Shown here: piece after piece, positions 1 through 64,000 of the stretch
Numbering within the stretch: position 1 is the stretch's first letter
Layout: each line of letters starts with the position of its first letter
NCBI GenBank assembly: GCA_030827135.1
Contig: JAURFE010000004.1
Location: 93,019-157,018 of the forward strand
DNA from: Vicinamibacterales bacterium
Lineage (GTDB): Bacteria; Acidobacteriota; Vicinamibacteria; Vicinamibacterales; SCN-69-37
Direction of reading: 5' to 3'
DNA length: 64,000 nucleotides
The notes under the pieces: generated by a model
Told to the model about the DNA's origin: nothing
What the model saw: only the letters and a program-made list of their open reading frames with translations
Databases searched by the model: none
Translations under genes and position numbers: made by a program

Positions 1-795
1 TCGTTCGCGGTGCGGGCCCAGGTCACGATTCAGGCCCCGGTCGTCCTGAGCCCCGTGGACCAGGGGCGCGTCTTCACGGGGCGGCCGACCTTCACCGTCC
101 AGAACGCCGCGCGCTCCGGTGATGCGGGCGTGCTGACCTACGAATTCCAGGTCTCGACCACCGCGTCGTTCTCACCGATCACCGCCGGCGGGACCGTCGC
201 AGAAGGCTCCACTGCGACGTCGTGGACCCCCACGGCTGACCTGCCGCTCGGGCATTTCTACTGGCGGGCGCGCGCCGTTGACGTGGCCAATCAGGTCACG
301 GGGGCCTACAGCGCATCGCCGGTGTTTGAGCGCCGGCCTTCCACGGGGGATTTCTTCGACCTCTCCACAGCGACAATCGTGCTGGGGTCGACCGACATCG
401 CCAGCTGGCCTGTCACGTCCCAGGTCACCAGTGCCTCGGCGAACTGGTCTGAGGTCTGCGTGCATCACCCCGCACTCGCGACATGGCCGAGTACAGTCTT
501 CTTCGACGACCCGGCCTCGCTGGTGCAGGGCAACCAGTGGATGTTCGCGTTCATCAATGGCAGATGGTACGGCGGCTCTGGCCGCTGGTTCCGGCCCGGC
601 CAGCCCTGCAAGGGCATCAGTGCCGATCCGTTCTCGGGCACGTTCTACCAGGACCAGACGGAACCACTGCGCTCCTACGTGCCGCGCGTGGGGGAGATAA
701 TTGGACTCATGGCCACCACGCCCAACCGGTTCTGGCCGGCCATGAGCACACTCAACCAGCGGACCAACGTGGTGCTGGTGCCGTTCGGGGGCTAA
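1..795 (+). CDS. repeat-domain surface protein, 3' part (cut by window start)
   Basis: The frame is open from the first base, so only the last 264 residues are visible and the start lies outside the window. The visible part has a fibronectin-III/Ig-like repeat (about residues 10-108, with the typical [12 protein letters not shown] and FYWRARAVD signatures) followed by a C-terminal domain of about 150 residues. That C-terminal domain is clearly homologous to those of the two lipoproteins at 48288-49541 and 49678-50844: shared words include FFD, W.RPGQ.CK, MATTP and NQR.NV. Two cysteines 49 residues apart are conserved in it. The relatives carry lipoprotein signals, so this one is probably exported too. 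Function unknown; binding to an envelope partner or glycan is only a guess. Confidence 0.85.
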
Positions 796-802
796 CCCGG
801 GG

Positions 803-839
803 TAGAATCTTGGAATCCCCTGCCGCAGGGGATTCCAGC
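803..839 (+). promoter_or_regulatory. secA leader: -10-like box and hairpin covering the ribosome binding site
   Basis: TAGAAT at 803-808 resembles a -10 box. A perfect 11-bp inverted repeat follows, GGAATCCCCTG (812-822) and CAGGGGATTCC (826-836), with a CCG loop, ending three bases before the secA ATG. The only Shine-Dalgarno-like run, AGGGGA at 827-832, lies inside the right arm, so folding would hide it. The hairpin lacks a T-tract, which argues against a simple terminator for the upstream gene. Confidence 0.6.
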
Positions 840-3758
840 ATGCTCAATACCCTCCTCGGCAAGATCATCGGGACCCAGAACGAGCGCGAACTCAAGCGCC
901 TTCGGCCGATCGCGGCCCGCATCAACGACCTCGAGTCCGGCGTCCAGGGCCTCTCTGACGCCGCGCTCCGGGCGAAAACGGAAGAATTCAAATCCAGGGT
1001 CGCCGGCGGCGAGAGCCTCGACGATGTGCTGCCGGAAGCGTTTGCGGTCGTCCGCGAAGCGGGCCGGCGGGTGCTGCACATGCGGCACTACGACGTCCAG
1101 CTCATCGGCGGCATGATCCTGCACGGCGGCCGGATCGCCGAAATGAAGACGGGAGAAGGCAAGACGCTGGTCGCGACACTCCCCGCCTATCTCAATGCCC
1201 TGGCGGGCCGCGGCGTCCACGTCGTCACAGTGAACGACTACCTCGCCCGCCGCGACGCGGAATGGATGGGCCGCCTCTACCGCTTCCTCGGGATGTCGGT
1301 GGGCGTCATCCAGCACGAACTGAACGACATCGACCGCCAGGCGGCGTATCGCTGCGACATCACCTACGGCACGAACAACGAGTACGGATTCGATTACCTG
1401 CGCGACAACATGAAGTACGACATCGCGCAGTACGTGCAGCGTGGTCACTACTTCGCGATCGTGGACGAAGTCGACAGCATCCTCATCGACGAAGCCCGAA
1501 CGCCGCTCATCATCTCGGGCCCGTCGGAGCAGGCCACCGACCTTTATTACGAAGTCGACAAGATCATCCCGAAGCTGAAGCCCGGCGCTGTTGTGCAGGG
1601 TGCCGTGAAGGCCGAAGATCGCGAGCGCCTCGAAACCACCGGCGACTTCATCGTCGACGAGAAGGCCAAGACGGTGCAGCTCACCGAAACCGGCATGGCC
1701 AAGGCGGAGGAATACCTGAATCACCGGCTGGTGCCTGGGTCCAACGGCATGTACGACCCGCAGAATATGCCGCTGCTCCACCACATCCATCAGGCGCTGC
1801 GCGCGCACACGCTCTTCCGGCTCGATGTGGACTACATGATCAAGGATGGCGGCGTCGTCATCGTTGACGAGTTCACCGGGCGACTCATGCCGGGGCGGCG
1901 CTGGAGTGATGGTCTGCACCAGGCCGTGGAAGCCAAGGAGAAGGTGAAAATCGAGCGCGAGAACCAGACGCTCGCGACGATCACCTTCCAGAACTACTTC
2001 CGGAAGTACGAGAAGTTGTCGGGCATGACCGGCACGGCCGAAACGGAGGCCGAGGAATTCAACAAGATCTACAAGCTCGATGTGATCGTGGCCCCGACAA
2101 ACCGGGTGCTGCAGCGCGTGGAGCAGCCGGACCTGGTTTATCGCACGGAGAAGGAAAAGGCCGACGCCATCGTCGACGACATTGTCGAGCGGCAGAAGGA
2201 AGGCCGCCCGGTGCTGGTCGGCACCGTGTCGATCGAGAAGTCCGAGAAGTTTGCCGGCATGCTCAAGCGGCGCGGCATCAAACACGTCGTGCTCAACGCG
2301 AAGTTCCACGCGCAGGAAGCGGAAATCGTCGCGCAGGCCGGCCGAAAAGGCATGGTCACGATCGCCACGAACATGGCGGGTCGCGGCACCGACATCCTGC
2401 TCGGCGGCAACCCGGAATACATGGCCCGCCAGCAGTGTCTCGCGGAACAGGTCGCCGAGCGGCTGCCCAGAGGGCAGGAGAAGTATGTCGATGACGAGGA
2501 GTTCGTCTACTTCTACCACATCGATCAGTTCTACCGGGTGCCGCGTGCCGACTACGAACGCATCTTTGCGGCATTGAAGGCCGAAACTGATGCCGAACAC
2601 AAGGACGTGGTGAACGCCGGCGGCCTGCACATCATCGGCACCGAGCGGCATGAGGCGCGGCGTATCGACAACCAGCTGCGCGGCCGCGCCGGCCGTCAGG
2701 GCGACCCCGGCTCGTCACGCTTCTACCTCTCGCTCGAAGACGATCTCATGCGCATCTTCATGGGATCCGAGCGCATCTCAGGCCTGATGCAGCGCCTCGG
2801 CATGGAAGACGGCGTGCCGATTGAGGCGCGCATGGTCACCAAGGCGATTGAGCGCGCGCAGAAGCAGGTGGAAGGCCAGAACTTCTCCACCCGCAAACAC
2901 CTCCTCGAGTACGACGACGTCATGAACAAGCAGCGCGAGAGTGTCTACACGCTGCGCCGGCAGTTGCTTGAGGGCCAGGTGCAGGTCGACGAGGACGAGA
3001 TCCTCGACACGCGCGGCTATCTGATGATGCTCGCGGAGGATTTTGTCGGGAACCTCGTGGACCTGCATGCGCCGAAGGATGCGGATCCGGAGACGTGGGA
3101 CCTCGACGCGCTGCAGCTCGCGGCGGCCGAGGCCTTCGGGCTCGACACAGCGGACCTTGTCGGGCTGTCGATCGGCGAGATGACACCGGACCAGATCGTG
3201 GACGCGTTGCTCGACCTCGCGGTGAAACAGTACGAAGCCAAGGAACAGACGCTGCTTGTCGACCGATCCCTGCTGCGCCGCGTGGAACGCGACATCATGC
3301 TGCAGATCGTCGATGCCCAGTGGAAAGATCACCTCTACGGTCTGGACCACCTGAAGGAAGGCATCGGTCTGCGCGGCTACGGCCAGCGCGATCCGCTGGT
3401 CGAGTACAAGAAGGAGAGCTTCGCACTCTTCCAGTCCATGAAGAGCCGCATCGATGACGAAATCGTGCGGTACCTCTGGCGCCTGCGCCCGGTCGTGTCC
3501 GAAGGGGGCGAACCCGTGCCGCCGGTAGCCGCGAAACGGCCCCAGACGCCGATGACGTTCAGCGGCGGCGCGTCAGCCAGCGCGGGAGCGACGGCCCTGC
3601 CGCGAGGAGCCTCCACATCCGGAGCGCCGATCCCCGCGCGCACGGGCGGCGACGACGCCGACATCAGGACGGTTCGGCGCGACGAGCCCAAAGTCGGTCG
3701 GAACGATCCCTGTCCCTGCGGCAGCGGGAAGAAGTACAAAAAATGTCATGGCGCCTAG
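840..3758 (+). CDS. secA: preprotein translocase subunit SecA
   Basis: ATPase motor that drives preproteins through SecYEG. The 972-residue protein has Walker A GEGKT near residue 105, the DEAD-like [12 protein letters not shown] near 207, the [13 protein letters not shown]-type helicase motif in NBD2 and a C-terminal zinc-binding tail ([13 protein letters not shown]) preceded by a low-complexity Ala/Gly/Pro linker. ATG 840 is chosen because it begins the canonical MLNTLLGK N-terminus; the open frame runs upstream to 483 only as overlap with the preceding gene. Length is in the usual 830-1000 range. Identification is secure. Expression may be governed by the leader hairpin just upstream. Confidence 0.98.
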
Positions 3759-3807
3759 CGGCTGGGCGGATGTGTTGCTGGGCGGATGAGCGGTTGGCTG
3801 GATGTGA

Positions 3808-5743
<1,936 letters not shown>

Positions 5744-5747
<4 letters not shown>

Positions 5748-7312
5748 GCGTCCGCCCGTTTCTGCGCCGTTAACTCAAGCACGGCATCCCCCAGACGGTC
5801 GACGATGTCACCCGCGATCATCGAGACCTCTCCTTCATCCGCAGCGGCGAGGTCCCCCGCCAGGCCGTGCACATACACGCTGAGTTGACAGGCGGCCGAG
5901 GCGTCGAGCAACTGGGCGCACCAGGCGCCAATCATGCCAGCCAGGACGTCGCCGGTGCCCCCCGTCGCCATACCGGGGTTACCGGTCATATTGAGGCTGA
6001 CGCGGCCGTCAGGGCCCGCCACCACGGTTCTGTGCCCCTTCAGGACCACATGCAGGTGCCGGGAGGTGGCAAGGTCGCGTGTTATCTCCACCCTCCGCGC
6101 CTGGACCTTGTCAATCGAGACACCGAGCAGCCGCGCCATCTCCCCCGGATGCGGCGTAATCACCACGGGTACATCGTCACGCCCCTGAAGACGGTCGGTC
6201 TCGCCGGTGAAGGCGTACAAGGCATCGGCGTCCAGGATGACGGGAATCCCGGCGCGTTCGACCACTGCGTGCACGAAGGCTGCGGCCGACGGACTGCGTC
6301 CCAGGCCAGGACCGAGCACGATCACATCGGCGTCGAACTCAAGCACGGCGTCCACCGCCTCAAACGCGACATGGCCGTCGGCGGTTTCCTCCAGGGCCAG
6401 CGTCATGTACTCGGCGCCCAGCGAGGCAAGCACCGGCTGACACGATCGCGGCGTGGCCACGGTGACCAGGCCGGCGCCGGAGCGAAGCGCGGCGATGGCC
6501 GCCAGCCAGGCCGCTCCCGTCTTGCCGGTCGAGCCTCCCACCACGAGCACGCGACCGTAGTCGCCCTTCTGGCTCTCGGCCGGTCGCGGAGTTACGTGAC
6601 GCCGCATCGCGTCTTTTGTGAGGAGTTCCAGCCACGGGCCGTCGAGTTGCTGAATCACCGACCGCGGAATCCCGATGTCCGCGATCACTAGACTGCCGAC
6701 GTGGTCTTCTGCCGGGGGAAGGACGTGCGGAATCTTCGGCGCACCGAATGTGACCGTCAGTGTCGCGTCGACGGCGGGCCCCGGCACGGCGGCCTCGCTC
6801 GCGTCGAGTCCGCTCGGCAGGTCAACGGCCACCACCGGCGCGTCGGACGCGTTCAGGTCTTCAACGATGGATTCAACAAGGCCGGACAGCGGCCCACGCA
6901 GGCCCGTGCCGAACAGCGCGTCGACAACCACATCCGCGCCCAGTACGGCCGGCGCGTGCAGTTCCCACGCCGCCGCGTCGGCGATTTCCACGACATCGAC
7001 CGAGAGATTCGACAGGACTTGCAGGTTCGTCCGCGCATCCCCGCGCACGTCCGCACCGGTGCCGACCAGATACACTGCCACGTCGACGCCGCGCTCTCGC
7101 AGCACGCGCGCCACGACAAACCCGTCACCGCCGTTCTGACCCTTGCCGCAGAGGACTGCATAGGTCAGCGCGGAGGCATCCTCGAAGGTGGCTTCGATCG
7201 CCGTGACCACCTGCCGTCCCGCGTTTTCCATCAGCACAATCGACGGGATCCCCACGTCGTCTGTCGTGCGCCGGTCGGCGTCCCGCATCTGTGCCGTGTT
7301 GAGAACTCGCAT
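5744..7312 (-). CDS. nnr: bifunctional NAD(P)H-hydrate epimerase / ADP-dependent dehydratase Nnr
   Basis: Repairs damaged NAD(P)HX. The N-terminal YjeF_N epimerase domain covers about 1-215 (CGKGQNGGDGFVVAR near 55-69, PSGLDAS near 166). The C-terminal ribokinase-like dehydratase domain covers about 225-515 (LVVGGSTGKTGAAWLAA; GNPGMATGGTGDVLAG near 455-470, containing the catalytic Asp region). The 522-residue length matches the fused enzyme. ATG 7312 faces the divergent aminotransferase gene across only 34 bp that holds a two-way -10 element. tsaE follows with a 4-bp overlap. Confidence 0.96.
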
Positions 7313-7330
7313 AACCCGTCGGAGGGAGCG

Positions 7331-7337
7331 TACTATA
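7331..7337. promoter_or_regulatory. shared two-way -10 element (TACTATA) between nnr and the aminotransferase gene
   Basis: On the plus strand TACTAT (7331-7336) lies 10 nt before the ATG at 7347. On the minus strand TATAGT (complement of 7332-7337) lies 19 nt before the nnr ATG at 7312. The gap is 34 bp, so both promoters must use overlapping bases or extend into the genes. No clear -35 hexamer was seen on either side. Confidence 0.5.
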
Positions 7338-7346
7338 CGCGCACGT

Positions 7347-8243
7347 ATGAGCGCACATCAGGCAGTCGTGTATGTGAATGGCCGGATCACCCCTGCGGCG
7401 GAGGCCGTGGTGCCGGTGTTTGACCACGGGTTCCTCTACGGCGAGGGGGTCTATGAAACCCTGCGCACCTACCGCCGGGAGCCGTTTCTGTTCGGGCCCC
7501 ACATGGACCGGCTGCGCCGGTCGGCCGGCCTGATGGCGCTTGACGTGCCGTTCACGGACGCGCAGATGTCGGGCTGGATGACGGACACGATGGCGGCGCA
7601 CGACAGACTGATGGGTGTTCTGCCGGAGGCGTACATCCGGATCCTGTTGACGCGCGGTGTTGGAGCGCTGACCTACAACCCGGCCGCCTGCCCCACACCG
7701 ACCGTTGTGATTATCGTCAAGACCTTTCCCGCGCCACCGGACCGGACGTTCACCGAAGGCATTGCGGTGGCACTGGTCGATGTCCGCCGCAATCATCCGG
7801 ACGCGCTGAACCCCACGATCAAGTCGAACAATCTGCTCAACAACGCGCTGGCGATGCAGGAGGCGCTCCGCCATCACGCGGACGAAGCCCTTATGCAGAA
7901 CCATGACGGCCACATCGTGGAATGTTCGCAGTCGAATTTCTTCATCGTGTCCGGCGGCCGCCTGCGCACGGCGCCGCTGGCCGACGGCCTGCTGCCCGGC
8001 ATCACGCGGCAGTTTGTAATCGAGCTCGCACGCGACACCGGGGTTGCCACCGACGAAGCTTCCTTCGGGCCTGAGGAGGTCTATCGCGCCGACGAGGCGT
8101 TCATTACAGGTACAACGCGCGAAGTGACCCCCGTCGTGCGTGTCGGGACACGGGTCATCGGCACCGGAGCGCCGGGGACGGTCACGCGGCGTCTGCTCGA
8201 GGCATTCAGGCGCCGCGTCGGCGCGTCTGCGCCCTATTCGTAG
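7347..8243 (+). CDS. class IV PLP-dependent aminotransferase (branched-chain/D-amino-acid type)
   Basis: Fold-type IV aminotransferase of 298 residues. The PLP-binding lysine is Lys159 in [10 protein letters not shown], the same position as in E. coli IlvE; the [16 protein letters not shown] start and ECSQSNFF motif are typical. Candidate reactions are transamination of branched-chain amino acids, D-alanine or 4-amino-4-deoxychorismate lyase; the sequence alone does not choose. ATG 7347 is preferred because it starts the conserved N-terminus; an in-frame extension to 7188 lies inside nnr. There is no close Shine-Dalgarno, and a -10-like TACTAT ends 10 nt before the ATG, suggesting a leaderless transcript. 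Overlaps the end of gcvP by 10 bp. Confidence 0.92.
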
Positions 8244-11071
8244 TCGGACATCGGCGGGCACGCACACACGAGATTGCGGTCGCCGTAGGGGTTGTCGATG
8301 CGCGAAATCGTCGGCCAGAACTTGTGCTGACGCAGCCATGCCACTGGATACGCCGCCTGTTCGCGGGTGTATCTGTGGTTCCACTCAGTCGCTGACACGT
8401 CCTGGGCCGTGTGCGGCGCGTTCTTCAGGGCGTTGTCCAGCTTGTCGGACTTCCCGCTGATGATGTCCTGAATTTCCCCGTGTATTGCGATCATCGCATC
8501 GCAGAACCGGTCGAGTTCCTGCAGCGGTTCACTTTCCGTCGGCTCGACCATCAACGTGCCTGCCACAGGGAACGAGACCGTCGGCGCGTGGAAGCCGTAG
8601 TCCATCAACCGCTTGGCCACGTCGGTCTCATCCACGCCGTGCGCCTTGAACGGACGCAGGTCGAAAATGAGTTCGTGTGCGACCCGGCCATTCGCCGCCG
8701 CATAGAGCACCGGGTAGTGCTTCTCAAGGCGGGCCTTGATGTAGTTGGCGTTGAGCATCGCAAACCTGGTCGCCGCCGTCACGCCTTCGCCACCGAGCAT
8801 GGAGATGTAGCCGTACGAGATCAGCAGGATGCTCGCACTGCCCCACGGCGCCGCCGACACAGCCGTCACGCCTGATGCGCCACCCATCGGCACCACCGCG
8901 TGCCCCGGAAGGAAGGGCGCGAGGTGTGCGGCCACGCCGATCGGTCCCATGCCGGGGCCGCCGCCGCCGTGCGGAATCGCAAAGGTCTTATGCAGATTCA
9001 GGTGGCACACATCAGCGCCAATCGACGCAGGACTGGTGAGGCCCACCTGCGCGTTCATATTGGCGCCGTCCATGTAGACCTGACCGCCGTTGGCATGGAT
9101 GATTGCGCAAATCTCGCGGATGCCGCCCTCGAACACGCCGTGCGTGGACGGATACGTCACCATCAGGCACGACAACTTGTCCTTGTGCGCTTCGGCCTTC
9201 GCTTTGAGATCCGCCACGTCAATGTTGCCGAGCGCATCACAGGCGACGACCACAACCTTCAGGCCGACCATTGCGGCGCTCGCGGGATTGGTGCCGTGTG
9301 CCGATTGGGGAATCAGCACGACGTCCCGGTGAGTCTGCCCCTGGCTGTGCTGATAGGCGCGGATGACCAGCAGTCCGGCGAATTCACCCTGCGCGCCGGA
9401 GTTGGGCTGCAGCGAGACGGCCGCGAACCCGGTGACGACACACAGCGCTTTCTCCAGGTCGTCGATCACCTGCTGATACCCGGCGGCTTGCGCCTTCGGC
9501 GCGAACGGATGGATCTTCGAGAACTCGGCCCAGGTGACCGGCATCATCTCGGCCGCCGCGTTGAGCTTCATTGTGCACGAGCCCAACGGAATCATCGCGG
9601 TGTCGAGACCGATGTCCTTCTTCTCCAGCATCCGGATGTAGCGCATCATCTGCGTTTCCGAGTGGTGGGTGTTAAAGACGGGATGCGTCAGATACGTCGA
9701 CGTCCGCGCGAGGGCCTGCGCGATCGGCGCTCCGGTCGCCGGCACCGTGATCGCCGCACCCGCGGCCTCGCCGAACGTGGCGACGACGTCCGCGAAATCC
9801 CCACCGGTGACCGTCTCGTCCAGCGACAGTTGCACGACGGTTTCGGACGGATACCGGAAATTGATCTTCCGCTTCTCCGCCGCCGCCTTGACCCCGGCCA
9901 CCTGTGCCGCGGTGCCTTCAAGACGCAACGTGTCGAAATAGGCCGCGTTGGTCTGCGTCCATCCAGCCGCGCTCAGGGCCGCCGCGAGTCTGGCCGTGTA
10001 GCCGTGCACCCGCGTCGCGATGGCCCGGATGCCCTCAGCCCCGTGATAACAGGCGTAAAACGCCGCGATGTTCGCGAGCAGCGCCTGCGCGGTGCAGATA
10101 TTGGACGTCGCCTTCTCACGGCGAATGTGCTGTTCACGCGTCTGCAACGCCATGCGATACGCGCGCCGGCCCTTCGAGTCCACCGACACGCCGATGATTC
10201 GGCCCGGCGCCTGGCGTACAAACGACTCGCGGGTGGCGAAGAACGCCGCATGTGGCCCACCGTAGCCGAGGGGGACGCCGAAGCGCTGCGCCGACCCGAT
10301 GACCACGTCAGCGCCCGCCTCTCCGGGCGGGGCATACAACGCCAGCGACAACAGGTCGGAACCCACGGCGACAAGGGCACCCGCCGCATGCGCGCGCTCG
10401 ATCAGGGCCTTCAGGTCGCGCACCTCCCCGTGGTCATCCGGCGACTGCACATACACGCCGAACACGTCCTCATCAAGCGTGGCCGTGCCCGGGTCTTCGA
10501 ACCGAAGTGTGATGCCGAGTGGCTCCGCGCGCGTCATGAGCACGTCGCGCACCTGCGGGAAGATGCGCGGCGACACGACGAACGTATTTGCGCTCTGCCG
10601 CTTCGAGACACGCGCGAGCAACGTCATCGCTTCGGCCGCCGCTGTCGCTTCATCAAGCAGCGAGGCATTCGCGACATCCATCCCCGTCAAATCCGTCACC
10701 ATCGTCTGGAAATTGAGGAGGGATTCGAGGCGCCCCTGCGCAATCTCCGCCTGATACGGCGTATACGGCGTGTACCAGCCCGGGTTCTCGAACACGTTGC
10801 GCAGGATGACGGCCGGCGTGATGGTGTCGTAGTACCCCATGCCGATGTAGCTCCGGCAGACCGTGTTCTTCGCGGCGACGCCGCGCAGACGTGCGAGGTA
10901 GGCGGACTCGGTCTCCGCCGCCGGCAACGCCAGCGCGCCCTTCAGCCGGATGTCGGCCGGCACAATCTCATCGATCAACGCATCAAGCGACGAGGCGCCG
11001 ACGGCGGAGAGCATCGCCGGCAGTTCATGCGTACGGGGACCAAGATGGCGGGACTGAAACGTGTCGGACAC
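8234..11071 (-). CDS. gcvP: glycine dehydrogenase (decarboxylating), P-protein, single chain
   Basis: PLP enzyme that decarboxylates glycine and passes the aminomethyl group to lipoyl-GcvH. The 945-residue chain is the fused form with both halves; the PLP lysine is Lys695 in [17 protein letters not shown]. Conserved N-terminal sequences such as [14 protein letters not shown] and C-terminal PTESEP are present. It is the third gene of gcvT-gcvH-gcvP, starting 31 bp after gcvH. The L-protein (dihydrolipoamide dehydrogenase) gene is not in the window and must be supplied elsewhere. Confidence 0.98.
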
Positions 11072-11102
11072 CGGCGAACCTCGCTAAACGGGGGCGGGAA
11101 AG

Positions 11103-11474
11103 TTACTGCGTGAGCGCTTCGTACTGGCCGGCGTCGAGCAACGCGGCGAGATCGCCGGCGTTCGACACACGGACCTTGATCATCCAGGCGTCATGCGGCC
11201 GGCCGTTGACGGCCTCGGGATGCGCGCCCAGATCGCCATTGACGGCGATGACCTCTCCGGCCACAGGAGAAAACAGTTCCGACACGGCCTTGACCGACTC
11301 AATGGTGCCGAAGACCTCGCCCTGCGTGAGGACGCGACCCACGTCGGGCAACTCCACGAACACGACATCGCCAAGCTGCTTCTGCGCAAAGTCGGTGATG
11401 CCGATGGCCGCCTCATCGCCGATCACGCGCACCCATTCGTGGTCTTTCGTGTACTTCAAATCAGTCGGATACAT
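11103..11474 (-). CDS. gcvH: glycine cleavage system H protein
   Basis: Small lipoylated carrier that shuttles the aminomethyl intermediate between P, T and L proteins. The 123 residues match the family length; the lipoyl attachment site is Lys62 in GTIESVKAVSEL, and the chain starts YPTDLKYTKDHEW as usual. An AGGAG motif stands seven bases before the ATG. It lies 30 bp after gcvT and 31 bp before gcvP, so the three form one operon. Confidence 0.98.
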   Translation of the reverse strand: MYPTDLKYTKDHEWVRVIGDEAAIGITDFAQKQLGDVVFVELPDVGRVLTQGEVFGTIESVKAVSELFSPVAGEVIAVNGDLGAHPEAVNGRPHDAWMIKVRVSNAGDLAALLDAGQYEALTQ

Positions 11475-11504
11475 GCCAACTCCTCGAGCTGTAGGTGACG
11501 GTCG

Positions 11505-12629
11505 TCAGACCGTCTTCGGACGTTTGTAGAAAGGTTCGGGAACAACAACGGCGGCCACACGCCGGCCGCGGATCTCAATCTGAAGGGGCGTGCCGGGTTC
11601 GGAGCGGGAGACCGGCACCATGGCCAGGCCAATCGCCTTCTTGAGAAACGGGGTCTGCGTACCGCTCGTGACCACGCCGACCGTGTCGCTGCCAATCACC
11701 ACGGGATAGCCATGGCGCGCAATGGCGCGATCCACCATCTCGAAACCGACAAGCTTCCGCTCAAGCGTCCCGGCCTTCTGGGCCCGAAGGGCGCTGGCAC
11801 CGATGAAATCAGCCTTCTTCCAGCCGACAATCCAGCTCAGCCCCGCCTCGACCACGGAGGTGTGCTCGTCCATGTCGGACCCACACAGGCGCATCGAGGC
11901 CTCAAGCCTGAGCGTGTCTCGCGCACCGAGTCCGCAGGGCTTGATGCCATCCTGCGCGCCCGCATCGAGCAGCGCGTTCCACACGGCCTCGGCCTGCGCA
12001 GGCGGCGCAAACACTTCGAACCCGTCTTCACCGGTGTATCCCGTGCGCGAGACCGTGACGCGCACGCCGGCCACTTCGCCCGTGGCAAACCAGTAGTACT
12101 TGATCGCGGGGAGCTCAATGGCGGTCAGACGCTGCAGAATGGCCTCGGCCTTCGGGCCCTGCACGGCGATCAGCGCATACCGCGAACTCGAGTTGACCAC
12201 ACTGGCATCCCCGCCGCGCTCAGCGACGCGCGCCCGGATCCACTCGTAGTCCTTCATGATGTTGCCGGCATTGACGACGAGCATGAAATGCTCGGCCGTC
12301 ATCCGGTACACCAGGATGTCGTCGACAAAGGTCCCTTCGGGAGTGGTTAACGCCGAATACTGGATCTGCCCGTCCGCCAGTCGCGAGGCGTCGTTGGAGC
12401 TGATCCACTGGACCGCCGCCAGTGCGTCCGCACCGGCGATCTCAATCTGGCCCATATGGCTGACGTCGAACAGGCCGGCCTGCGTCCGCACGGCCATGTG
12501 TTCGTCAATGATGCCGGTGTATTCGACCGGCATGTCCCAACCCCCGAACTCCACCATCCGCGCGCCATGCGCACGATGCCGGGCGTTCAAGGGCGTCTTC
12601 TTCAATGAGGCAGGGGGTGGCGTGGTCAT
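11505..12629 (-). CDS. gcvT: glycine cleavage system aminomethyltransferase, T protein
   Basis: Tetrahydrofolate-dependent release of ammonia and formation of 5,10-methylene-THF from aminomethyl-lipoyl-GcvH. The 374 residues show the GcvT fold signatures VEFGGWDMPVEY, DVSHMGQIEI, SRTGYTGEDGFE and LGARDTLRLEA. It is the first gene of the glycine cleavage operon. No glycine riboswitch was recognised upstream; instead a sigma-70-like promoter and an inverted repeat lie in the 77-bp gap before it. Confidence 0.98.
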   Translation of the reverse strand: MTTPPPASLKKTPLNARHRAHGARMVEFGGWDMPVEYTGIIDEHMAVRTQAGLFDVSHMGQIEIAGADALAAVQWISSNDASRLADGQIQYSALTTPEGTFVDDILVYRMTAEHFMLVVNAGNIMKDYEWIRARVAERGGDASVVNSSSRYALIAVQGPKAEAILQRLTAIELPAIKYYWFATGEVAGVRVTVSRTGYTGEDGFEVFAPPAQAEAVWNALLDAGAQDGIKPCGLGARDTLRLEASMRLCGSDMDEHTSVVEAGLSWIVGWKKADFIGASALRAQKAGTLERKLVGFEMVDRAIARHGYPVVIGSDTVGVVTSGTQTPFLKKAIGLAMVPVSRSEPGTPLQIEIRGRRVAAVVVPEPFYKRPKTV

Positions 12630-12641
12630 CTCGCGCCTATC

Positions 12642-12682
12642 AACGTACTATCGCCTCACGAATGGGTCAACCGCGATGACCC
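12642..12682 (-). promoter_or_regulatory. probable gcvT promoter with inverted-repeat operator
   Basis: On the minus strand TTGACC (complement of 12665-12670) and TACGTT (complement of 12642-12647) are separated by 17 bp, a good sigma-70-type pair; the start point would fall about six bases before the gcvT ATG. An inverted repeat GGGTCA / TGACCC (12664-12669 and 12677-12682) overlaps the -35 and could bind a regulator. It has no T-tract, so a terminator is unlikely. Confidence 0.5.
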
Positions 12683-12706
12683 GACGCCACCCCCGCCGGG
12701 TGCACA

Positions 12707-12895
12707 CTAGGGAGCGCTGGTTCGCCGTGGCCAGGCCAGCCGCAGCAGCAGAAACACCACCGCGATTGAGAGATAGAACGGTGCCGGGCCCAGGGATCCG
12801 CTGGCGGGCGCCAGGATCAGCAGGACTGGGAAGACCAGCCCCGTGACCAGCACCGCCAGCAGCACCTGAAGCAGAAAAATCAGAAACGCGCCCAT
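12707..12895 (-). CDS. small two-helix membrane protein, unknown function
   Basis: A 62-residue protein with two predicted membrane helices (about 3-29 and 39-54) and a basic C-terminus (WPRRT). A strong GGAGG stands five bases before the ATG, which supports real translation. It begins 13 bp after the stop of the 256-aa twin-cysteine protein, so it is the last gene of the accessory operon that starts with comEA. I do not recognise a family. Confidence 0.6.
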   Translation of the reverse strand: MGAFLIFLLQVLLAVLVTGLVFPVLLILAPASGSLGPAPFYLSIAVVFLLLRLAWPRRTSAP

Positions 12896-12908
12896 CGGGA
12901 CCTCCGCG

Positions 12909-13679
12909 TCAGTTCACAAACGGCAGACCGCCGTTGCAGTTGAAGAACCACAGGGCCGTGGCTTCCGCACGAATTGAGAAGATGAGTGTGCACGCGGCCC
13001 AGTCGAGCGCATGGTACCAACGGAGGTCCCTGGTGCACTCGTCGTAGTCGGCGGAGATCCGGCCCAGTTCCGCCACATATTTGTCCCAGCATTCGCCGGG
13101 CGTCGACCCGAGCTGTACTTCGGTCAGATTGACCCGTGTAACCACGGGCCTGACCCGCCGGCCTGCCGCGACCCTTGCCGACTCGGCATCGATCCAGCGC
13201 TGCGTAATGGCCATCGAGGGCGACTGCCCCACCCCGGCCTCCAGGATGACGCGTGTCAGCAGAAGCGCCTGCTGGCCGACGTGCCGGCTGGTGACGGGCA
13301 CCCGCTTGAGCAGGCCGAGCCCGCGGGCCGCGGCATCCGACTGCTGCAGCACGGTGAGCAGGCGGCTGACCTCATCCGCAGTACCATGCACGACCTTCGC
13401 CGATCCACCCGGGGTCAGTACCGTCAGCTCCCGGCGCGCGACCCGCAACTGGAGATGGTCCGTCGGCGTGGTGATGGTGACCAGGGAGCCCTCTGGAGCG
13501 ATCTCCTTCCGGATGGAGACTCCAGCTTCAGTGACCTCAACCAGCATTCGATTACCGGGGTTGCGTGTGACGATGACGTCCGGGGCCACCTGCGCTGCAG
13601 CCATCGGCACGCCCGCCGACGAAGCCGCAGCCAGCGCGGCCAGGGCGAACAGGACACGAGTGCGACTGATTCGATTCAT
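12909..13679 (-). CDS. secreted protein with C-terminal twin C-x17-C domain, unknown function
   Basis: The 256-aa protein starts with a signal peptide (about 1-30, ending AAAQ). A middle region of about 35-190 has beta-rich and helical parts without a family I recognise. The C-terminal 60 residues hold four cysteines, 197, 215, 230 and 248, in the pattern C-x17-C-x14-C-x17-C. The 64-aa protein encoded just upstream has the same pattern with a 12-residue centre, and both share an A-E-x-T-A-L stretch between the last two cysteines. Two disulfides across a helical hairpin would fit the periplasm. ATG 13679 is chosen because GAGGAGG lies six bases before it; ATG 13685 overlaps that site. Confidence 0.72.
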   Translation of the reverse strand: MNRISRTRVLFALAALAAASSAGVPMAAAQVAPDVIVTRNPGNRMLVEVTEAGVSIRKEIAPEGSLVTITTPTDHLQLRVARRELTVLTPGGSAKVVHGTADEVSRLLTVLQQSDAAARGLGLLKRVPVTSRHVGQQALLLTRVILEAGVGQSPSMAITQRWIDAESARVAAGRRVRPVVTRVNLTEVQLGSTPGECWDKYVAELGRISADYDECTRDLRWYHALDWAACTLIFSIRAEATALWFFNCNGGLPFVN

Positions 13680-13690
13680 CGGCATCCTCC

Positions 13691-13885
13691 TCACGAATAC
13701 ACACAGGTGACATACGCGGCCAGCGCCGTGCCTTCGGCGATGGCCCATCCCAGCACGCACTCAAAGGGATCGGCGTACAGCGGCAGCTCGTCCTTGCACG
13801 CGGCATACGCCAGTGTCCCTTCCCAGCTGTCAACCACATAGTGGGCAAAACACGCCACCATCTCAGCGACCTTCACGAACAGCAT
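13691..13885 (-). CDS. 64-aa protein with twin C-x17-C pattern, unknown function
   Basis: Cysteines at 12, 30, 43 and 61 give C-x17-C-x12-C-x17-C, matching the C-terminal domain of the 256-aa protein encoded 11 bp downstream. The chain is short, aromatic and weakly hydrophobic, and has no basic-rich signal peptide, so its location is unclear. Translation is supported by a strong GAGGAGGA six bases before ATG 13885. It starts 22 bp after the stop of the enhancer-binding-protein gene. It could be a stand-alone copy of the domain, a peptide precursor or a binding partner of the larger protein; no choice can be made from sequence. Confidence 0.68.
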   Translation of the reverse strand: MLFVKVAEMVACFAHYVVDSWEGTLAYAACKDELPLYADPFECVLGWAIAEGTALAAYVTCVYS

Positions 13886-13907
13886 GGCTTCCTCCTCTGT
13901 CTCCGAT

Positions 13908-15005
13908 TCACGGACATCCGTCGAGCGGTGACCCTGCAACCTCGAGGGCACGGCGGTCACCTGGTGAGGCGCCGGCGCCGTACCGCAACAACGCACGGAG
14001 CGTGTGGTAACTGATGTCCAGTTCGTCACACGCCCGGCGCCGATTTCCTTCACACCGGTCAAGCACCAGCCGGGCATACCGACTGCTCCACGCCCGCAGC
14101 GATCGCTCACAGCCAGGCCGGTCACCGGCCATCGTCCGATAGTCACCCACCACCTCGGGCGGCAGGTCGCCGAGCGTCAGCCTTGGCGCCGGGGCGAGCG
14201 CCAGCGCCCGTTCGAGTACCCGTTCGAGCTGCCGGACGTTGCCCGGCCAGTCAAAGGCACATAGCGCTTCGATGACTTCTTCACTGGCAACCAGACGACG
14301 CAGCCGCTGGTGCCGGCCGAGCAGGTGATCGACCAGCATCGGCACGTCTTCCCGCCGTTCTCTGAGCGGCGGCACGGCGAGTTCCACGCCTGACAGGCGG
14401 TAGTACAAGTCGGCGCGAAACTGCCCCTGCCGTACCCGTGTCGTCAATTCCCGGTTCGTGGCGGCAATGACCCGGGTGTCCATCGGGCGCGAACGGCCGC
14501 CGCCGACGCGTTCGACCGATAAATCCTGGAGTACCCGCAACAACTTGGCCTGTGCAGCCAGCGAGAGATCGCCCACCTCGTCAAGAAACAACGTGCCGCC
14601 CTCTGCGAGCTCGAACTTGCCCTGGCGTCCCTTGACACCCGTGGCCGTCCGTTCTTCGATCCCGAAGAGCTCGGCCTCAAGCAGACTCTCAACGAGGGCC
14701 GCGCAGTTGACCGCGACAAAGGGGCCACGGGCTCTCGCGCTGACCGCATGAACATTGCGCGCCACAAGTTCCTTCCCGGTTCCACTCTCACCCGTCACCA
14801 ACACCGTAAACTGCGTCGCCCCGAGCCGGGATATCTGTGTGCGCAGGCGCTGCATGACTTCGCTTCGTCCCACCAGCATCGAGCCCTCCGCCTCCCGCAG
14901 GTTCAAGACTGATGCCATCGCGGGCACCAGCCCCGCTGGCCCGGACCTCGCGGCGACCGCCGGCGACGGGTGGCGCGCTACCCGCCGGGCGTTTCCCATC
15001 GGCAC
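13908..15005 (-). CDS. enhancer-binding-protein-type AAA+ regulator with degenerate GAFTGA loop
   Basis: About 365 aa: a short N-terminal stretch of 40 residues without a sensor domain, an AAA+ domain (Walker A GESGTGKE 72-79, Walker B TLFLDEVGDL 138-147, FDWPGNVRQLE near 270) and a Fis-type helix-turn-helix near 320-345. The loop that normally reads GAFTGA and touches sigma-54 is RTATGV at 119-124, so the key Phe is Ala121. It may therefore not activate sigma-54 in the normal way. GTG 15005 and ATG 14999 overlap the PilZ-like gene; ATG 14918 would shorten it by 29 residues. It sits inside the comEA operon, suggesting a local regulator. Confidence 0.85.
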   Translation of the reverse strand: MPMGNARRVARHPSPAVAARSGPAGLVPAMASVLNLREAEGSMLVGRSEVMQRLRTQISRLGATQFTVLVTGESGTGKELVARNVHAVSARARGPFVAVNCAALVESLLEAELFGIEERTATGVKGRQGKFELAEGGTLFLDEVGDLSLAAQAKLLRVLQDLSVERVGGGRSRPMDTRVIAATNRELTTRVRQGQFRADLYYRLSGVELAVPPLRERREDVPMLVDHLLGRHQRLRRLVASEEVIEALCAFDWPGNVRQLERVLERALALAPAPRLTLGDLPPEVVGDYRTMAGDRPGCERSLRAWSSRYARLVLDRCEGNRRRACDELDISYHTLRALLRYGAGASPGDRRALEVAGSPLDGCP

Positions 15006-15223
15006 ACGCCGCGGTAGACCGGGCCGTCCTTACCCAACCGCGTGATCATCCAGGTGCTGACAAACGCGAGCCGCGTGTCGCCATGGCACACCTCGATGTA
15101 ACTCCCCGGTCGCAGCCGCAGGCGGCCCTCGATGCAGACCTCAGTGGGGCTCTCATTGACGAGGACGACATCCCGCCCGACCACACATCGCCGCCAGCGG
15201 CGATTCGTCACAGGTCGATCCAT
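14978..15223 (-). CDS. small PilZ-like protein (tentative)
   Basis: 81 residues. An arginine cluster near the N-terminus (NRRWRRC) and NESPTEVCIEG about 15 residues later resemble the RxxxR and D/NxSxxG motifs of c-di-GMP-binding PilZ domains, followed by beta-strands. The second motif is imperfect (Gly replaced by Glu), so nucleotide binding is uncertain. GGAG lies eight bases before ATG 15223. It overlaps the end of the pseudopilin gene by 16 bp and the start of the regulator by up to 28 bp, which makes coupled translation likely. Confidence 0.6.
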   Translation of the reverse strand: MDRPVTNRRWRRCVVGRDVVLVNESPTEVCIEGRLRLRPGSYIEVCHGDTRLAFVSTWMITRLGKDGPVYRGVCRWETPGG

Positions 15224-15786
15224 CGGCGAGTCTCCACCGAGAACCGCACGACACGAATACGCCCGGTCACGCCGGCGACCCGCACCGCATAGTGCCGGCC
15301 ACCACGGGTCATCACCGTGACCGAGCCGGACGAGGAGGACCCGAGCGGCGAGAAGCTCGCAATGCCGGAGGCGCCGAAGGCCACAGCCGCGCCGGTCATC
15401 TGTCCCGAGAGGTCCGGTACCGTCGACGCCCGATCAATCGTCGTGCGCGGATACCACGCGTCAATCGAGCGCGCTTCGCCCTCACACGTGTCGATGCCGG
15501 CGGCAAGGTCAAGACGAAGAAGGCCGTCGCCGTCCTGGTCCTCACATCGCCTGAACACCCAGGCCTCACCGCTCCGGTCAAACACGAAGCCGATGTGCCG
15601 GCCGGCCAGGACAGCCTGCTGCCGCGCCAGGCGGAACTGCCCGACCAGGTACGTCGCGGCCTGGCGGCCATCCTGCGCATCCCGCGCATGGATCACCGCC
15701 GGGGCCCCCGTCGCGGTCACCGTGGCCACAAGGGCCACGGTGACCAGCATCTCAAGCAGCGACGCACCGGTGTCGCCTGCTACCAC
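15208..15786 (-). CDS. FimT/GspH-like type IV pseudopilin
   Basis: 192 aa with a prepilin-type N-terminus: Gly8 followed by ASLLE, which places Glu at +5 after cleavage, and then a hydrophobic helix to about residue 32. The globular part is of the GspH/FimT kind (FRLARQQAVLAGRHIGFVF). The C-terminus contains GRIR, matching the GRxR motif reported for DNA-binding FimT minor pilins in natural transformation. The neighbour upstream is comEA (7-bp overlap), another DNA-uptake gene, which supports this role. No other pilus genes are present in the window. The start is GTG 15786. A GspH role in type II secretion remains possible. Confidence 0.8.
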   Translation of the reverse strand: MVAGDTGASLLEMLVTVALVATVTATGAPAVIHARDAQDGRQAATYLVGQFRLARQQAVLAGRHIGFVFDRSGEAWVFRRCEDQDGDGLLRLDLAAGIDTCEGEARSIDAWYPRTTIDRASTVPDLSGQMTGAAVAFGASGIASFSPLGSSSSGSVTVMTRGGRHYAVRVAGVTGRIRVVRFSVETRRWIDL

Positions 15787-16112
15787 CCCGCGCCCTTCGG
15801 CGTTGTCACAATCACCAGCGGCTTGAGCGTCAGGAAGGTTTTTTCGCCGATGCCCCGCACGTTCATCAGGTCTTCGACCTTCTTGAATGCGCCGTTTTTT
15901 GTGCGGAACTCGACGATACGGAGGGCGGTGGCGGGGCCGATCCCAGGCAACTTCTCCAACTCGGTGGCCGTCGCCGTGTTGAGGTTGACCGGCGTCGTGT
16001 CCTGAGCGGCGGGACGTGCGGTCTGACGGGCCGTGTCCTGCGCGTGCATGGTGGATGCGGAAGCCACGGTGACCAGGACAACAACGGCGAAGGCAATCAG
16101 TGTGCGATACAT
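15780..16112 (-). CDS. comEA: ComEA-family helix-hairpin-helix DNA-binding protein
   Basis: 110 aa with an N-terminal signal or anchor helix (about 1-25), a short Gln/Thr/Ala linker and two helix-hairpin-helix motifs (NLNTATATELEKLPGIGPA near 50-68 and VEDLMNVRGIGEKT near 84-97). ComEA proteins bind double-stranded DNA in the periplasm and pull it in during transformation. ATG 16112 is chosen for its GAGGAG eight bases upstream. First gene of the accessory operon; an 8-bp-arm hairpin (16132-16152) lies just upstream. Secreted HhH proteins of other function share this architecture, so the symbol is by family. Confidence 0.85.
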   Translation of the reverse strand: MYRTLIAFAVVVLVTVASASTMHAQDTARQTARPAAQDTTPVNLNTATATELEKLPGIGPATALRIVEFRTKNGAFKKVEDLMNVRGIGEKTFLTLKPLVIVTTPKGAGW

Positions 16113-16401
16113 GACGAATCTCCTCAGTGGACCCGGTGTCCCATACACCGGGCGCGTGATGGGGCCGGCGCAGCCGCTCGTTTCCTGACTGCAGGGTCTG
16201 GAGTCCGCATGGTGATTGCGGGTCGGCTGGCCGGGTCCCGGTCCGTCAGGGCTGCAGGACGCGGGCCAACAACACCGCGCGATGCGATGTCAGCGGAAAC
16301 TGTTCAGGGAATTGAGGTTCGGCGGGATGTACCACCGCGTGCACCTATGGTGATGCGCGCCGGTGACTACGGCCGTTGCGCGTGCGCCGTAAATGGACGG
16401 A
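16113..16401. other. intergenic region upstream of comEA
   Basis: No convincing gene in either strand across 289 bp. It contains an inverted repeat CCCGGTGT / ACACCGGG (16132-16139 and 16145-16152) immediately upstream of the comEA ribosome binding site, which could be an operator or leader hairpin. No clear -35/-10 pair or sigma-54 site was found for the comEA operon. The 3' end of the downstream epimerase gene borders it. Confidence 0.5.
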
Positions 16402-17340
16402 TCAGGCGCCTACCGGCGTTGCTTGCTTGAACCAGGCCACCGTCTGGCGCAGGCCGTCTTCGAGGGAGACGGCCGGCTCAAACGCCAGCCGCGTGCGCGC
16501 CTTGGTGATGTCGGCCTGCGAATGCAGCACGTCGCCGCCACGCGGAGGCGCGAAGACCGGCGCAACCGAGGTGCCAACGACCTGCTGGAGCGCGTTGACC
16601 AGTTGCAGCACCGACACGCTGCGGCCCGTCGCGATATTGATCGACTCGCCGGCGACGCCGGGTGTGGTCGCGGCGCGCAGGACGCCGCTGACCACGTCGC
16701 TGACGTACACAAAATCGCGCGTCTGCGCACCATCCCCGAACACCGTGGGTGCCTGCCCGCGGAGGAACGCATGAATGAACAGGGAAATCACGCCTGAATA
16801 CGGAGAGTCCGGGCTCTGCCTGGGACCAAACACATTGAAGTAGCGGAGCGAGACGGTCTCGAGCCCGTAGAGCGACGTGAACATCCGGCAGTACTGTTCG
16901 CCGATCAGTTTCTGCAAACCGTACGGCGTGACCGGCGTTGGCACCATGTCTTCGCGCTTCGGCAAGTCCGGGGAGTCGCCGTATTCCGCCGACGAACCGG
17001 AAAACACCACGCGACGTACACCCGCGTCGCGCGCAGCGACGAGCACCTGGAGTGTGGCGTCGACGTTGTCGTGATTGGTGCCGATGGGATCCGCCACCGA
17101 GCGAGGCACGGAGGGGACGGCGGCCATGTGCAGCACGTAGTCCACCCCCGTCATCGCGCGTGTGGCAATTCCCGGGGCGGCCAGATCGCCCTCAACGACA
17201 TCGACGCCGGCGGGAATATTGGCGCGCGTGCCACTCGAGAAGTTGTCGGCCACTCGCACGGACTCGCCCCGCGCCAGCAACGCCTCCACGAGGTGGGACC
17301 CAATAAAACCCGCCCCACCCGTGACCAGATACATCGCCAT
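16402..17340 (-). CDS. NAD-dependent epimerase/dehydratase (UDP-sugar 4-epimerase type)
   Basis: 312-residue extended short-chain dehydrogenase. The Rossmann motif TGGAGFIGSHL is at 7-17, the catalytic YxxxK is YGLQK near 142, and the family's RYFNVFGPRQ and SGVISLFIHAFL follow. Likely interconverts a UDP-hexose at C4 for cell-surface glycans. M1 (17340) and M3 (17334) are both possible starts. The gene lies 25 bp after the amidohydrolase stop and is apparently separate from the main glycan region at 36-48 kb. Exact substrate cannot be read from the sequence. Confidence 0.92.
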   Translation of the reverse strand: MAMYLVTGGAGFIGSHLVEALLARGESVRVADNFSSGTRANIPAGVDVVEGDLAAPGIATRAMTGVDYVLHMAAVPSVPRSVADPIGTNHDNVDATLQVLVAARDAGVRRVVFSGSSAEYGDSPDLPKREDMVPTPVTPYGLQKLIGEQYCRMFTSLYGLETVSLRYFNVFGPRQSPDSPYSGVISLFIHAFLRGQAPTVFGDGAQTRDFVYVSDVVSGVLRAATTPGVAGESINIATGRSVSVLQLVNALQQVVGTSVAPVFAPPRGGDVLHSQADITKARTRLAFEPAVSLEDGLRQTVAWFKQATPVGA

Positions 17341-17365
17341 CAGCTCAACCTACCCATCCGCCCAC

Positions 17366-18718
17366 CTACCTGGGCCAGCCGGTCTGCGGCAGGCCGGGCG
17401 CCACGCGGAGGGCGTTCTTGTAATACAGCTTCTTGAGGACCTCATCAGGCAGGTCCATGCCGTACAGCTTCCAGAACGCATGGTAATCGCGGTAGTAGTC
17501 GAAGTACTCGTCGGCCGTTTCGAAGACGCGCCAGTAATACGGAAACTCCTCCGGGTAATACGCATCCTTCCCGAAGAGCACACGGTCCTGGTACTTGATG
17601 AAGAACTCGCGGGACGCGCGCGGCTGCCGGGCGAAGTCGTACAACACCGCACCGACTTCCAGCACCGCGTTCGGGGCCTTGTCGAGGAGCTCCGCCGCCT
17701 TCTTCAGGTTGTTGCCGTAATACGCGAAGTGGGCGCCGATGAACCGCGTCTTCGGGTTCGTGATGAACAGTTCATCCCGTTCCCGCTGCAGATCTTCAAA
17801 CTTCGGACGGCCGGGCATGTAGTTGCGGCGGTCTTCGAACAGCGCAAGTTCGAGCCACCGCTCGTTCTGGTAGTCCAGCGGCGAGAAAAACTCCTCGGGC
17901 TCCGCCGTGTGGATGATGACCGGAATGTTCAAGCGCGCGCAGGCGTCCCAGATGGGCTTGAGCAGCGGGTCGTTCACTTTCACGAGCGTGCCATCGGTCT
18001 TCTGCGACTGCAGTCCCAGATTCTTCGCAATCTTGAGGCCGATCGCGCCGTTCTTGACGGCGGCTTCGAGGTCGGCGACGGCCTTCGCCGCCCATCCCGG
18101 GGCGTCGGGCTGATTCCAGTTGACGTTGGCGAACACAGCAAACCGGTTCGCGTACTTCGTGCTCTTGATGTAGTCCACCCGGCCCTTGACCTGGCCCGGA
18201 TCCGATCCGCCGCTCAGGTTGACGAGGATCTGCAGGTTCAACGAGTCCATCTCCTTGATGGTCTGCTCGATGTTCAGGTCGGACACGCCATGGTGGCTAT
18301 GGATGTCGATGACCGGGTACTTCGCGCGCGGCACGAGGTGTTCTTCGACGACCAGGGTGGAACGCGGCCGGTAGTCAAGGATCGACGGCGCGGGAAACTC
18401 AGGGAACATGCAGCTGCCGGGGCGCTGAAGCGTCGTGCCGGACGGGCACGCGCCGTTCACCGGCGGCACAATGCGCGAGCACTGCTCAGGGGCGATGAGT
18501 GCGGTGCCGGCCGGGCACTGCCCGTTTACCGGGGTGATGGCCCCACCCCGCCCGCGGCCCCCGCCACGCGCCTGGCCACGACCCGCCTCCCCCGCCTGGT
18601 CGGCCTGCACCGTGAGACCCGACGCGGCACCGGCCGGCTCGGCCGTCACCGATGGCGACCAGGTAATCACGGCGAACGCCGCAGCAGACACCCACAGCAC
18701 GTGTTTCAGATGTTTCAT
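17366..18718 (-). CDS. secreted amidohydrolase (metal-dependent hydrolase, Amidohydro_2-like)
   Basis: 450 aa with a signal peptide (about 1-27) and then a Gly/Arg-rich stretch. Two tandem repeats of the form PVNGxCPxGTxLxxPxxC (about 62-105), each with C-x11-C, precede the catalytic barrel. The barrel begins VIDIHSHHG near 135 and has IHTAEP, FIGAHFAYYGNN and VLFGKDAYYPEE, as in metal-dependent amidohydrolases and decarboxylases that act on aromatic acids. Substrate unknown. A -10-like TAAAGT and a GGAGGG ribosome binding site lie between it and rnpB. Confidence 0.88.
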   Translation of the reverse strand: MKHLKHVLWVSAAAFAVITWSPSVTAEPAGAASGLTVQADQAGEAGRGQARGGGRGRGGAITPVNGQCPAGTALIAPEQCSRIVPPVNGACPSGTTLQRPGSCMFPEFPAPSILDYRPRSTLVVEEHLVPRAKYPVIDIHSHHGVSDLNIEQTIKEMDSLNLQILVNLSGGSDPGQVKGRVDYIKSTKYANRFAVFANVNWNQPDAPGWAAKAVADLEAAVKNGAIGLKIAKNLGLQSQKTDGTLVKVNDPLLKPIWDACARLNIPVIIHTAEPEEFFSPLDYQNERWLELALFEDRRNYMPGRPKFEDLQRERDELFITNPKTRFIGAHFAYYGNNLKKAAELLDKAPNAVLEVGAVLYDFARQPRASREFFIKYQDRVLFGKDAYYPEEFPYYWRVFETADEYFDYYRDYHAFWKLYGMDLPDEVLKKLYYKNALRVAPGLPQTGWPR

Positions 18719-18783
18719 GAGTCCGACCCTCCGGGGTCCCTACTTTACCCTTGTTCGAGACCTTTGTTCACAAGCCTTACGAA

Positions 18784-19230
18784 GTTCCGTCGTGGTGAAC
18801 AATAAGCCGAATTTTGTCGAGGACGATCATTCCTCTAGGCCAGTCATCACTGACTGGCTCAAGCAGCCTACCCGGAGGCTTCGGACGGGCCGTCCTCAAA
18901 CGCCTCCCTATTTGGCCTTGCTCCGTGCGGGGTTTTGCCTGCCATCTGCCTTACAGCAGACGCGGTGCGCTCTTACCGCACCTTTTCACCCTTACCTCTG
19001 TTGACCCGGTTCACTGGGCTGGGAGTGCCGCGCGCCCACATCAATCGCGCAGCACACCGCGCCAGTCAACCGGGCCAACGGAGGCGGTATATTTTCTGTG
19101 CCACTGTCCTTCAAGTTACCCTGACCGGGAATTACCCGGCGCACTGCCCTGCGGAGTTCGGACTTTCCTCCCCTCGACTCACCCGAACGGATGCGTCGAA
19201 CGGCGATCGTCTCGTTCACCACGACGGAAC
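18784..19230 (-). ncRNA. rnpB: RNase P RNA (bacterial type A)
   Basis: Catalytic RNA of ribonuclease P, which trims tRNA 5' ends. Diagnostic sequences on the minus strand are GAGGAAAGTCCG (complement of about 19159-19170) near the 5' side and ACAAAATTCGGCTTA (complement of about 18804-18818) near the 3' end. The ends are set by helix P1: GTTCCGTCGTGGTGAAC (19230-19214) pairs perfectly with GTTCACCACGACGGAAC (18800-18784), 17 bp. The 447-nt length is slightly above the usual 350-420. The promoter must lie within the 3' end of the preceding ntrC-like gene. No T-rich terminator was seen. Confidence 0.95.
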
Positions 19231-19242
19231 GTCCATTGTCCC

Positions 19243-20642
19243 TTATCCGTCGGCCTCCTGGGAAATCCGGTACTGCTCGAGCTTCTTGTAGAGGTTGCTC
19301 CGGGGGGTATCAATGACCTCGGCCGTCTTCGAGATGTTCCACGCGTTCTCGCGCAGCTTCGCGACCAGCCAGGCCCGTTCCGTGGTCTCTTTGAATTCCC
19401 GCAGCGTGGCGGCGGTCTCCACCGGCGCCGACGGGGCGGATGACGACGAGGGGGATGCGGCGGGGCGCGGGTCGCTGCCGTCCGCGGGGCGGACGACGGC
19501 ACGCACGTCGGCGCCGTCGATCACATCCCGGTCGCTCATGATGAGCAGGCGCTCGACCACGTTCTTGAGCTCACGAACGTTGCCGCGCCACCGGGCCTGC
19601 TTCAGCGCCTCGATGGCCTGCGTGGAAAACCGCGCCGGGCGCCGGTTGTTCTCGCGGGAAAACTGCGCCGAGAAGTGGGCGACAAGTGCCGGAATATCCT
19701 CAAGTCGATCCCGCAGGGGCGGCGCATGCAGGGGGATCACGCTCAACCGGAAATACAAATCTTCCCGAAACCGCCCTTCGGCGATTTCGTGCTCCAGATC
19801 CTTGTTGGTCGCGGCGATGACGCGCACATCCACCTTGATCGTGCGCGCGGAGCCCAGGCGTTCGACTTCCCCTTCCTGCAGCACACGCAGCACTTTGGCC
19901 TGCGTTTTCGCGCTCATGTCCCCGACTTCGTCGAGAAAGATCGTGCCGCGATCCGCTTGTTCGAACTTGCCCGTCTGTTTGTCCGTCGCGCCGGTGAATG
20001 CGCCACGCTCGTGGCCGAACAGCTCGGACTCGATCAATTCCTCAGGGATCGCCGCGCAATTGACCTGCACGAATCGCTCCTTCGCGCGCAGACTGTTGCG
20101 ATGAATGGCGCGCGCGATGAGTTCCTTTCCCGCGCCGCTTTCTCCGAGGATCAACACTGTGGCGTTTGTCGGCGCGGCCTTGCGCACCTGGTCCATGACA
20201 CGTTTGAGACCGGACGTGTCGCCGACCACCTGGTGCCGGGTCTCAAGAGCGGACCGCAGTTGGCGATTCTCCCTGCGCAGGCTGCCCAGTTCGAGCCCTT
20301 CACGCACCGCATCGATGACGTAGTCCTTCGACAGGGGCTTTTCAATAAACCGGAATGCGCCGAGCCGTCCCGCCTCCAGCGCGGTCGTCGTGGTGCCGTG
20401 CGCCGAGACGATCACGACAGGCAACGCGTCATTGATGCCGCGCAGCCGGCTGAGCGCCTCCAGCCCATCCATGCCGGCCATCTTGACGTCAAGGAACACC
20501 AGATCCGGATGTTCCCGCTCCACCATCGTCAGGCCTTCCTGGCCTGACCCGGCGACGATCACGTCGTAGCCGTCGTACTCCAGCAGCATCCGCATGGTGT
20601 CGCGGATTGCGGCTTCGTCGTCTACCACCAGAATGCGTGCTT

Positions 20643-20646
<4 letters not shown>
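19243..20646 (-). CDS. NtrC-family sigma-54 response regulator
   Basis: 467 aa with three domains. A receiver domain (about 1-120) has the phospho-acceptor Asp in LVFLDVKM near residue 52. The AAA+ domain (about 140-370) has Walker A GESGAGKE, an intact GAFTGA and Walker B TIFLDEVGDM. A Fis-type helix-turn-helix ends the protein (ISKTAEVIDTPRSNLYKKLEQY). No partner histidine kinase is encoded in the window. It is the last protein gene of the metG-to-htrA run (4-bp overlap with the protease gene), so it may regulate an envelope-stress response. The sigma-54 site at 57356-57372 is a possible target only by inference. Confidence 0.95.
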
Positions 20647-25164
<4,518 letters not shown>

Positions 25165-25205
25165 TGGGCTGTGTCTTCCGGAAAACGTGCGTTTCGCATC
25201 AAGAA

Positions 25206-26015
25206 TCAGACCACAGCCTTCGCGGGGGTGTCAACGCGGCGACGGCCGAGATAGGCGTCGAAGTTGGCGCGCAGGCGGTCCGCCATCGCGCCCGCGGTCA
25301 CGCCACGCAGGTCGGCGATCGCCGCGATGGTCTGCGTCAGATACGCCGGCTCGTTTCGTTTGCCCCGGAACGGCACGGGCGCCAGATAGGGCGCGTCGGT
25401 TTCCACCAGCAGGCACTCGTCAGGCAGCGCGCGCACCACATCGCGGAGGGCGCCCGCTTTCGGAAATGTCACGATGCCCGGGATCGAAAGGTAGAACCCG
25501 AGGTCCAGCGCGCGCGTCGCCTCGTCGAGCGTGCCCGTAAAGCAGTGCATCACGCCGCGCACCCGACCCTGCCCCGCGTCGCGGAGGATCGCATGTGTGT
25601 CGTCGGTCGCCTCGCGCGTATGGATCGCCACCGGCAGGTCGAGTTCCACGGCCAAGGCCACCTGCGCGGCAAACACCTCGTGCTGGACGTCGCGCGGCGC
25701 CTTGTCGTAGTGATACTCCAGCCCCATCTCGCCCAGCGCCACCGCCTTCACGCGGGCCACCGCGGCGCGAACCACCCGCTGCACATCCGGAATGCGCCCC
25801 GCGTAGGCGGCGGCGCGATGGGGATGCACGGCGGTGGCGTAGCAGACCTCGGGCCACGCGGCCTGCACGATCGGCACACGCGCAAACTCCTCCTCGGTGT
25901 CCGAGGAGAGAATGCACATCACCCGTGTGACGCCCGCGGAGCGACTGCGTGCGACCACCGCCTCAAAATCGTCGGCGAACGCCGCGTCGGCGATGTGGCA
26001 GTGAGAATCGACCAA
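25206..26015 (-). CDS. tatD: TatD-family metal-dependent deoxyribonuclease
   Basis: 269 aa TIM-barrel hydrolase. Metal ligands are visible in the family motifs DSHCHI at 3-8, GEMGLEYHYD, IHTREATDDT and LVETDAPYLAPVPFRGK. TatD-type enzymes are Mg-dependent 3'-5' nucleases or D-aminoacyl-tRNA-like hydrolases; the precise substrate is unknown. The start is TTG 26015, directly abutting the metG stop codon with no gap, so translation is coupled. The tatD symbol is by family (YcfH/TatD). Confidence 0.93.
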   Translation of the reverse strand: MVDSHCHIADAAFADDFEAVVARSRSAGVTRVMCILSSDTEEEFARVPIVQAAWPEVCYATAVHPHRAAAYAGRIPDVQRVVRAAVARVKAVALGEMGLEYHYDKAPRDVQHEVFAAQVALAVELDLPVAIHTREATDDTHAILRDAGQGRVRGVMHCFTGTLDEATRALDLGFYLSIPGIVTFPKAGALRDVVRALPDECLLVETDAPYLAPVPFRGKRNEPAYLTQTIAAIADLRGVTAGAMADRLRANFDAYLGRRRVDTPAKAVV

Positions 26016-27980
26016 TTACTTGATCCTGGTCCCGGGAGCGGGCGCTTCTTCGAAGGCCACAAGCGTCGCTTTGCCGCCGTCCGCACTGGCGGCGAGGATC
26101 ATGCCGTTCGACTCGATCCCCATCAGCTTCGCGGGCTTGAGATTGGCGACGATGGCGACCGTCCGGCCAACCAGTTGCTCGGCCTCGTACGACTCAGCGA
26201 TGCCGGCCACGAGCGTGCGCTGTTCGGAGCCGAGGTCGATCTTCAGCTTCATCAGCTTCTTCGAGTTAGGCACCTTCTCTGCTTCAAGCACCTTGGCGAC
26301 GCGCAGATCGATCTTCAGGAAGTCCTCGATGGAAATGCGCGTGTCGAGAGGCCACTGTGAGGCCGGAATGGCGACGGTGCCCTCGGGTGTTGTGGGTGTT
26401 GCAGGTGCTGTAGGTGTTGCAGGCCGCGTAGGTTCGGTCACATCGGTCTCCTTCTTCGGTTCCAGTCTTGGCCACAGGGCGTCCTTCACGGTGACCTGCC
26501 GATCGCCGGACGTGCGCCAGACGCGTGCCGTGTGCCATGTCTCGATAGCGGCGCCTTCGCCGAGCCGCCGCAGAATCTCGCGCGCCGATGCCGGAATCAC
26601 CGGCGACAGCATCACGGCGGCGAGGCGCAGACCTTCGGCCGCATTCCACAACACGCGGTCGAGCGGCGCCGGGTCCGCGTCCTTCGCGAGATGCCAGGGT
26701 GCCGAGACCGCAATGTATTCGTTCAGACGGTCGATCCATCGAAACACGGCGGCACACGCCTCATCAAGCGCCAGCCGTTCGTGCGCCGCCTGCCACTCCG
26801 TGGCCACGCCGCCAAACGCCTCCGTCAGGACGGGATCCGCCGCAGTGGCAACCAGTCGCCCCTGCCGGTAGCGGCCTGCCATCGAGGTCAGCCGGCTCAC
26901 AAGGTTGCCGAGGTTGTTGGCCAGGTCGGCGTTGTACTTCTCTTCGAAGCGGTCCCACGAGAAGTCACCGTCATTGCCAAAGACAATTTCCTTCGTCAGG
27001 TACAGCCGCAGGGGATCCGGCCCGAACTTCTCCACGGCGGCGAGCGGATCGACGACCGTCCCGAGCGACTTGCTCATCTTCTCGCCCTTGAACAGCACCC
27101 ACCCGTGACCGAAGATCTGCGTCGGCAGCGGCAGGCCGGCGCTGAGCAACATGGCCGGCCACACCACGCAGTGGAAGCGCGTGATGTCTTTACCCACCAG
27201 ATGCAGCACCGTGCGGCCGGACTCGCCCGTCTGCGCCCACCACCGGTCAAAGAGCGCATCATCGGCCCCGAAGCCCGCGGCGGCCGCGTAATTGATCAAC
27301 GCGTCGTACCAGACGTAAACGACACTGCCGGGATCGTTGGGCAGCGGGATGCCCCATGCCTGCCCGGCGCGACTGACGGAGATGTCGTCGAGCCCGCCTT
27401 CGAGCAGACGCAACATCTCGTTCCTGCGCGAGTCCGGCGCGACAAAGTCCGGATGTGCGGCGTAGTGCGCGAGCAACGCATCGCGGTACTTTGACAGTTT
27501 GAAGAAGTAGTTCTTTTCCTTGATCCAGTCCGGCGTCGTGCGATGGACCGGGCACTGCCCGTCAATCAGCCCTTTCTCAGGCTTGAACTCCTCACAGGAC
27601 ACGCAGTACCAGCCTTCGTACACGCCCTCATAGATATCGCCCGCCGCCAGCGACCGCTGCACCATCTCCTGTACCGCCACCTTATGACGGGACTCCGTCG
27701 TGCGGATGAAGTCGTCGAACGACACGTCCAGCCGCGCCCAGACCTCCCGGAACTCTCCCTCCATCCGATCGCAATAGGCGAGCGGGTCCATCCCCTGCTC
27801 CTTCGCTCGTTTGAAGACATTCTGGGAGTGCTCGTCATTACCCATCACAAACCGCACGTCGCGGCCGACGAGGCGGTGATACCGCGCAATGACGTCGGCG
27901 GCAATCTTTTCGTACGCCGTGCCCAGGTGGGGGCGGTTATTGACGTAGTCGATGGCGGTGGTCAGATAGACACGGGACAT
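26016..27980 (-). CDS. metG: methionyl-tRNA synthetase
   Basis: Charges tRNA-Met. 654 aa: class I signature HLGT near 18, zinc knuckle with CVSC near 125, the KMSKS loop (GEKMSKSLGTVVDP) near 300, anticodon-binding helices, and a C-terminal Arc1p/EMAP-II tRNA-binding domain (about 545-654, beginning FLKIDLRVAKVLEAE). A Thr/Pro/Ala-rich linker (about 515-535) joins the last domain. TACAAT about 20 nt before the ATG could be the -10. First gene of the metG-tatD-polyprenyl-ligA-htrA-ntrC run. Confidence 0.98.
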   Translation of the reverse strand: MSRVYLTTAIDYVNNRPHLGTAYEKIAADVIARYHRLVGRDVRFVMGNDEHSQNVFKRAKEQGMDPLAYCDRMEGEFREVWARLDVSFDDFIRTTESRHKVAVQEMVQRSLAAGDIYEGVYEGWYCVSCEEFKPEKGLIDGQCPVHRTTPDWIKEKNYFFKLSKYRDALLAHYAAHPDFVAPDSRRNEMLRLLEGGLDDISVSRAGQAWGIPLPNDPGSVVYVWYDALINYAAAAGFGADDALFDRWWAQTGESGRTVLHLVGKDITRFHCVVWPAMLLSAGLPLPTQIFGHGWVLFKGEKMSKSLGTVVDPLAAVEKFGPDPLRLYLTKEIVFGNDGDFSWDRFEEKYNADLANNLGNLVSRLTSMAGRYRQGRLVATAADPVLTEAFGGVATEWQAAHERLALDEACAAVFRWIDRLNEYIAVSAPWHLAKDADPAPLDRVLWNAAEGLRLAAVMLSPVIPASAREILRRLGEGAAIETWHTARVWRTSGDRQVTVKDALWPRLEPKKETDVTEPTRPATPTAPATPTTPEGTVAIPASQWPLDTRISIEDFLKIDLRVAKVLEAEKVPNSKKLMKLKIDLGSEQRTLVAGIAESYEAEQLVGRTVAIVANLKPAKLMGIESNGMILAASADGGKATLVAFEEAPAPGTRIK

Positions 27981-28028
27981 ATGGGCTGCTGTAACGCCCC
28001 ATTGTACAGGCTGCCCGCCTTGCCCGCG

Positions 28029-28727
28029 TCACTCGTGGCGACCGATCAACCCCTCCGCGCGGAACGAGAAATACCGCGTATCCGCCAGAATCATGTGGTC
28101 CACCACGGGAACACCAACGACGCTCCCCGCCTGCGCCAACCGGAGCGTCAGCCTGATGTCTTCCTTGCTGGGCTCTGGATCCCCTGACGGATGGTTGTGG
28201 AACAGCACGACACCCGAGGCCCCGCCCCCCACGGCCACCCGGAAGATGTCCCGAGGATGAGCCATTGACGCATCGAGGGCGCCCACCGAGTGGATATGGG
28301 TGCGCAGAAGCCGGTGTTTGGTGTCGAGCAGCATGAGCCCGAATCGTTCGACCGGAAACGCGCCAAACCTCGGGAGCAGGTAGTCGGCGCTGTCGGCCGG
28401 ACTCGCAAACCGAGGCCGCTCCACCGGTTCCCGCGCCAGTGTCCTGCGGCCCAGTTCGACCGCGGCCTGAACCCGCGCCGCCTGCGCATCTCCTATCCCC
28501 CGCGCCTGGCGGAGTTCGTCGCGGGTCATCCTCGTCAGGCCGTGTACACCGGACGCCTGCGCCAGCAACGCCCCCGCCAGCGTCATCGCACTGCGCTTTG
28601 CGGCTCCGTGGCCGAGGACGATCGCCAGCAGCTCCTGATCGCTCATGGCGACCAATCCGGCGCGTTCGAGTTTTTCGCGAGGTCCATCTGCGATGCGTGT
28701 CCGGGACGGTATACTCGGGGTCTTCAT
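28029..28727 (-). CDS. radC: RadC/MPN-domain JAMM protein
   Basis: 232 aa with an N-terminal helix-hairpin-helix region (IADGPREKLERAG, then the RGIGDAQAARVQAA stretch) and a C-terminal JAMM metal motif (HNHPSGDPEPSKED near 180-193). RadC proteins are widespread; the old DNA-repair role is doubtful and the biochemical activity is unsettled. ATG 28727 is chosen with GAGG six bases upstream; the open frame extends to 28802. That ATG and the ATG of the divergent lipoprotein (28726) share the palindrome CATG, so the two starts overlap. Confidence 0.93.
   Translation of the reverse strand: MKTPSIPSRTRIADGPREKLERAGLVAMSDQELLAIVLGHGAAKRSAMTLAGALLAQASGVHGLTRMTRDELRQARGIGDAQAARVQAAVELGRRTLAREPVERPRFASPADSADYLLPRFGAFPVERFGLMLLDTKHRLLRTHIHSVGALDASMAHPRDIFRVAVGGGASGVVLFHNHPSGDPEPSKEDIRLTLRLAQAGSVVGVPVVDHMILADTRYFSFRAEGLIGRHE
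28710..28715 (+). promoter_or_regulatory. -10 box of the lipoprotein gene
   Basis: TATACT, one mismatch to TATAAT, ends 10 nt before ATG 28726. The start point would fall within about four bases of the ATG. It lies inside the 3'-ward side of the first radC codons' upstream region only on the opposite strand, that is, within radC coding sequence. Confidence 0.5.
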
Positions 28728-29286
28728 GCTCCGCCTCGTCTCTCTCGTCGCCCTGTTGTCCTCGCTGGCATTGACTTCCGCATGCTCCCAGCCGCCCGCC
28801 AAGGAGCGGGGTCAGGCCGAGGGCGCAATCGCCGCAGCCCGCGCGGCGTCGGCGGAGGTGTATGCCGCCGATGAACTGCTCGCCGCAGAGACGGCACTCA
28901 GCGAATACGATGCCGCCGTCGCGCAGGGCGACTTCCGCGGCGCGCTGAATGCCGCGCTGGCCGCCCGCGACCGCGCGTACGAAGCCGTGCGCCGGGCGAG
29001 CACCGCAAAGGCGGAGGCGCGTGGACGCGCCGTGCGCCTCGTCACAGAGATCGAGGCCCTGATAAGCCAGATTACCGGGCGGCTCGCCGGGACCACGACG
29101 CCCCGCATCACGGGGGCCGGGGCTCAGCGGCTGCGCCAGGCCGTCGCCGCGACCTCAAAGGCCCTGCAAGAAGCGGGCACAGTGATAGACGATGAGCAGT
29201 ATCCGGTGGCGATTACGCGATTAGAGACCGCGTTGGCGGGATTGCAGAAGGAATTCGACACCGCCACGAAGCGCAGCCGTCCGTAG
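28726..29286 (+). CDS. putative lipoprotein, alanine-rich helical (DUF4398-like)
   Basis: 186 aa. Signal segment 1-19 ends TSAC with Cys20 as likely lipidation site (the -3 residue is Thr rather than Leu, a weak lipobox). The rest is almost wholly helical, rich in Ala, Arg and Glu, with heptad-like spacing, so a periplasmic coiled coil is likely. A TATACT -10 box (28710-28715) ends 10 nt before the ATG, implying a nearly leaderless transcript. A weak hairpin (29291-29305) after the stop has no T-run. Function unknown. Confidence 0.85.
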   Translation: MLRLVSLVALLSSLALTSACSQPPAKERGQAEGAIAAARAASAEVYAADELLAAETALSEYDAAVAQGDFRGALNAALAARDRAYEAVRRASTAKAEARGRAVRLVTEIEALISQITGRLAGTTTPRITGAGAQRLRQAVAATSKALQEAGTVIDDEQYPVAITRLETALAGLQKEFDTATKRSRP

Positions 29287-29328
29287 GGCCTGGCAGAATC
29301 TGCCACTCGCGGCGGTGCCACCCGCGCG

Positions 29329-30852
29329 TTATCTGACGACCCACCCGAACGTCAGCACCCCGGCGACGATCACGCAGTACCCCACCACATCAAGCACCAC
29401 GCCGGTCCGCATCATGGCGCCGATGGGGATATAGCCGCTGCTGTATACGATCGCATTCGGAGGGGTCGAGATCGGCATCATGAAGCCCATACTGGCGCCG
29501 AACGTGGCGCCGAGGGCGGGCTCGAGTGGAGAGACGCCGGCGGCGGTCGCGACAGCGATGGCCGTTGGAACAACGACCGTCGCGGCTGCCGTGTTGGACG
29601 CGGCCTCCGACATCAGGATGGCGACGGCGGTAAACACCAGCGTCAACCCCACCGTGCCGGCCCCGGGAACATGTCCCACCACCCAGCGGCCGAAGCCGTC
29701 CGCCAGACCGGTGGAGTCGGCCAGACCGCCCATCGCCAGGCCGCCGCCGAACAGCAGGATGATCCCCCAGTCGATGTTGGAGGCCTCCTCCCAGGTCAGT
29801 GTGAACTTCCGCGCACGCCAGCTGATGGGCAGGAAGAACAGAAGCAACGCGCCCAGAATGGCGGCGACCGATTCCGGCACCATCGCTGCCACGGTCGTGG
29901 TCCACAGGTGCGTCTGTCCCAGGATCAACGACAGCAAGCCCGGCAGGGTCCACAGCAGCACCGTCGTGCCGAACGCCAGCACCACGTTGCGTTCGCCGAC
30001 CGTCATCGGACCGAGCGCGCGCAGTTGCTCGCGGACGCCTTCGGTTGCCCGCGCGCTCAGTTCCACGCCCTTCGACGCCGGATACAGCAGCCACACCACC
30101 AGTACGCCGAGCATGACGATCACCAGCGGCACCGCAAACGCCATCCACCCGGCAAATGAAATGTCGATGTTCGCGTTCCTGAGGAGCAGGCCCTTGCCGA
30201 TGAGGTTGGGCGGTGTGCCTACGGGCGTCGCCATGCCGCCAATCGACGCGGCAAACGACGTCACGAGCATCATCGCCATCGCGAACCGCCGGAAGGCCGG
30301 GTCGTTTGTGCGTCCTCGGCCCAGTTCGGCAAGCACGGCCATTCCCAGTGGGAAAAACATCGCGGTCGTGGCGGTGTTGCTCATCCACATCGACAGCCCT
30401 GCGGCGACGCCCGCGTAGACCACGATCAGCCGGAGGGCGCTCGTGCCGATCCACGGCGACGCCAGCGCGGAGAACGCCATCCGCCGATCGAGCCGGTGCA
30501 CGAACATCGCTTCGGCGAGGATGAAGCTGCCGATGAAGAGGAAAATGATGGGATCCGCAAAGGGCGCGAACGCGGCGCGCGCCGGAGCCACCCCGAGAAC
30601 CACGACAAGCGTCGGACCGAGCAGCGCCGTGGCGGCCAGTGGAATGGCTTCCGTCATCCACATCACGATCATCAGGATGAGCACCGCGCTCAGTTTCTGC
30701 GCCGCCGGCGACACGTCCATCGGCAGCCACAGCATGAGAGCGGCCAGCAGCGGCCCGAGCACCAGGCCCGCGGTCCGTCGCCGGCGGTTGAAGAGATCCT
30801 CCGCCGGCGAATAACTCTCGCCGGACCCCGAGGCTTCATGAAAACGCCTCAT
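29329..30852 (-). CDS. SLC13/DASS-family sodium:dicarboxylate-type transporter
   Basis: 507 aa with about 12 membrane segments after a hydrophilic N-terminus. Both family signature motifs are present: SNTATTAMFFPLG near 180 and SNTAAATVVVPTAIA near 430, along with VGTPPNLIGKG. These bind sodium and the carboxylate substrate in DASS transporters such as VcINDY. Substrate (succinate, citrate, sulfate or other) cannot be read. ATG 30852 overlaps the dapF stop by 4 bp; the longer open frame to 31305 is only overlap with dapF. The pairing with dapF has no obvious metabolic meaning. Confidence 0.94.
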   Translation of the reverse strand: MRRFHEASGSGESYSPAEDLFNRRRRTAGLVLGPLLAALMLWLPMDVSPAAQKLSAVLILMIVMWMTEAIPLAATALLGPTLVVVLGVAPARAAFAPFADPIIFLFIGSFILAEAMFVHRLDRRMAFSALASPWIGTSALRLIVVYAGVAAGLSMWMSNTATTAMFFPLGMAVLAELGRGRTNDPAFRRFAMAMMLVTSFAASIGGMATPVGTPPNLIGKGLLLRNANIDISFAGWMAFAVPLVIVMLGVLVVWLLYPASKGVELSARATEGVREQLRALGPMTVGERNVVLAFGTTVLLWTLPGLLSLILGQTHLWTTTVAAMVPESVAAILGALLLFFLPISWRARKFTLTWEEASNIDWGIILLFGGGLAMGGLADSTGLADGFGRWVVGHVPGAGTVGLTLVFTAVAILMSEAASNTAAATVVVPTAIAVATAAGVSPLEPALGATFGASMGFMMPISTPPNAIVYSSGYIPIGAMMRTGVVLDVVGYCVIVAGVLTFGWVVR

Positions 30853-31661
30853 TGGCGCCCCCACCACTCGATGTGGCCGATGACTTCGGCCCACCCGGTG
30901 AGCCAGACCTGCCCCGGGGTGACCGTGACCCGCTGGGTGCCGCCCGGCGCGACGACATCCATGTCGGTCGACGCCCCGCCGAATGCCGCGGCAGCCACGG
31001 CGGCGGCACAGGCACCGGTGCCTGAGGCTTCCGTGGGGCCGACGCCCCGCTCCCAGATCAGGATGCGAACGCGGTCGGGCGCTTCCACAGTCGCCAACTC
31101 CACGTTGGTGCCTGCGGTAAAGCGCGGATGAACCGCAAGCGCCGCGCCGACGGAATGCAGCCGGGACACCGAGACGGACCCGGCGTCCCCGAGCACCACA
31201 CACTGCGGGTTGCCCATGTCGAGCACGACACATCGAACGGTGGTGCCTCCCGCGTCGAGTGTTTCCTCGCGCACGCCACGCGCCGGTCCCATCGCCGCGC
31301 GACACATGATCCGGGGGCCCATACGGCTCAGAATCTCCACCGGCCGCTCCCCGGCGTCGGTGTCGATGACCACGGTAGCCCCGGCGTCAAGATTGCGGTA
31401 GCGCGCCAGCCACGCGACCACACACCGGATGCCGTTGCCGGAAATCTCCGAGTGGCTTCCATCGGCATTGAGCAGGCGGGTCGCCGCTCCGCGGGGAGTC
31501 GGCGCAACCAGCATCAACCCGTCCGCGCCAATCCCCGTGTGTCGTGCGCACAGGACTCGCGCGAGGTCCGGGAGGTCCCCGACCTCTGCCACGTCGCCCA
31601 TCGCGGCCAGCAGAAAATCGTTGCCGTAGGCGTGCGCCTTGACCACCCGCAGCGCGGCCAC
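30849..31661 (-). CDS. dapF: diaminopimelate epimerase DapF with one catalytic Cys replaced by Ser
   Basis: Interconverts LL- and meso-diaminopimelate for lysine and peptidoglycan. 270 aa; the fold signatures are clear: HAYGNDF at 10-16, the substrate loop NADGSHSEISGNGIRC at 65-80, GNPQCV and SGTGACAAAV. Cys218 is present in the last motif. The other catalytic cysteine, normally in the EMCGNG motif, is Ser74 (codon TCC). Two-base racemases need both thiols, so activity may be reduced, changed or served by Ser. Sits 3 bp after a methyltransferase gene and overlaps the SLC13 gene by 4 bp. Confidence 0.93.
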   Translation of the reverse strand: MAALRVVKAHAYGNDFLLAAMGDVAEVGDLPDLARVLCARHTGIGADGLMLVAPTPRGAATRLLNADGSHSEISGNGIRCVVAWLARYRNLDAGATVVIDTDAGERPVEILSRMGPRIMCRAAMGPARGVREETLDAGGTTVRCVVLDMGNPQCVVLGDAGSVSVSRLHSVGAALAVHPRFTAGTNVELATVEAPDRVRILIWERGVGPTEASGTGACAAAVAAAAFGGASTDMDVVAPGGTQRVTVTPGQVWLTGWAEVIGHIEWWGRQ

Positions 31662-31664
31662 GGC

Positions 31665-32426
31665 CTACCGATCACCTTTCCGGCAGAACGCCAGCATGTG
31701 CCAGCCGTACCGCCGCACCAGCGCTCGGGGCAGCAGGTTGAATGCCCCTACAAAACACGTGTTGAACGCCATCCCTTTCCAGCCCTTGTGCAGGCGTGAC
31801 TTCACCGGGAACCGTTCATACACAAGGCGCACATCCGCGAACACCGAGACCAGATCCCGGAACTCGGTGTCCGAGTAGCGCTTCAACACCGGCGCGTCTT
31901 CGTGTTCGAGCGGCGTTTTCATCACTTTTGACAGCAGGTGGAGCCATGAGTTCCGGTTGTACGCCTGAAACACGGCGAGCCCTCCGGGCCGCAGCACCCG
32001 GTGAATTTCAGCGACCATCCTGCGGTCGTTCCCGGTGTACTGCACCACGCCGTGTGCAAACACGAAGTCGAATGATGCATCGGGAAACGGCAACTGCTCG
32101 CCGTCAGCCACCTCAAGACGGGCGTGCAGGCCCTGCTGGTCCAGATTCTGCCGTGCGAGCGTGATGGCGCTCTCGGCAATGTCCACGCCAGTCGTCCTCG
32201 CCCCGGCCCTCGCAAAGCGCACCACCTCCACCCCGGCGCCACATCCGACGTCCAGGACGTCCTTGTCCTTCCACTCGTCGAAGTGGATCAGGTCCAGCAG
32301 GTGATGAAGCTTTTCGAAGTGGTACTGGTCCAGGTCCGCAAAGAACCCTGCGGTGCCGGGCGCGTGCGTCGAGATCTCCAGGTCGTGAATGTGGGTATTC
32401 CAGTAGGCGCGGACGCGTTCGTTCAT
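31665..32426 (-). CDS. SAM-dependent methyltransferase (class I)
   Basis: 253 aa. Motif I VLDVGCGAGVEVVRFARAGA at 57-76 binds S-adenosylmethionine; GVDIAESAI and FDFVFAHGVVQYT follow as usual. The C-terminal half (KSRLHKGWKGMAF, RYGWHML) may bind substrate. Similar proteins methylate small molecules, quinone precursors or sugars; none can be favoured. A TATAGT -10 box ends 9 nt before ATG 32426, in the shared promoter with the divergent glpD-like gene. dapF follows at 3 bp. Confidence 0.9.
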   Translation of the reverse strand: MNERVRAYWNTHIHDLEISTHAPGTAGFFADLDQYHFEKLHHLLDLIHFDEWKDKDVLDVGCGAGVEVVRFARAGARTTGVDIAESAITLARQNLDQQGLHARLEVADGEQLPFPDASFDFVFAHGVVQYTGNDRRMVAEIHRVLRPGGLAVFQAYNRNSWLHLLSKVMKTPLEHEDAPVLKRYSDTEFRDLVSVFADVRLVYERFPVKSRLHKGWKGMAFNTCFVGAFNLLPRALVRRYGWHMLAFCRKGDR

Positions 32427-32434
32427 GCGGGCCT

Positions 32435-32441
32435 TACTATA
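32435..32441. promoter_or_regulatory. shared two-way -10 element (TACTATA)
   Basis: Between divergent genes with ATGs only 24 bp apart. Plus-strand TACTAT (32435-32440) ends 9 nt before ATG 32450. Minus-strand TATAGT (complement of 32436-32441) ends 9 nt before ATG 32426. Both transcripts would be essentially leaderless. Confidence 0.55.
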
Positions 32442-32449
32442 AGGCAGGT

Positions 32450-34063
32450 ATGACTCGCGATCTGGCCCGCCTGACCGACACCCGGCACGATCTGCTCGTG
32501 GTCGGCGGGGGCATTCACGGACTGTTTGCCGCCTACGATGCCGCGACGCGGGGCCTCTCGGTCGCGTTGATCGACCGCGGCGATATCGGCGGCGAGCTCT
32601 CTTTCAATCACCAGCGCACGTTACACGGCGGCCTTCGCGCCCTGCAGGGGGGCCAGGTGCAGAAGTGCCGTGAGATGGTGCAGGAGCGCCGCGCCTGGGC
32701 GCGCATCGCGCCGCACCTCGTGCGTCCGATCCCCTTCCTCATCGGCACCTACCGCGGCACCAAACGGTCCCGCCTCGTGGTGCGTACCGGTCTCAGGATT
32801 TATGACTTCCTGGGACGTGGGCGCAATCAGGGCGTTCTGCCGGAGCTCCACCTGCCTGAGGGGCGTCTGGAATCGGCGGCGGCCACCAGGCGGCTCTTTC
32901 CGGGCATTGCCGACGCCGGCCTCTCGGGCGGCGCCATCTGGTACGACTACCAGATGGTCCACCCCGATCGCCTCACGTGGTGTGTGGCGTTGGCCGCGGC
33001 CCACGCCGGCACGACCATCGGCACGTATCTGGAAGCTACCGGCCTTCGGCGCACCGGCCGGCGGGTCGACAGCGTCACGGTACGCGACACCATTACCGGC
33101 GCATCGCTCGACATTCCGGCCGCGCGCGTGATGATTGCCGCTGGTGGCGGCCTGCCGCCGCTCCATGCCGCCCTTGGACTTGGTCCAACCCCACCGCTCG
33201 TGCGGGCCATGAACCTCCTGCTCGACCGACCGGCACGCGACATCGCGCTGGCCGCCAGTTCGGCTTCCGGGCGCATGTATACCGCCGTGCCGTGGCAGGG
33301 CTTCGTCCTTGTCGGCACGTATCAGTCCGAGGGGATCGTGAGTCCCGACCACGTCGCCGCCGCGCCCGATGACCTGCCGCGGTTCCTCGAGGACGTGAAT
33401 TCCGCGTTTCCCGGCCTCGCCGCAACGCAGGCCGACATCCGGTTTGTCCACCACGGCCTCGTCCCCGCCGTCGTCCGGCACGGCCGCGCAGACCTGATGC
33501 CCGATCCACAGGTTCTTCGCGCGCCCGATGTCGACGGCGTGGTCAGTCTCGTCGGTGTGAAGTACACCACGGCCCGACTCGCCGCTGAACGCGCCGTTGA
33601 TGCACTTGGAGTGACGCCGGCCACGGGGCGCACCGGCTCGACGCTGCTGCCCCACGCAGATGTGGCCGACAGCGATGGCCTCCTGCAGGAGGCGCTGCGG
33701 TCGGCACAGCGATCGCTGGACCGCGACGTCATGCAGCACCTGGCCTCCTGGTATGGCACCGAGGGCGCGGCCGTTGTGGCTGAATCCATCGCGGGAGATG
33801 GCCTCGACCGCGTGGCGCCTGGGACGCCGGTGCTGTGTGGCGAGATTCGGTATGCGGCGCGTCGCTCAGCAGTCGTTCGCCTCAGTGACGTCGTGTTCCG
33901 GCGCACGCCGCTGGCCTCAGCCGGCACACCGGGCGAGGCCGCACTCGAACGCGCCGCCACCCTCACGGCCGAGGTCCTGGGCTGGTCACCCGAGCGGCGA
34001 GCGGAAGAGTTGTCGCGTGTGCGCGATCGCCTGCCCGGCGCTACTGCACGCGGAACGCGTTAA
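32450..34063 (+). CDS. GlpD-like FAD-dependent glycerol-3-phosphate dehydrogenase family protein
   Basis: 537 aa, length typical of aerobic glycerol-3-phosphate dehydrogenase. FAD-binding VVGGGIHG is at 17-24 and a C-terminal helical domain (about 390-520) follows the FAD/substrate domain. Family-wide LHGGLRAL near 61-68 is kept, but the usual TSSxSSKLIHGGLRYL context reads LSFNHQRTLHGG, so substrate contacts may differ. Would feed electrons to quinones while oxidising glycerol-3-phosphate. No ribosome binding site but a -10 box 9 nt upstream. Overlaps the convergent gene by 23 bp. Confidence 0.85.
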   Translation: MTRDLARLTDTRHDLLVVGGGIHGLFAAYDAATRGLSVALIDRGDIGGELSFNHQRTLHGGLRALQGGQVQKCREMVQERRAWARIAPHLVRPIPFLIGTYRGTKRSRLVVRTGLRIYDFLGRGRNQGVLPELHLPEGRLESAAATRRLFPGIADAGLSGGAIWYDYQMVHPDRLTWCVALAAAHAGTTIGTYLEATGLRRTGRRVDSVTVRDTITGASLDIPAARVMIAAGGGLPPLHAALGLGPTPPLVRAMNLLLDRPARDIALAASSASGRMYTAVPWQGFVLVGTYQSEGIVSPDHVAAAPDDLPRFLEDVNSAFPGLAATQADIRFVHHGLVPAVVRHGRADLMPDPQVLRAPDVDGVVSLVGVKYTTARLAAERAVDALGVTPATGRTGSTLLPHADVADSDGLLQEALRSAQRSLDRDVMQHLASWYGTEGAAVVAESIAGDGLDRVAPGTPVLCGEIRYAARRSAVVRLSDVVFRRTPLASAGTPGEAALERAATLTAEVLGWSPERRAEELSRVRDRLPGATARGTR

Positions 34064-34889
34064 ACACCCACGTAAACCCGGTCGAGATGCCCCACGTGGG
34101 ATCACGTTCGGTAATGCCGAACAGCAACGCTCCGTCGAGGCGCACCGGTCCGCGAGTAATCCGCGAGCCCACGCGCATTACCGACCGGCTCTCGGTCGCA
34201 ATCGGGGGAACGCCGCTCCGTGTGTTGGCGCGGCCGTTGAACTCGGCCACCACTTCCACGCCGCTGGCCACCGCCCGCGCCAGCGACACGCCGTAGGTGA
34301 TGACGTCATTCTGGCGGTCGCCGCGCTCGGGGTCACCGAGAATTCCCAGACCGAGGTTGCCGACCACACGCACCGACTGGATCGTCTTGGCGCCGGCCAG
34401 TCCGATGTGGAAATCCGTTGTATCCAGCCCGAGTCCGCTCTCATTACCGGCGTTGGGCAACCGCGTCGAAAAGCGCACGGCCATCGATGGGCGCCGCACG
34501 CCTTCCGACAGGAACCGCACTTTGGCGCCGACGACGACGTCTTCGACGTCGCTGGTGGAATCGCCCGCAATGTCCAGCATGCTGTCGAGCGGCGCCGCGA
34601 AACGGTTCGTAATCGACAGCGTGTTCCGCACACCGCCGTCGAGTTGAATCTCCGCGATTGAGCTCACGCCAAAACTCAGGCCGAACGTGCCAAACCGCCA
34701 CAACGTGCCCTGCAGGCCGGACGCCGGGTAAAACGCTTCTTTCGCGTAGTCCACGCCGCCCTCAAGCAGAATCTGCCCGGGCCCCACAGTCTCAGGGTCT
34801 TCGGTCACGAGCGGGCGGGACTGCGCGGAGGCCGTCGCCGCCGCCCCCAGCATCACCACCATCAGCCAGATCGTTCCCACTACTCTCAT
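34041..34889 (-). CDS. predicted outer-membrane beta-barrel, MetA/phenol-pathway-like (tentative)
   Basis: 282 aa with a signal peptide (about 1-22, ending ASAQ). The rest is alternating beta strands with a C-terminal aromatic/hydrophobic end (GFTWVFNAFRVQ). The start SRPLVTEDPETVGPGQ followed by barrel strands is like the family annotated as putative MetA-pathway-of-phenol-degradation outer-membrane proteins, whose function is unproven. ATG 34889 overlaps the dtd stop by 4 bp, so it is the last gene after ttcA-dtd. Confidence 0.8.
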   Translation of the reverse strand: MRVVGTIWLMVVMLGAAATASAQSRPLVTEDPETVGPGQILLEGGVDYAKEAFYPASGLQGTLWRFGTFGLSFGVSSIAEIQLDGGVRNTLSITNRFAAPLDSMLDIAGDSTSDVEDVVVGAKVRFLSEGVRRPSMAVRFSTRLPNAGNESGLGLDTTDFHIGLAGAKTIQSVRVVGNLGLGILGDPERGDRQNDVITYGVSLARAVASGVEVVAEFNGRANTRSGVPPIATESRSVMRVGSRITRGPVRLDGALLFGITERDPTWGISTGFTWVFNAFRVQ

Positions 34890-35335
34890 CGTGCCTCCCT
34901 CGAATCCACCACGATTGTGACCGGGCCGTCGTTGATGGATGACACCTGCATATCGGCCTGAAAGACTCCCGTCGATACCGGCAATCCCGCTGCCCGCAAC
35001 CGGTCACACAACATCTCGTAGAACGCGCGCGCCTTGTCCGGAGCCGCAGCCCGGATGAACGACGGCCGCCGCCCCCGTCGTGTATCCGCCAGCAGCGTGA
35101 ACTGGGACACGACAAGCACCGCCCCGCCCACCTCAAGCACGGACCGGTTCATCCGCCCCTCATCGTCGCCAAAGATGCGAAGGTCCTTGATCTTCGACGC
35201 GACGTAGTCCGCGTCGGCGACCTCGTCCTCGGACGCGACCCCCAGCAGAACGAGCAGGCCGTGCGCGATTTGGGAGACGACCACGCGGTCGATCGAGACC
35301 GACGCGGCGGTCACGCGCGTCACCACCGCGCGCAT
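34886..35335 (-). CDS. dtd: D-aminoacyl-tRNA deacylase Dtd
   Basis: Removes D-amino acids (and glycine from tRNA-Ala) mischarged on tRNA. 149 residues, normal length. Signature SQFTLLAD near 78-85 holds catalytic residues, and NDGPVTI near 136-142 is the Gly-cisPro motif that sets chirality. ATG 35335 is two bases after the ttcA stop. ttcA-dtd together suggest a tRNA quality/modification pair. Confidence 0.96.
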   Translation of the reverse strand: MRAVVTRVTAASVSIDRVVVSQIAHGLLVLLGVASEDEVADADYVASKIKDLRIFGDDEGRMNRSVLEVGGAVLVVSQFTLLADTRRGRRPSFIRAAAPDKARAFYEMLCDRLRAAGLPVSTGVFQADMQVSSINDGPVTIVVDSREAR

Positions 35336-35337
35336 GG

Positions 35338-36123
<786 letters not shown>

Positions 36124-36139
36124 GCAGTTGGTTCCGTTG

Positions 36140-36145
36140 ATTATA
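36140..36145 (-). promoter_or_regulatory. consensus -10 box of ttcA overlapping the preceding stop codon
   Basis: TATAAT on the minus strand ends 16 nt before ATG 36123. Its TAA is the stop codon of the upstream glycosyltransferase gene (36141-36143). It can restart transcription for ttcA-dtd independently of the glycan genes. Confidence 0.6.
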
Positions 36146-37184
36146 GAGGGCGGCTGAGGGTGGCTGCCACGCGCGCCCACGACATCGTGTCCGCGACCGC
36201 GCGCGCAGCCGTGCCGAGTCGTTCCGCGTAGGCGGCACTTCCCATCACCTCGGCCAGTGCGAGTCCCAGCGCGTCGGCGGTCGGCGCCACCACGCGGCCG
36301 TGCTCTCCGTCGCGCACCAGCTCGGCAGGTCCTCCACTGTCCGTCGTGGTGATCACGGGCTTCGAGGACGAAAAGGCTTCTGCCGTCACGAATCCGTAGT
36401 CCTCCTGCTTCGGCACAAACGCCACCGCGCGGCACCGTGCCAGATGTTCGACAAGGGCGTCATCATCGATTCGTCCGACAAACGACACCCGGTCACGGAG
36501 TCCCAACTGATCGGCGCGGTATTGGAGGGCGCCGGCGTCGCTGCCTTCACCCGCGATCACGCACCGGATGCCCGCTGCGGGGGGCGTTGCCAGCGCGTCG
36601 AGCACAAGATCAATCCGCTTCAACGGCGCCAGACGGGAGACGACAAAGAGATACGGCTCATAGCCGTCACAGCGATAGCCACGCGGCGGCGCCGGCGGGT
36701 ACAACAGGTCGGACGACGTGTGATTCCATCGGCGCAGGCGGGCCTGCACGGTCTTCGACTGGGCATACAAGTGCTTCACATGCCAGAAGAAGAAGTGCGA
36801 ATCCGCCGCATGGATCAGGCCGCGCCGCACGGACTCCTTGACGCGGCCCTGCGGAGACAACCGACCACTGAAGTCCTCCCACAGGTCGTAGTACTCGCGC
36901 ATCGTGTGATTTAACCAGCACACATGCGACGGGTGCCGGACCGCGTAGGACGGATACCGTGTGGTGATGACGTGGTCCACGCGCCGCCCGTCGATCGTGC
37001 GGACGTTGGTGCGCCAGGTGTCGAAATACTCTCTCGCCTGATGGCCGAACGGGTATGACGGCGTTGTCACCAGCGAGGCCTCGTGACCGAAGTCGCCCAG
37101 CGCGTGCACCAGCGAGCGGGCGATGACCAGATGGCCGCCCTCGACCCCGGGCGGCGCGGATGTCACCACGGCGATACGCGCCAT
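36141..37184 (-). CDS. glycosyltransferase family 4/1 (GT-B)
   Basis: 347 aa. N-terminal domain starts IAVVTSAPPGVEGGH with the glycine-rich loop of GT4 enzymes; the C-terminal donor domain has LFVVSRLAPLKRIDLVLDAL (near 197-216), FVGRID and the E-x7-E motif (EDYGFVTAEAFSSSKPVI near 275-292). Retaining transfer from a nucleotide sugar in the cytoplasm. Starts 6 bp after the acyltransferase gene, so it belongs to the minus-strand glycan cluster that begins at 40840. Confidence 0.93.
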   Translation of the reverse strand: MARIAVVTSAPPGVEGGHLVIARSLVHALGDFGHEASLVTTPSYPFGHQAREYFDTWRTNVRTIDGRRVDHVITTRYPSYAVRHPSHVCWLNHTMREYYDLWEDFSGRLSPQGRVKESVRRGLIHAADSHFFFWHVKHLYAQSKTVQARLRRWNHTSSDLLYPPAPPRGYRCDGYEPYLFVVSRLAPLKRIDLVLDALATPPAAGIRCVIAGEGSDAGALQYRADQLGLRDRVSFVGRIDDDALVEHLARCRAVAFVPKQEDYGFVTAEAFSSSKPVITTTDSGGPAELVRDGEHGRVVAPTADALGLALAEVMGSAAYAERLGTAARAVADTMSWARVAATLSRPL

Positions 37185-37190
37185 CCGTTG

Positions 37191-37946
37191 TCAGGCTCCC
37201 CCGGCCGCGCCAAGGACACGGGCCGGCACGCCTACAGCCGTGGCGCCGTCGGGCACCGACGTCCGCACGACCGCACCCGCCCCTACAATGGCGCGATCGC
37301 CGACGGCGACACCGTCGAGCACCTTCGCGCCCGCACCAATCCACACGCCGCTGCCGACGCGAATCCCCGCCGCTTTTCGCGCCTGCGCGTTCACGGCTGC
37401 GCTCCGGTCGCTGAAGTCGTGATCGCCGCCAATGAGGTACGCGTACGCCGCGAGCAGCGTGTCCTCGCCGATCGTGACCTCACCCGCCGAGAACACTTCG
37501 CAGTTGAACCCGATGTTCACGCCATCCCCAAGCGTGATGTTGCCGTTCTTGCACGACAGGATGCTGTTGCGGCCGATGAACACGCGATCGCCGATGCGAA
37601 TGCCACGGTTGGCGTCCCCCTTCGCATCGATTAGGCAGTAATCATCGATCACCACGTTGTCGCCAATGTGGATCTTGTGCGGGTGGCGCAGGACGACGCC
37701 CTGGCCGAAGATGACGTTGCGGCCGCACGATCCGAGCAGCCGCGGATACAGGATCTTCCGGAGCGCGAGTCCCAGGGCGCCGGGCACCCACTGCGCGACC
37801 ATCTGAACACATTCGTATTTGACTAACGCGGCAAGCCCGGGGCGGCCGACGATCAGCGCCGCGTATTTCGCGCGCGCACCGCCGCGACCCGCGAAGAGCT
37901 GGTCCTGCACGCGCGGAATGTCGCGATCAGATCCATCCGTGTGCAC
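37191..37946 (-). CDS. hexapeptide-repeat (left-handed beta-helix) acyltransferase
   Basis: About 251 aa with many hexapeptide repeats at about 80-240 (for example IHIGDNVVIDD, IRIGDRVFIG, VWIGAGAKVLDGVAVGD). Such enzymes O- or N-acetylate sugars using acetyl-CoA; GGDHDF holds the probable catalytic His. GTG 37946 has GGAG seven bases upstream and overlaps the epimerase gene by 20 bp; GTG 37910 is an alternative with no ribosome site. It lies between an epimerase and a glycosyltransferase gene, so a role decorating a surface glycan is likely. Confidence 0.85.
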   Translation of the reverse strand: MHTDGSDRDIPRVQDQLFAGRGGARAKYAALIVGRPGLAALVKYECVQMVAQWVPGALGLALRKILYPRLLGSCGRNVIFGQGVVLRHPHKIHIGDNVVIDDYCLIDAKGDANRGIRIGDRVFIGRNSILSCKNGNITLGDGVNIGFNCEVFSAGEVTIGEDTLLAAYAYLIGGDHDFSDRSAAVNAQARKAAGIRVGSGVWIGAGAKVLDGVAVGDRAIVGAGAVVRTSVPDGATAVGVPARVLGAAGGA

Positions 37947-38910
37947 GGTACCACTCCAGTGTGCGGCCGATGCCGTCACGCAAACTCACCGACGGCGCAA
38001 AGCCCAACTCAATCTTCGCCCGCGAGATGTCGAAGGCGCGACTCTTGGTGAAGAAATCCACGCGGCGCCGATACAGCGGGGGTTCGATGCCGAACGGGGC
38101 ACAGATCGCCTCGCAGGCCGCCCCGGCCAACCAGACGGGCCACACCGGCAGCCGCAGCCGTGGCGGCCTGACGCCGGCCACCGATGCCGTGATCGCGATG
38201 AGGGTCTTCAACGTGGTGACTTCCCCGCCGGCCAGGATGTACGTCCGTCCTGCCGCGCCGGGCACGGTGCCGCACAGTCGGAAGCCGTCACACAGGTCGT
38301 CCACGTAGGTCAGATGGTAGAAGATCTCGCCGTCGCCGAGGAGCACGAATCGGCCGCGCGCCACGCCCCCGAACAACTTCAGCAACCGGCGGTCTCCGGG
38401 CCCATAGATGCCCGTCGGCCGCGCGATCACCAGTTCGATCTTCGCGGCGGCCGCTGCTTCACGCGCCATGTGCTCCCCTTCCACCTTGGTGACCTGGTAG
38501 ATGTCACCCGGGCGCAGGGGGGCGTCTTCGTTCGCCGGCGGATGTTCGATGTCCCCGTGGACGCCGACCGTACTGCAGTGCACGACGCGACGCACACCGG
38601 CAGCAGCCGCGGCCTCAATCAGCAAGGTCACACCCGTGGCGTTGGCCGCGCGATACGTCGAGTGCGGCAAGCCGGCGGTCCGGTACAGCGCCGCAATGTT
38701 GTAGACGACGTCCATGCCGGCACAGGCGCTGGCGAGACTGGCTGGATTCGAGAGGTCGCCCACCACGACACGAAACCCTTCTGCCGCGAGCACCGCGCCC
38801 TTCTCGGGCGTGCGGACGAGCACCGCGACCGTGTCCCCGTGGTGGTGGCGCAACCGCCGCGCGAGGTGACCGCCGGTAAACCCGGTCGCTCCGGTCACCA
38901 ATACCTTCAT
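37927..38910 (-). CDS. NAD(P)-dependent sugar epimerase/dehydratase-like
   Basis: 327-residue extended SDR. TGATGFTGGHLARRL at 6-20 binds NAD(P); the active site YxxxK is YQVTKVEGEH near 147-156. Similar to hopanoid-associated HpnA and dihydroflavonol reductase-like proteins, so the substrate could be a sugar or a lipid-linked one. ATG 38910 overlaps the methyltransferase stop by 4 bp. Part of the cluster GT4-methyltransferase-epimerase-acyltransferase-GT4. Confidence 0.9.
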   Translation of the reverse strand: MKVLVTGATGFTGGHLARRLRHHHGDTVAVLVRTPEKGAVLAAEGFRVVVGDLSNPASLASACAGMDVVYNIAALYRTAGLPHSTYRAANATGVTLLIEAAAAAGVRRVVHCSTVGVHGDIEHPPANEDAPLRPGDIYQVTKVEGEHMAREAAAAAKIELVIARPTGIYGPGDRRLLKLFGGVARGRFVLLGDGEIFYHLTYVDDLCDGFRLCGTVPGAAGRTYILAGGEVTTLKTLIAITASVAGVRPPRLRLPVWPVWLAGAACEAICAPFGIEPPLYRRRVDFFTKSRAFDISRAKIELGFAPSVSLRDGIGRTLEWYRAHGWI

Positions 38911-39680
38911 CGTTCGGCCACCACGGTGACCGGCGATCCCAGCAGCCACAGCAGCCCCAGGGCGGCAAAGGCGCGCTCGAGTTTCTCAGTGAACTCGCGG
39001 GACCCGATGGCTTTGTGCGCGGCAACCGGCAGCACAAACTGCCGATGCATGTGGATGATGCGGAAGCCCTGCGCGACAAACGCCGCGCGCACGGCGCGTT
39101 CCGACATCACGCGGTAGGATTCGACCTTCGCGCCGAACGCCCGGCGGCCATGACGCGCCACACTCTCAAGCGCCGCGGCGCTCGTCAGCGAGGGAAAGTC
39201 GACGATCACCCGCTGCTTCGAGACCCGGCACAACTCGCCGACGCAGCGCCGCCAGTCGGGTGTATGCATCAACACGCGCAGCGAGACGGCCACGTCAAAC
39301 GCCTCCGAAGGGAATGGCAGGGCGTGCGCATCGCCGACATCAAAGGTCACGTCCAGAGGGACGTCGGTCATCGCGGTCGCGCGTGTCCGCGCCACATCGA
39401 GCATCTCGGCCGACGCATCGACGCCCACCACGGAGGCGCCCGCACGCGCGAGACCGATGGCCGCACGGCCCGTGCCCGTACCCACGTCAAGCACCCGCAC
39501 GTTTGTGCAGGGACGCTCCGGCGTCGGGTGCTTCGACAGTGGTGCGATCGCGTCGAGCAGCAGGCGCTCCTGTGTCTCCAACAGGAGCTCGCCGATGGGA
39601 CCGCTGAACCGCAGCGAGTCGAACCCTTCAGCCACCTGCCGGTTCGCGTAGTGCGTGTAGCTGTAGTGCTGGCGGTTCAT
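38907..39680 (-). CDS. SAM-dependent methyltransferase (glycan cluster)
   Basis: 257 aa, class I fold: RVLDVGTGTGRAAIGLARAG near 62-81, GVDASAEML, then FDVAVSLRVLMHTPDW. N-terminal YSYTHYANRQVAEGFDSLRF and a C-terminal hydrophobic piece (LGLLWLLGSP) may contact a lipid-linked substrate. Overlaps the upstream GT gene and the downstream epimerase by 4 bp each, so translation of the three is coupled. Likely methylates a sugar or lipid carrier; substrate unknown. Confidence 0.9.
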   Translation of the reverse strand: MNRQHYSYTHYANRQVAEGFDSLRFSGPIGELLLETQERLLLDAIAPLSKHPTPERPCTNVRVLDVGTGTGRAAIGLARAGASVVGVDASAEMLDVARTRATAMTDVPLDVTFDVGDAHALPFPSEAFDVAVSLRVLMHTPDWRRCVGELCRVSKQRVIVDFPSLTSAAALESVARHGRRAFGAKVESYRVMSERAVRAAFVAQGFRIIHMHRQFVLPVAAHKAIGSREFTEKLERAFAALGLLWLLGSPVTVVAER

Positions 39681-40840
39681 CGGGCCAGCACCTCATACAC
39701 GCGCTGCGTCTTGGCGATGAAGGCCTCGTCGCTGTACTTGGTCTCCGCGAGATGTTTCGCGCGTGCGCCGAGTGCCTGGGCGCCCGAATCGGTGAACCCG
39801 CGCAGGATACCGCCCGCAAGCCCCGCGGCCGTCGGTTCGACCAGAATCGACACGTCATCATCGAGCACCTGGGTGTGCGTGCGGAGTCTGGTGGCGACAA
39901 TGGGCCGGCCGGATCGGAGGTATTGATAGATCTTCAACGGCGTGTTGGTGCCGCTTGAGCGCGGTGACGCCAGCACGGTGGCCGCGTCCAGATACGCCGG
40001 GATTTCTTCTGCCGGCCGCTGCCCGGTGAAGATCGCGGCATCCCCCAGCCCGTGCGCGGCCGCGGCCTGTTTCGCGGCCGCCACCTGGTCCGGGTCTCCG
40101 CCCACCATCACCAGCGCCGCGCGAGGTTCGGTCTCGCGCACGATCTGCATCGCCCCATACAGCAGGTCGAGACCCTGGTAGGCCTCAAACGTGCCCGTAT
40201 AGAGCACCACCGGTGTGGTCTCGTCCAACCCGAGCGACGTGCGCACCGCGAAGCCGGTTCCAGCCGACGGCGCAGCGCCGGACCCGGCCGCATTCTCGAT
40301 GAGCACGATCGGCACGTCGATACCCTGCGCACGGACGGTGTCCTCCAGGTCCTGGCAAATCACGATCACGGCCTTGGAGCGCTTGAGCATGACGCGCTCG
40401 ACCCACTCGAACACCTTGGCCAGCCAGGTCGCGCGTCCATACCCGAAGTTCGAAATCTGCTGCGGCAGACTCGAGTGCATATCGTAGAGATGTGGCTTGC
40501 GCAGGAGCGCCGCCAGCACCACGCCGATCGCGCCGCCCTCCTCGTGCGAGTGGATGACGTCGTACTTCCGCGTGAACGCCATACGGAAAGCGGTCAGCGT
40601 CAACAGGGCGTCCAGCGGCACCTTGGCCCACGAGGGGCCGATCCGGACGCGCGACACAAATGGCGGCTTGAGGCTGCGGATGATCCGCAGCCCCGGCAGG
40701 TCGACGTCCTTGCCAAAGGGGTACGTAACGAGGTCCACGGTGTGCCCGAGGGTCGTCAGCGCGCGGATGCGGTGAAATTCCGAAAACGGTGTGCCTCGAG
40801 GCTCAAAAAAAGGCTCGGGCGCGATCATGAGAATGTGCAT
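39677..40840 (-). CDS. glycosyltransferase family 4
   Basis: 387 aa. MHILMIAPEPFFEPRGTPFSE at the start is the GT4 N-terminal loop; the donor domain carries VLYTGTFEAYQGLDLL (near 218-233), FTGQRPAEEIP and PLKIYQYLRSGRPIVAT (E-x7-E region here with K-I-Y). ATG 40840 is chosen; in-frame extension to 41017 overlaps the divergent gene. First gene of a five-gene minus-strand glycan cluster. Promoter likely shared with the divergent membrane protein. Confidence 0.92.
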   Translation of the reverse strand: MHILMIAPEPFFEPRGTPFSEFHRIRALTTLGHTVDLVTYPFGKDVDLPGLRIIRSLKPPFVSRVRIGPSWAKVPLDALLTLTAFRMAFTRKYDVIHSHEEGGAIGVVLAALLRKPHLYDMHSSLPQQISNFGYGRATWLAKVFEWVERVMLKRSKAVIVICQDLEDTVRAQGIDVPIVLIENAAGSGAAPSAGTGFAVRTSLGLDETTPVVLYTGTFEAYQGLDLLYGAMQIVRETEPRAALVMVGGDPDQVAAAKQAAAAHGLGDAAIFTGQRPAEEIPAYLDAATVLASPRSSGTNTPLKIYQYLRSGRPIVATRLRTHTQVLDDDVSILVEPTAAGLAGGILRGFTDSGAQALGARAKHLAETKYSDEAFIAKTQRVYEVLAR

Positions 40841-40857
40841 GCCGTATAGAGCCCTTG

Positions 40858-40864
40858 TAGGATA
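40858..40864. promoter_or_regulatory. shared two-way -10-like element between divergent glycan genes
   Basis: Plus-strand TAGGAT (40858-40863) ends 8 nt before GTG 40872. Minus-strand TATCCT (complement of 40859-40864) ends 18 nt before ATG 40840. The whole gap is 31 bp. Weaker matches than the TACTATA elements. Confidence 0.35.
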
Positions 40865-40871
40865 CATCGCT

Positions 40872-41843
40872 GTGAATCCTCCGCGTGCACGTCGCCGGCG
40901 CTGGCTCTGGATGGCCAAAGGGCTGATTTCCGGGGGATTGCTGTACATCCTGTTCTCGCGGGTCGACGTCGCGCGGGTCTGGGACACCACCAGGTCTGCT
41001 TCCTGGCGCTGGCTCATGGCCGCGCTCGGCCTGTATCTGGTGATGGTGCTGCTGAGCGCCTGGCGCTGGGGCCTCCTCTTGCGGACTCAACATGTCGTGA
41101 CCCGGACCGCCTCACTGGTGCGGTCCTACCTCGTGGCGACCTTCTTCAACAATTTCCTCCCGTCGAATATCGGCGGGGATGTCATCCGGATACGCGACAC
41201 CGCATTACCCGCCGGGTCCAAGACGCTGGCCACCACCGTCGTGCTGGTGGACCGCAGCATCGGCCTCCTCGGCCTTGTCCTGGTCGCGGCTGTTGGTGCG
41301 TCACTCACGTCGCGGGCCTCGGACACACTCGGGCCCGGCGGGCCGGCGCTCCTGTGGCTGGCCTGTGCCGCAGGCATCGGCCTGGCCGTACCGGTCCTGC
41401 TCTGGCCGCAGCACGTCACGCGACTGCTCCACCCCCTGAAGGCCCTCCACCAGGATTGGGTGGAGGAACGGCTCGCGCGTCTCGTCGAGGCGCTCGCGAA
41501 GTTCCGCCGCGCGCCGGTGGCGCTGGGCCTCGGACTCCTCGGTGCGGTGGCGGTGCAAGCCGTGCTTGTCGGGTTCTACGCGGCCATTGCATACGCGCTG
41601 CATGTGCCGATCCCCACCGCACACCTGGCGATTCTCGTCCCGTTGTCGTTTGTTGTGCAGATGGCCCCCGTGTCCGTGAACGGCTTCGGCGTTCGCGAAG
41701 CGACCTTCGGCGCCTATTTCACGCGACTCGGGCTGCCGCTGGAATCCGCGCTCGCCGTCTCACTCGTCGGGGCCGTTCTGGTGATGGTGTTCTCGCTCTC
41801 CGGCGCAGTGGCCCTGATCCCCGATCGTCAGCGCGCGGCCTGA
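40872..41843 (+). CDS. lysylphosphatidylglycerol-synthase-like TM (YbhN/flippase-like) protein
   Basis: 323 aa with about eight membrane helices. LSAWRWGLLLRTQ, FFNNFLPSNIGGDVIRI and the C-terminal NGFGVREATFGAYF are the family signatures of UPF0104/LPG_synthase_TM proteins, which in other bacteria flip or assemble lipid-linked products. GTG 40872 begins the hydrophilic basic N-terminus (VNPPRARRRR) and has no ribosome site; an upstream frame to 40791 overlaps the divergent GT. Overlaps the convergent GT-C-like gene by 16 bp. Confidence 0.88.
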   Translation: MNPPRARRRRWLWMAKGLISGGLLYILFSRVDVARVWDTTRSASWRWLMAALGLYLVMVLLSAWRWGLLLRTQHVVTRTASLVRSYLVATFFNNFLPSNIGGDVIRIRDTALPAGSKTLATTVVLVDRSIGLLGLVLVAAVGASLTSRASDTLGPGGPALLWLACAAGIGLAVPVLLWPQHVTRLLHPLKALHQDWVEERLARLVEALAKFRRAPVALGLGLLGAVAVQAVLVGFYAAIAYALHVPIPTAHLAILVPLSFVVQMAPVSVNGFGVREATFGAYFTRLGLPLESALAVSLVGAVLVMVFSLSGAVALIPDRQRAA

Positions 41844-43645
41844 GGCTCGGCGCGGAACACAGGTTTCACGAACACGCCCAGATTGCGATCATCCGTGGAT
41901 CCAGGTTCAGTCTCAGCGGGCACAAACCCGTCGGTTGTGGTCATCGTCCACAAATAGGCATAGCTGGCGGCCATCCGCAACGGCCGCCCGGGCACCAGCT
42001 GAATCCGGCCGGTCTGTCCCGCCTCCAGCGTGAGGCTGCCGCTGCGGCCCTGCATGTCAAAGCCGAACTCATTTGGCACGCGACTGAACACCGTCAGGTG
42101 CACACTTGTCAGCGGCGTTGGGGATCGCACGACGATCGTCGCCGTGCGGTTGCCGGCGATCCAGAAACCGGTGGTTGGCGCGCCCGGCACGCCATCCTCC
42201 GGCTCCGGCGAATAACTGTGCGCGTCAGCGTAGTACATGAACACAAACGAATCGATCCAGAACTGAATGCGTCCGCGATCGATACTCATTCGCGCCGGCG
42301 AGTCGTCGATCATTGTCATCTCGACCGGCAGAAGGTGCAGGGGCCAGTGGTCGGCTACGCGCGACGGGTTGCGCGCCGACGCCAGGGGGCTCATCAGCGT
42401 CGGGCCGACACACAGCAACCCCGCCACGACGGTTCCCGCCGCCACCCTCCAGTGCAGTCCCGCGGGGACAAGGAACAACAACGCGGGATACAGGCTCATG
42501 AAGTAGCGGTTTCCCAAGGGGCCGCCCCCGCCGCTCCACGATGTGGGGGTCAGGAGCAGCAGAACCAGGGCGCCGCCGAGACACGCGAGGACGAGCAGCC
42601 ACTGCCAGACTGCCGACTGCCGCCAGCGCCACAGGAAGACCACAAGCATCGCGGCCCCCGGGAAGAACCAGGGAAACAGGCCGGCGTATTGCCCGATGAA
42701 GAAGTATTCAAGATTCAGGGGAAGGTACTCCCGAATCCACTTCGCGCTCAGGTAACTGTCCGTGCCGGCGTCATCGGTCGCCATCGTGTACGGCAGTGAC
42801 TCGAACGTGTATCCCGTGCCATCAAACGGGAAGTTAAAATAGAAACTCTTCCGTTCCCCGCCCTGATAATTCCAGTCGCCGGCCGTCCATGCCGTCAAGC
42901 CGAAGTTGCCGGCACTGCCCACGAGAAACAGAGCCGCCGCCACCAACAGGGTCCGCCACTGCCGACGCCAGAGATACAGGCAGAGCATCGGCGCAATGAA
43001 GACGGCGTTCGGGGGTTTGGTAAACGCGGCGATGCCGATGAGCAGCGCGGCGGCGACGTCCGTCCATCCACTGCGCCAGCCCGGCCACGCCGTCGACGGC
43101 GCGACCTCCTTGTAGAGCCACAGGAACAACCCGCACGTGACAAGCGCCACGTTCAGAATTTCCGGCGTCATCCACACCAGATAGGCGGGCACGATCGACG
43201 CGATCCAGAACGAAAGACCCAGAATGGTACCCGCCACCGGTCCGGATCGCGCCCGGGCAAACGTCACGGTGCACGCGGCGGACACGAGCAGCAGGACGCC
43301 GTTCATGTACCACAGGCCACCCAGCCCCAGCAGCGCGACGAACGGCGCGGCGACAAACGCAAACGTGTGCGCCTTGCCGTAATCGAGCGCCTGATCCGTC
43401 GGCTGAGGCCCCTTCTTGAGAAACAGGCCGTGCGGCCCCTCGGTGTACAGCGACATCCATCGCGTGTAGTCTTCCTGGCGGTACTTCAAGTCGCCGTCAT
43501 ACGCGAGACTCAGCGCCATGGAGACGAACGTCGCCTCATCCCCGCTGTGTTTGCCGGTCAGCCTCGGAATGTCCACACGCGCCGCCAGCACGGCCGTCAC
43601 AATCAACCCCGCCGCCAGCACCCCGATCCGCACGCGCGTCGTCAC
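41828..43645 (-). CDS. GT-C-like membrane glycosyltransferase/mannosyltransferase-type protein
   Basis: 605 aa. About 10 membrane helices fill residues 1-440. HSGDEATFVSMAL near 34-46 puts acidic residues in the first periplasmic loop, as in GT-C (GT39/83-like) polyprenyl-phosphate-dependent enzymes. The C-terminal 170 residues form a soluble beta-rich domain (VHLTVFSRVPNEFGFDMQ, LTLEAGQTGRIQL), likely periplasmic. GTG 43645 overlaps the upstream gene's stop by 4 bp (GTGA). It and the gene before it form a two-gene unit; donor and acceptor unknown. Confidence 0.85.
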   Translation of the reverse strand: MTTRVRIGVLAAGLIVTAVLAARVDIPRLTGKHSGDEATFVSMALSLAYDGDLKYRQEDYTRWMSLYTEGPHGLFLKKGPQPTDQALDYGKAHTFAFVAAPFVALLGLGGLWYMNGVLLLVSAACTVTFARARSGPVAGTILGLSFWIASIVPAYLVWMTPEILNVALVTCGLFLWLYKEVAPSTAWPGWRSGWTDVAAALLIGIAAFTKPPNAVFIAPMLCLYLWRRQWRTLLVAAALFLVGSAGNFGLTAWTAGDWNYQGGERKSFYFNFPFDGTGYTFESLPYTMATDDAGTDSYLSAKWIREYLPLNLEYFFIGQYAGLFPWFFPGAAMLVVFLWRWRQSAVWQWLLVLACLGGALVLLLLTPTSWSGGGGPLGNRYFMSLYPALLFLVPAGLHWRVAAGTVVAGLLCVGPTLMSPLASARNPSRVADHWPLHLLPVEMTMIDDSPARMSIDRGRIQFWIDSFVFMYYADAHSYSPEPEDGVPGAPTTGFWIAGNRTATIVVRSPTPLTSVHLTVFSRVPNEFGFDMQGRSGSLTLEAGQTGRIQLVPGRPLRMAASYAYLWTMTTTDGFVPAETEPGSTDDRNLGVFVKPVFRAEPQAAR

Positions 43646-45282
43646 GGCTGCGCCCCCTCCGGCCACGAGACAATTTCATACAGCCACACGTCGCCGTCGC
43701 GCGTCAGCGGCCGGAGATGTTCGCCATACGGCGCGAACCGCGCCTCGAGAATGGCCCGCGCCTCGCCGTTGTACTCGGACGCGCGCCAGACCACGTACCG
43801 CACCCCAAGGCTGCGCAGCAACTGGAACGACGAGGGGTCCGGAAACGCATTGACCGGGCCGGCCATCTCCTCAAACCCGTCCGGCGTGAAATCCGAGTAC
43901 CCATTCACGATCGGGCGCCAGTGATAGGCCGAATGCAGCATCGCCTTCGTGTGATTGTGAAAATCGGTGCGGCGATACGGGAACGGATATTCGATGACGG
44001 GGCCGGGCGGCAGTTGCGCCAGCAGCCGATAGGCCGCCGGAAGGGGCGGCATCTGGTCCAGCGGCCACGTGCTCTTGAGCTCCGCGGCGGCCAGCAGCAC
44101 GAGCGCGACACCCACCCAGGTGCGATGACGGGTCCACTGTGCGACGGCATACCCACCGGCGATCGACAGGCCAAACGGCACCAGGATGCCGAAGCGCGCC
44201 GGTGCCCGCAGCAACTCCATGCCGGGCAACTGCGCGATGAGTGTATACAGCCCGGCGTCTGGGCCGAACGAGGCCCACAGCCCAAGACCCGCGACCGCCG
44301 CTGTTGACAACGCCCATCGACGCTGGCGCCCGCCGCGTCTGACCGCCGCGACAAATCCGGCGACCCCGACCACGAGGACCACAACGCCTGGAAACAGGAC
44401 TTCGACCGACCGGTCCGCCGGCCGCCCGGCGGCCACGCGTCTCGAGAACACCGCGTGCGCGTCGGTGCCCGAGGTCAGATAATCACGCCACGAGGCCGCG
44501 TAGGTACGCGACTCCACACCGCCGCGGCCTCCCGCGCCCGCCTCTGCACGGATGGCCATGTAGGGCACCACCACGGGCAATACAAGGGCTGCCGTGACGA
44601 CCGCGCCCACCGCCAGGCTGCGCCAGTAGGCGAGGTCCCAGGTGGCCCACCACGCCGCGAGCAGGCCCATCAAGGCGATGAGCAGGAGGCCGTAGTACCC
44701 GCACGTGAGAGCGGCGATCGCCATAGTCACCCCGAGCCACGCCCCGCGTAGGACTGACGGCCCGTCAACCATGCGCACGAAGGCATGCACGACCATCGGG
44801 AAGACAAACACGAGATACAACTGGATGTGCGCCGTGCGCGCCGAGACAAACGGACTGAAGGTGAAGGTCACAGCGGCCAGGACGCCGGCCACGGACGACC
44901 CGGTGAGCCGCCGCACCAGCGCCCACATGAAGAAAAACGACAGCAGCGTGCCCAGGGCAATCGCGCCGTTCAGCGCCGCGATGGGAGATCCGGTGGCCAG
45001 ATAGGTGGGAACCCCGAGGGCCCCGCCAATGACGTTCGGTTCGGAGTACGCGAGTGTTCCAGAAGCGGGATAAAAAATGTTGGCGTCAAAAAGGCCGAGC
45101 GGATTAGTGGTCAGCGCATGGGCGACCCACCCGACGTTCCAGATGCTGTAGCGGCCGTCACTGGTGCCGAGGCGCCCCGCGGTCATCAAGGCCGTCACCG
45201 TCGGGTACGTCATCACGATTGTGAGGAAAATTCCGAGGGCGATGACGCCGGCTCGTGTCTGCCAGCCCGACTTGTCCGACAC
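43642..45282 (-). CDS. multispanning GT-C-like membrane protein
   Basis: 546 aa with about 10-12 membrane helices; the first loop has TSDGRYSIWNVGWVAHAL. The C-terminal soluble part ends RYVVWRASEYNG and VWLYEIVSWPEG. Resembles uncharacterised YfhO/GT-C-type proteins of Acidobacteriota-like genomes, so glycosyl transfer is inferred. GTG 45282 is chosen: it lies 6 nt after TATCAT, a -10-like box; an upstream extension overlaps the divergent GT gene. Overlaps the downstream GT-C gene by 4 bp. Confidence 0.83.
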   Translation of the reverse strand: MSDKSGWQTRAGVIALGIFLTIVMTYPTVTALMTAGRLGTSDGRYSIWNVGWVAHALTTNPLGLFDANIFYPASGTLAYSEPNVIGGALGVPTYLATGSPIAALNGAIALGTLLSFFFMWALVRRLTGSSVAGVLAAVTFTFSPFVSARTAHIQLYLVFVFPMVVHAFVRMVDGPSVLRGAWLGVTMAIAALTCGYYGLLLIALMGLLAAWWATWDLAYWRSLAVGAVVTAALVLPVVVPYMAIRAEAGAGGRGGVESRTYAASWRDYLTSGTDAHAVFSRRVAAGRPADRSVEVLFPGVVVLVVGVAGFVAAVRRGGRQRRWALSTAAVAGLGLWASFGPDAGLYTLIAQLPGMELLRAPARFGILVPFGLSIAGGYAVAQWTRHRTWVGVALVLLAAAELKSTWPLDQMPPLPAAYRLLAQLPPGPVIEYPFPYRRTDFHNHTKAMLHSAYHWRPIVNGYSDFTPDGFEEMAGPVNAFPDPSSFQLLRSLGVRYVVWRASEYNGEARAILEARFAPYGEHLRPLTRDGDVWLYEIVSWPEGAQP

Positions 45283-45288
45283 GCTCGA

Positions 45289-46395
45289 ATGATAGACTGG
45301 AACCACCTTCGAAGCCACAGCGCCTTCGTGCCCCGCGTGACGCCGCATCCCCCTTCACCACCGTTCCCCGACGACGTCGACGTGGCGATCGTCGCGCACA
45401 ATGCGCGCGGTCCCCTGGCCCGCGTGTTGGCCTGTCTGGAAGCGGCCGGCGCACCCCGGGATCGCATCTCCGTCTACGACGTCGGCAGCACTGACGGGAC
45501 TGGTGACTGGCTTCGCGCCACATGGCCCGGGGTGACCGTGCGGCGTCTCGACCAGAATGTCGGCCCCGACCCGGGACGGAACTGGGCGCTGCGTGCGGCC
45601 ACGCGTCCCTACGTCCTGCTGCTCGATGGCGACGCCTACATCCGGCCCGACGTCCCGACGCGGCTGCGCGCGGCCTTCGCCACCCACCCGCGCGTCGGCA
45701 CCGCCACACCGATCGTGGTGCATGCGGATGACCCGGGACGTCTGCAGTACGCCGGCGGAGGGCTGCACTTCATCTGCGAGGCGGTCAATCCCTTTCTCAA
45801 TCGCCCGCTCGCCGAGCGCGGGCAGGACGTCAGGGACATCGGCGCGGCGCCGGCCGTGGCCTTGCTGATCGACCGCGCCGTCGCCGAGCGCATCGGCAGC
45901 TGGGACGACCGATATTTCATTGGGAAGGAAGACGGCGATTTTTCACACCGCATTCGGATGGGCGGCTATCAGCTGCTCGAAGTGCCGCAGGCGATTGTCG
46001 AGCATCAGGTCAAACCGCGATCAACGTGGCTCTTTGTGCCGCAGATTCGGAATCGCTGGCACTTCCTGCTCAAGAACTACGAAGTCCGCACCCTGGTCAT
46101 CCTCGCGCCCGCGCTGATCATTCACGAGACACTGCAGCTGGCGATGCTCGTCGCCAAGGGACACTTCAGGGAATGGCGACAGGCGGTGCGCGAATTGCGG
46201 CCGTGGCTCTCCACCCTGCGAGCAGAGCGGGCGGTCATCCAGGGCATTCGCGTGCGGCCGGACCGGGAGATCCTCGAGGTGGCGCCGCTGATCGTCCGAG
46301 AAGACATGGTCGGCGGCACTGCGGGCCGTCTCGCCAAGCGACTCTACGACGGCTGGCTCGCCCTCTATTGGCGCGTGGCGCGCCGGCTGATCTGA
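45289..46395 (+). CDS. glycosyltransferase family 2
   Basis: 368 aa at most. The GT-A fold starts DVDVAIVAHNARGPLARVLACLEA, followed by VYDVGSTDGTGDWL, LLLDGDAYIRPDV (DxD-type metal motif DGDAY) and GKEDGDFSHRIR (ED near catalysis). Rhamnosyl-transferase-like proteins share this order. C-terminal 120 residues contain a hydrophobic helix. ATG 45289 is used; GTG 45328 is an equally possible start that would begin PRVTPHPPS. Leads a three-gene unit with a flippase and a methyltransferase. Confidence 0.88.
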   Translation: MIDWNHLRSHSAFVPRVTPHPPSPPFPDDVDVAIVAHNARGPLARVLACLEAAGAPRDRISVYDVGSTDGTGDWLRATWPGVTVRRLDQNVGPDPGRNWALRAATRPYVLLLDGDAYIRPDVPTRLRAAFATHPRVGTATPIVVHADDPGRLQYAGGGLHFICEAVNPFLNRPLAERGQDVRDIGAAPAVALLIDRAVAERIGSWDDRYFIGKEDGDFSHRIRMGGYQLLEVPQAIVEHQVKPRSTWLFVPQIRNRWHFLLKNYEVRTLVILAPALIIHETLQLAMLVAKGHFREWRQAVRELRPWLSTLRAERAVIQGIRVRPDREILEVAPLIVREDMVGGTAGRLAKRLYDGWLALYWRVARRLI

Positions 46396-46398
46396 CCG

Positions 46399-47631
46399 AT
46401 GACCCCACGCAGCTTCCTGTTCGCGGCGGTCTCGTCCGGCAGCGCGGCGCTGATGGCCCTGGTCTACTTTGTGGCCGCCCGGTATCTCGGGGTCGAAGGC
46501 TTCGCCATCTTCAGCTACGCCCTGGCGGTCGCGATGATCGGCGAAGCGCTCATCGACATGGGTGTGCACCAGCTGACGATCAGAGAGGTCGCCCAGGCTC
46601 CCGGGTCGAGATTCGCCTTGCTCCGCCAGCAGCTCGGCCTGAAGGCCATCTCCGGCGCGGCGGTGATCACCCTCGGCATGGCGGGCACCTTGTTTATCAC
46701 CACCGACACGACCGACCTGATGGTGGTGGCCCTGATGCTCGTCGCGTCGTTGCTGCGATCCTGGCTGCTCAGTGTGCGCGGCGGCTTGATCGGACTTGAA
46801 GCCTTCGGTACCGATGCCGCGCTCGTGGCCGGAGACCGCGTCTTGCTGACGGTCGCGGGCACGGCAGCCCTGCTCCTCGGCGCCGACGTCGTCGGCCTCG
46901 CGGTTGTGTTTGTGGCAACCCGCGTACTAACGGTCGCCGCGGCGCTGGTGCTCACTCGCCGGGATCTCGGCGTGCCAACCTGGCGATACGAACCTGACGC
47001 GTGGGTTGCCTTGCAGCGGCGCGCGTTCCCACTCGGCGTATTCATGATCGTGCTCACCGCGTACAACTACATCGACACGATCATGCTCCGCGCAATGGCA
47101 CCGGAGGCGGAGACGGCGCTGTACAACGCCGCCTACCGGCTGTACGAGGGCACCACGTACGCGGCCGCCGTCCTGTGGTCCGTCCTGACGCCGCGACTCT
47201 CGGCGCTGTGGATGACCGACCGCACGGGCCACCGGCGCCTGGCCGGGCGCGGCCTCGCGACCGCAATTGCCGTGGCGCTACCGATCGCCACTGCCCTGTG
47301 GGCCGGTGCTGCCCAGTGGATCCGGTGGACATCCGGCGAGGACTACCTGGCCGGCCGGCACGCCCTGCAGGTCCTCTCCGCCGGGTTGCCCCTGGTCTTC
47401 GCCATTTGGGTGGTCCATGCCATCGCGACATCCGCCTCACACGACCGAGTGCTCGTGCGCAGCACTGCTGTGGGCCTTGTCGCCAATGTGGGGCTCAACC
47501 TCTGGCTCATTCCACATTCGGGTCACGAAGGCGCAGCGCTCGCGACCGTCATTGGGGAAGCCCTGACCCTCACCCTGCTGCTGTGGGGCGTCCGGCGCGT
47601 GCTCGACGGCACTGGGGGGACCGCCGCGTGA
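46399..47631 (+). CDS. Wzx-like polysaccharide flippase (MOP superfamily)
   Basis: 410 aa, about 12 membrane helices. FAAVSSGSAALMALVYFVAARYLGVEGFAIFSYALA is the PST/Wzx N-terminus; two homologous halves are visible. Moves undecaprenyl-linked repeat units across the inner membrane. Starts three bases after the GT2 gene stop and ends overlapping a methyltransferase start (GTGA), so all three are one operon. No Wzy polymerase or ligase was recognised in the window. Confidence 0.92.
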   Translation: MTPRSFLFAAVSSGSAALMALVYFVAARYLGVEGFAIFSYALAVAMIGEALIDMGVHQLTIREVAQAPGSRFALLRQQLGLKAISGAAVITLGMAGTLFITTDTTDLMVVALMLVASLLRSWLLSVRGGLIGLEAFGTDAALVAGDRVLLTVAGTAALLLGADVVGLAVVFVATRVLTVAAALVLTRRDLGVPTWRYEPDAWVALQRRAFPLGVFMIVLTAYNYIDTIMLRAMAPEAETALYNAAYRLYEGTTYAAAVLWSVLTPRLSALWMTDRTGHRRLAGRGLATAIAVALPIATALWAGAAQWIRWTSGEDYLAGRHALQVLSAGLPLVFAIWVVHAIATSASHDRVLVRSTAVGLVANVGLNLWLIPHSGHEGAALATVIGEALTLTLLLWGVRRVLDGTGGTAA

Positions 47632-48284
47632 GCACCGTCGAACTCGGTAATCTTGAGGCAAACCAGCGATTCCTGCTGGAGTCGGGTGTCATCACGCCTG
47701 GCGTGCGCGTGCTGGAGATTGGCAGCGGCCGCGGTTCGCTGCTGAAGTGGTTGATCGATCAAGGGGCAGACGCGCGCGGCATCGAAGTCAGCGCCGAGCG
47801 GATCGCGGAAAGCCGGCGGCTCTACGGCGACCTGCCCCTGCAACTCACCGACGGCGCGCAACTCCCCTTCACCGATCACGCGTTTGATCTGGTCGTGAGC
47901 TTCGACGTCTTCGAACACATTCCCGATAGTGACGCCCACCTGCGCGAAGTGGCCCGTGTTCTCCGGCCTCGCGGGGCGTATCTCCTGCAGACCCCCAACA
48001 AGTGGACGAATACCGTGTTCGAGACCATCCGGTGGCGCAGTTTCACCACATGGCGCGAAATCCACTGTGCGCTGCACACGGCCGGTCAACTCGAGCGTCG
48101 CCTCGCTGCACACGGCTTTACAGCGGAGTTTGCCAACGTCCCTGTAGTGACGGGCTTCTTTCTTGCGAAGATTCGACGATATCTGGGGTGGCCCGGTGTC
48201 GCCGCCGTGCGCGTCCTGAACCCGGACAAACTGCCTCGCCGGTGGCGGACGAATTTTTACGTCCGCGCCCGGCGGGGCGTGTAG
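47628..48284 (+). CDS. SAM-dependent methyltransferase (glycan operon)
   Basis: 218 aa class I methyltransferase: RVLEIGSGRGSLLKWLIDQGA near 25-45, GIEVSAERI, LVVSFDVFEHIPD and LLQTPNKW. The FEHIPD and TPN motifs are frequent in sugar-lipid methyltransferases of surface-glycan clusters. GTG 47628 overlaps the flippase stop by 4 bp. Three bp from the convergent lipoprotein gene. Confidence 0.9.
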   Translation: MSTVELGNLEANQRFLLESGVITPGVRVLEIGSGRGSLLKWLIDQGADARGIEVSAERIAESRRLYGDLPLQLTDGAQLPFTDHAFDLVVSFDVFEHIPDSDAHLREVARVLRPRGAYLLQTPNKWTNTVFETIRWRSFTTWREIHCALHTAGQLERRLAAHGFTAEFANVPVVTGFFLAKIRRYLGWPGVAAVRVLNPDKLPRRWRTNFYVRARRGV

Positions 48285-48287
48285 TTC

Positions 48288-49541
48288 CTACTTCACCCAG
48301 TTAATCAGCACCACATTCGACCGCTCCGCTGTGCCCCACTGGCCGACGCGTGATGGGGTGCTGACAAGGATGCCAACCTGTTCTCCGTTGGCCGGCGTCC
48401 AGTACTGCAGGGGCGGCGAACTGTAGTAGACGTTTTCGCCCACGTTCGACCCGACGTGTTTGCAGACCTGTCCGGGCCGCAGCCACTCGCCGCCACCACC
48501 AACCCATTCGTTATTGATCTTCGCGATCATGATCTGGCTGCCTTCGACCACCACACCCGGGATGTCAAAGAACCCGAGAATCGGCCACTGACCGGCCTTC
48601 GTGTGGTTGGTGCACAGCGTCTCGTTGTTTGTGGTCACACCGGTGATTGTGGACGTGACCGCCCAATTGCCGACGTGGACGCCCATCACCCACCGGACTG
48701 TGCTCAGGTCGAGTTGATCCCCAGACGCCGGGCCGGTCCCACCGCCTCCTCCTGGTGGCGGGGGGGGCGGCGGAGGCGCCGCCGGTGTCTTGAACGAAAA
48801 GGTCTCGGACCACGGCCCCGTATGCTCGGGATCCGCCGCGCGCACGCGCCAGTAGAACGTCACCGAATATGGCAGGTCCTCCGGCACGGAAAAACCTGTA
48901 CGGCCCGATGACGATTCTGGCACTGCGGTCGTCGGTGCGTTCTCCGCAAAAACGGGCGTGTCGCTACCCTGGAAGTAGTACGTGATGGCACCCGCAGGAC
49001 CGGTCCGCGAGGCGTTATTGGTCTCAAGGGTGGGCCGCCGCGTGGTCAGCGTCGCGCCGTTTGCCGGCGAGAACAGGGTCGGGCGATTAATCACCACCGG
49101 CGTAAACACACGGAAGCTGCGACCGGTCGTAAACGTGCTTGCATTGGCACCGTCGTCGGCCTTCACGCGCCAGTAATAGCTGCGCTCCGGCGCGAGGGGT
49201 TCGGGGAGCGTGTAGGAAGTCCGTCCGCCTTCTCCCTGGGTGATATTCGTGTTTTCGTGCACGAGCACGTTGAACATCGCGTCACTCGCCACCTGAAACA
49301 CGTAGCGCACGGGTCGGACGCCGTTGGAACTTGCGTTCTCGATCAGAAAGCGCAAGGGCTGGTTTTCGACCGCGACCGCACGCTGCGGTTCCGGCTCAAG
49401 GAGCACGGGCACCGTAATACTGACCCCGGCGATCGGACCGGCGATCAGCGGGCTGAGGGGGTTTGAACTCTTGGCCTGCTCACACGCGGAAGCGGCGACC
49501 AGCAGGCCGAGGACAACGACGGCGCGAATAGGTGGAAGCAT
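48288..49541 (-). CDS. lipoprotein with Fn3-like repeats and conserved C-terminal domain
   Basis: 417 aa. Signal ends ASAC with Cys20. Two Ig/fibronectin-III-like repeats follow (about 40-140 with YYWRVKADDG; about 145-250 with FYWRVRAADP). A linker with eight prolines and five glycines (about 252-270) joins a C-terminal domain of about 145 aa. That domain is shared with the proteins at 1-795 and 49678-50844, with two cysteines 49 apart (LC ... QVCK). Probably outer-membrane-anchored. It has its own promoter region after a terminator; ATTGGAGGG (complement of 49570-49578) upstream is shared with the barrel operon. Confidence 0.85.
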   Translation of the reverse strand: MLPPIRAVVVLGLLVAASACEQAKSSNPLSPLIAGPIAGVSITVPVLLEPEPQRAVAVENQPLRFLIENASSNGVRPVRYVFQVASDAMFNVLVHENTNITQGEGGRTSYTLPEPLAPERSYYWRVKADDGANASTFTTGRSFRVFTPVVINRPTLFSPANGATLTTRRPTLETNNASRTGPAGAITYYFQGSDTPVFAENAPTTAVPESSSGRTGFSVPEDLPYSVTFYWRVRAADPEHTGPWSETFSFKTPAAPPPPPPPPGGGGGTGPASGDQLDLSTVRWVMGVHVGNWAVTSTITGVTTNNETLCTNHTKAGQWPILGFFDIPGVVVEGSQIMIAKINNEWVGGGGEWLRPGQVCKHVGSNVGENVYYSSPPLQYWTPANGEQVGILVSTPSRVGQWGTAERSNVVLINWVK

Positions 49542-49569
49542 AGGGCGTCTCACGTTGCAGTATCGGCCT

Positions 49570-49578
49570 CCCTCCAAT
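49570..49578 (-). promoter_or_regulatory. ATTGGAGGG motif shared by two lipoprotein/barrel operons
   Basis: On the minus strand ATTGGAGGG lies 28 bases before the lipoprotein ATG at 49541. The same nine bases, followed by a partly similar GG..GA..CTGC stretch, occur at 51590-51598 upstream of the beta-barrel gene at 51532. A common regulatory site is possible but rests on two examples. Confidence 0.3.
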
Positions 49579-49593
49579 GCAAGAACAGGGCCT

Positions 49594-49640
49594 AAAAAAA
49601 CAAAAGCCCGGACCTGCGCGCGAGGGACGCAGGTCCGGGC
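49594..49640 (-). terminator. Rho-independent terminator after the lipoprotein gene at 49678
   Basis: Perfect 13-bp stem GCCCGGACCTGCG / CGCAGGTCCGGGC (49606-49618 and 49628-49640) with a 9-nt loop. On the minus strand it is followed directly by TTTTGTTTTTTT. It ends the barrel-lipoprotein operon and separates it from the paralogous lipoprotein gene. Confidence 0.92.
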
Positions 49641-49677
49641 CTCAAAGAGCCAGAAAAACTAGACGACTACCACTGAA

Positions 49678-50844
49678 TCAGCGCACGTCATACCACTGAA
49701 TCAGCGCAACGTTCGACCGCTGGTCCAGCGTCTTCATCGCGGGCCACATGCGGGCAGGCGTCGTCGCCATCACACCGAACGTCTCACCGTGCCGCGGCAC
49801 CCAGCCGCCAATCGGATTCGCGCCCGGGAACGAGTCGTGACCGATCGCGTTGTCCACGGTCTTGCACGCCTGACTCGGACGATACCAGTCAGCCGACCCG
49901 GAGTACCAGGTGCCGTTAATCAGCGCGAAGATCTGCTGGTTGCCTTCGAGGATCGGGCCCGCATCGAAGAAGTTCGTCACCGGCCACACGCCGAGTTTGG
50001 TGTGAAAGATGCAGAGCTGGGAACCGTCGTGGTACGCCGAAGTAATCTGTGAGGTTTCCGCCCATCCCGAGATGTTCGCGCCCCACTGGTACACGACGCT
50101 GCCGAGATCGATGCCTCGGCGGCGTTCGAACCGGAGCCCCGTCGTCCACGCACTGACTTCGTCGTTCAGGCTGTCCACCGCGCGGGCGCGCCAGAACAAT
50201 GTGCCTTCAGGCATCTCATTCGCCGGCCGCCACGTCGTGCGCGAGGTCTGTTCTGCAACACCCGTCGCGCGAACAACCACAGACGCAAACGTGGAAACCG
50301 TGGACACTTCGAACTCGTACGTGATGGCACCAACCGGGCCCGTTCGAGAACCGTTTCGCACCTGGAACGTTGGGCGCGGGTCATAGACAGCCGCATTCGC
50401 GAGCGGCTGTTCCGCCTCAGGCACGCCGAGGATGACCTGCGGCCTCACGAAGAAAGACCCCGCGGAGGACGGCTGTCCTGCGACGCCATCGATCACGGCC
50501 TTCCAACGCCAGTAGAACGTCGTCGCCCCCGGGAGATTCGAGATGGCCACGGAGGTCGTCTCCCCAGCCATTTCAGCAATACCTTCCACGGTGCGGAAGA
50601 GCGTCGCGAAGGAGTCGGACGTCGACAGTTCCACCGTGTAGGTCACGGTGGCGGGCCCGGTGCGCGCTGCGTTGTAGATCGTCAGCGTGACTGGTTGCTG
50701 GTTGAACCGGAAAATGGTGTTATTGGACGGCCCCTGCCCGCGCGGCGCCGTGAAGCTCACAGCGGGGCCGGTAGCGTTCTGGGTGCACGCGCTCGCGACA
50801 CCGACGGCTCCCAGCAGGAGCACTAATGACGTAATGCGTTTCAT
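49678..50844 (-). CDS. lipoprotein with Fn3-like repeats and conserved C-terminal domain (paralogue)
   Basis: 388 aa. Signal ends ASAC with Cys20. Two Fn3/Ig-like repeats (about 35-140, ending FYWRWKAVIDG; about 145-245, with FWRARAVDSLND) are followed by the 145-aa C-terminal domain, here with cysteines 48 apart and the words FHTK, FFDAGP, WYRPSQACK and MATTPARMW. Closest in sequence to the protein at 1-795. AGGAG lies five bases before ATG 50844. It is 13 bp after the beta-barrel gene, so barrel and lipoprotein are made together. Followed by a strong terminator. Confidence 0.87.
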   Translation of the reverse strand: MKRITSLVLLLGAVGVASACTQNATGPAVSFTAPRGQGPSNNTIFRFNQQPVTLTIYNAARTGPATVTYTVELSTSDSFATLFRTVEGIAEMAGETTSVAISNLPGATTFYWRWKAVIDGVAGQPSSAGSFFVRPQVILGVPEAEQPLANAAVYDPRPTFQVRNGSRTGPVGAITYEFEVSTVSTFASVVVRATGVAEQTSRTTWRPANEMPEGTLFWRARAVDSLNDEVSAWTTGLRFERRRGIDLGSVVYQWGANISGWAETSQITSAYHDGSQLCIFHTKLGVWPVTNFFDAGPILEGNQQIFALINGTWYSGSADWYRPSQACKTVDNAIGHDSFPGANPIGGWVPRHGETFGVMATTPARMWPAMKTLDQRSNVALIQWYDVR

Positions 50845-50857
50845 GTTCACTCCTGTC

Positions 50858-51532
50858 CTAGAACCGAATCCCGACGCCGAGGCGTGCGCGGAACAAATTG
50901 ACCGAGCCCGCTTCGGGCTGCAGGTTGCTGTACCGCACGCCCGCATCGAGATACCACTTGGTCGACACGCGGAGGACCCCGACGCCGCCGCCAAACGTCA
51001 GGACCGATTCGCGCCCCGAGAGGTCGCGGCCGAGCGTAATGCCGTAGGTCGCGATGGCCGATGTAATGTCCGTTCCTGAAAGGGCGAAGGTCGTCTGGCG
51101 ATCAATGCTCGCCATGCCCACGGTGCCAAGGATGTAGGGACGCCACGCGCCGTTGCGTTCAAACACCCAGCGAAGCCCGGCCGCGCCCATGAACGTCGGC
51201 GCCTCCATCTTCGCGCTCGCCGAGGTGCGCTGCGTGACCTCCAGGTATTCCACCAGCGGCTTCAAGGATGTCTCTTCTGGCTGGGTCGAGGTGTCCTTCA
51301 CCCACACCCCCTCGCCGATCAGATCAAGATTCCGGCGAATACGCACGCCGACCTCAACCCCGGCAGTCGGGCCCCACCGATGCACGACGCCGGCGCCACC
51401 AAACACTGCGCCGTAAAATGTCTCCACAGCCGGACCGGCTGTGGTCACGGGCGCTGACGTGGTCTGGGCTCCCGCTGTGGCCGCCGACAGGAGCAACGCA
51501 CTCCCAAACAGTCCTGCAACTAGTCGTCTCAT
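50858..51532 (-). CDS. outer-membrane beta-barrel protein (OmpA-barrel-like), paralogue A
   Basis: 224 aa. Signal peptide about 1-22 (ends AGAQ), then about eight beta strands and a C-terminal Phe (GVGIRF) as in outer-membrane barrels. GRDLSG, GGGVGV, KWYLDAGVRY are shared with the barrel at 52762-53478. ATG 51532 is used; a GGAGG site is 11 bases upstream. The 81-bp gap to the deacetylase gene contains the ATTGGAGGG motif. Cotranscribed with the lipoprotein at 49678. Confidence 0.85.
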   Translation of the reverse strand: MRRLVAGLFGSALLLSAATAGAQTTSAPVTTAGPAVETFYGAVFGGAGVVHRWGPTAGVEVGVRIRRNLDLIGEGVWVKDTSTQPEETSLKPLVEYLEVTQRTSASAKMEAPTFMGAAGLRWVFERNGAWRPYILGTVGMASIDRQTTFALSGTDITSAIATYGITLGRDLSGRESVLTFGGGVGVLRVSTKWYLDAGVRYSNLQPEAGSVNLFRARLGVGIRF

Positions 51533-51613
51533 GTAGTACGCGCCCTCCAAGGCGCCCGATAACTAATCCGGATATCGTAGCAGTCCCCGCCCTCCAATAG
51601 GGGGGACGACCGC

Positions 51614-52756
51614 TTATCTTCTTTCACCAGCCAGCAGACTGAACGTCCGGCGTCCACTGCCGGGCAGCGCAAAGATGTAACGACAGTGCAGTCTCTTGAG
51701 GAAGTACGGCTCATCCCCGGCGGAAACGGCGAACCGGCCAGGCAGCCGGTTGGCAAAGGCGGTCTCCACGCCAAGACGCGCCAACGCGTCGCGAGTCACG
51801 CGTCCAGAAACGCCCCATGGCAGACAGATGTGCCGGACGGGCGTCCCCAGCCGGGACTGCAGCACATCACGGCCCCGCTCCAGTTCGACGCCAACGGCGG
51901 CGTGCTGGTCTGTCTCACTCTCCCATCGCCCCCCCACAGCGGCCAGACGGGGCGCCAGCGCCCCCGCCGCAGCGGGACTCGCGAGAAAGGTCTCGCCACC
52001 CTGCGCCTCGACAAACGCCTGGACGGCCGCACACGCATCGGCATCAGGCCAATAACGTCGACCATCCGACATTCGCGACCGGCGCGGGAACACCGGATAC
52101 CCCACCTGCGACGCCTGCAGAAACTCCAGCGAGGGCCCGTCGTTCAGCCGGGGGCGGGAGAACACCGTCTCGACCGCGCGGTAGGTCCCGTCGACCACCC
52201 CCACGGCGGTGTCACCGGCGAACACCATGGAATGTGAGTACGTATGCGACTGCACGTCCACGCGCCCGGACGACGAGAGGGCCTGCAGTTCGGGCCACGT
52301 GACAAACGGCTGGTCCGACACGTCAAGACGTTCCGCGTCAACCGGACCGTCCGTGATGGTCGGCCGCGTTGTCGACGCCTCTGAAATACGGGCCGGAATG
52401 GCATACGCCACGGCGCGAAGGTCGTACTGCGCGAGCAGCGGCCCCACCACCATCCACAGACTGGCGAGCGCGTCGTCAAACGCGAGCATCACCGTGCGAG
52501 GGCCCGGATGTTTGCCGTGCCGCACCAGCGCGGCCACATCGTCGGACGTCACTGTGCGATAGCCGTTGTCCACGAGATACGCAAACGCGGGCTCCAGGGC
52601 CTCGCGGGTGGTCTCGTGAAAATGAAACACGGGCAGGAGCGACCCCACCCCCAGGCCGAACACGAAGGGCGGATAACGGCCGGCGACGAGATCGAGAACT
52701 CCCCGCAGACGACCGCCGCGTTCGGTCATCGGCGCGCCGTGCGGAACACGCTGCAT
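51614..52756 (-). CDS. NodB-type polysaccharide deacetylase family protein
   Basis: 380 aa. Motif AFDDALASLW near 92-101 (second Asp metal-binding) and SHTYSH near 170-175 match NodB motifs 1 and 2 of carbohydrate esterase family 4. The chain from about 185 to 300 is an insertion not typical of the family. No clear signal peptide; FVFGLGVGSLLPVFHFHE at 32-49 is hydrophobic. Could deacetylate an exported glycan. ATG 52756 lies 5 bp after the barrel gene; ATG 52729 is possible. Confidence 0.82.
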   Translation of the reverse strand: MQRVPHGAPMTERGGRLRGVLDLVAGRYPPFVFGLGVGSLLPVFHFHETTREALEPAFAYLVDNGYRTVTSDDVAALVRHGKHPGPRTVMLAFDDALASLWMVVGPLLAQYDLRAVAYAIPARISEASTTRPTITDGPVDAERLDVSDQPFVTWPELQALSSSGRVDVQSHTYSHSMVFAGDTAVGVVDGTYRAVETVFSRPRLNDGPSLEFLQASQVGYPVFPRRSRMSDGRRYWPDADACAAVQAFVEAQGGETFLASPAAAGALAPRLAAVGGRWESETDQHAAVGVELERGRDVLQSRLGTPVRHICLPWGVSGRVTRDALARLGVETAFANRLPGRFAVSAGDEPYFLKRLHCRYIFALPGSGRRTFSLLAGERR

Positions 52757-52761
52757 GCGAC

Positions 52762-53478
52762 CTAGAACCGGCGCCCCATGCCGATGACCAGACGCTTGAC
52801 GGTCGTGGGGTGATCGGTTGTCTGGATCCGCATGATCCGCGCGCCGAGATCCAGATACCAGGTGTCGCCGAGCACCACTCCCGCGCCCCCACCGTACACG
52901 AAGCGGTTGGTGGTCCCCATGAGATCGCGGCCGATCGCCACGTTGTAGACGATCACGCCCGCGCCGGAGGTGGCCTGGCCATCGATCACAAAAGCCGGCT
53001 TGTACTCCACGCGGGCCAGGCCGGCCGTGACGGTCACGTAGGGACGGACCCCCGATGATTCGCCGGCCGGCTTCCCGTCGGGCATGAACTTCAGACCCGC
53101 CATGCCGAACACGGTCGGCCCGTTAACGGCGGCCGTAACAGGCACCCGGTAGGCGTCACGAATGTAGGCGGCGTAGCTGTTAATCTCCGTTCGGCGACTG
53201 CCGGTCACTACGTCGGACATCCGGCCGGCCTCGACCGTCAGGTGGAAAGACTTGCGCAGGCGTACGCCAAGTTCCGCGCCGACGGTGATCCCCGTCCGGT
53301 CCACCTCCTGCGCGCCGGACATCACGCCCAGGCTCCAGCGGCTGTACGGCGTGCGCCGCTCTTCACCGTCGTCAGGACGGCTCGGCGCCTGGGACTGCGC
53401 GGCTGCGGGCACCGCGACAGCCGTCAGCATGCACGCGGCGATGATTTGTTGCAGTCGGGTCACACTCAATCGATTCAT
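52762..53478 (-). CDS. outer-membrane beta-barrel protein, paralogue B
   Basis: 238 aa. Signal peptide about 1-28 (ends AAAQ), then strands ending in a C-terminal Phe (GMGRRF). It shares GRDLMG, YGGGAGV and TWYLDLGARI with the barrel at 50858-51532, plus a PTVFGMAGL...RPYV stretch. ATG 53478 overlaps the GT2 stop by 4 bp. Order GT2-barrel-deacetylase suggests a glycan-export or envelope-modification role, which is inference. Confidence 0.83.
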   Translation of the reverse strand: MNRLSVTRLQQIIAACMLTAVAVPAAAQSQAPSRPDDGEERRTPYSRWSLGVMSGAQEVDRTGITVGAELGVRLRKSFHLTVEAGRMSDVVTGSRRTEINSYAAYIRDAYRVPVTAAVNGPTVFGMAGLKFMPDGKPAGESSGVRPYVTVTAGLARVEYKPAFVIDGQATSGAGVIVYNVAIGRDLMGTTNRFVYGGGAGVVLGDTWYLDLGARIMRIQTTDHPTTVKRLVIGMGRRF

Positions 53479-54500
53479 TCCAGCTCCTCTGCCGGGCTTT
53501 TGACGGACGGCCGGGGGGCGCTGGCCGGGGTTTCCAGGATCTGCCGCACGACGTAAATCGGCTTGCCCTGTGATTCATGGTAGGTCCGGGCCTGCAACTC
53601 AGCCAGCAGCCCCATGGTGACAAACTGGACGCCGGTGAAAACCAGCAGGATGCCGGCCATCAGCATCGGACGGTCGGCGATGGACTCTTCCAGAATGTAT
53701 TTCACGTAGGTCAGGTGGAGGAGAATCGCCGTGCCGAGGCCGCCCATCACCATGCCGATGAGGCCGAATATCTGGAGCGGCCGCGTGGAATAACTCAGCA
53801 GGAACTTCACCGTGACCAGGTCGAGCATCACGCGAATCGTGCGCGAGATGCCGTATTTGGTGCGCCCGAACCGGCGCGCGCGATGGTTCACCACCTGCTC
53901 GGCAATCCGCACGCCGAATTCACTGGCCAACGCCGGAAGGAAGCGATGCATTTCGCCATACAGGCGCAGCGGCTTGACGACCTCGGCGCGGAACACCTTC
54001 AGGGAACAGCCATAGTCGTTCAGCCGGACGCCGGTCGCCCAGGAAATCAGCCGATTGGCGATGATCGACGGCAACCGCCGATTGATGAATGTGTCCTTCC
54101 GGTCTTTGCGCCAGCCGCAGACGATGTCGTAGGGGCTGCCGTCACCACCCGGGGCCTGCCCTTCGAGGCGGGCGATCATGGCCGGGAGATCGGCGGGATC
54201 GTTCTGCAGGTCGCCATCCGCAGTGGCGATGAACCGCCCACGTGCGTGGGCGAACCCTGCCGCAAACGCGGCGGTCTGTCCGAAATTGCGCCGGAACTGA
54301 ATGACCCGAAGCTGGGGCCACCGCGCCTGGAGCGCGGTCAGGCGCGCAAACGACTGGTCAGTGCTGCCGTCATCGACAAGCAGGACCTCGTAGGGCCGCC
54401 CCCACCGATCAAGCGTGGAGACAAACTCCTGGCACAACGCCTCGACGTTCTCCGCCTCGTTGTAAATGGGGATGACGACCGACAAATCCGGCAAGACCAC
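53475..54500 (-). CDS. Dpm1/ArnC-like polyprenyl-phosphate glycosyltransferase (GT2)
   Basis: 341 aa. GT-A domain starts DLSVVIPIYNEAENVEAL; VDDGSTDQSF and TADGDLQNDPADLPAMI (DxD) follow. Two membrane helices near 235-258 and 275-300 (LQIFGLIGMVMGGLGTAILL; LMAGILLVFTGVQFVTMGLL). Makes polyprenyl-phosphate-sugar donors for GT-C enzymes such as those encoded nearby. GTG 54500 is chosen because TAGAAT lies 7 nt before it, giving an mRNA beginning at the start codon; TTG 54494 is an alternative. Confidence 0.92.
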   Translation of the reverse strand: MVLPDLSVVIPIYNEAENVEALCQEFVSTLDRWGRPYEVLLVDDGSTDQSFARLTALQARWPQLRVIQFRRNFGQTAAFAAGFAHARGRFIATADGDLQNDPADLPAMIARLEGQAPGGDGSPYDIVCGWRKDRKDTFINRRLPSIIANRLISWATGVRLNDYGCSLKVFRAEVVKPLRLYGEMHRFLPALASEFGVRIAEQVVNHRARRFGRTKYGISRTIRVMLDLVTVKFLLSYSTRPLQIFGLIGMVMGGLGTAILLHLTYVKYILEESIADRPMLMAGILLVFTGVQFVTMGLLAELQARTYHESQGKPIYVVRQILETPASAPRPSVKSPAEELE

Positions 54501-54507
54501 GTCCCGT

Positions 54508-54513
54508 ATTCTA
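54508..54513 (-). promoter_or_regulatory. -10 box overlapping the dedA stop codon
   Basis: TAGAAT on the minus strand; its first three bases are the stop codon of the DedA gene. It ends 7 nt before GTG 54500, so the transcript would start at or next to the start codon. Confidence 0.5.
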
Positions 54514-55101
54514 CGCTGGCCCGCGGCGGCGCCACAGCAGCCACACAATGGAGGCCGCCCCGGTGACCACCAGCAGCCAGAGCGTGGCCTCTGCCATGTG
54601 GTCCCTGATCAGCCGGGCGGCCTCCTGCCCGTAGGCCATTGCAAACCACCCCTCCAGGAGATACCGCAGACCACGCCCCGCCGTCACCGCCAGCGCGAAG
54701 GCGGCCGGCCCCACGCCTCCGAGGCCTGCGAGGAGGACAAAAATCTTGTAGGGCGCCGGCGGCGGCGCAAACGCGATCGCCACCATGACCCAGAGTCCGT
54801 ACCGTTCAAACGCCCCGCGTACCGAAACGACGTGCTCGGCCTTGAAGCGCTTGAGCAGGAACGCCTCGCCCCCCTTTCGCCCGAGGTAATAGATCACCAT
54901 GGACCCGGCGACCGAGCCGATGGTCGTCATCAGCGCGTAATACCACCACAACTGGGGAAACTTGATGGTCTGCCACACGATCAGCAGGTCGTTGACGGAC
55001 GGCATCGAGACAAACGAGGTGTCCAGCAGGGCAATGACCGCCATGCCGACGCCGCCGAATCGATCCACGTAAGGTTGAACGGCGGCGAGAAGTTCGTCCA
55101 T
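54511..55101 (-). CDS. DedA/SNARE-associated family membrane protein
   Basis: 196 aa with about four to five membrane helices. Family features: LLDTSFVSMPSVNDLLIVW, the YYLGRKGGEAFL loop (G-R-K-G), FAPPPAPYKIFVLLAGLGGVG and a charged ending. DedA proteins act as flippases for undecaprenyl phosphate or phosphatidylethanolamine and support envelope integrity. ATG 55101 is used; the frame extends to 55920 only as antisense to the next gene. TATAAT 18 bases upstream is the likely -10. Confidence 0.9.
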   Translation of the reverse strand: MDELLAAVQPYVDRFGGVGMAVIALLDTSFVSMPSVNDLLIVWQTIKFPQLWWYYALMTTIGSVAGSMVIYYLGRKGGEAFLLKRFKAEHVVSVRGAFERYGLWVMVAIAFAPPPAPYKIFVLLAGLGGVGPAAFALAVTAGRGLRYLLEGWFAMAYGQEAARLIRDHMAEATLWLLVVTGAASIVWLLWRRRGPA

Positions 55102-55106
55102 GCCAG

Positions 55107-55125
55107 ATAGAATGACGAAATTATA
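55107..55125. promoter_or_regulatory. divergent promoter region between DedA and a GT-C-like gene
   Basis: Minus-strand TATAAT (complement of 55120-55125) ends 18 nt before the DedA ATG 55101. Plus-strand TAGAAT (55107-55112) would start transcription near 55119-55120, at the in-frame ATT discussed for the GT-C gene. Confidence 0.45.
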
Positions 55126-56616
55126 GCTGACCGCTCCCCGCTCCCCTCGCATTTCCGGCCGGCCGCGCTGGCCACGCTGGCGCTGGTGCTCGCCATCGGC
55201 ACGGCAGCGGCGGTGTACTTTGCCCGCCTCGACCTGACGCTGAGCCATTACGACGCGCGCGGCCATCTGATCGTGGCCCGCCGCATTTTCGACAATCTGA
55301 CACCCGGCTGGATTCAAATCGGTGCCGTCTGGCTTCCGCTGCCGCACCTGCTCAACGCCCTGCCCGCGCAATGGGACTGGCACTACCAAACGGGCGTGTC
55401 CGGCGTCGTCTTGTCGATCCTCCCGCTCGCCCTCGGCCTGAGCGCCCTGGGCGGCTACCTGGCGGGCCGCGCGGGATCCGTGGTGGTGGGTATCGCCGCA
55501 GCGCTGGCGGTGCTCCTCAACCCGAGCGTGCTCTACCTCCAGAGCACGCCGATGACCGAACCGCTGCTCTTCGGCCTGTCGTGCCTCGCTCTTGTGGCCG
55601 TGGATCGCTGGACGAGCGACCCGACAGACGTCGCGGAACGGATCGCCGGCGTCACGCTGCTCGCACTCATGCTCACGCGGTACGAAGGCTGGTGCATCAC
55701 CGGGGCCCTGCTGATGCTGGCGACCCTCGCGCATCCGCGCCGCGCGCTGCGCCTCGTGGCGTATCCCGTGGCGGCCGTCGTCGGGTTCATGCTCCTCAGT
55801 TACGGCAGCACCGGCGCGTGGTTTGTCACGTCGGGTTTTTTTGACCCGAGCAACCCGGCGCTGGGGAATCCGGTGCTGGCGCTCCAGCAGATCGCCGACG
55901 GGGCGACGCGCCTCAGCCATCTCGGTCTTGTGGTGATGGGCGCGGTCGGCGCCCTAGCGACCCTCGCGCTGGCCTGGACCGACCGTCACGCCGGACGCGC
56001 CGCAATCGCGCGTGCGCTCCTGCCGCTGTCACTGCTGGCGGCGGCCGCCTTGCCGCTGTACGCTTTCACCAGCGGACATCCCGTACGCATCCGGTACATG
56101 GTATCCACGGTGGTCGCGCTCACGGTCCTGAGCGCTCTCGTGGTCTGCCGGCTGCCCCGCCGCGTGCGGACACCGGCGGCGGTGGTCGCACTGGCCCTGC
56201 TGCTGGCGGGCGTTCCTCCGATCGATCCGGAGGCGCCGATGGTGCGCGAAGCCCAGTGGGAGCGCCCCTATTCCGAGGCGCGCAGGGTGGTCACCGCCGC
56301 GCTGGCCGAGCGCTGGGACGGCAGTCCGATTCTCGCAAGCATGGGGTCACTGGGCCATTACATGCAGCAGATGTCCCACGCGGGATTCCACGTCAGGGAC
56401 TTTGTGCACGAAGGTAATGGCGTGTTGTGGTGGGACGCCGTTAGGGCCCCCGAACGGCATGTGCGATGGATTCTGATCGAGGAGTCTGCGGAAGGCGGGG
56501 ACGTCCTGGCCCAGCGGGCCCGGACGTCCCCGGCGTTTCTGGCGCACTTCACACGCGTGGCCGACGGCGGCGGCGTGGCGCTCTACGTCAGAACCGAATC
56601 TGGAATCCGACCGTAA
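55120..56616 (+). CDS. GT-C-like multispanning membrane protein with possible non-canonical start
   Basis: About 498 aa, roughly ten membrane helices, then a soluble C-terminal part (SMGSLGHYMQQMSHAG, RWILIEES). SHYDARGHLIVARRIFDN in the first loop holds acidic residues as in GT-C enzymes that use polyprenyl-phosphate sugars. The first ATG/GTG/TTG in frame is GTG 55186, which would cut the first membrane helix (it reads from about FRPAALATLALVLAIG). The frame is open back to 55111 with only ATT 55120 and CTG codons as candidates, so ATT 55120 is used here with low certainty. Overlaps the convergent barrel gene by 29 bp. Confidence 0.78.
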   Translation: MIADRSPLPSHFRPAALATLALVLAIGTAAAVYFARLDLTLSHYDARGHLIVARRIFDNLTPGWIQIGAVWLPLPHLLNALPAQWDWHYQTGVSGVVLSILPLALGLSALGGYLAGRAGSVVVGIAAALAVLLNPSVLYLQSTPMTEPLLFGLSCLALVAVDRWTSDPTDVAERIAGVTLLALMLTRYEGWCITGALLMLATLAHPRRALRLVAYPVAAVVGFMLLSYGSTGAWFVTSGFFDPSNPALGNPVLALQQIADGATRLSHLGLVVMGAVGALATLALAWTDRHAGRAAIARALLPLSLLAAAALPLYAFTSGHPVRIRYMVSTVVALTVLSALVVCRLPRRVRTPAAVVALALLLAGVPPIDPEAPMVREAQWERPYSEARRVVTAALAERWDGSPILASMGSLGHYMQQMSHAGFHVRDFVHEGNGVLWWDAVRAPERHVRWILIEESAEGGDVLAQRARTSPAFLAHFTRVADGGGVALYVRTESGIRP

Positions 56617-57304
56617 AATTCATGCCGGAGAGGTCGATCTTCCGCGTCAGGAAGCCGTTGTCTCCAAGATCGCCCTCGCCGAACTGATACCGCAGTTCCG
56701 TGTTCAACGCGTAGATGTCACCACCGAGCGGCATGCGCAGGCCTCCAAGAACGACTCCGCCCACCGCCGTCCCGTCCGCCACATACCGATCGCGAAACAC
56801 GGCAAAGCCGCCAAAGAAGTCCACGAACTCCCCCACCTCCGAGTACCGGAAATTCAGCGCGCTGACACCGGCCCCCACATACGGCTGCACACGGCCCGCG
56901 CGGCCAAACGGCAGAAACCGCACCACGCCGGTCACGGGAATGACACGCAGTTTCAGGTCCTGTTCGATCTCGTTGCCGTTGATGTTGACGTAATCCCGAT
57001 ACACGCTCGACGCGCTGCGCTGGAAATAGCTGGCGCCCAGCCCCACCTCGACACGTTCGTTAAAGGTGATGGTCCACTCGCCGTTGACGGTCGCGCCACG
57101 GAAATCCTTGATGTCAAAGGAAAGCGTGTTGAGGTTCTCCGCCCAGACATCCTCACCGGATCGCCCGTCGAGTGACTTCGGTGTGAAGAGGCCGGCACCC
57201 AGATGTAGTGAATGCACCGCCTGCGCCGCTGCCGGCACAGCCAGCACGGACAGCAGGCCTCCCATCAACAGAGCTCGTGTCATCGCGCGTTGTACCCGTG
57301 TCAT
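56588..57304 (-). CDS. outer-membrane beta-barrel protein (OmpW/opacity-like)
   Basis: 238 aa. Signal peptide about 1-26 (AAAQ), then about eight strands and C-terminal Phe (GFQIRF). Phrases such as VEVGLGASYFQRS and GRVQPYVGAGVSALNF match the small-barrel superfamily (OmpW or outer-membrane protein beta-barrel). GAGGAG lies seven bases before ATG 57304. Its promoter has a sigma-54-type -24/-12 element, so expression is conditional. Substrate unknown. Confidence 0.86.
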   Translation of the reverse strand: MTRVQRAMTRALLMGGLLSVLAVPAAAQAVHSLHLGAGLFTPKSLDGRSGEDVWAENLNTLSFDIKDFRGATVNGEWTITFNERVEVGLGASYFQRSASSVYRDYVNINGNEIEQDLKLRVIPVTGVVRFLPFGRAGRVQPYVGAGVSALNFRYSEVGEFVDFFGGFAVFRDRYVADGTAVGGVVLGGLRMPLGGDIYALNTELRYQFGEGDLGDNGFLTRKIDLSGMNFTVGFQIRF

Positions 57305-57355
57305 ATCGCTACTCCTCGTTTCAGGCCGGCGGACCACTCCGCTGTCTCCCTCATC

Positions 57356-57372
57356 AGCAGGTTTGGTGCCAA
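57356..57372 (-). promoter_or_regulatory. sigma-54 (RpoN) type -24/-12 promoter
   Basis: Minus-strand TTGGCAC-CAAAC-CTGCT matches consensus YTGGCACGRNNNTTGCW except at two positions. GG and GC have the required spacing. The start point would be about 42 nt before the ATG at 57304. It drives the barrel gene. Confidence 0.7.
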
Positions 57373-57373
57373 G

Positions 57374-57401
57374 AGGAAACTGGCAGGATTTCCTAGGAAA
57401 A
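57374..57401. repeat. palindromic AGGAAA/TTTCCT cluster next to the sigma-54 promoter
   Basis: TTTCCTAGGAAA at 57389-57400 is a perfect 12-bp palindrome. Another AGGAAA lies at 57374-57379 so that two AGGAAA and one TTTCCT are spaced within 28 bp. It sits directly upstream of the -24 element and could be an operator or activator site. Confidence 0.45.
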
Positions 57402-57422
57402 GCCCGGCACTCCCGAGCGCTG

Positions 57423-58214
57423 TCACCGCCGGAGGCCAGTAATCACGTCCAGGAGTCGTGGATGCAGGGCACCATTGGACGCCACGATCTCCCGTCCGAA
57501 CGGCGAGTACGGCCCACCGCGATAGTCGGTCACGCGCCCGCCGGCCTCTTCCACAAGCAACGCCCCCGCGGCGACGTCCCACGCGTTGAGGTTCTGTTCC
57601 CAGAACGCATCAAACCGGCCGGCCGCGACGTTGCACAGGTCCAGCGCCGCCGACCCCAGCCGCCGGACCGCGCGCGACTCGGCGAGAAACGCGGCAAAAA
57701 TGGCCAACTGCTCCTGTCGGTGGTCGCTGGCCGTGTACGGAAATCCGGTAACCAGAAGCGCGTCGATCAGGGTGGCCTCGTTCGTCACTGCGAGCGGTCG
57801 CCCATTCAGGCGCGCACCGTGCCCACGTTCGGCGGTGAACAACTCATCCGCCATCGGATCATAAATGGCACCGACCATCACCTGGCCGTCGATCTCCAGC
57901 GCAATGGACGTACAGAACAGCGCGAGGCCATGGGCGAAATTGGTCGTGCCATCGATCGGATCGACAATCCAGCGAAACGGCACACCCGCCGCCGACGAGC
58001 CCCCGGATTCTTCTCCGAGGAAGGTGTGTGACGGAAACCGGCGCTCCACACGCGCCCGAATCTCGCGCTCAACCGCCACGTCCGCTTCCGTGACGAGATC
58101 GATCGCGCCCTTTTTGGTGATGGTCAGGTCGCTGCGAAAGTACTGCCGGGCCAGACGACCGGCGGCCAGCGCGGCGTCGGCCGCGGTGGCGAGGTACGCG
58201 GGATCGAGAGTCAG
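57423..58214 (-). CDS. inositol-monophosphatase-family phosphatase, probable CTG start
   Basis: 263 aa. Family motifs: DLVTEADVAVE near 43-53 (metal ligands), FLGEES near 70-75, WIVDPIDGTTNFAHG near 88-102 and WDVAAGALLVEEAGG near 212-226. Acts on inositol-1-phosphate or other sugar phosphates (SuhB/CysQ-like). The first ATG/GTG/TTG in frame, GTG 58079, would remove the DxVTxxD motif. CTG 58214 overlaps the TGA stop of the RsbW-like gene as CTGA and restores the usual length, so it is taken as the start. Confidence 0.9.
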   Translation of the reverse strand: MTLDPAYLATAADAALAAGRLARQYFRSDLTITKKGAIDLVTEADVAVEREIRARVERRFPSHTFLGEESGGSSAAGVPFRWIVDPIDGTTNFAHGLALFCTSIALEIDGQVMVGAIYDPMADELFTAERGHGARLNGRPLAVTNEATLIDALLVTGFPYTASDHRQEQLAIFAAFLAESRAVRRLGSAALDLCNVAAGRFDAFWEQNLNAWDVAAGALLVEEAGGRVTDYRGGPYSPFGREIVASNGALHPRLLDVITGLRR

Positions 58215-58642
58215 AGTTTCTTCACCATCCGGACCGACATGCCGCCCTCCGGCCGCCGGGCAATTGTCACGTCGTCCATGAAATTGCGCATGAAGAAGAT
58301 GCCGCGGCCGCTCGACTTGAGCAGGTTCTCAGGAGCCAGCGGATCATCGACCTCCTGGAAGTCAAAGCCTTCTCCCTGATCGAGCACCGTGACCGAGAAC
58401 ACATCGGGCCTGGCGCGCGGCGCCAGAGCGAACTCCACCGTGACGTGTTTAGCGGGGTCTTCGCGGTTGCCGTGTTTGACGGCGTTGATCACGGATTCGC
58501 GCACCGACACGCTCACCCAGTGGCTTGAGTCTTCGTCCAGGCCGGCAAGGGCGGACATGCGATCGCTTAGCGCCTGCACGAGATCAAGCAGGTGGAACGA
58601 GCTGGGGATCTCCAGACGGATGAGATGCTGGTCGGTCGTCAT
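58211..58642 (-). CDS. RsbW/SpoIIAB-like ATP-binding anti-sigma regulatory protein
   Basis: 143 aa GHKL-fold ATPase: N-box VRESVINAVKHGN near 53-65, G1 box DQGEGFDF near 94-101 and G2 box SGRGIFFMRNFMDD near 113-126. Such proteins bind or phosphorylate anti-anti-sigma factors. No anti-anti-sigma or sigma gene is adjacent. ATG 58642 is chosen over 58657. TAGTAT in the shared promoter ends 13 nt upstream; the gene is coupled to the phosphatase downstream. Confidence 0.88.
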   Translation of the reverse strand: MTTDQHLIRLEIPSSFHLLDLVQALSDRMSALAGLDEDSSHWVSVSVRESVINAVKHGNREDPAKHVTVEFALAPRARPDVFSVTVLDQGEGFDFQEVDDPLAPENLLKSSGRGIFFMRNFMDDVTIARRPEGGMSVRMVKKL

Positions 58643-58655
58643 AGCCGCGCGTAAC

Positions 58656-58662
58656 ATACTAT
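58656..58662. promoter_or_regulatory. shared two-way -10 element (ATACTAT)
   Basis: Plus-strand TACTAT (58657-58662) ends 18 nt before the aroA ATG. Minus-strand TAGTAT (complement of 58656-58661) ends 13 nt before the RsbW-like ATG 58642. Gap between starts is 38 bp. Confidence 0.5.
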
Positions 58663-58680
58663 TCGGAATCGGTCCGCGAA

Positions 58681-59979
58681 ATGCCTGTTGTCTCCCTTTC
58701 TCCCATCCGCGCCATCTCCGGTCGCCTGGCGGTCCCCGGAGACAAGTCGATTTCCCACCGCTACGTGCTGCTGGGAGCCCTGGCCTCAGGCCGCACCACC
58801 ATGCGCCACCTCGCCCCGGGCGCCGACGTCCGCGCCTCCCTGGGGTGTATCGCAGCGCTGGGGGCCACGGTCCTCCGCTCCCCCGACGGCATCGTTCGTG
58901 TGGACGGATGGGGGGACACGGGGCCGACGCCCCCAGCCGGGCCGCTCGACTGCCTCAACTCGGGCACCACCATGCGCCTGCTGGCGGGACTCCTGGCGGG
59001 CTTCCCGATTTCGGCCACCCTCATCGGGGACGCCTCGCTCTCGAGCCGGCCGATGCGCCGCATCATGGATCCCCTCCAGGCCATGGGTGCGCGCGTCGCC
59101 GCCGACGACGGCCGGGCGCCGGTGACGGTTACGGGAGGCCGGCTCCGCGCGATTACGTGGACACCGGCCGCAGCCAGCGCGCAAATCAAGAGTGCGATCC
59201 TGCTGGCAGGCCTGCAGGCGGACGGCCGCACCACAGTTGTCGAGCCCGCCGCGACGCGCGACCATACCGAACGTGCGTTTCCGGTGTTCGGCCTGTCCTG
59301 CGTCGTCGACGATGTGCGCGTGTCCGTGGACGGGGGACAGCGCGCCACATCACCGGCCGGCATCCTCGACGTCCCTGGCGATCCCTCGACGGCTGCCGTG
59401 TGGGCCGCCCTTGCGGCGTCGCTGCCCGGCTCCCAGGTGGAGTTGACAGGCGTCGCCCTTAATCCCAGGCGTCTGGGTTTTGTCGCGGCGCTGCGCCGGA
59501 TGGGCGCCACCGTGACCCTCACCGACACGCAGGTGCTCGGCGGCGAGCCCGTCGGCACCATCTCGGTTGCCTATGGCAACTGTGCCGACACCGTCATCGC
59601 GCCCGACGAGGTGCCGGGACTCATCGATGAACTGCCGGTCCTGGCGGCGTGCGCGGCGCACGGACGCCGCCTCGAGGTTCGCGGCGCCGGCGAGCTCAGG
59701 GTCAAGGAGAGCGACCGCATTTCCGCACTGGTCGCGGGCCTGCGCGCGCTCGGCGTCACCGCCCACGAATATCCGGATGGCTTCGTGGTCGACGGCCGCG
59801 CGGGCCGGCCGGGCGGAGGGCACGCGGACGCAGTGCACGACCATCGGCTGGTGATGGCGTTTGCCGTGGTGGCACTCGGCTCGACGGGCCCGGCCTCCAT
59901 CAACAGCGCGGACGCGATCGCGGTTTCGTATCCCGGGTTCTGGAATGACCTCATCACACTCCGCGTGCCCACGGCATGA
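58681..59979 (+). CDS. aroA: 3-phosphoshikimate 1-carboxyvinyltransferase (EPSP synthase)
   Basis: Adds enolpyruvyl from PEP to shikimate-3-phosphate in chorismate synthesis. 432 residues; PGDKSISHRYVLLGALA near 19-35, LDCLNSGTTMRLLAG near 88-102 and LRVKESDR near 340-347 are conserved. The sequence LNSGTTMRLL is of the common class; Gly/Ala at the PEP site was not examined for herbicide class. Overlaps aroK by 4 bp (ATGA), so the two steps flanking shikimate-3-phosphate are coupled. Confidence 0.98.
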   Translation: MPVVSLSPIRAISGRLAVPGDKSISHRYVLLGALASGRTTMRHLAPGADVRASLGCIAALGATVLRSPDGIVRVDGWGDTGPTPPAGPLDCLNSGTTMRLLAGLLAGFPISATLIGDASLSSRPMRRIMDPLQAMGARVAADDGRAPVTVTGGRLRAITWTPAAASAQIKSAILLAGLQADGRTTVVEPAATRDHTERAFPVFGLSCVVDDVRVSVDGGQRATSPAGILDVPGDPSTAAVWAALAASLPGSQVELTGVALNPRRLGFVAALRRMGATVTLTDTQVLGGEPVGTISVAYGNCADTVIAPDEVPGLIDELPVLAACAAHGRRLEVRGAGELRVKESDRISALVAGLRALGVTAHEYPDGFVVDGRAGRPGGGHADAVHDHRLVMAFAVVALGSTGPASINSADAIAVSYPGFWNDLITLRVPTA

Positions 59980-60497
59980 ACACCGACAAGATCTACCTCG
60001 TCGGCTTCATGGCTTCCGGCAAGAGCACGGTCGGCCGCCATCTGGCGGCGCGTCTGCGCTGGCGCTTCGAAGACATCGACCACCTCATTGAGGTGCGCGA
60101 GAAGAAGACGGTCGCCGAAATCTTCGCCAAACACGGCGAGGCGTACTTCCGCGCCGTCGAACGCGAGATGCTGACGGTGCTCCAGCCGCTGCGACACGTG
60201 GTCATCGCGACCGGGGGCGGGACGTTTGCGGACCCCGACAACCGCGCGATGATCAACATGGATGGTGCGTCCGTCTGGATTGACGTTCCTCTGGGCGAAC
60301 TGGTGGCGCGTATCCCCCTTGACGGGCGGCGGCCGCTCGCCGCCGATCGCCCGGCCCTCGAGCAGCTGTTTGCCGCGCGGGTCGATACCTATCGCCTGGC
60401 GCACCTCCGCGTGCAGGCGTCCCGTTCGTCCGCGTCGGCCGTGGCGGACCGCGTGCTTGACGCGCTGCACAGCGCTCCCGGGAACTGGCTGACGTGA
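59976..60497 (+). CDS. aroK: shikimate kinase
   Basis: Phosphorylates shikimate at O3. 173 aa; Walker A GFMASGKST at 10-18, DIDHLIE near 34-40, and GGGTF near 80 for shikimate binding; RPLAADRPALE is the lid region. Supplies AroA's substrate. Overlaps aroA and the phosphoesterase gene by 4 bp each. Confidence 0.96.
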   Translation: MNTDKIYLVGFMASGKSTVGRHLAARLRWRFEDIDHLIEVREKKTVAEIFAKHGEAYFRAVEREMLTVLQPLRHVVIATGGGTFADPDNRAMINMDGASVWIDVPLGELVARIPLDGRRPLAADRPALEQLFAARVDTYRLAHLRVQASRSSASAVADRVLDALHSAPGNWLT

Positions 60498-61243
60498 CGA
60501 CGCCGCTGCTCGTCCTGAGCGACATCCACGGCAATCTCGAGGCGCTTGATGCCGTGCTGGCGGACGCCGCGCAGGCCGGTTGTGCCGGCACCATTTGTCT
60601 TGGTGACCTCGTCGGGTATGGGGCATCGCCCGGCGACGTGCTCGACCGCATCCGCGATCTCACGCCGCGCTGGAACCTCCGCGGCAATCACGACCGCGTC
60701 TGTGCCGGAATCACGACGGCCGCGTTGTTCAGCCCCGTCGCCCGAACAGCGATTGAGTGGACACGCGACCAATTGCGCCCGGCGCAGTTGGCGTATCTGG
60801 CGGCTCTCACCCCGGGCCCGGTGCGGGTCGACGACGGTCTCACGCTCTGTCACGGCGCGCCCCACGACGAGGATCTCTACATGGTCGACAGCGCCGACGC
60901 GCGCATGGGGTTCCAGGCCGATCCGGCACGCGTGATCCTGCACGGTCACACCCACATCCCGACGGTGTTCCGGCTGTACGACCGCGCGATCTATGACGAG
61001 ACGCCGTCGCGCCGGGTCCGGTGGACGATTCAGATTGATGAGGCCAGCCGCTGGCTCGTAAATCCCGGCTCGGTCGGTCAGCCGCGCGACGGCGACCCCC
61101 GAGCGGCCTATGCCCTGATGGACGTGGAGGGCCGCACGATCGAACTGCGCCGCGTGGCCTACGACGTCACCCGCGCGCAACAGCGCATTCGGGCCGCCGG
61201 ATTGCCGGACATCCTCGCCCGCCGGCTCGCCACAGGCGACTGA
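60494..61243 (+). CDS. calcineurin-like metallophosphoesterase (YfcE/ApaH-like)
   Basis: 249 aa. All five metal motifs are visible: SDIHGNLEAL near 9-18, GDLVGYG near 37-43, GNHDR near 60-64, CHGAPHDED near 117-125 and GHTHIP near 153-158. Hydrolyses phosphomono- or diesters; substrate unknown. GTG 60494 overlaps the aroK stop (GTGA). Last gene of the aro unit; convergent with a small membrane-protein gene 14 bp away. Confidence 0.93.
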   Translation: MTTPLLVLSDIHGNLEALDAVLADAAQAGCAGTICLGDLVGYGASPGDVLDRIRDLTPRWNLRGNHDRVCAGITTAALFSPVARTAIEWTRDQLRPAQLAYLAALTPGPVRVDDGLTLCHGAPHDEDLYMVDSADARMGFQADPARVILHGHTHIPTVFRLYDRAIYDETPSRRVRWTIQIDEASRWLVNPGSVGQPRDGDPRAAYALMDVEGRTIELRRVAYDVTRAQQRIRAAGLPDILARRLATGD

Positions 61244-61256
61244 CGCCAGCGCGACG

Positions 61257-61415
61257 TCAGGAGGCGGACTTGCGGGCCGCGCGTTCCTCGCGGCGCTTCA
61301 GCTCAATGGCGAACGCATCCCGGGCAGCGCGTGATCCGAGCACCCACCCGATGATCACGCCAATCAGCAAACAGGCCGGAATGAAGATGAAGTGCGACGA
61401 CGTCATGCCGCCCAT
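61257..61415 (-). CDS. 52-aa single-helix membrane protein downstream of ccmD-like gene
   Basis: Small protein MGGMTSSHFIFIPACLLIG... with one membrane helix (about 9-27, then WVLGS) and a highly charged C-terminal tail (ELKRREERAARK). The ATG begins one base after the ccmD-like stop, so it is coupled to the ccm operon. Below the usual size of annotated genes. Function unknown; a role in cytochrome c maturation is suggested only by position. Confidence 0.6.
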   Translation of the reverse strand: MGGMTSSHFIFIPACLLIGVIIGWVLGSRAARDAFAIELKRREERAARKSAS

Positions 61416-61416
61416 G

Positions 61417-61719
61417 TCAGCGGCCCTCTCGGCCCTGCGACAACCGGCGCGTCACCGCCGCCAGGTCCTGCTCCACCTGGCCGATGCGGCGCCAGATGAC
61501 CCAGAGGTAGCCCATCAACGCCACCCAGACAAACGCGTACGCGTAGAACACCAGCGGCGTGGCCGGCAACACCTCACGGTTCGTGACCTCGCTCATTGGC
61601 ACAAACCCCTCGGGTGCGGGCGGCTGCTGCGCCACCAGCGGGGCGCACACGGCCACCGCACACACCGCCACGGCCACGAGCCACGAGACGACGGTTCTCT
61701 TCACACTGACATCGGTCAT
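61417..61719 (-). CDS. CcmD-like small membrane protein
   Basis: 100 aa with an N-terminal signal or helix (about 9-30), a Pro-rich loop, and a second helix (about 56-76: LVFYAYAFVWVALMGYLW) followed by a basic/coiled end (RRIGQVEQDLAAVTRRL). The YAYAFVWV...WRR pattern is that of CcmD proteins, but these are usually about 45-70 aa, so the N-terminal third is extra. CcmD helps release holo-CcmE from CcmABC. Follows ccmC at 8 bp; GAGGTG lies just before ATG 61719. Confidence 0.7.
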   Translation of the reverse strand: MTDVSVKRTVVSWLVAVAVCAVAVCAPLVAQQPPAPEGFVPMSEVTNREVLPATPLVFYAYAFVWVALMGYLWVIWRRIGQVEQDLAAVTRRLSQGREGR

Positions 61720-61727
61720 CACACACC

Positions 61728-62393
61728 TCAGTCTTCAAGTTCAGCGTAGGCCGCCTCGAGCGTGGACTTGCTGCGCTCAAGCCGTACCCGCAACAACAAC
61801 AACGCGACGTACAGACACAGGAACGCCGCGAGACACCAATAAAACGGAACACGCATTTCCGGACTGAGTGTCCGCACCACCGTGGTCTTCGGGTGCAGCG
61901 TCCGCCACACATTCACCGACCAGTACACAAACGGGACGTTCGCCATGCCGAACACGCCAACGGCGGCGGCCAGCACGTCGCTGCCGGGGCCGGCAAAACG
62001 TCGCAGCAGGGTGTAGGCCACAAAAATCAGCCACAACACAAGCGACGTCACCAGCCGGACATCACCCCAATCCCACCAGACCCCCCAGGCCTTGCGCGCC
62101 CAGAGCGGACCGGTCACCAGCACGATGATGCCGAACACCACGACAAGTTCCGCACCGGCAATCGCGACGCGATCGGAGCCCGGTGTGCGCCGAGCCAGAT
62201 AGATGGCGCTGGCAATGCCGCACACAAAGGCGGAGCCGAACATCACCATCGCTGAGGGCACGTGGAAATAGAAGATCTTCTGAATCAACCCCATGGTGGA
62301 TTCGTAGGGCGCGGCATCGATGACAAACGGCGCGCCCGCGAACAGCCCCATCGCCACCACGACCAGACCGGCAATCAGTCGATTCTGTCCCAT
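61728..62393 (-). CDS. ccmC: cytochrome c maturation protein CcmC (heme handling)
   Basis: 221 aa with six membrane helices and the tryptophan-rich WWD segment (ARKAWGVWWDWGDVRL near 95-110) that binds heme; flanking His residues include HVPSAMVM near 44 and LHPKTTVVR. Delivers heme to CcmE. AGGAG five bases before ATG 62393. Third gene of the ccmA-ccmB-ccmC-ccmD-like operon, 8 bp after ccmB. Confidence 0.96.
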   Translation of the reverse strand: MGQNRLIAGLVVVAMGLFAGAPFVIDAAPYESTMGLIQKIFYFHVPSAMVMFGSAFVCGIASAIYLARRTPGSDRVAIAGAELVVVFGIIVLVTGPLWARKAWGVWWDWGDVRLVTSLVLWLIFVAYTLLRRFAGPGSDVLAAAVGVFGMANVPFVYWSVNVWRTLHPKTTVVRTLSPEMRVPFYWCLAAFLCLYVALLLLRVRLERSKSTLEAAYAELED

Positions 62394-62401
62394 CGCTTCT
62401 C

Positions 62402-63091
62402 CTACGATTCCGCCATCACGGCGTCGAATACCCACAACGCCAGCGTCAGGAAGACCGCGTCAAAGAATACCAGCATGGAGAGCCAGACCTCCGCGCGGGC
62501 CATGTTCGGTTCCGCCGCCAGCAACGCGGCAGTCCCGCTGACTCCGGCAATCATCACCGGCACGGTCAGCGGATACAACACGACCGGCAACAACACATCG
62601 CGCGACTGACTCCGGTTGAGCATGGCCCCGAACAGGGTGCCCACCCCGGCAAACCCCAGCCCCCCTGCCACCAGCAACCCCAGCAGGTGCCAGAACACGC
62701 CCGACAGGGAGACCCGGAACAGCACCACCACCAACGGGCCGACCACGGCCACCACCAACGACATGATCACCAGCATGCCGATGAGTTTGCCGAGGTACAG
62801 CGCCGATCGTTCCACCGGCGCCAGCAGGAGCGCCTTCAACGTCTCCGACTGCCGTTCGCGCTCAAACGTCCGCCCCAACGCGAGCGTGCCCGCAAACGCC
62901 AGCGCCACCCAGAGAATGCCCGCAGCGGCGTCGGTCAGCGGCGCCCCATCCACCACAAAGCTGAACGAGAAGATCAGCACCACGGCGACGGCGAAAAACA
63001 CCGTGGTGTACAACAACTCCCGGCTGCGCGCCTCGACCACAAGGTCCTTCCGCGCGATGATGCCGACCGTCTTCCAGAAGCCGGGCGTCAC
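62402..63091 (-). CDS. ccmB: heme exporter membrane subunit CcmB
   Basis: 229 aa, six membrane helices. FFAVAVVLIFSFSFVVDG, the LGRTFERERQSETLKALLLAPVERS loop and the C-terminal FFDAVFLTLALWVFDAV match CcmB, membrane partner of CcmA in the ABC complex that frees holo-CcmE. GTG 63091 overlaps the ccmA stop by 4 bp (GTGA). Confidence 0.95.
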   Translation of the reverse strand: MTPGFWKTVGIIARKDLVVEARSRELLYTTVFFAVAVVLIFSFSFVVDGAPLTDAAAGILWVALAFAGTLALGRTFERERQSETLKALLLAPVERSALYLGKLIGMLVIMSLVVAVVGPLVVVLFRVSLSGVFWHLLGLLVAGGLGFAGVGTLFGAMLNRSQSRDVLLPVVLYPLTVPVMIAGVSGTAALLAAEPNMARAEVWLSMLVFFDAVFLTLALWVFDAVMAES

Positions 63092-63801
63092 GCGGTCCCC
63101 TGCAACACGCGACGATACCGATCCCGCAGGGATCCAGCGCCGGCCGGAATCGGAAACGCGCGTCCGCGGTCGATACACACCGCATCATCCACCAGCGTCT
63201 CCGCGGTGTCGAAATCGTGGGTCGCCATGATCACGATCGCCCCCTCCGCCGCCAGCGTGCGCAACCGCGCGATCAAAATGTGGGCCGACGCGTCGTCAAG
63301 GCCCGTGAACGGTTCATCAAGCAGGACCAGGCGCGGCCGGTGGAGCAACGCACGTTCAAGGGCGAGGCGCTGGCGGAGACCGCGGGAGAACCCGCCGGAA
63401 CGGTCGTCGGCGCGATCGGTCAGACGCGCCAGCGCCAGACACTCGGCAACACGCGCGTCCAGATCCGGCACACCATAGAGCCGGCCGAAAAACGCGAGGT
63501 TCTCCGCAGCGGTCAGGTCCGGATACAGATACAGGTCGTGCCCAAGCACCCCGATCGACGCACGCAGGGGATCGCCCGCAGTCTCGGACGCGTGGGTCCC
63601 GTACCGGACCTGGCCTGCTGACGGGCGCAGCAGCGTGGCGAGGATATTCAGGAGCGTCGACTTGCCGGCGCCGTTCGGGCCAAACAGACCAAGGACACGT
63701 CCAGCGTGCGCCTCCAGGGAGACACGCGCCAGCGCCCGTCGGCGGCCGTACGTCCGTGACACGTCAACGACGTGTACGGTGCTGAAATCCAGATCAGGCA
63801 C
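63088..63801 (-). CDS. ccmA: heme exporter ATP-binding subunit CcmA
   Basis: 237 aa ABC ATPase: Walker A GPNGAGKST near 41-49, Q-loop-equivalent GHDLYLYPDLT, signature FSRGLRQRLALERALL near 135-150 (SRGLRQR in place of LSGGQ, common for CcmA), Walker B LVLLDEPFTGLDD and H-loop ATHDF. Powers the CcmAB complex. GTG 63801 overlaps the upstream gene's end by 8 bp. Together with ccmB, ccmC and ccmD-like indicates System I cytochrome c maturation; ccmE, F, G and H are not in the window. Confidence 0.95.
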   Translation of the reverse strand: MPDLDFSTVHVVDVSRTYGRRRALARVSLEAHAGRVLGLFGPNGAGKSTLLNILATLLRPSAGQVRYGTHASETAGDPLRASIGVLGHDLYLYPDLTAAENLAFFGRLYGVPDLDARVAECLALARLTDRADDRSGGFSRGLRQRLALERALLHRPRLVLLDEPFTGLDDASAHILIARLRTLAAEGAIVIMATHDFDTAETLVDDAVCIDRGRAFPIPAGAGSLRDRYRRVLQGTA

Positions 63802-64000
63802 GCACGGCCGGCGCGGTGACCGCGCCCCAGATGCCCCACACCACGAGGGCCAGAGCCAGCAGCAGTGCGGTCCACTGCGGCCAGGTGGGATGGTGCGGCA
63901 ACCCGGAAAAGTCCACCACAAGCGGCTGGCCCGCCTCGATGGCCGGACCGGACGCAAAAATCAGAGGCTGGCCGTTGCTGTCGACCATGTTGCGCGCGGT
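63794..64000 (-). CDS. C-terminal part of a membrane protein upstream of ccmA (cut by window end)
   Basis: The frame stays open to the window edge, so the gene starts outside. The visible 68 residues have a soluble stretch with beta-like segments (SNGQPLIFASGPAIEAGQPLVVDFSGLPHHP) and one C-terminal membrane helix (about QWTALLLALALVVWGIWGAV). A C-terminally anchored protein with periplasmic domain fits. Its end overlaps ccmA by 8 bp, so it belongs to the ccm operon. Family not recognised. Confidence 0.7.
   Translation of the reverse strand, partial: TARNMVDSNGQPLIFASGPAIEAGQPLVVDFSGLPHHPTWPQWTALLLALALVVWGIWGAVTAPAVRA

Follow-up and report, generated by a model that had tools for sequence, protein, structure and literature searches.

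Why should two adjacent genes of a Vicinamibacterales bacterium encode proteins with the same twin C-x17-C cysteine pattern, and what might the larger, exported one do in the cell? A first-pass annotation of the 64,000-nucleotide stretch of DNA analysed here (the window) had read the pattern as a small disulfide-linked helical domain, present alone in a 64-aa protein (SMALL) and fused to the end of a 256-aa protein (BIG). The genes concerned belong to a co-directional run (Table 1) ordered comEA-gspH/fimT-p81-AAA+ regulator-SMALL-BIG-2TM-gcvTHP, with SMALL, BIG and the two-TM protein gene 2TM in its distal part; the names gcvT, gcvH and gcvP are those that we assume from the sequence and general knowledge. 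Genes overlap further upstream, and spacers of 11-22 bp occur around SMALL, BIG and 2TM (22 bp from the regulator gene to SMALL, 11 bp from SMALL to BIG). The ATG of SMALL is preceded by a strong Shine-Dalgarno-like GAGGAGGA (GAGGAGGAAGCC-ATG).

Table 1. Genes and elements of the run, in window coordinates.
Feature	Position	Strand	Basis
gcvT-gcvH-gcvP, downstream of the module	8234..12629	-	ORFs, synteny
2TM, two-TM protein of 62 aa that always accompanies BIG	12707..12895	-	co-occurrence with BIG
BIG, 256-aa exported protein	12909..13679	-	translation, AlphaFold2 model, orthologues
BIG C-terminal domain (CTD), residues 196-256, C197-x17-C215-x14-C230-x17-C248	12912..13094	-	tail alignment, model, angle analysis
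SMALL, 64-aa leaderless protein, C12-x17-C30-x12-C43-x17-C61	13691..13885	-	translation, AlphaFold2, syntenic relatives in G004 and G002
AAA+ / Fis-HTH regulator (Sigma54_activat), no sensor domain	13908..15005	-	Pfam PF00158 3.9e-61
p81, conserved 81-aa protein without family match	14978..15223	-	Pfam, NCBIfam, synteny
GspH/FimT-type minor (pseudo)pilin	15208..15786	-	PF12019 3.2e-6; NCBIfam; synteny
ComEA-like helix-hairpin-helix protein, heads the run	15780..16148	-	PF12836 1.4e-23; TIGR00426 1.5e-17, above cut-off
sigma-54-type -24/-12 element TGGCCCGCGTCCTGC, ~120 bp upstream of comEA	16254..16268	-	motif enriched in relatives

The twin C-x17-C pattern and its distribution

Translation places the cysteines where the first-pass annotation had put them, at residues 12, 30, 43 and 61 of SMALL (C-x17-C-x12-C-x17-C) and at 197, 215, 230 and 248 of BIG (C-x17-C-x14-C-x17-C). 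The double equal spacing had been called improbable by chance, and this holds: with 1.1% Cys and a loop of 5-25 residues, 2 million residues of random protein should contain the pattern about 0.6 times. The six-frame ORFs of the window contain it 5 times in 97,557 residues; the 3 occurrences besides BIG and SMALL lie in Cys-rich, presumably non-coding frames. The decisive evidence is the retention of x17 across orthologues. Read residue by residue, 27 of 27 full-length BIG orthologues keep C-x17-C-x(10-18)-C-x17-C, with 10 to 18 residues in the loop between the x17 arms, and a 28th, from G020, keeps it too. In a 25-row alignment of the diverged tails the four cysteines are the only invariant positions, while Glu is nearly so at nine residues after the third cysteine (Cys3+9; E in 24 of 25, D in 1), and Trp at Cys3+12 and Phe at Cys3+13 each occur in 19 of 25. 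Relatives without conserved cysteines, named at the outset as one observation that would speak against the idea, did not appear, as all BIG orthologues analysed and both SMALL relatives keep the cysteines and the x17 spacing. The further claim of a common AExTAL motif had to be given up, since AEATAL lies at Cys+8 in BIG and AEGTAL at Cys+7 in SMALL, one residue out of register, and the motif is not kept in the orthologues of either protein.

Of the 162 genomes searched from one order of Acidobacteriota, probably Vicinamibacterales, about 29 carry an intact orthologue of BIG; a tail-profile search matched 32 of the 162, with a single match per genome, one of them weak and partial. The gene is present in all seven genus members examined, including damaged copies, and scattered among the other genera of the order. 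In two metagenome-assembled genomes (MAGs) it is interrupted (L026, G001) or split (L027, G006) by stops or a frame break, reflecting decay or assembly error. No convincing BIG member was found outside the order in a phylum sample of 396 genomes, a plasmid search returned no match, and a scan of public contigs with the genus alignment returned the genus only, all from MAGs, five titled Acidobacteria and one Acidimicrobiia. The isolate name of one Acidobacteria-titled MAG points to deep Lake Baikal. The MAG titled Acidimicrobiia (L081, VFZF01000006.1) nevertheless has an Acidobacteriota locus, so its label seems wrong. SMALL and its relatives are confined to positions next to BIG in three genus members, the window genome included; the relatives in G004 (42-45% identity) and G002 (~24%) have the exact x17/x17 spacing with loops of 12 and 11 residues, and no further convincing relative was found in the 162 genomes.

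Predicted hairpins and their relation to each other and to known families

The AlphaFold2 model of BIG, obtained with 27 BIG sequences (pLDDT 84.5, pTM 0.76), contains a signal helix, seven strands (35-96), helices at 101-171, a low-confidence linker and two final helices (194-217 and 224-248). It predicts a signal peptide at about residues 1-30 and an N-domain that is first beta-rich and then a helical bundle, followed by a C-terminal helical hairpin. SMALL, folded with two sequences, has no signal peptide and is modelled as helices 2-33 and 41-63 (pLDDT 90.5). Structure prediction, which had been put forward as a check, gives antiparallel helix pairs in both proteins, and their four cysteines match in position. 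Since 18 residues make five helical turns, both cysteines of one helix share a face and can reach partners on the other side of the hairpin. The tail of BIG is very probably, on the model, a hairpin of two helices that two disulfide bonds hold together, and the cysteine positions in the models of BIG and SMALL would permit Cys1-Cys4 and Cys2-Cys3 pairing. For the small disulfide-linked helical domain first claimed, the helical part is upheld by these models, and the disulfides we infer. The Glu at Cys3+9 lies 180 degrees from the cysteine face in the angle analysis, and the net charge is -4 for the BIG CTD and -6 for SMALL.

That the same domain occurs alone and fused is upheld as far as the geometry goes, which both proteins have; the profile scores do not establish SMALL as the same domain. 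When aligned on the cysteines and scored, alongside shuffles, against the profile built from 25 tails of BIG, SMALL reaches -6.9 bits (shuffle p=0.003), its G004 relative -14.7 bits (p=0.02) and its G002 relative -48.0 bits (p=0.55); a held-out true BIG member (G020) reaches +24 bits. SMALL also lacks the near-invariant Glu of Cys3+9, together with the Glu/Trp/Phe face that is conserved in BIG. Judged on the sequences, the shared staple geometry could reflect common descent or convergence.

The view that the domain belongs to no known family and differs from the CHCH type agrees with our searches of Pfam, NCBIfam, PHROGs, PDB sequences and PDB folds, none of which gave a significant match for BIG or SMALL; the fold matches of SMALL (best E 1.9, ATP synthase c-ring hairpins) were rejected as generic hairpins. 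The CHCH or twin CX9C proteins of the mitochondrial intermembrane space share the antiparallel two-helix hairpin and the two disulfides between C-xn-C helices that we presume here. However, their spacing is x9, whereas every member of the present set has C-x17-C twice, and the hairpin described here is bacterial, with signal-peptide export and a fused beta/helical N-domain; the CHCH profile of Pfam matched none of 27 BIG members and not SMALL. Plant alpha-hairpinins (CX3C...CX3C) are likewise helical hairpins stapled by disulfides, as those of BIG and SMALL would be, but their spacing is far shorter and they occur in other taxa and contexts.

The two-TM companion, the gene slot and putative sigma-54 control

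A 60-80-aa two-TM protein follows BIG in 27 of 27 orthologues (23 counted with a Shine-Dalgarno filter, the remaining 4 with a looser search) and in G020. BIG and 2TM are jointly absent from seven genomes that were checked, where the regulator is followed by a short gap and gcvT and no 2TM ORF is found. Across the order the genes are arranged as comEA - gspH - (81-aa) - AAA+ regulator - (BIG) - gcvT - gcvH - gcvP, with local exceptions, and comEA-gspH-regulator is kept without BIG in genera of the same family. In other genomes the slot between regulator and gcvT holds different exported proteins. The BIG slot of G037 (L129, 3609-4409, reverse complement) encodes a Tat-signal protein with C-x17-C-x14-C-x17-C and no similarity to BIG; it was rejected as a second conserved twin-x17 family, its one weak relative having a broken frame and lost spacing, and is a single case. 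The regulator-gcvT slot of G045 (L126) encodes a probably exported 389-aa protein with CCDIHDRCY, which resembles a phospholipase A2 active-site signature, and without a Pfam match. A comparison of G000 with G004 gives amino acid identities of 94% (gcvT), 85% (regulator), 67% (BIG) and 42% (SMALL), and pS is 0.71 in BIG and 0.67 in SMALL compared with about 0.5; these raised synonymous differences may reflect allele exchange, although dS is near saturation.

The neighbouring regulator has the AAA+ Sigma54_activat domain, but its GAFTGA is replaced by RTATGV in all 31 loci read across the order, in one as GTATGV. GAFTGA is described as essential in sigma-54 enhancer-binding proteins, and changes of its central residues are reported to abolish activity in most cases (PMC3162934). 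In 17 of 28 loci, comEA is preceded at a distance of 75-141 bp by a sigma-54-type GG-N10-GC element, compared with 1.3 expected and a maximum of 6 among 500 Markov-resampled sets, and rpoN is present; immediately 5' of SMALL and BIG, no convincing sigma-54 promoter was found. As a sequence signal, the conserved -24/-12 motif suggests sigma-54 control of the ComEA/FimT-type operon in Acidobacteriota. Because GAFTGA is altered, the role of the regulator at this promoter is uncertain: either another activator acts there or the variant motif is functional.

A proposed envelope module and its alternatives

We favour, with moderate confidence, a reading of BIG as an oxidised periplasmic hairpin module that works with its 2TM partner, the two forming an optional envelope pair beside a DNA-uptake or pilus operon. 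Computation supports the export signal, the strict conservation of cysteines and spacing, the predicted hairpins, the coupling of BIG to 2TM and the operon layout, and we infer the disulfide pairing, the contact surface, the interaction with 2TM and the DNA-uptake link as parts of a scheme in which (i) BIG would be Sec-exported as a periplasmic or envelope protein; (ii) its last 60 residues would fold as a hairpin of two antiparallel helices, with one end fastened by C197-C248 and the other by C215-C230; (iii) the face opposite the staple, with Glu at Cys3+9 and Trp-Phe at Cys3+12 and +13, would be the likely contact surface; (iv) this surface may meet the remainder of BIG or the 2TM inner-membrane protein encoded just downstream; and (v) BIG and 2TM would make up an optional envelope module of two genes that is expressed together with the ComEA/FimT-type DNA-uptake or pilus operon. 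SMALL would be an additional hairpin, free-standing but stapled with the same geometry, and limited to some genus members; its lack of a signal peptide counts against the scheme as regards cysteine oxidation. The suggested link of BIG to DNA uptake comes from the gene neighbourhood, in which the gcv genes are equally neighbours, and BIG is not core to DNA uptake because its distribution is patchy, with about 30 of the 162 genomes carrying it.

Compatible with this reading of BIG is the possibility, which we hold tentatively but take seriously, that the hairpin of SMALL and the BIG CTD are unrelated and that the x17 staple, favoured by 18 residues making five helical turns, was reached twice independently. 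Residue similarity outside the cysteines is weak or absent, the surface residues differ, and the Tat-type protein that occupies the slot in G037, different again, also has C-x17-C-x14-C-x17-C; yet the two genes are adjacent, their geometry is identical, their acidic charge is similar, and the window pair scores above its shuffles (p=0.003).

Two other functions appear improbable. One is a two-part antagonism resembling halocin C8, in which the N-domain would be a pro-region or immunity domain, the CTD hairpin a released bacteriocin, 2TM the immunity protein or partner and SMALL a second peptide. The precursor of halocin C8 is exported and its C-terminal segment is bioactive and Cys-rich, though its cysteines differ in number and pattern from those of BIG. 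The exported precursor-like BIG with its small Cys-rich helical tail, the obligate small membrane partner, which has the size and topology of two-TM bacteriocin immunity proteins, the patchy presence, the rapid divergence and higher pS of BIG and SMALL relative to gcvT between G000 and G004 and the occupation of the same slot by other exported proteins would all fit. However, the CTD and SMALL are acidic, SMALL is leaderless, the 62-aa partner has its own gene and no family match, and the nearly invariant CTD Glu and low dN/dS (0.11, with dS near saturation) are unlike diversifying toxins; moreover, the NCBIfam halocin profile matched neither BIG members nor SMALL nor the G037 protein, and none of the immediate neighbours read is an obvious dedicated exporter or processing protease. 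We attach equally little credence to BIG as a dedicated ComEA/FimT accessory, for example in periplasmic binding or guiding of DNA or of a pilus tip. Its appeal lies in the order-wide identical gene run, the shared upstream promoter motif and the DNA binding by FimT-type minor pilins (PMC8897410), but genera of the same family retain comEA-gspH-regulator while lacking BIG, an acidic CTD does not favour DNA binding, and unrelated exported proteins also take the slot. Doubtful, though conceivable, is a broader idea in which the locus represents a new class of envelope module, an exported twin-CX17C stapled hairpin with an obligate 2TM and SMALL variants, carried as swappable cargo in a sigma-54 DNA-uptake operon and serving antagonism or uptake control.

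If the reading of BIG as an oxidised periplasmic hairpin with a 2TM partner is right, twin CX17C would take its place beside twin CX9C as a helical hairpin stapled by disulfides, in this case bacterial and borne by an exported, unannotated family with a conserved membrane partner. A gene pair of a common but poorly studied phylum would thereby gain both a fold and a partner, as well as a context open to testing, namely DNA uptake or pili under sigma-54.
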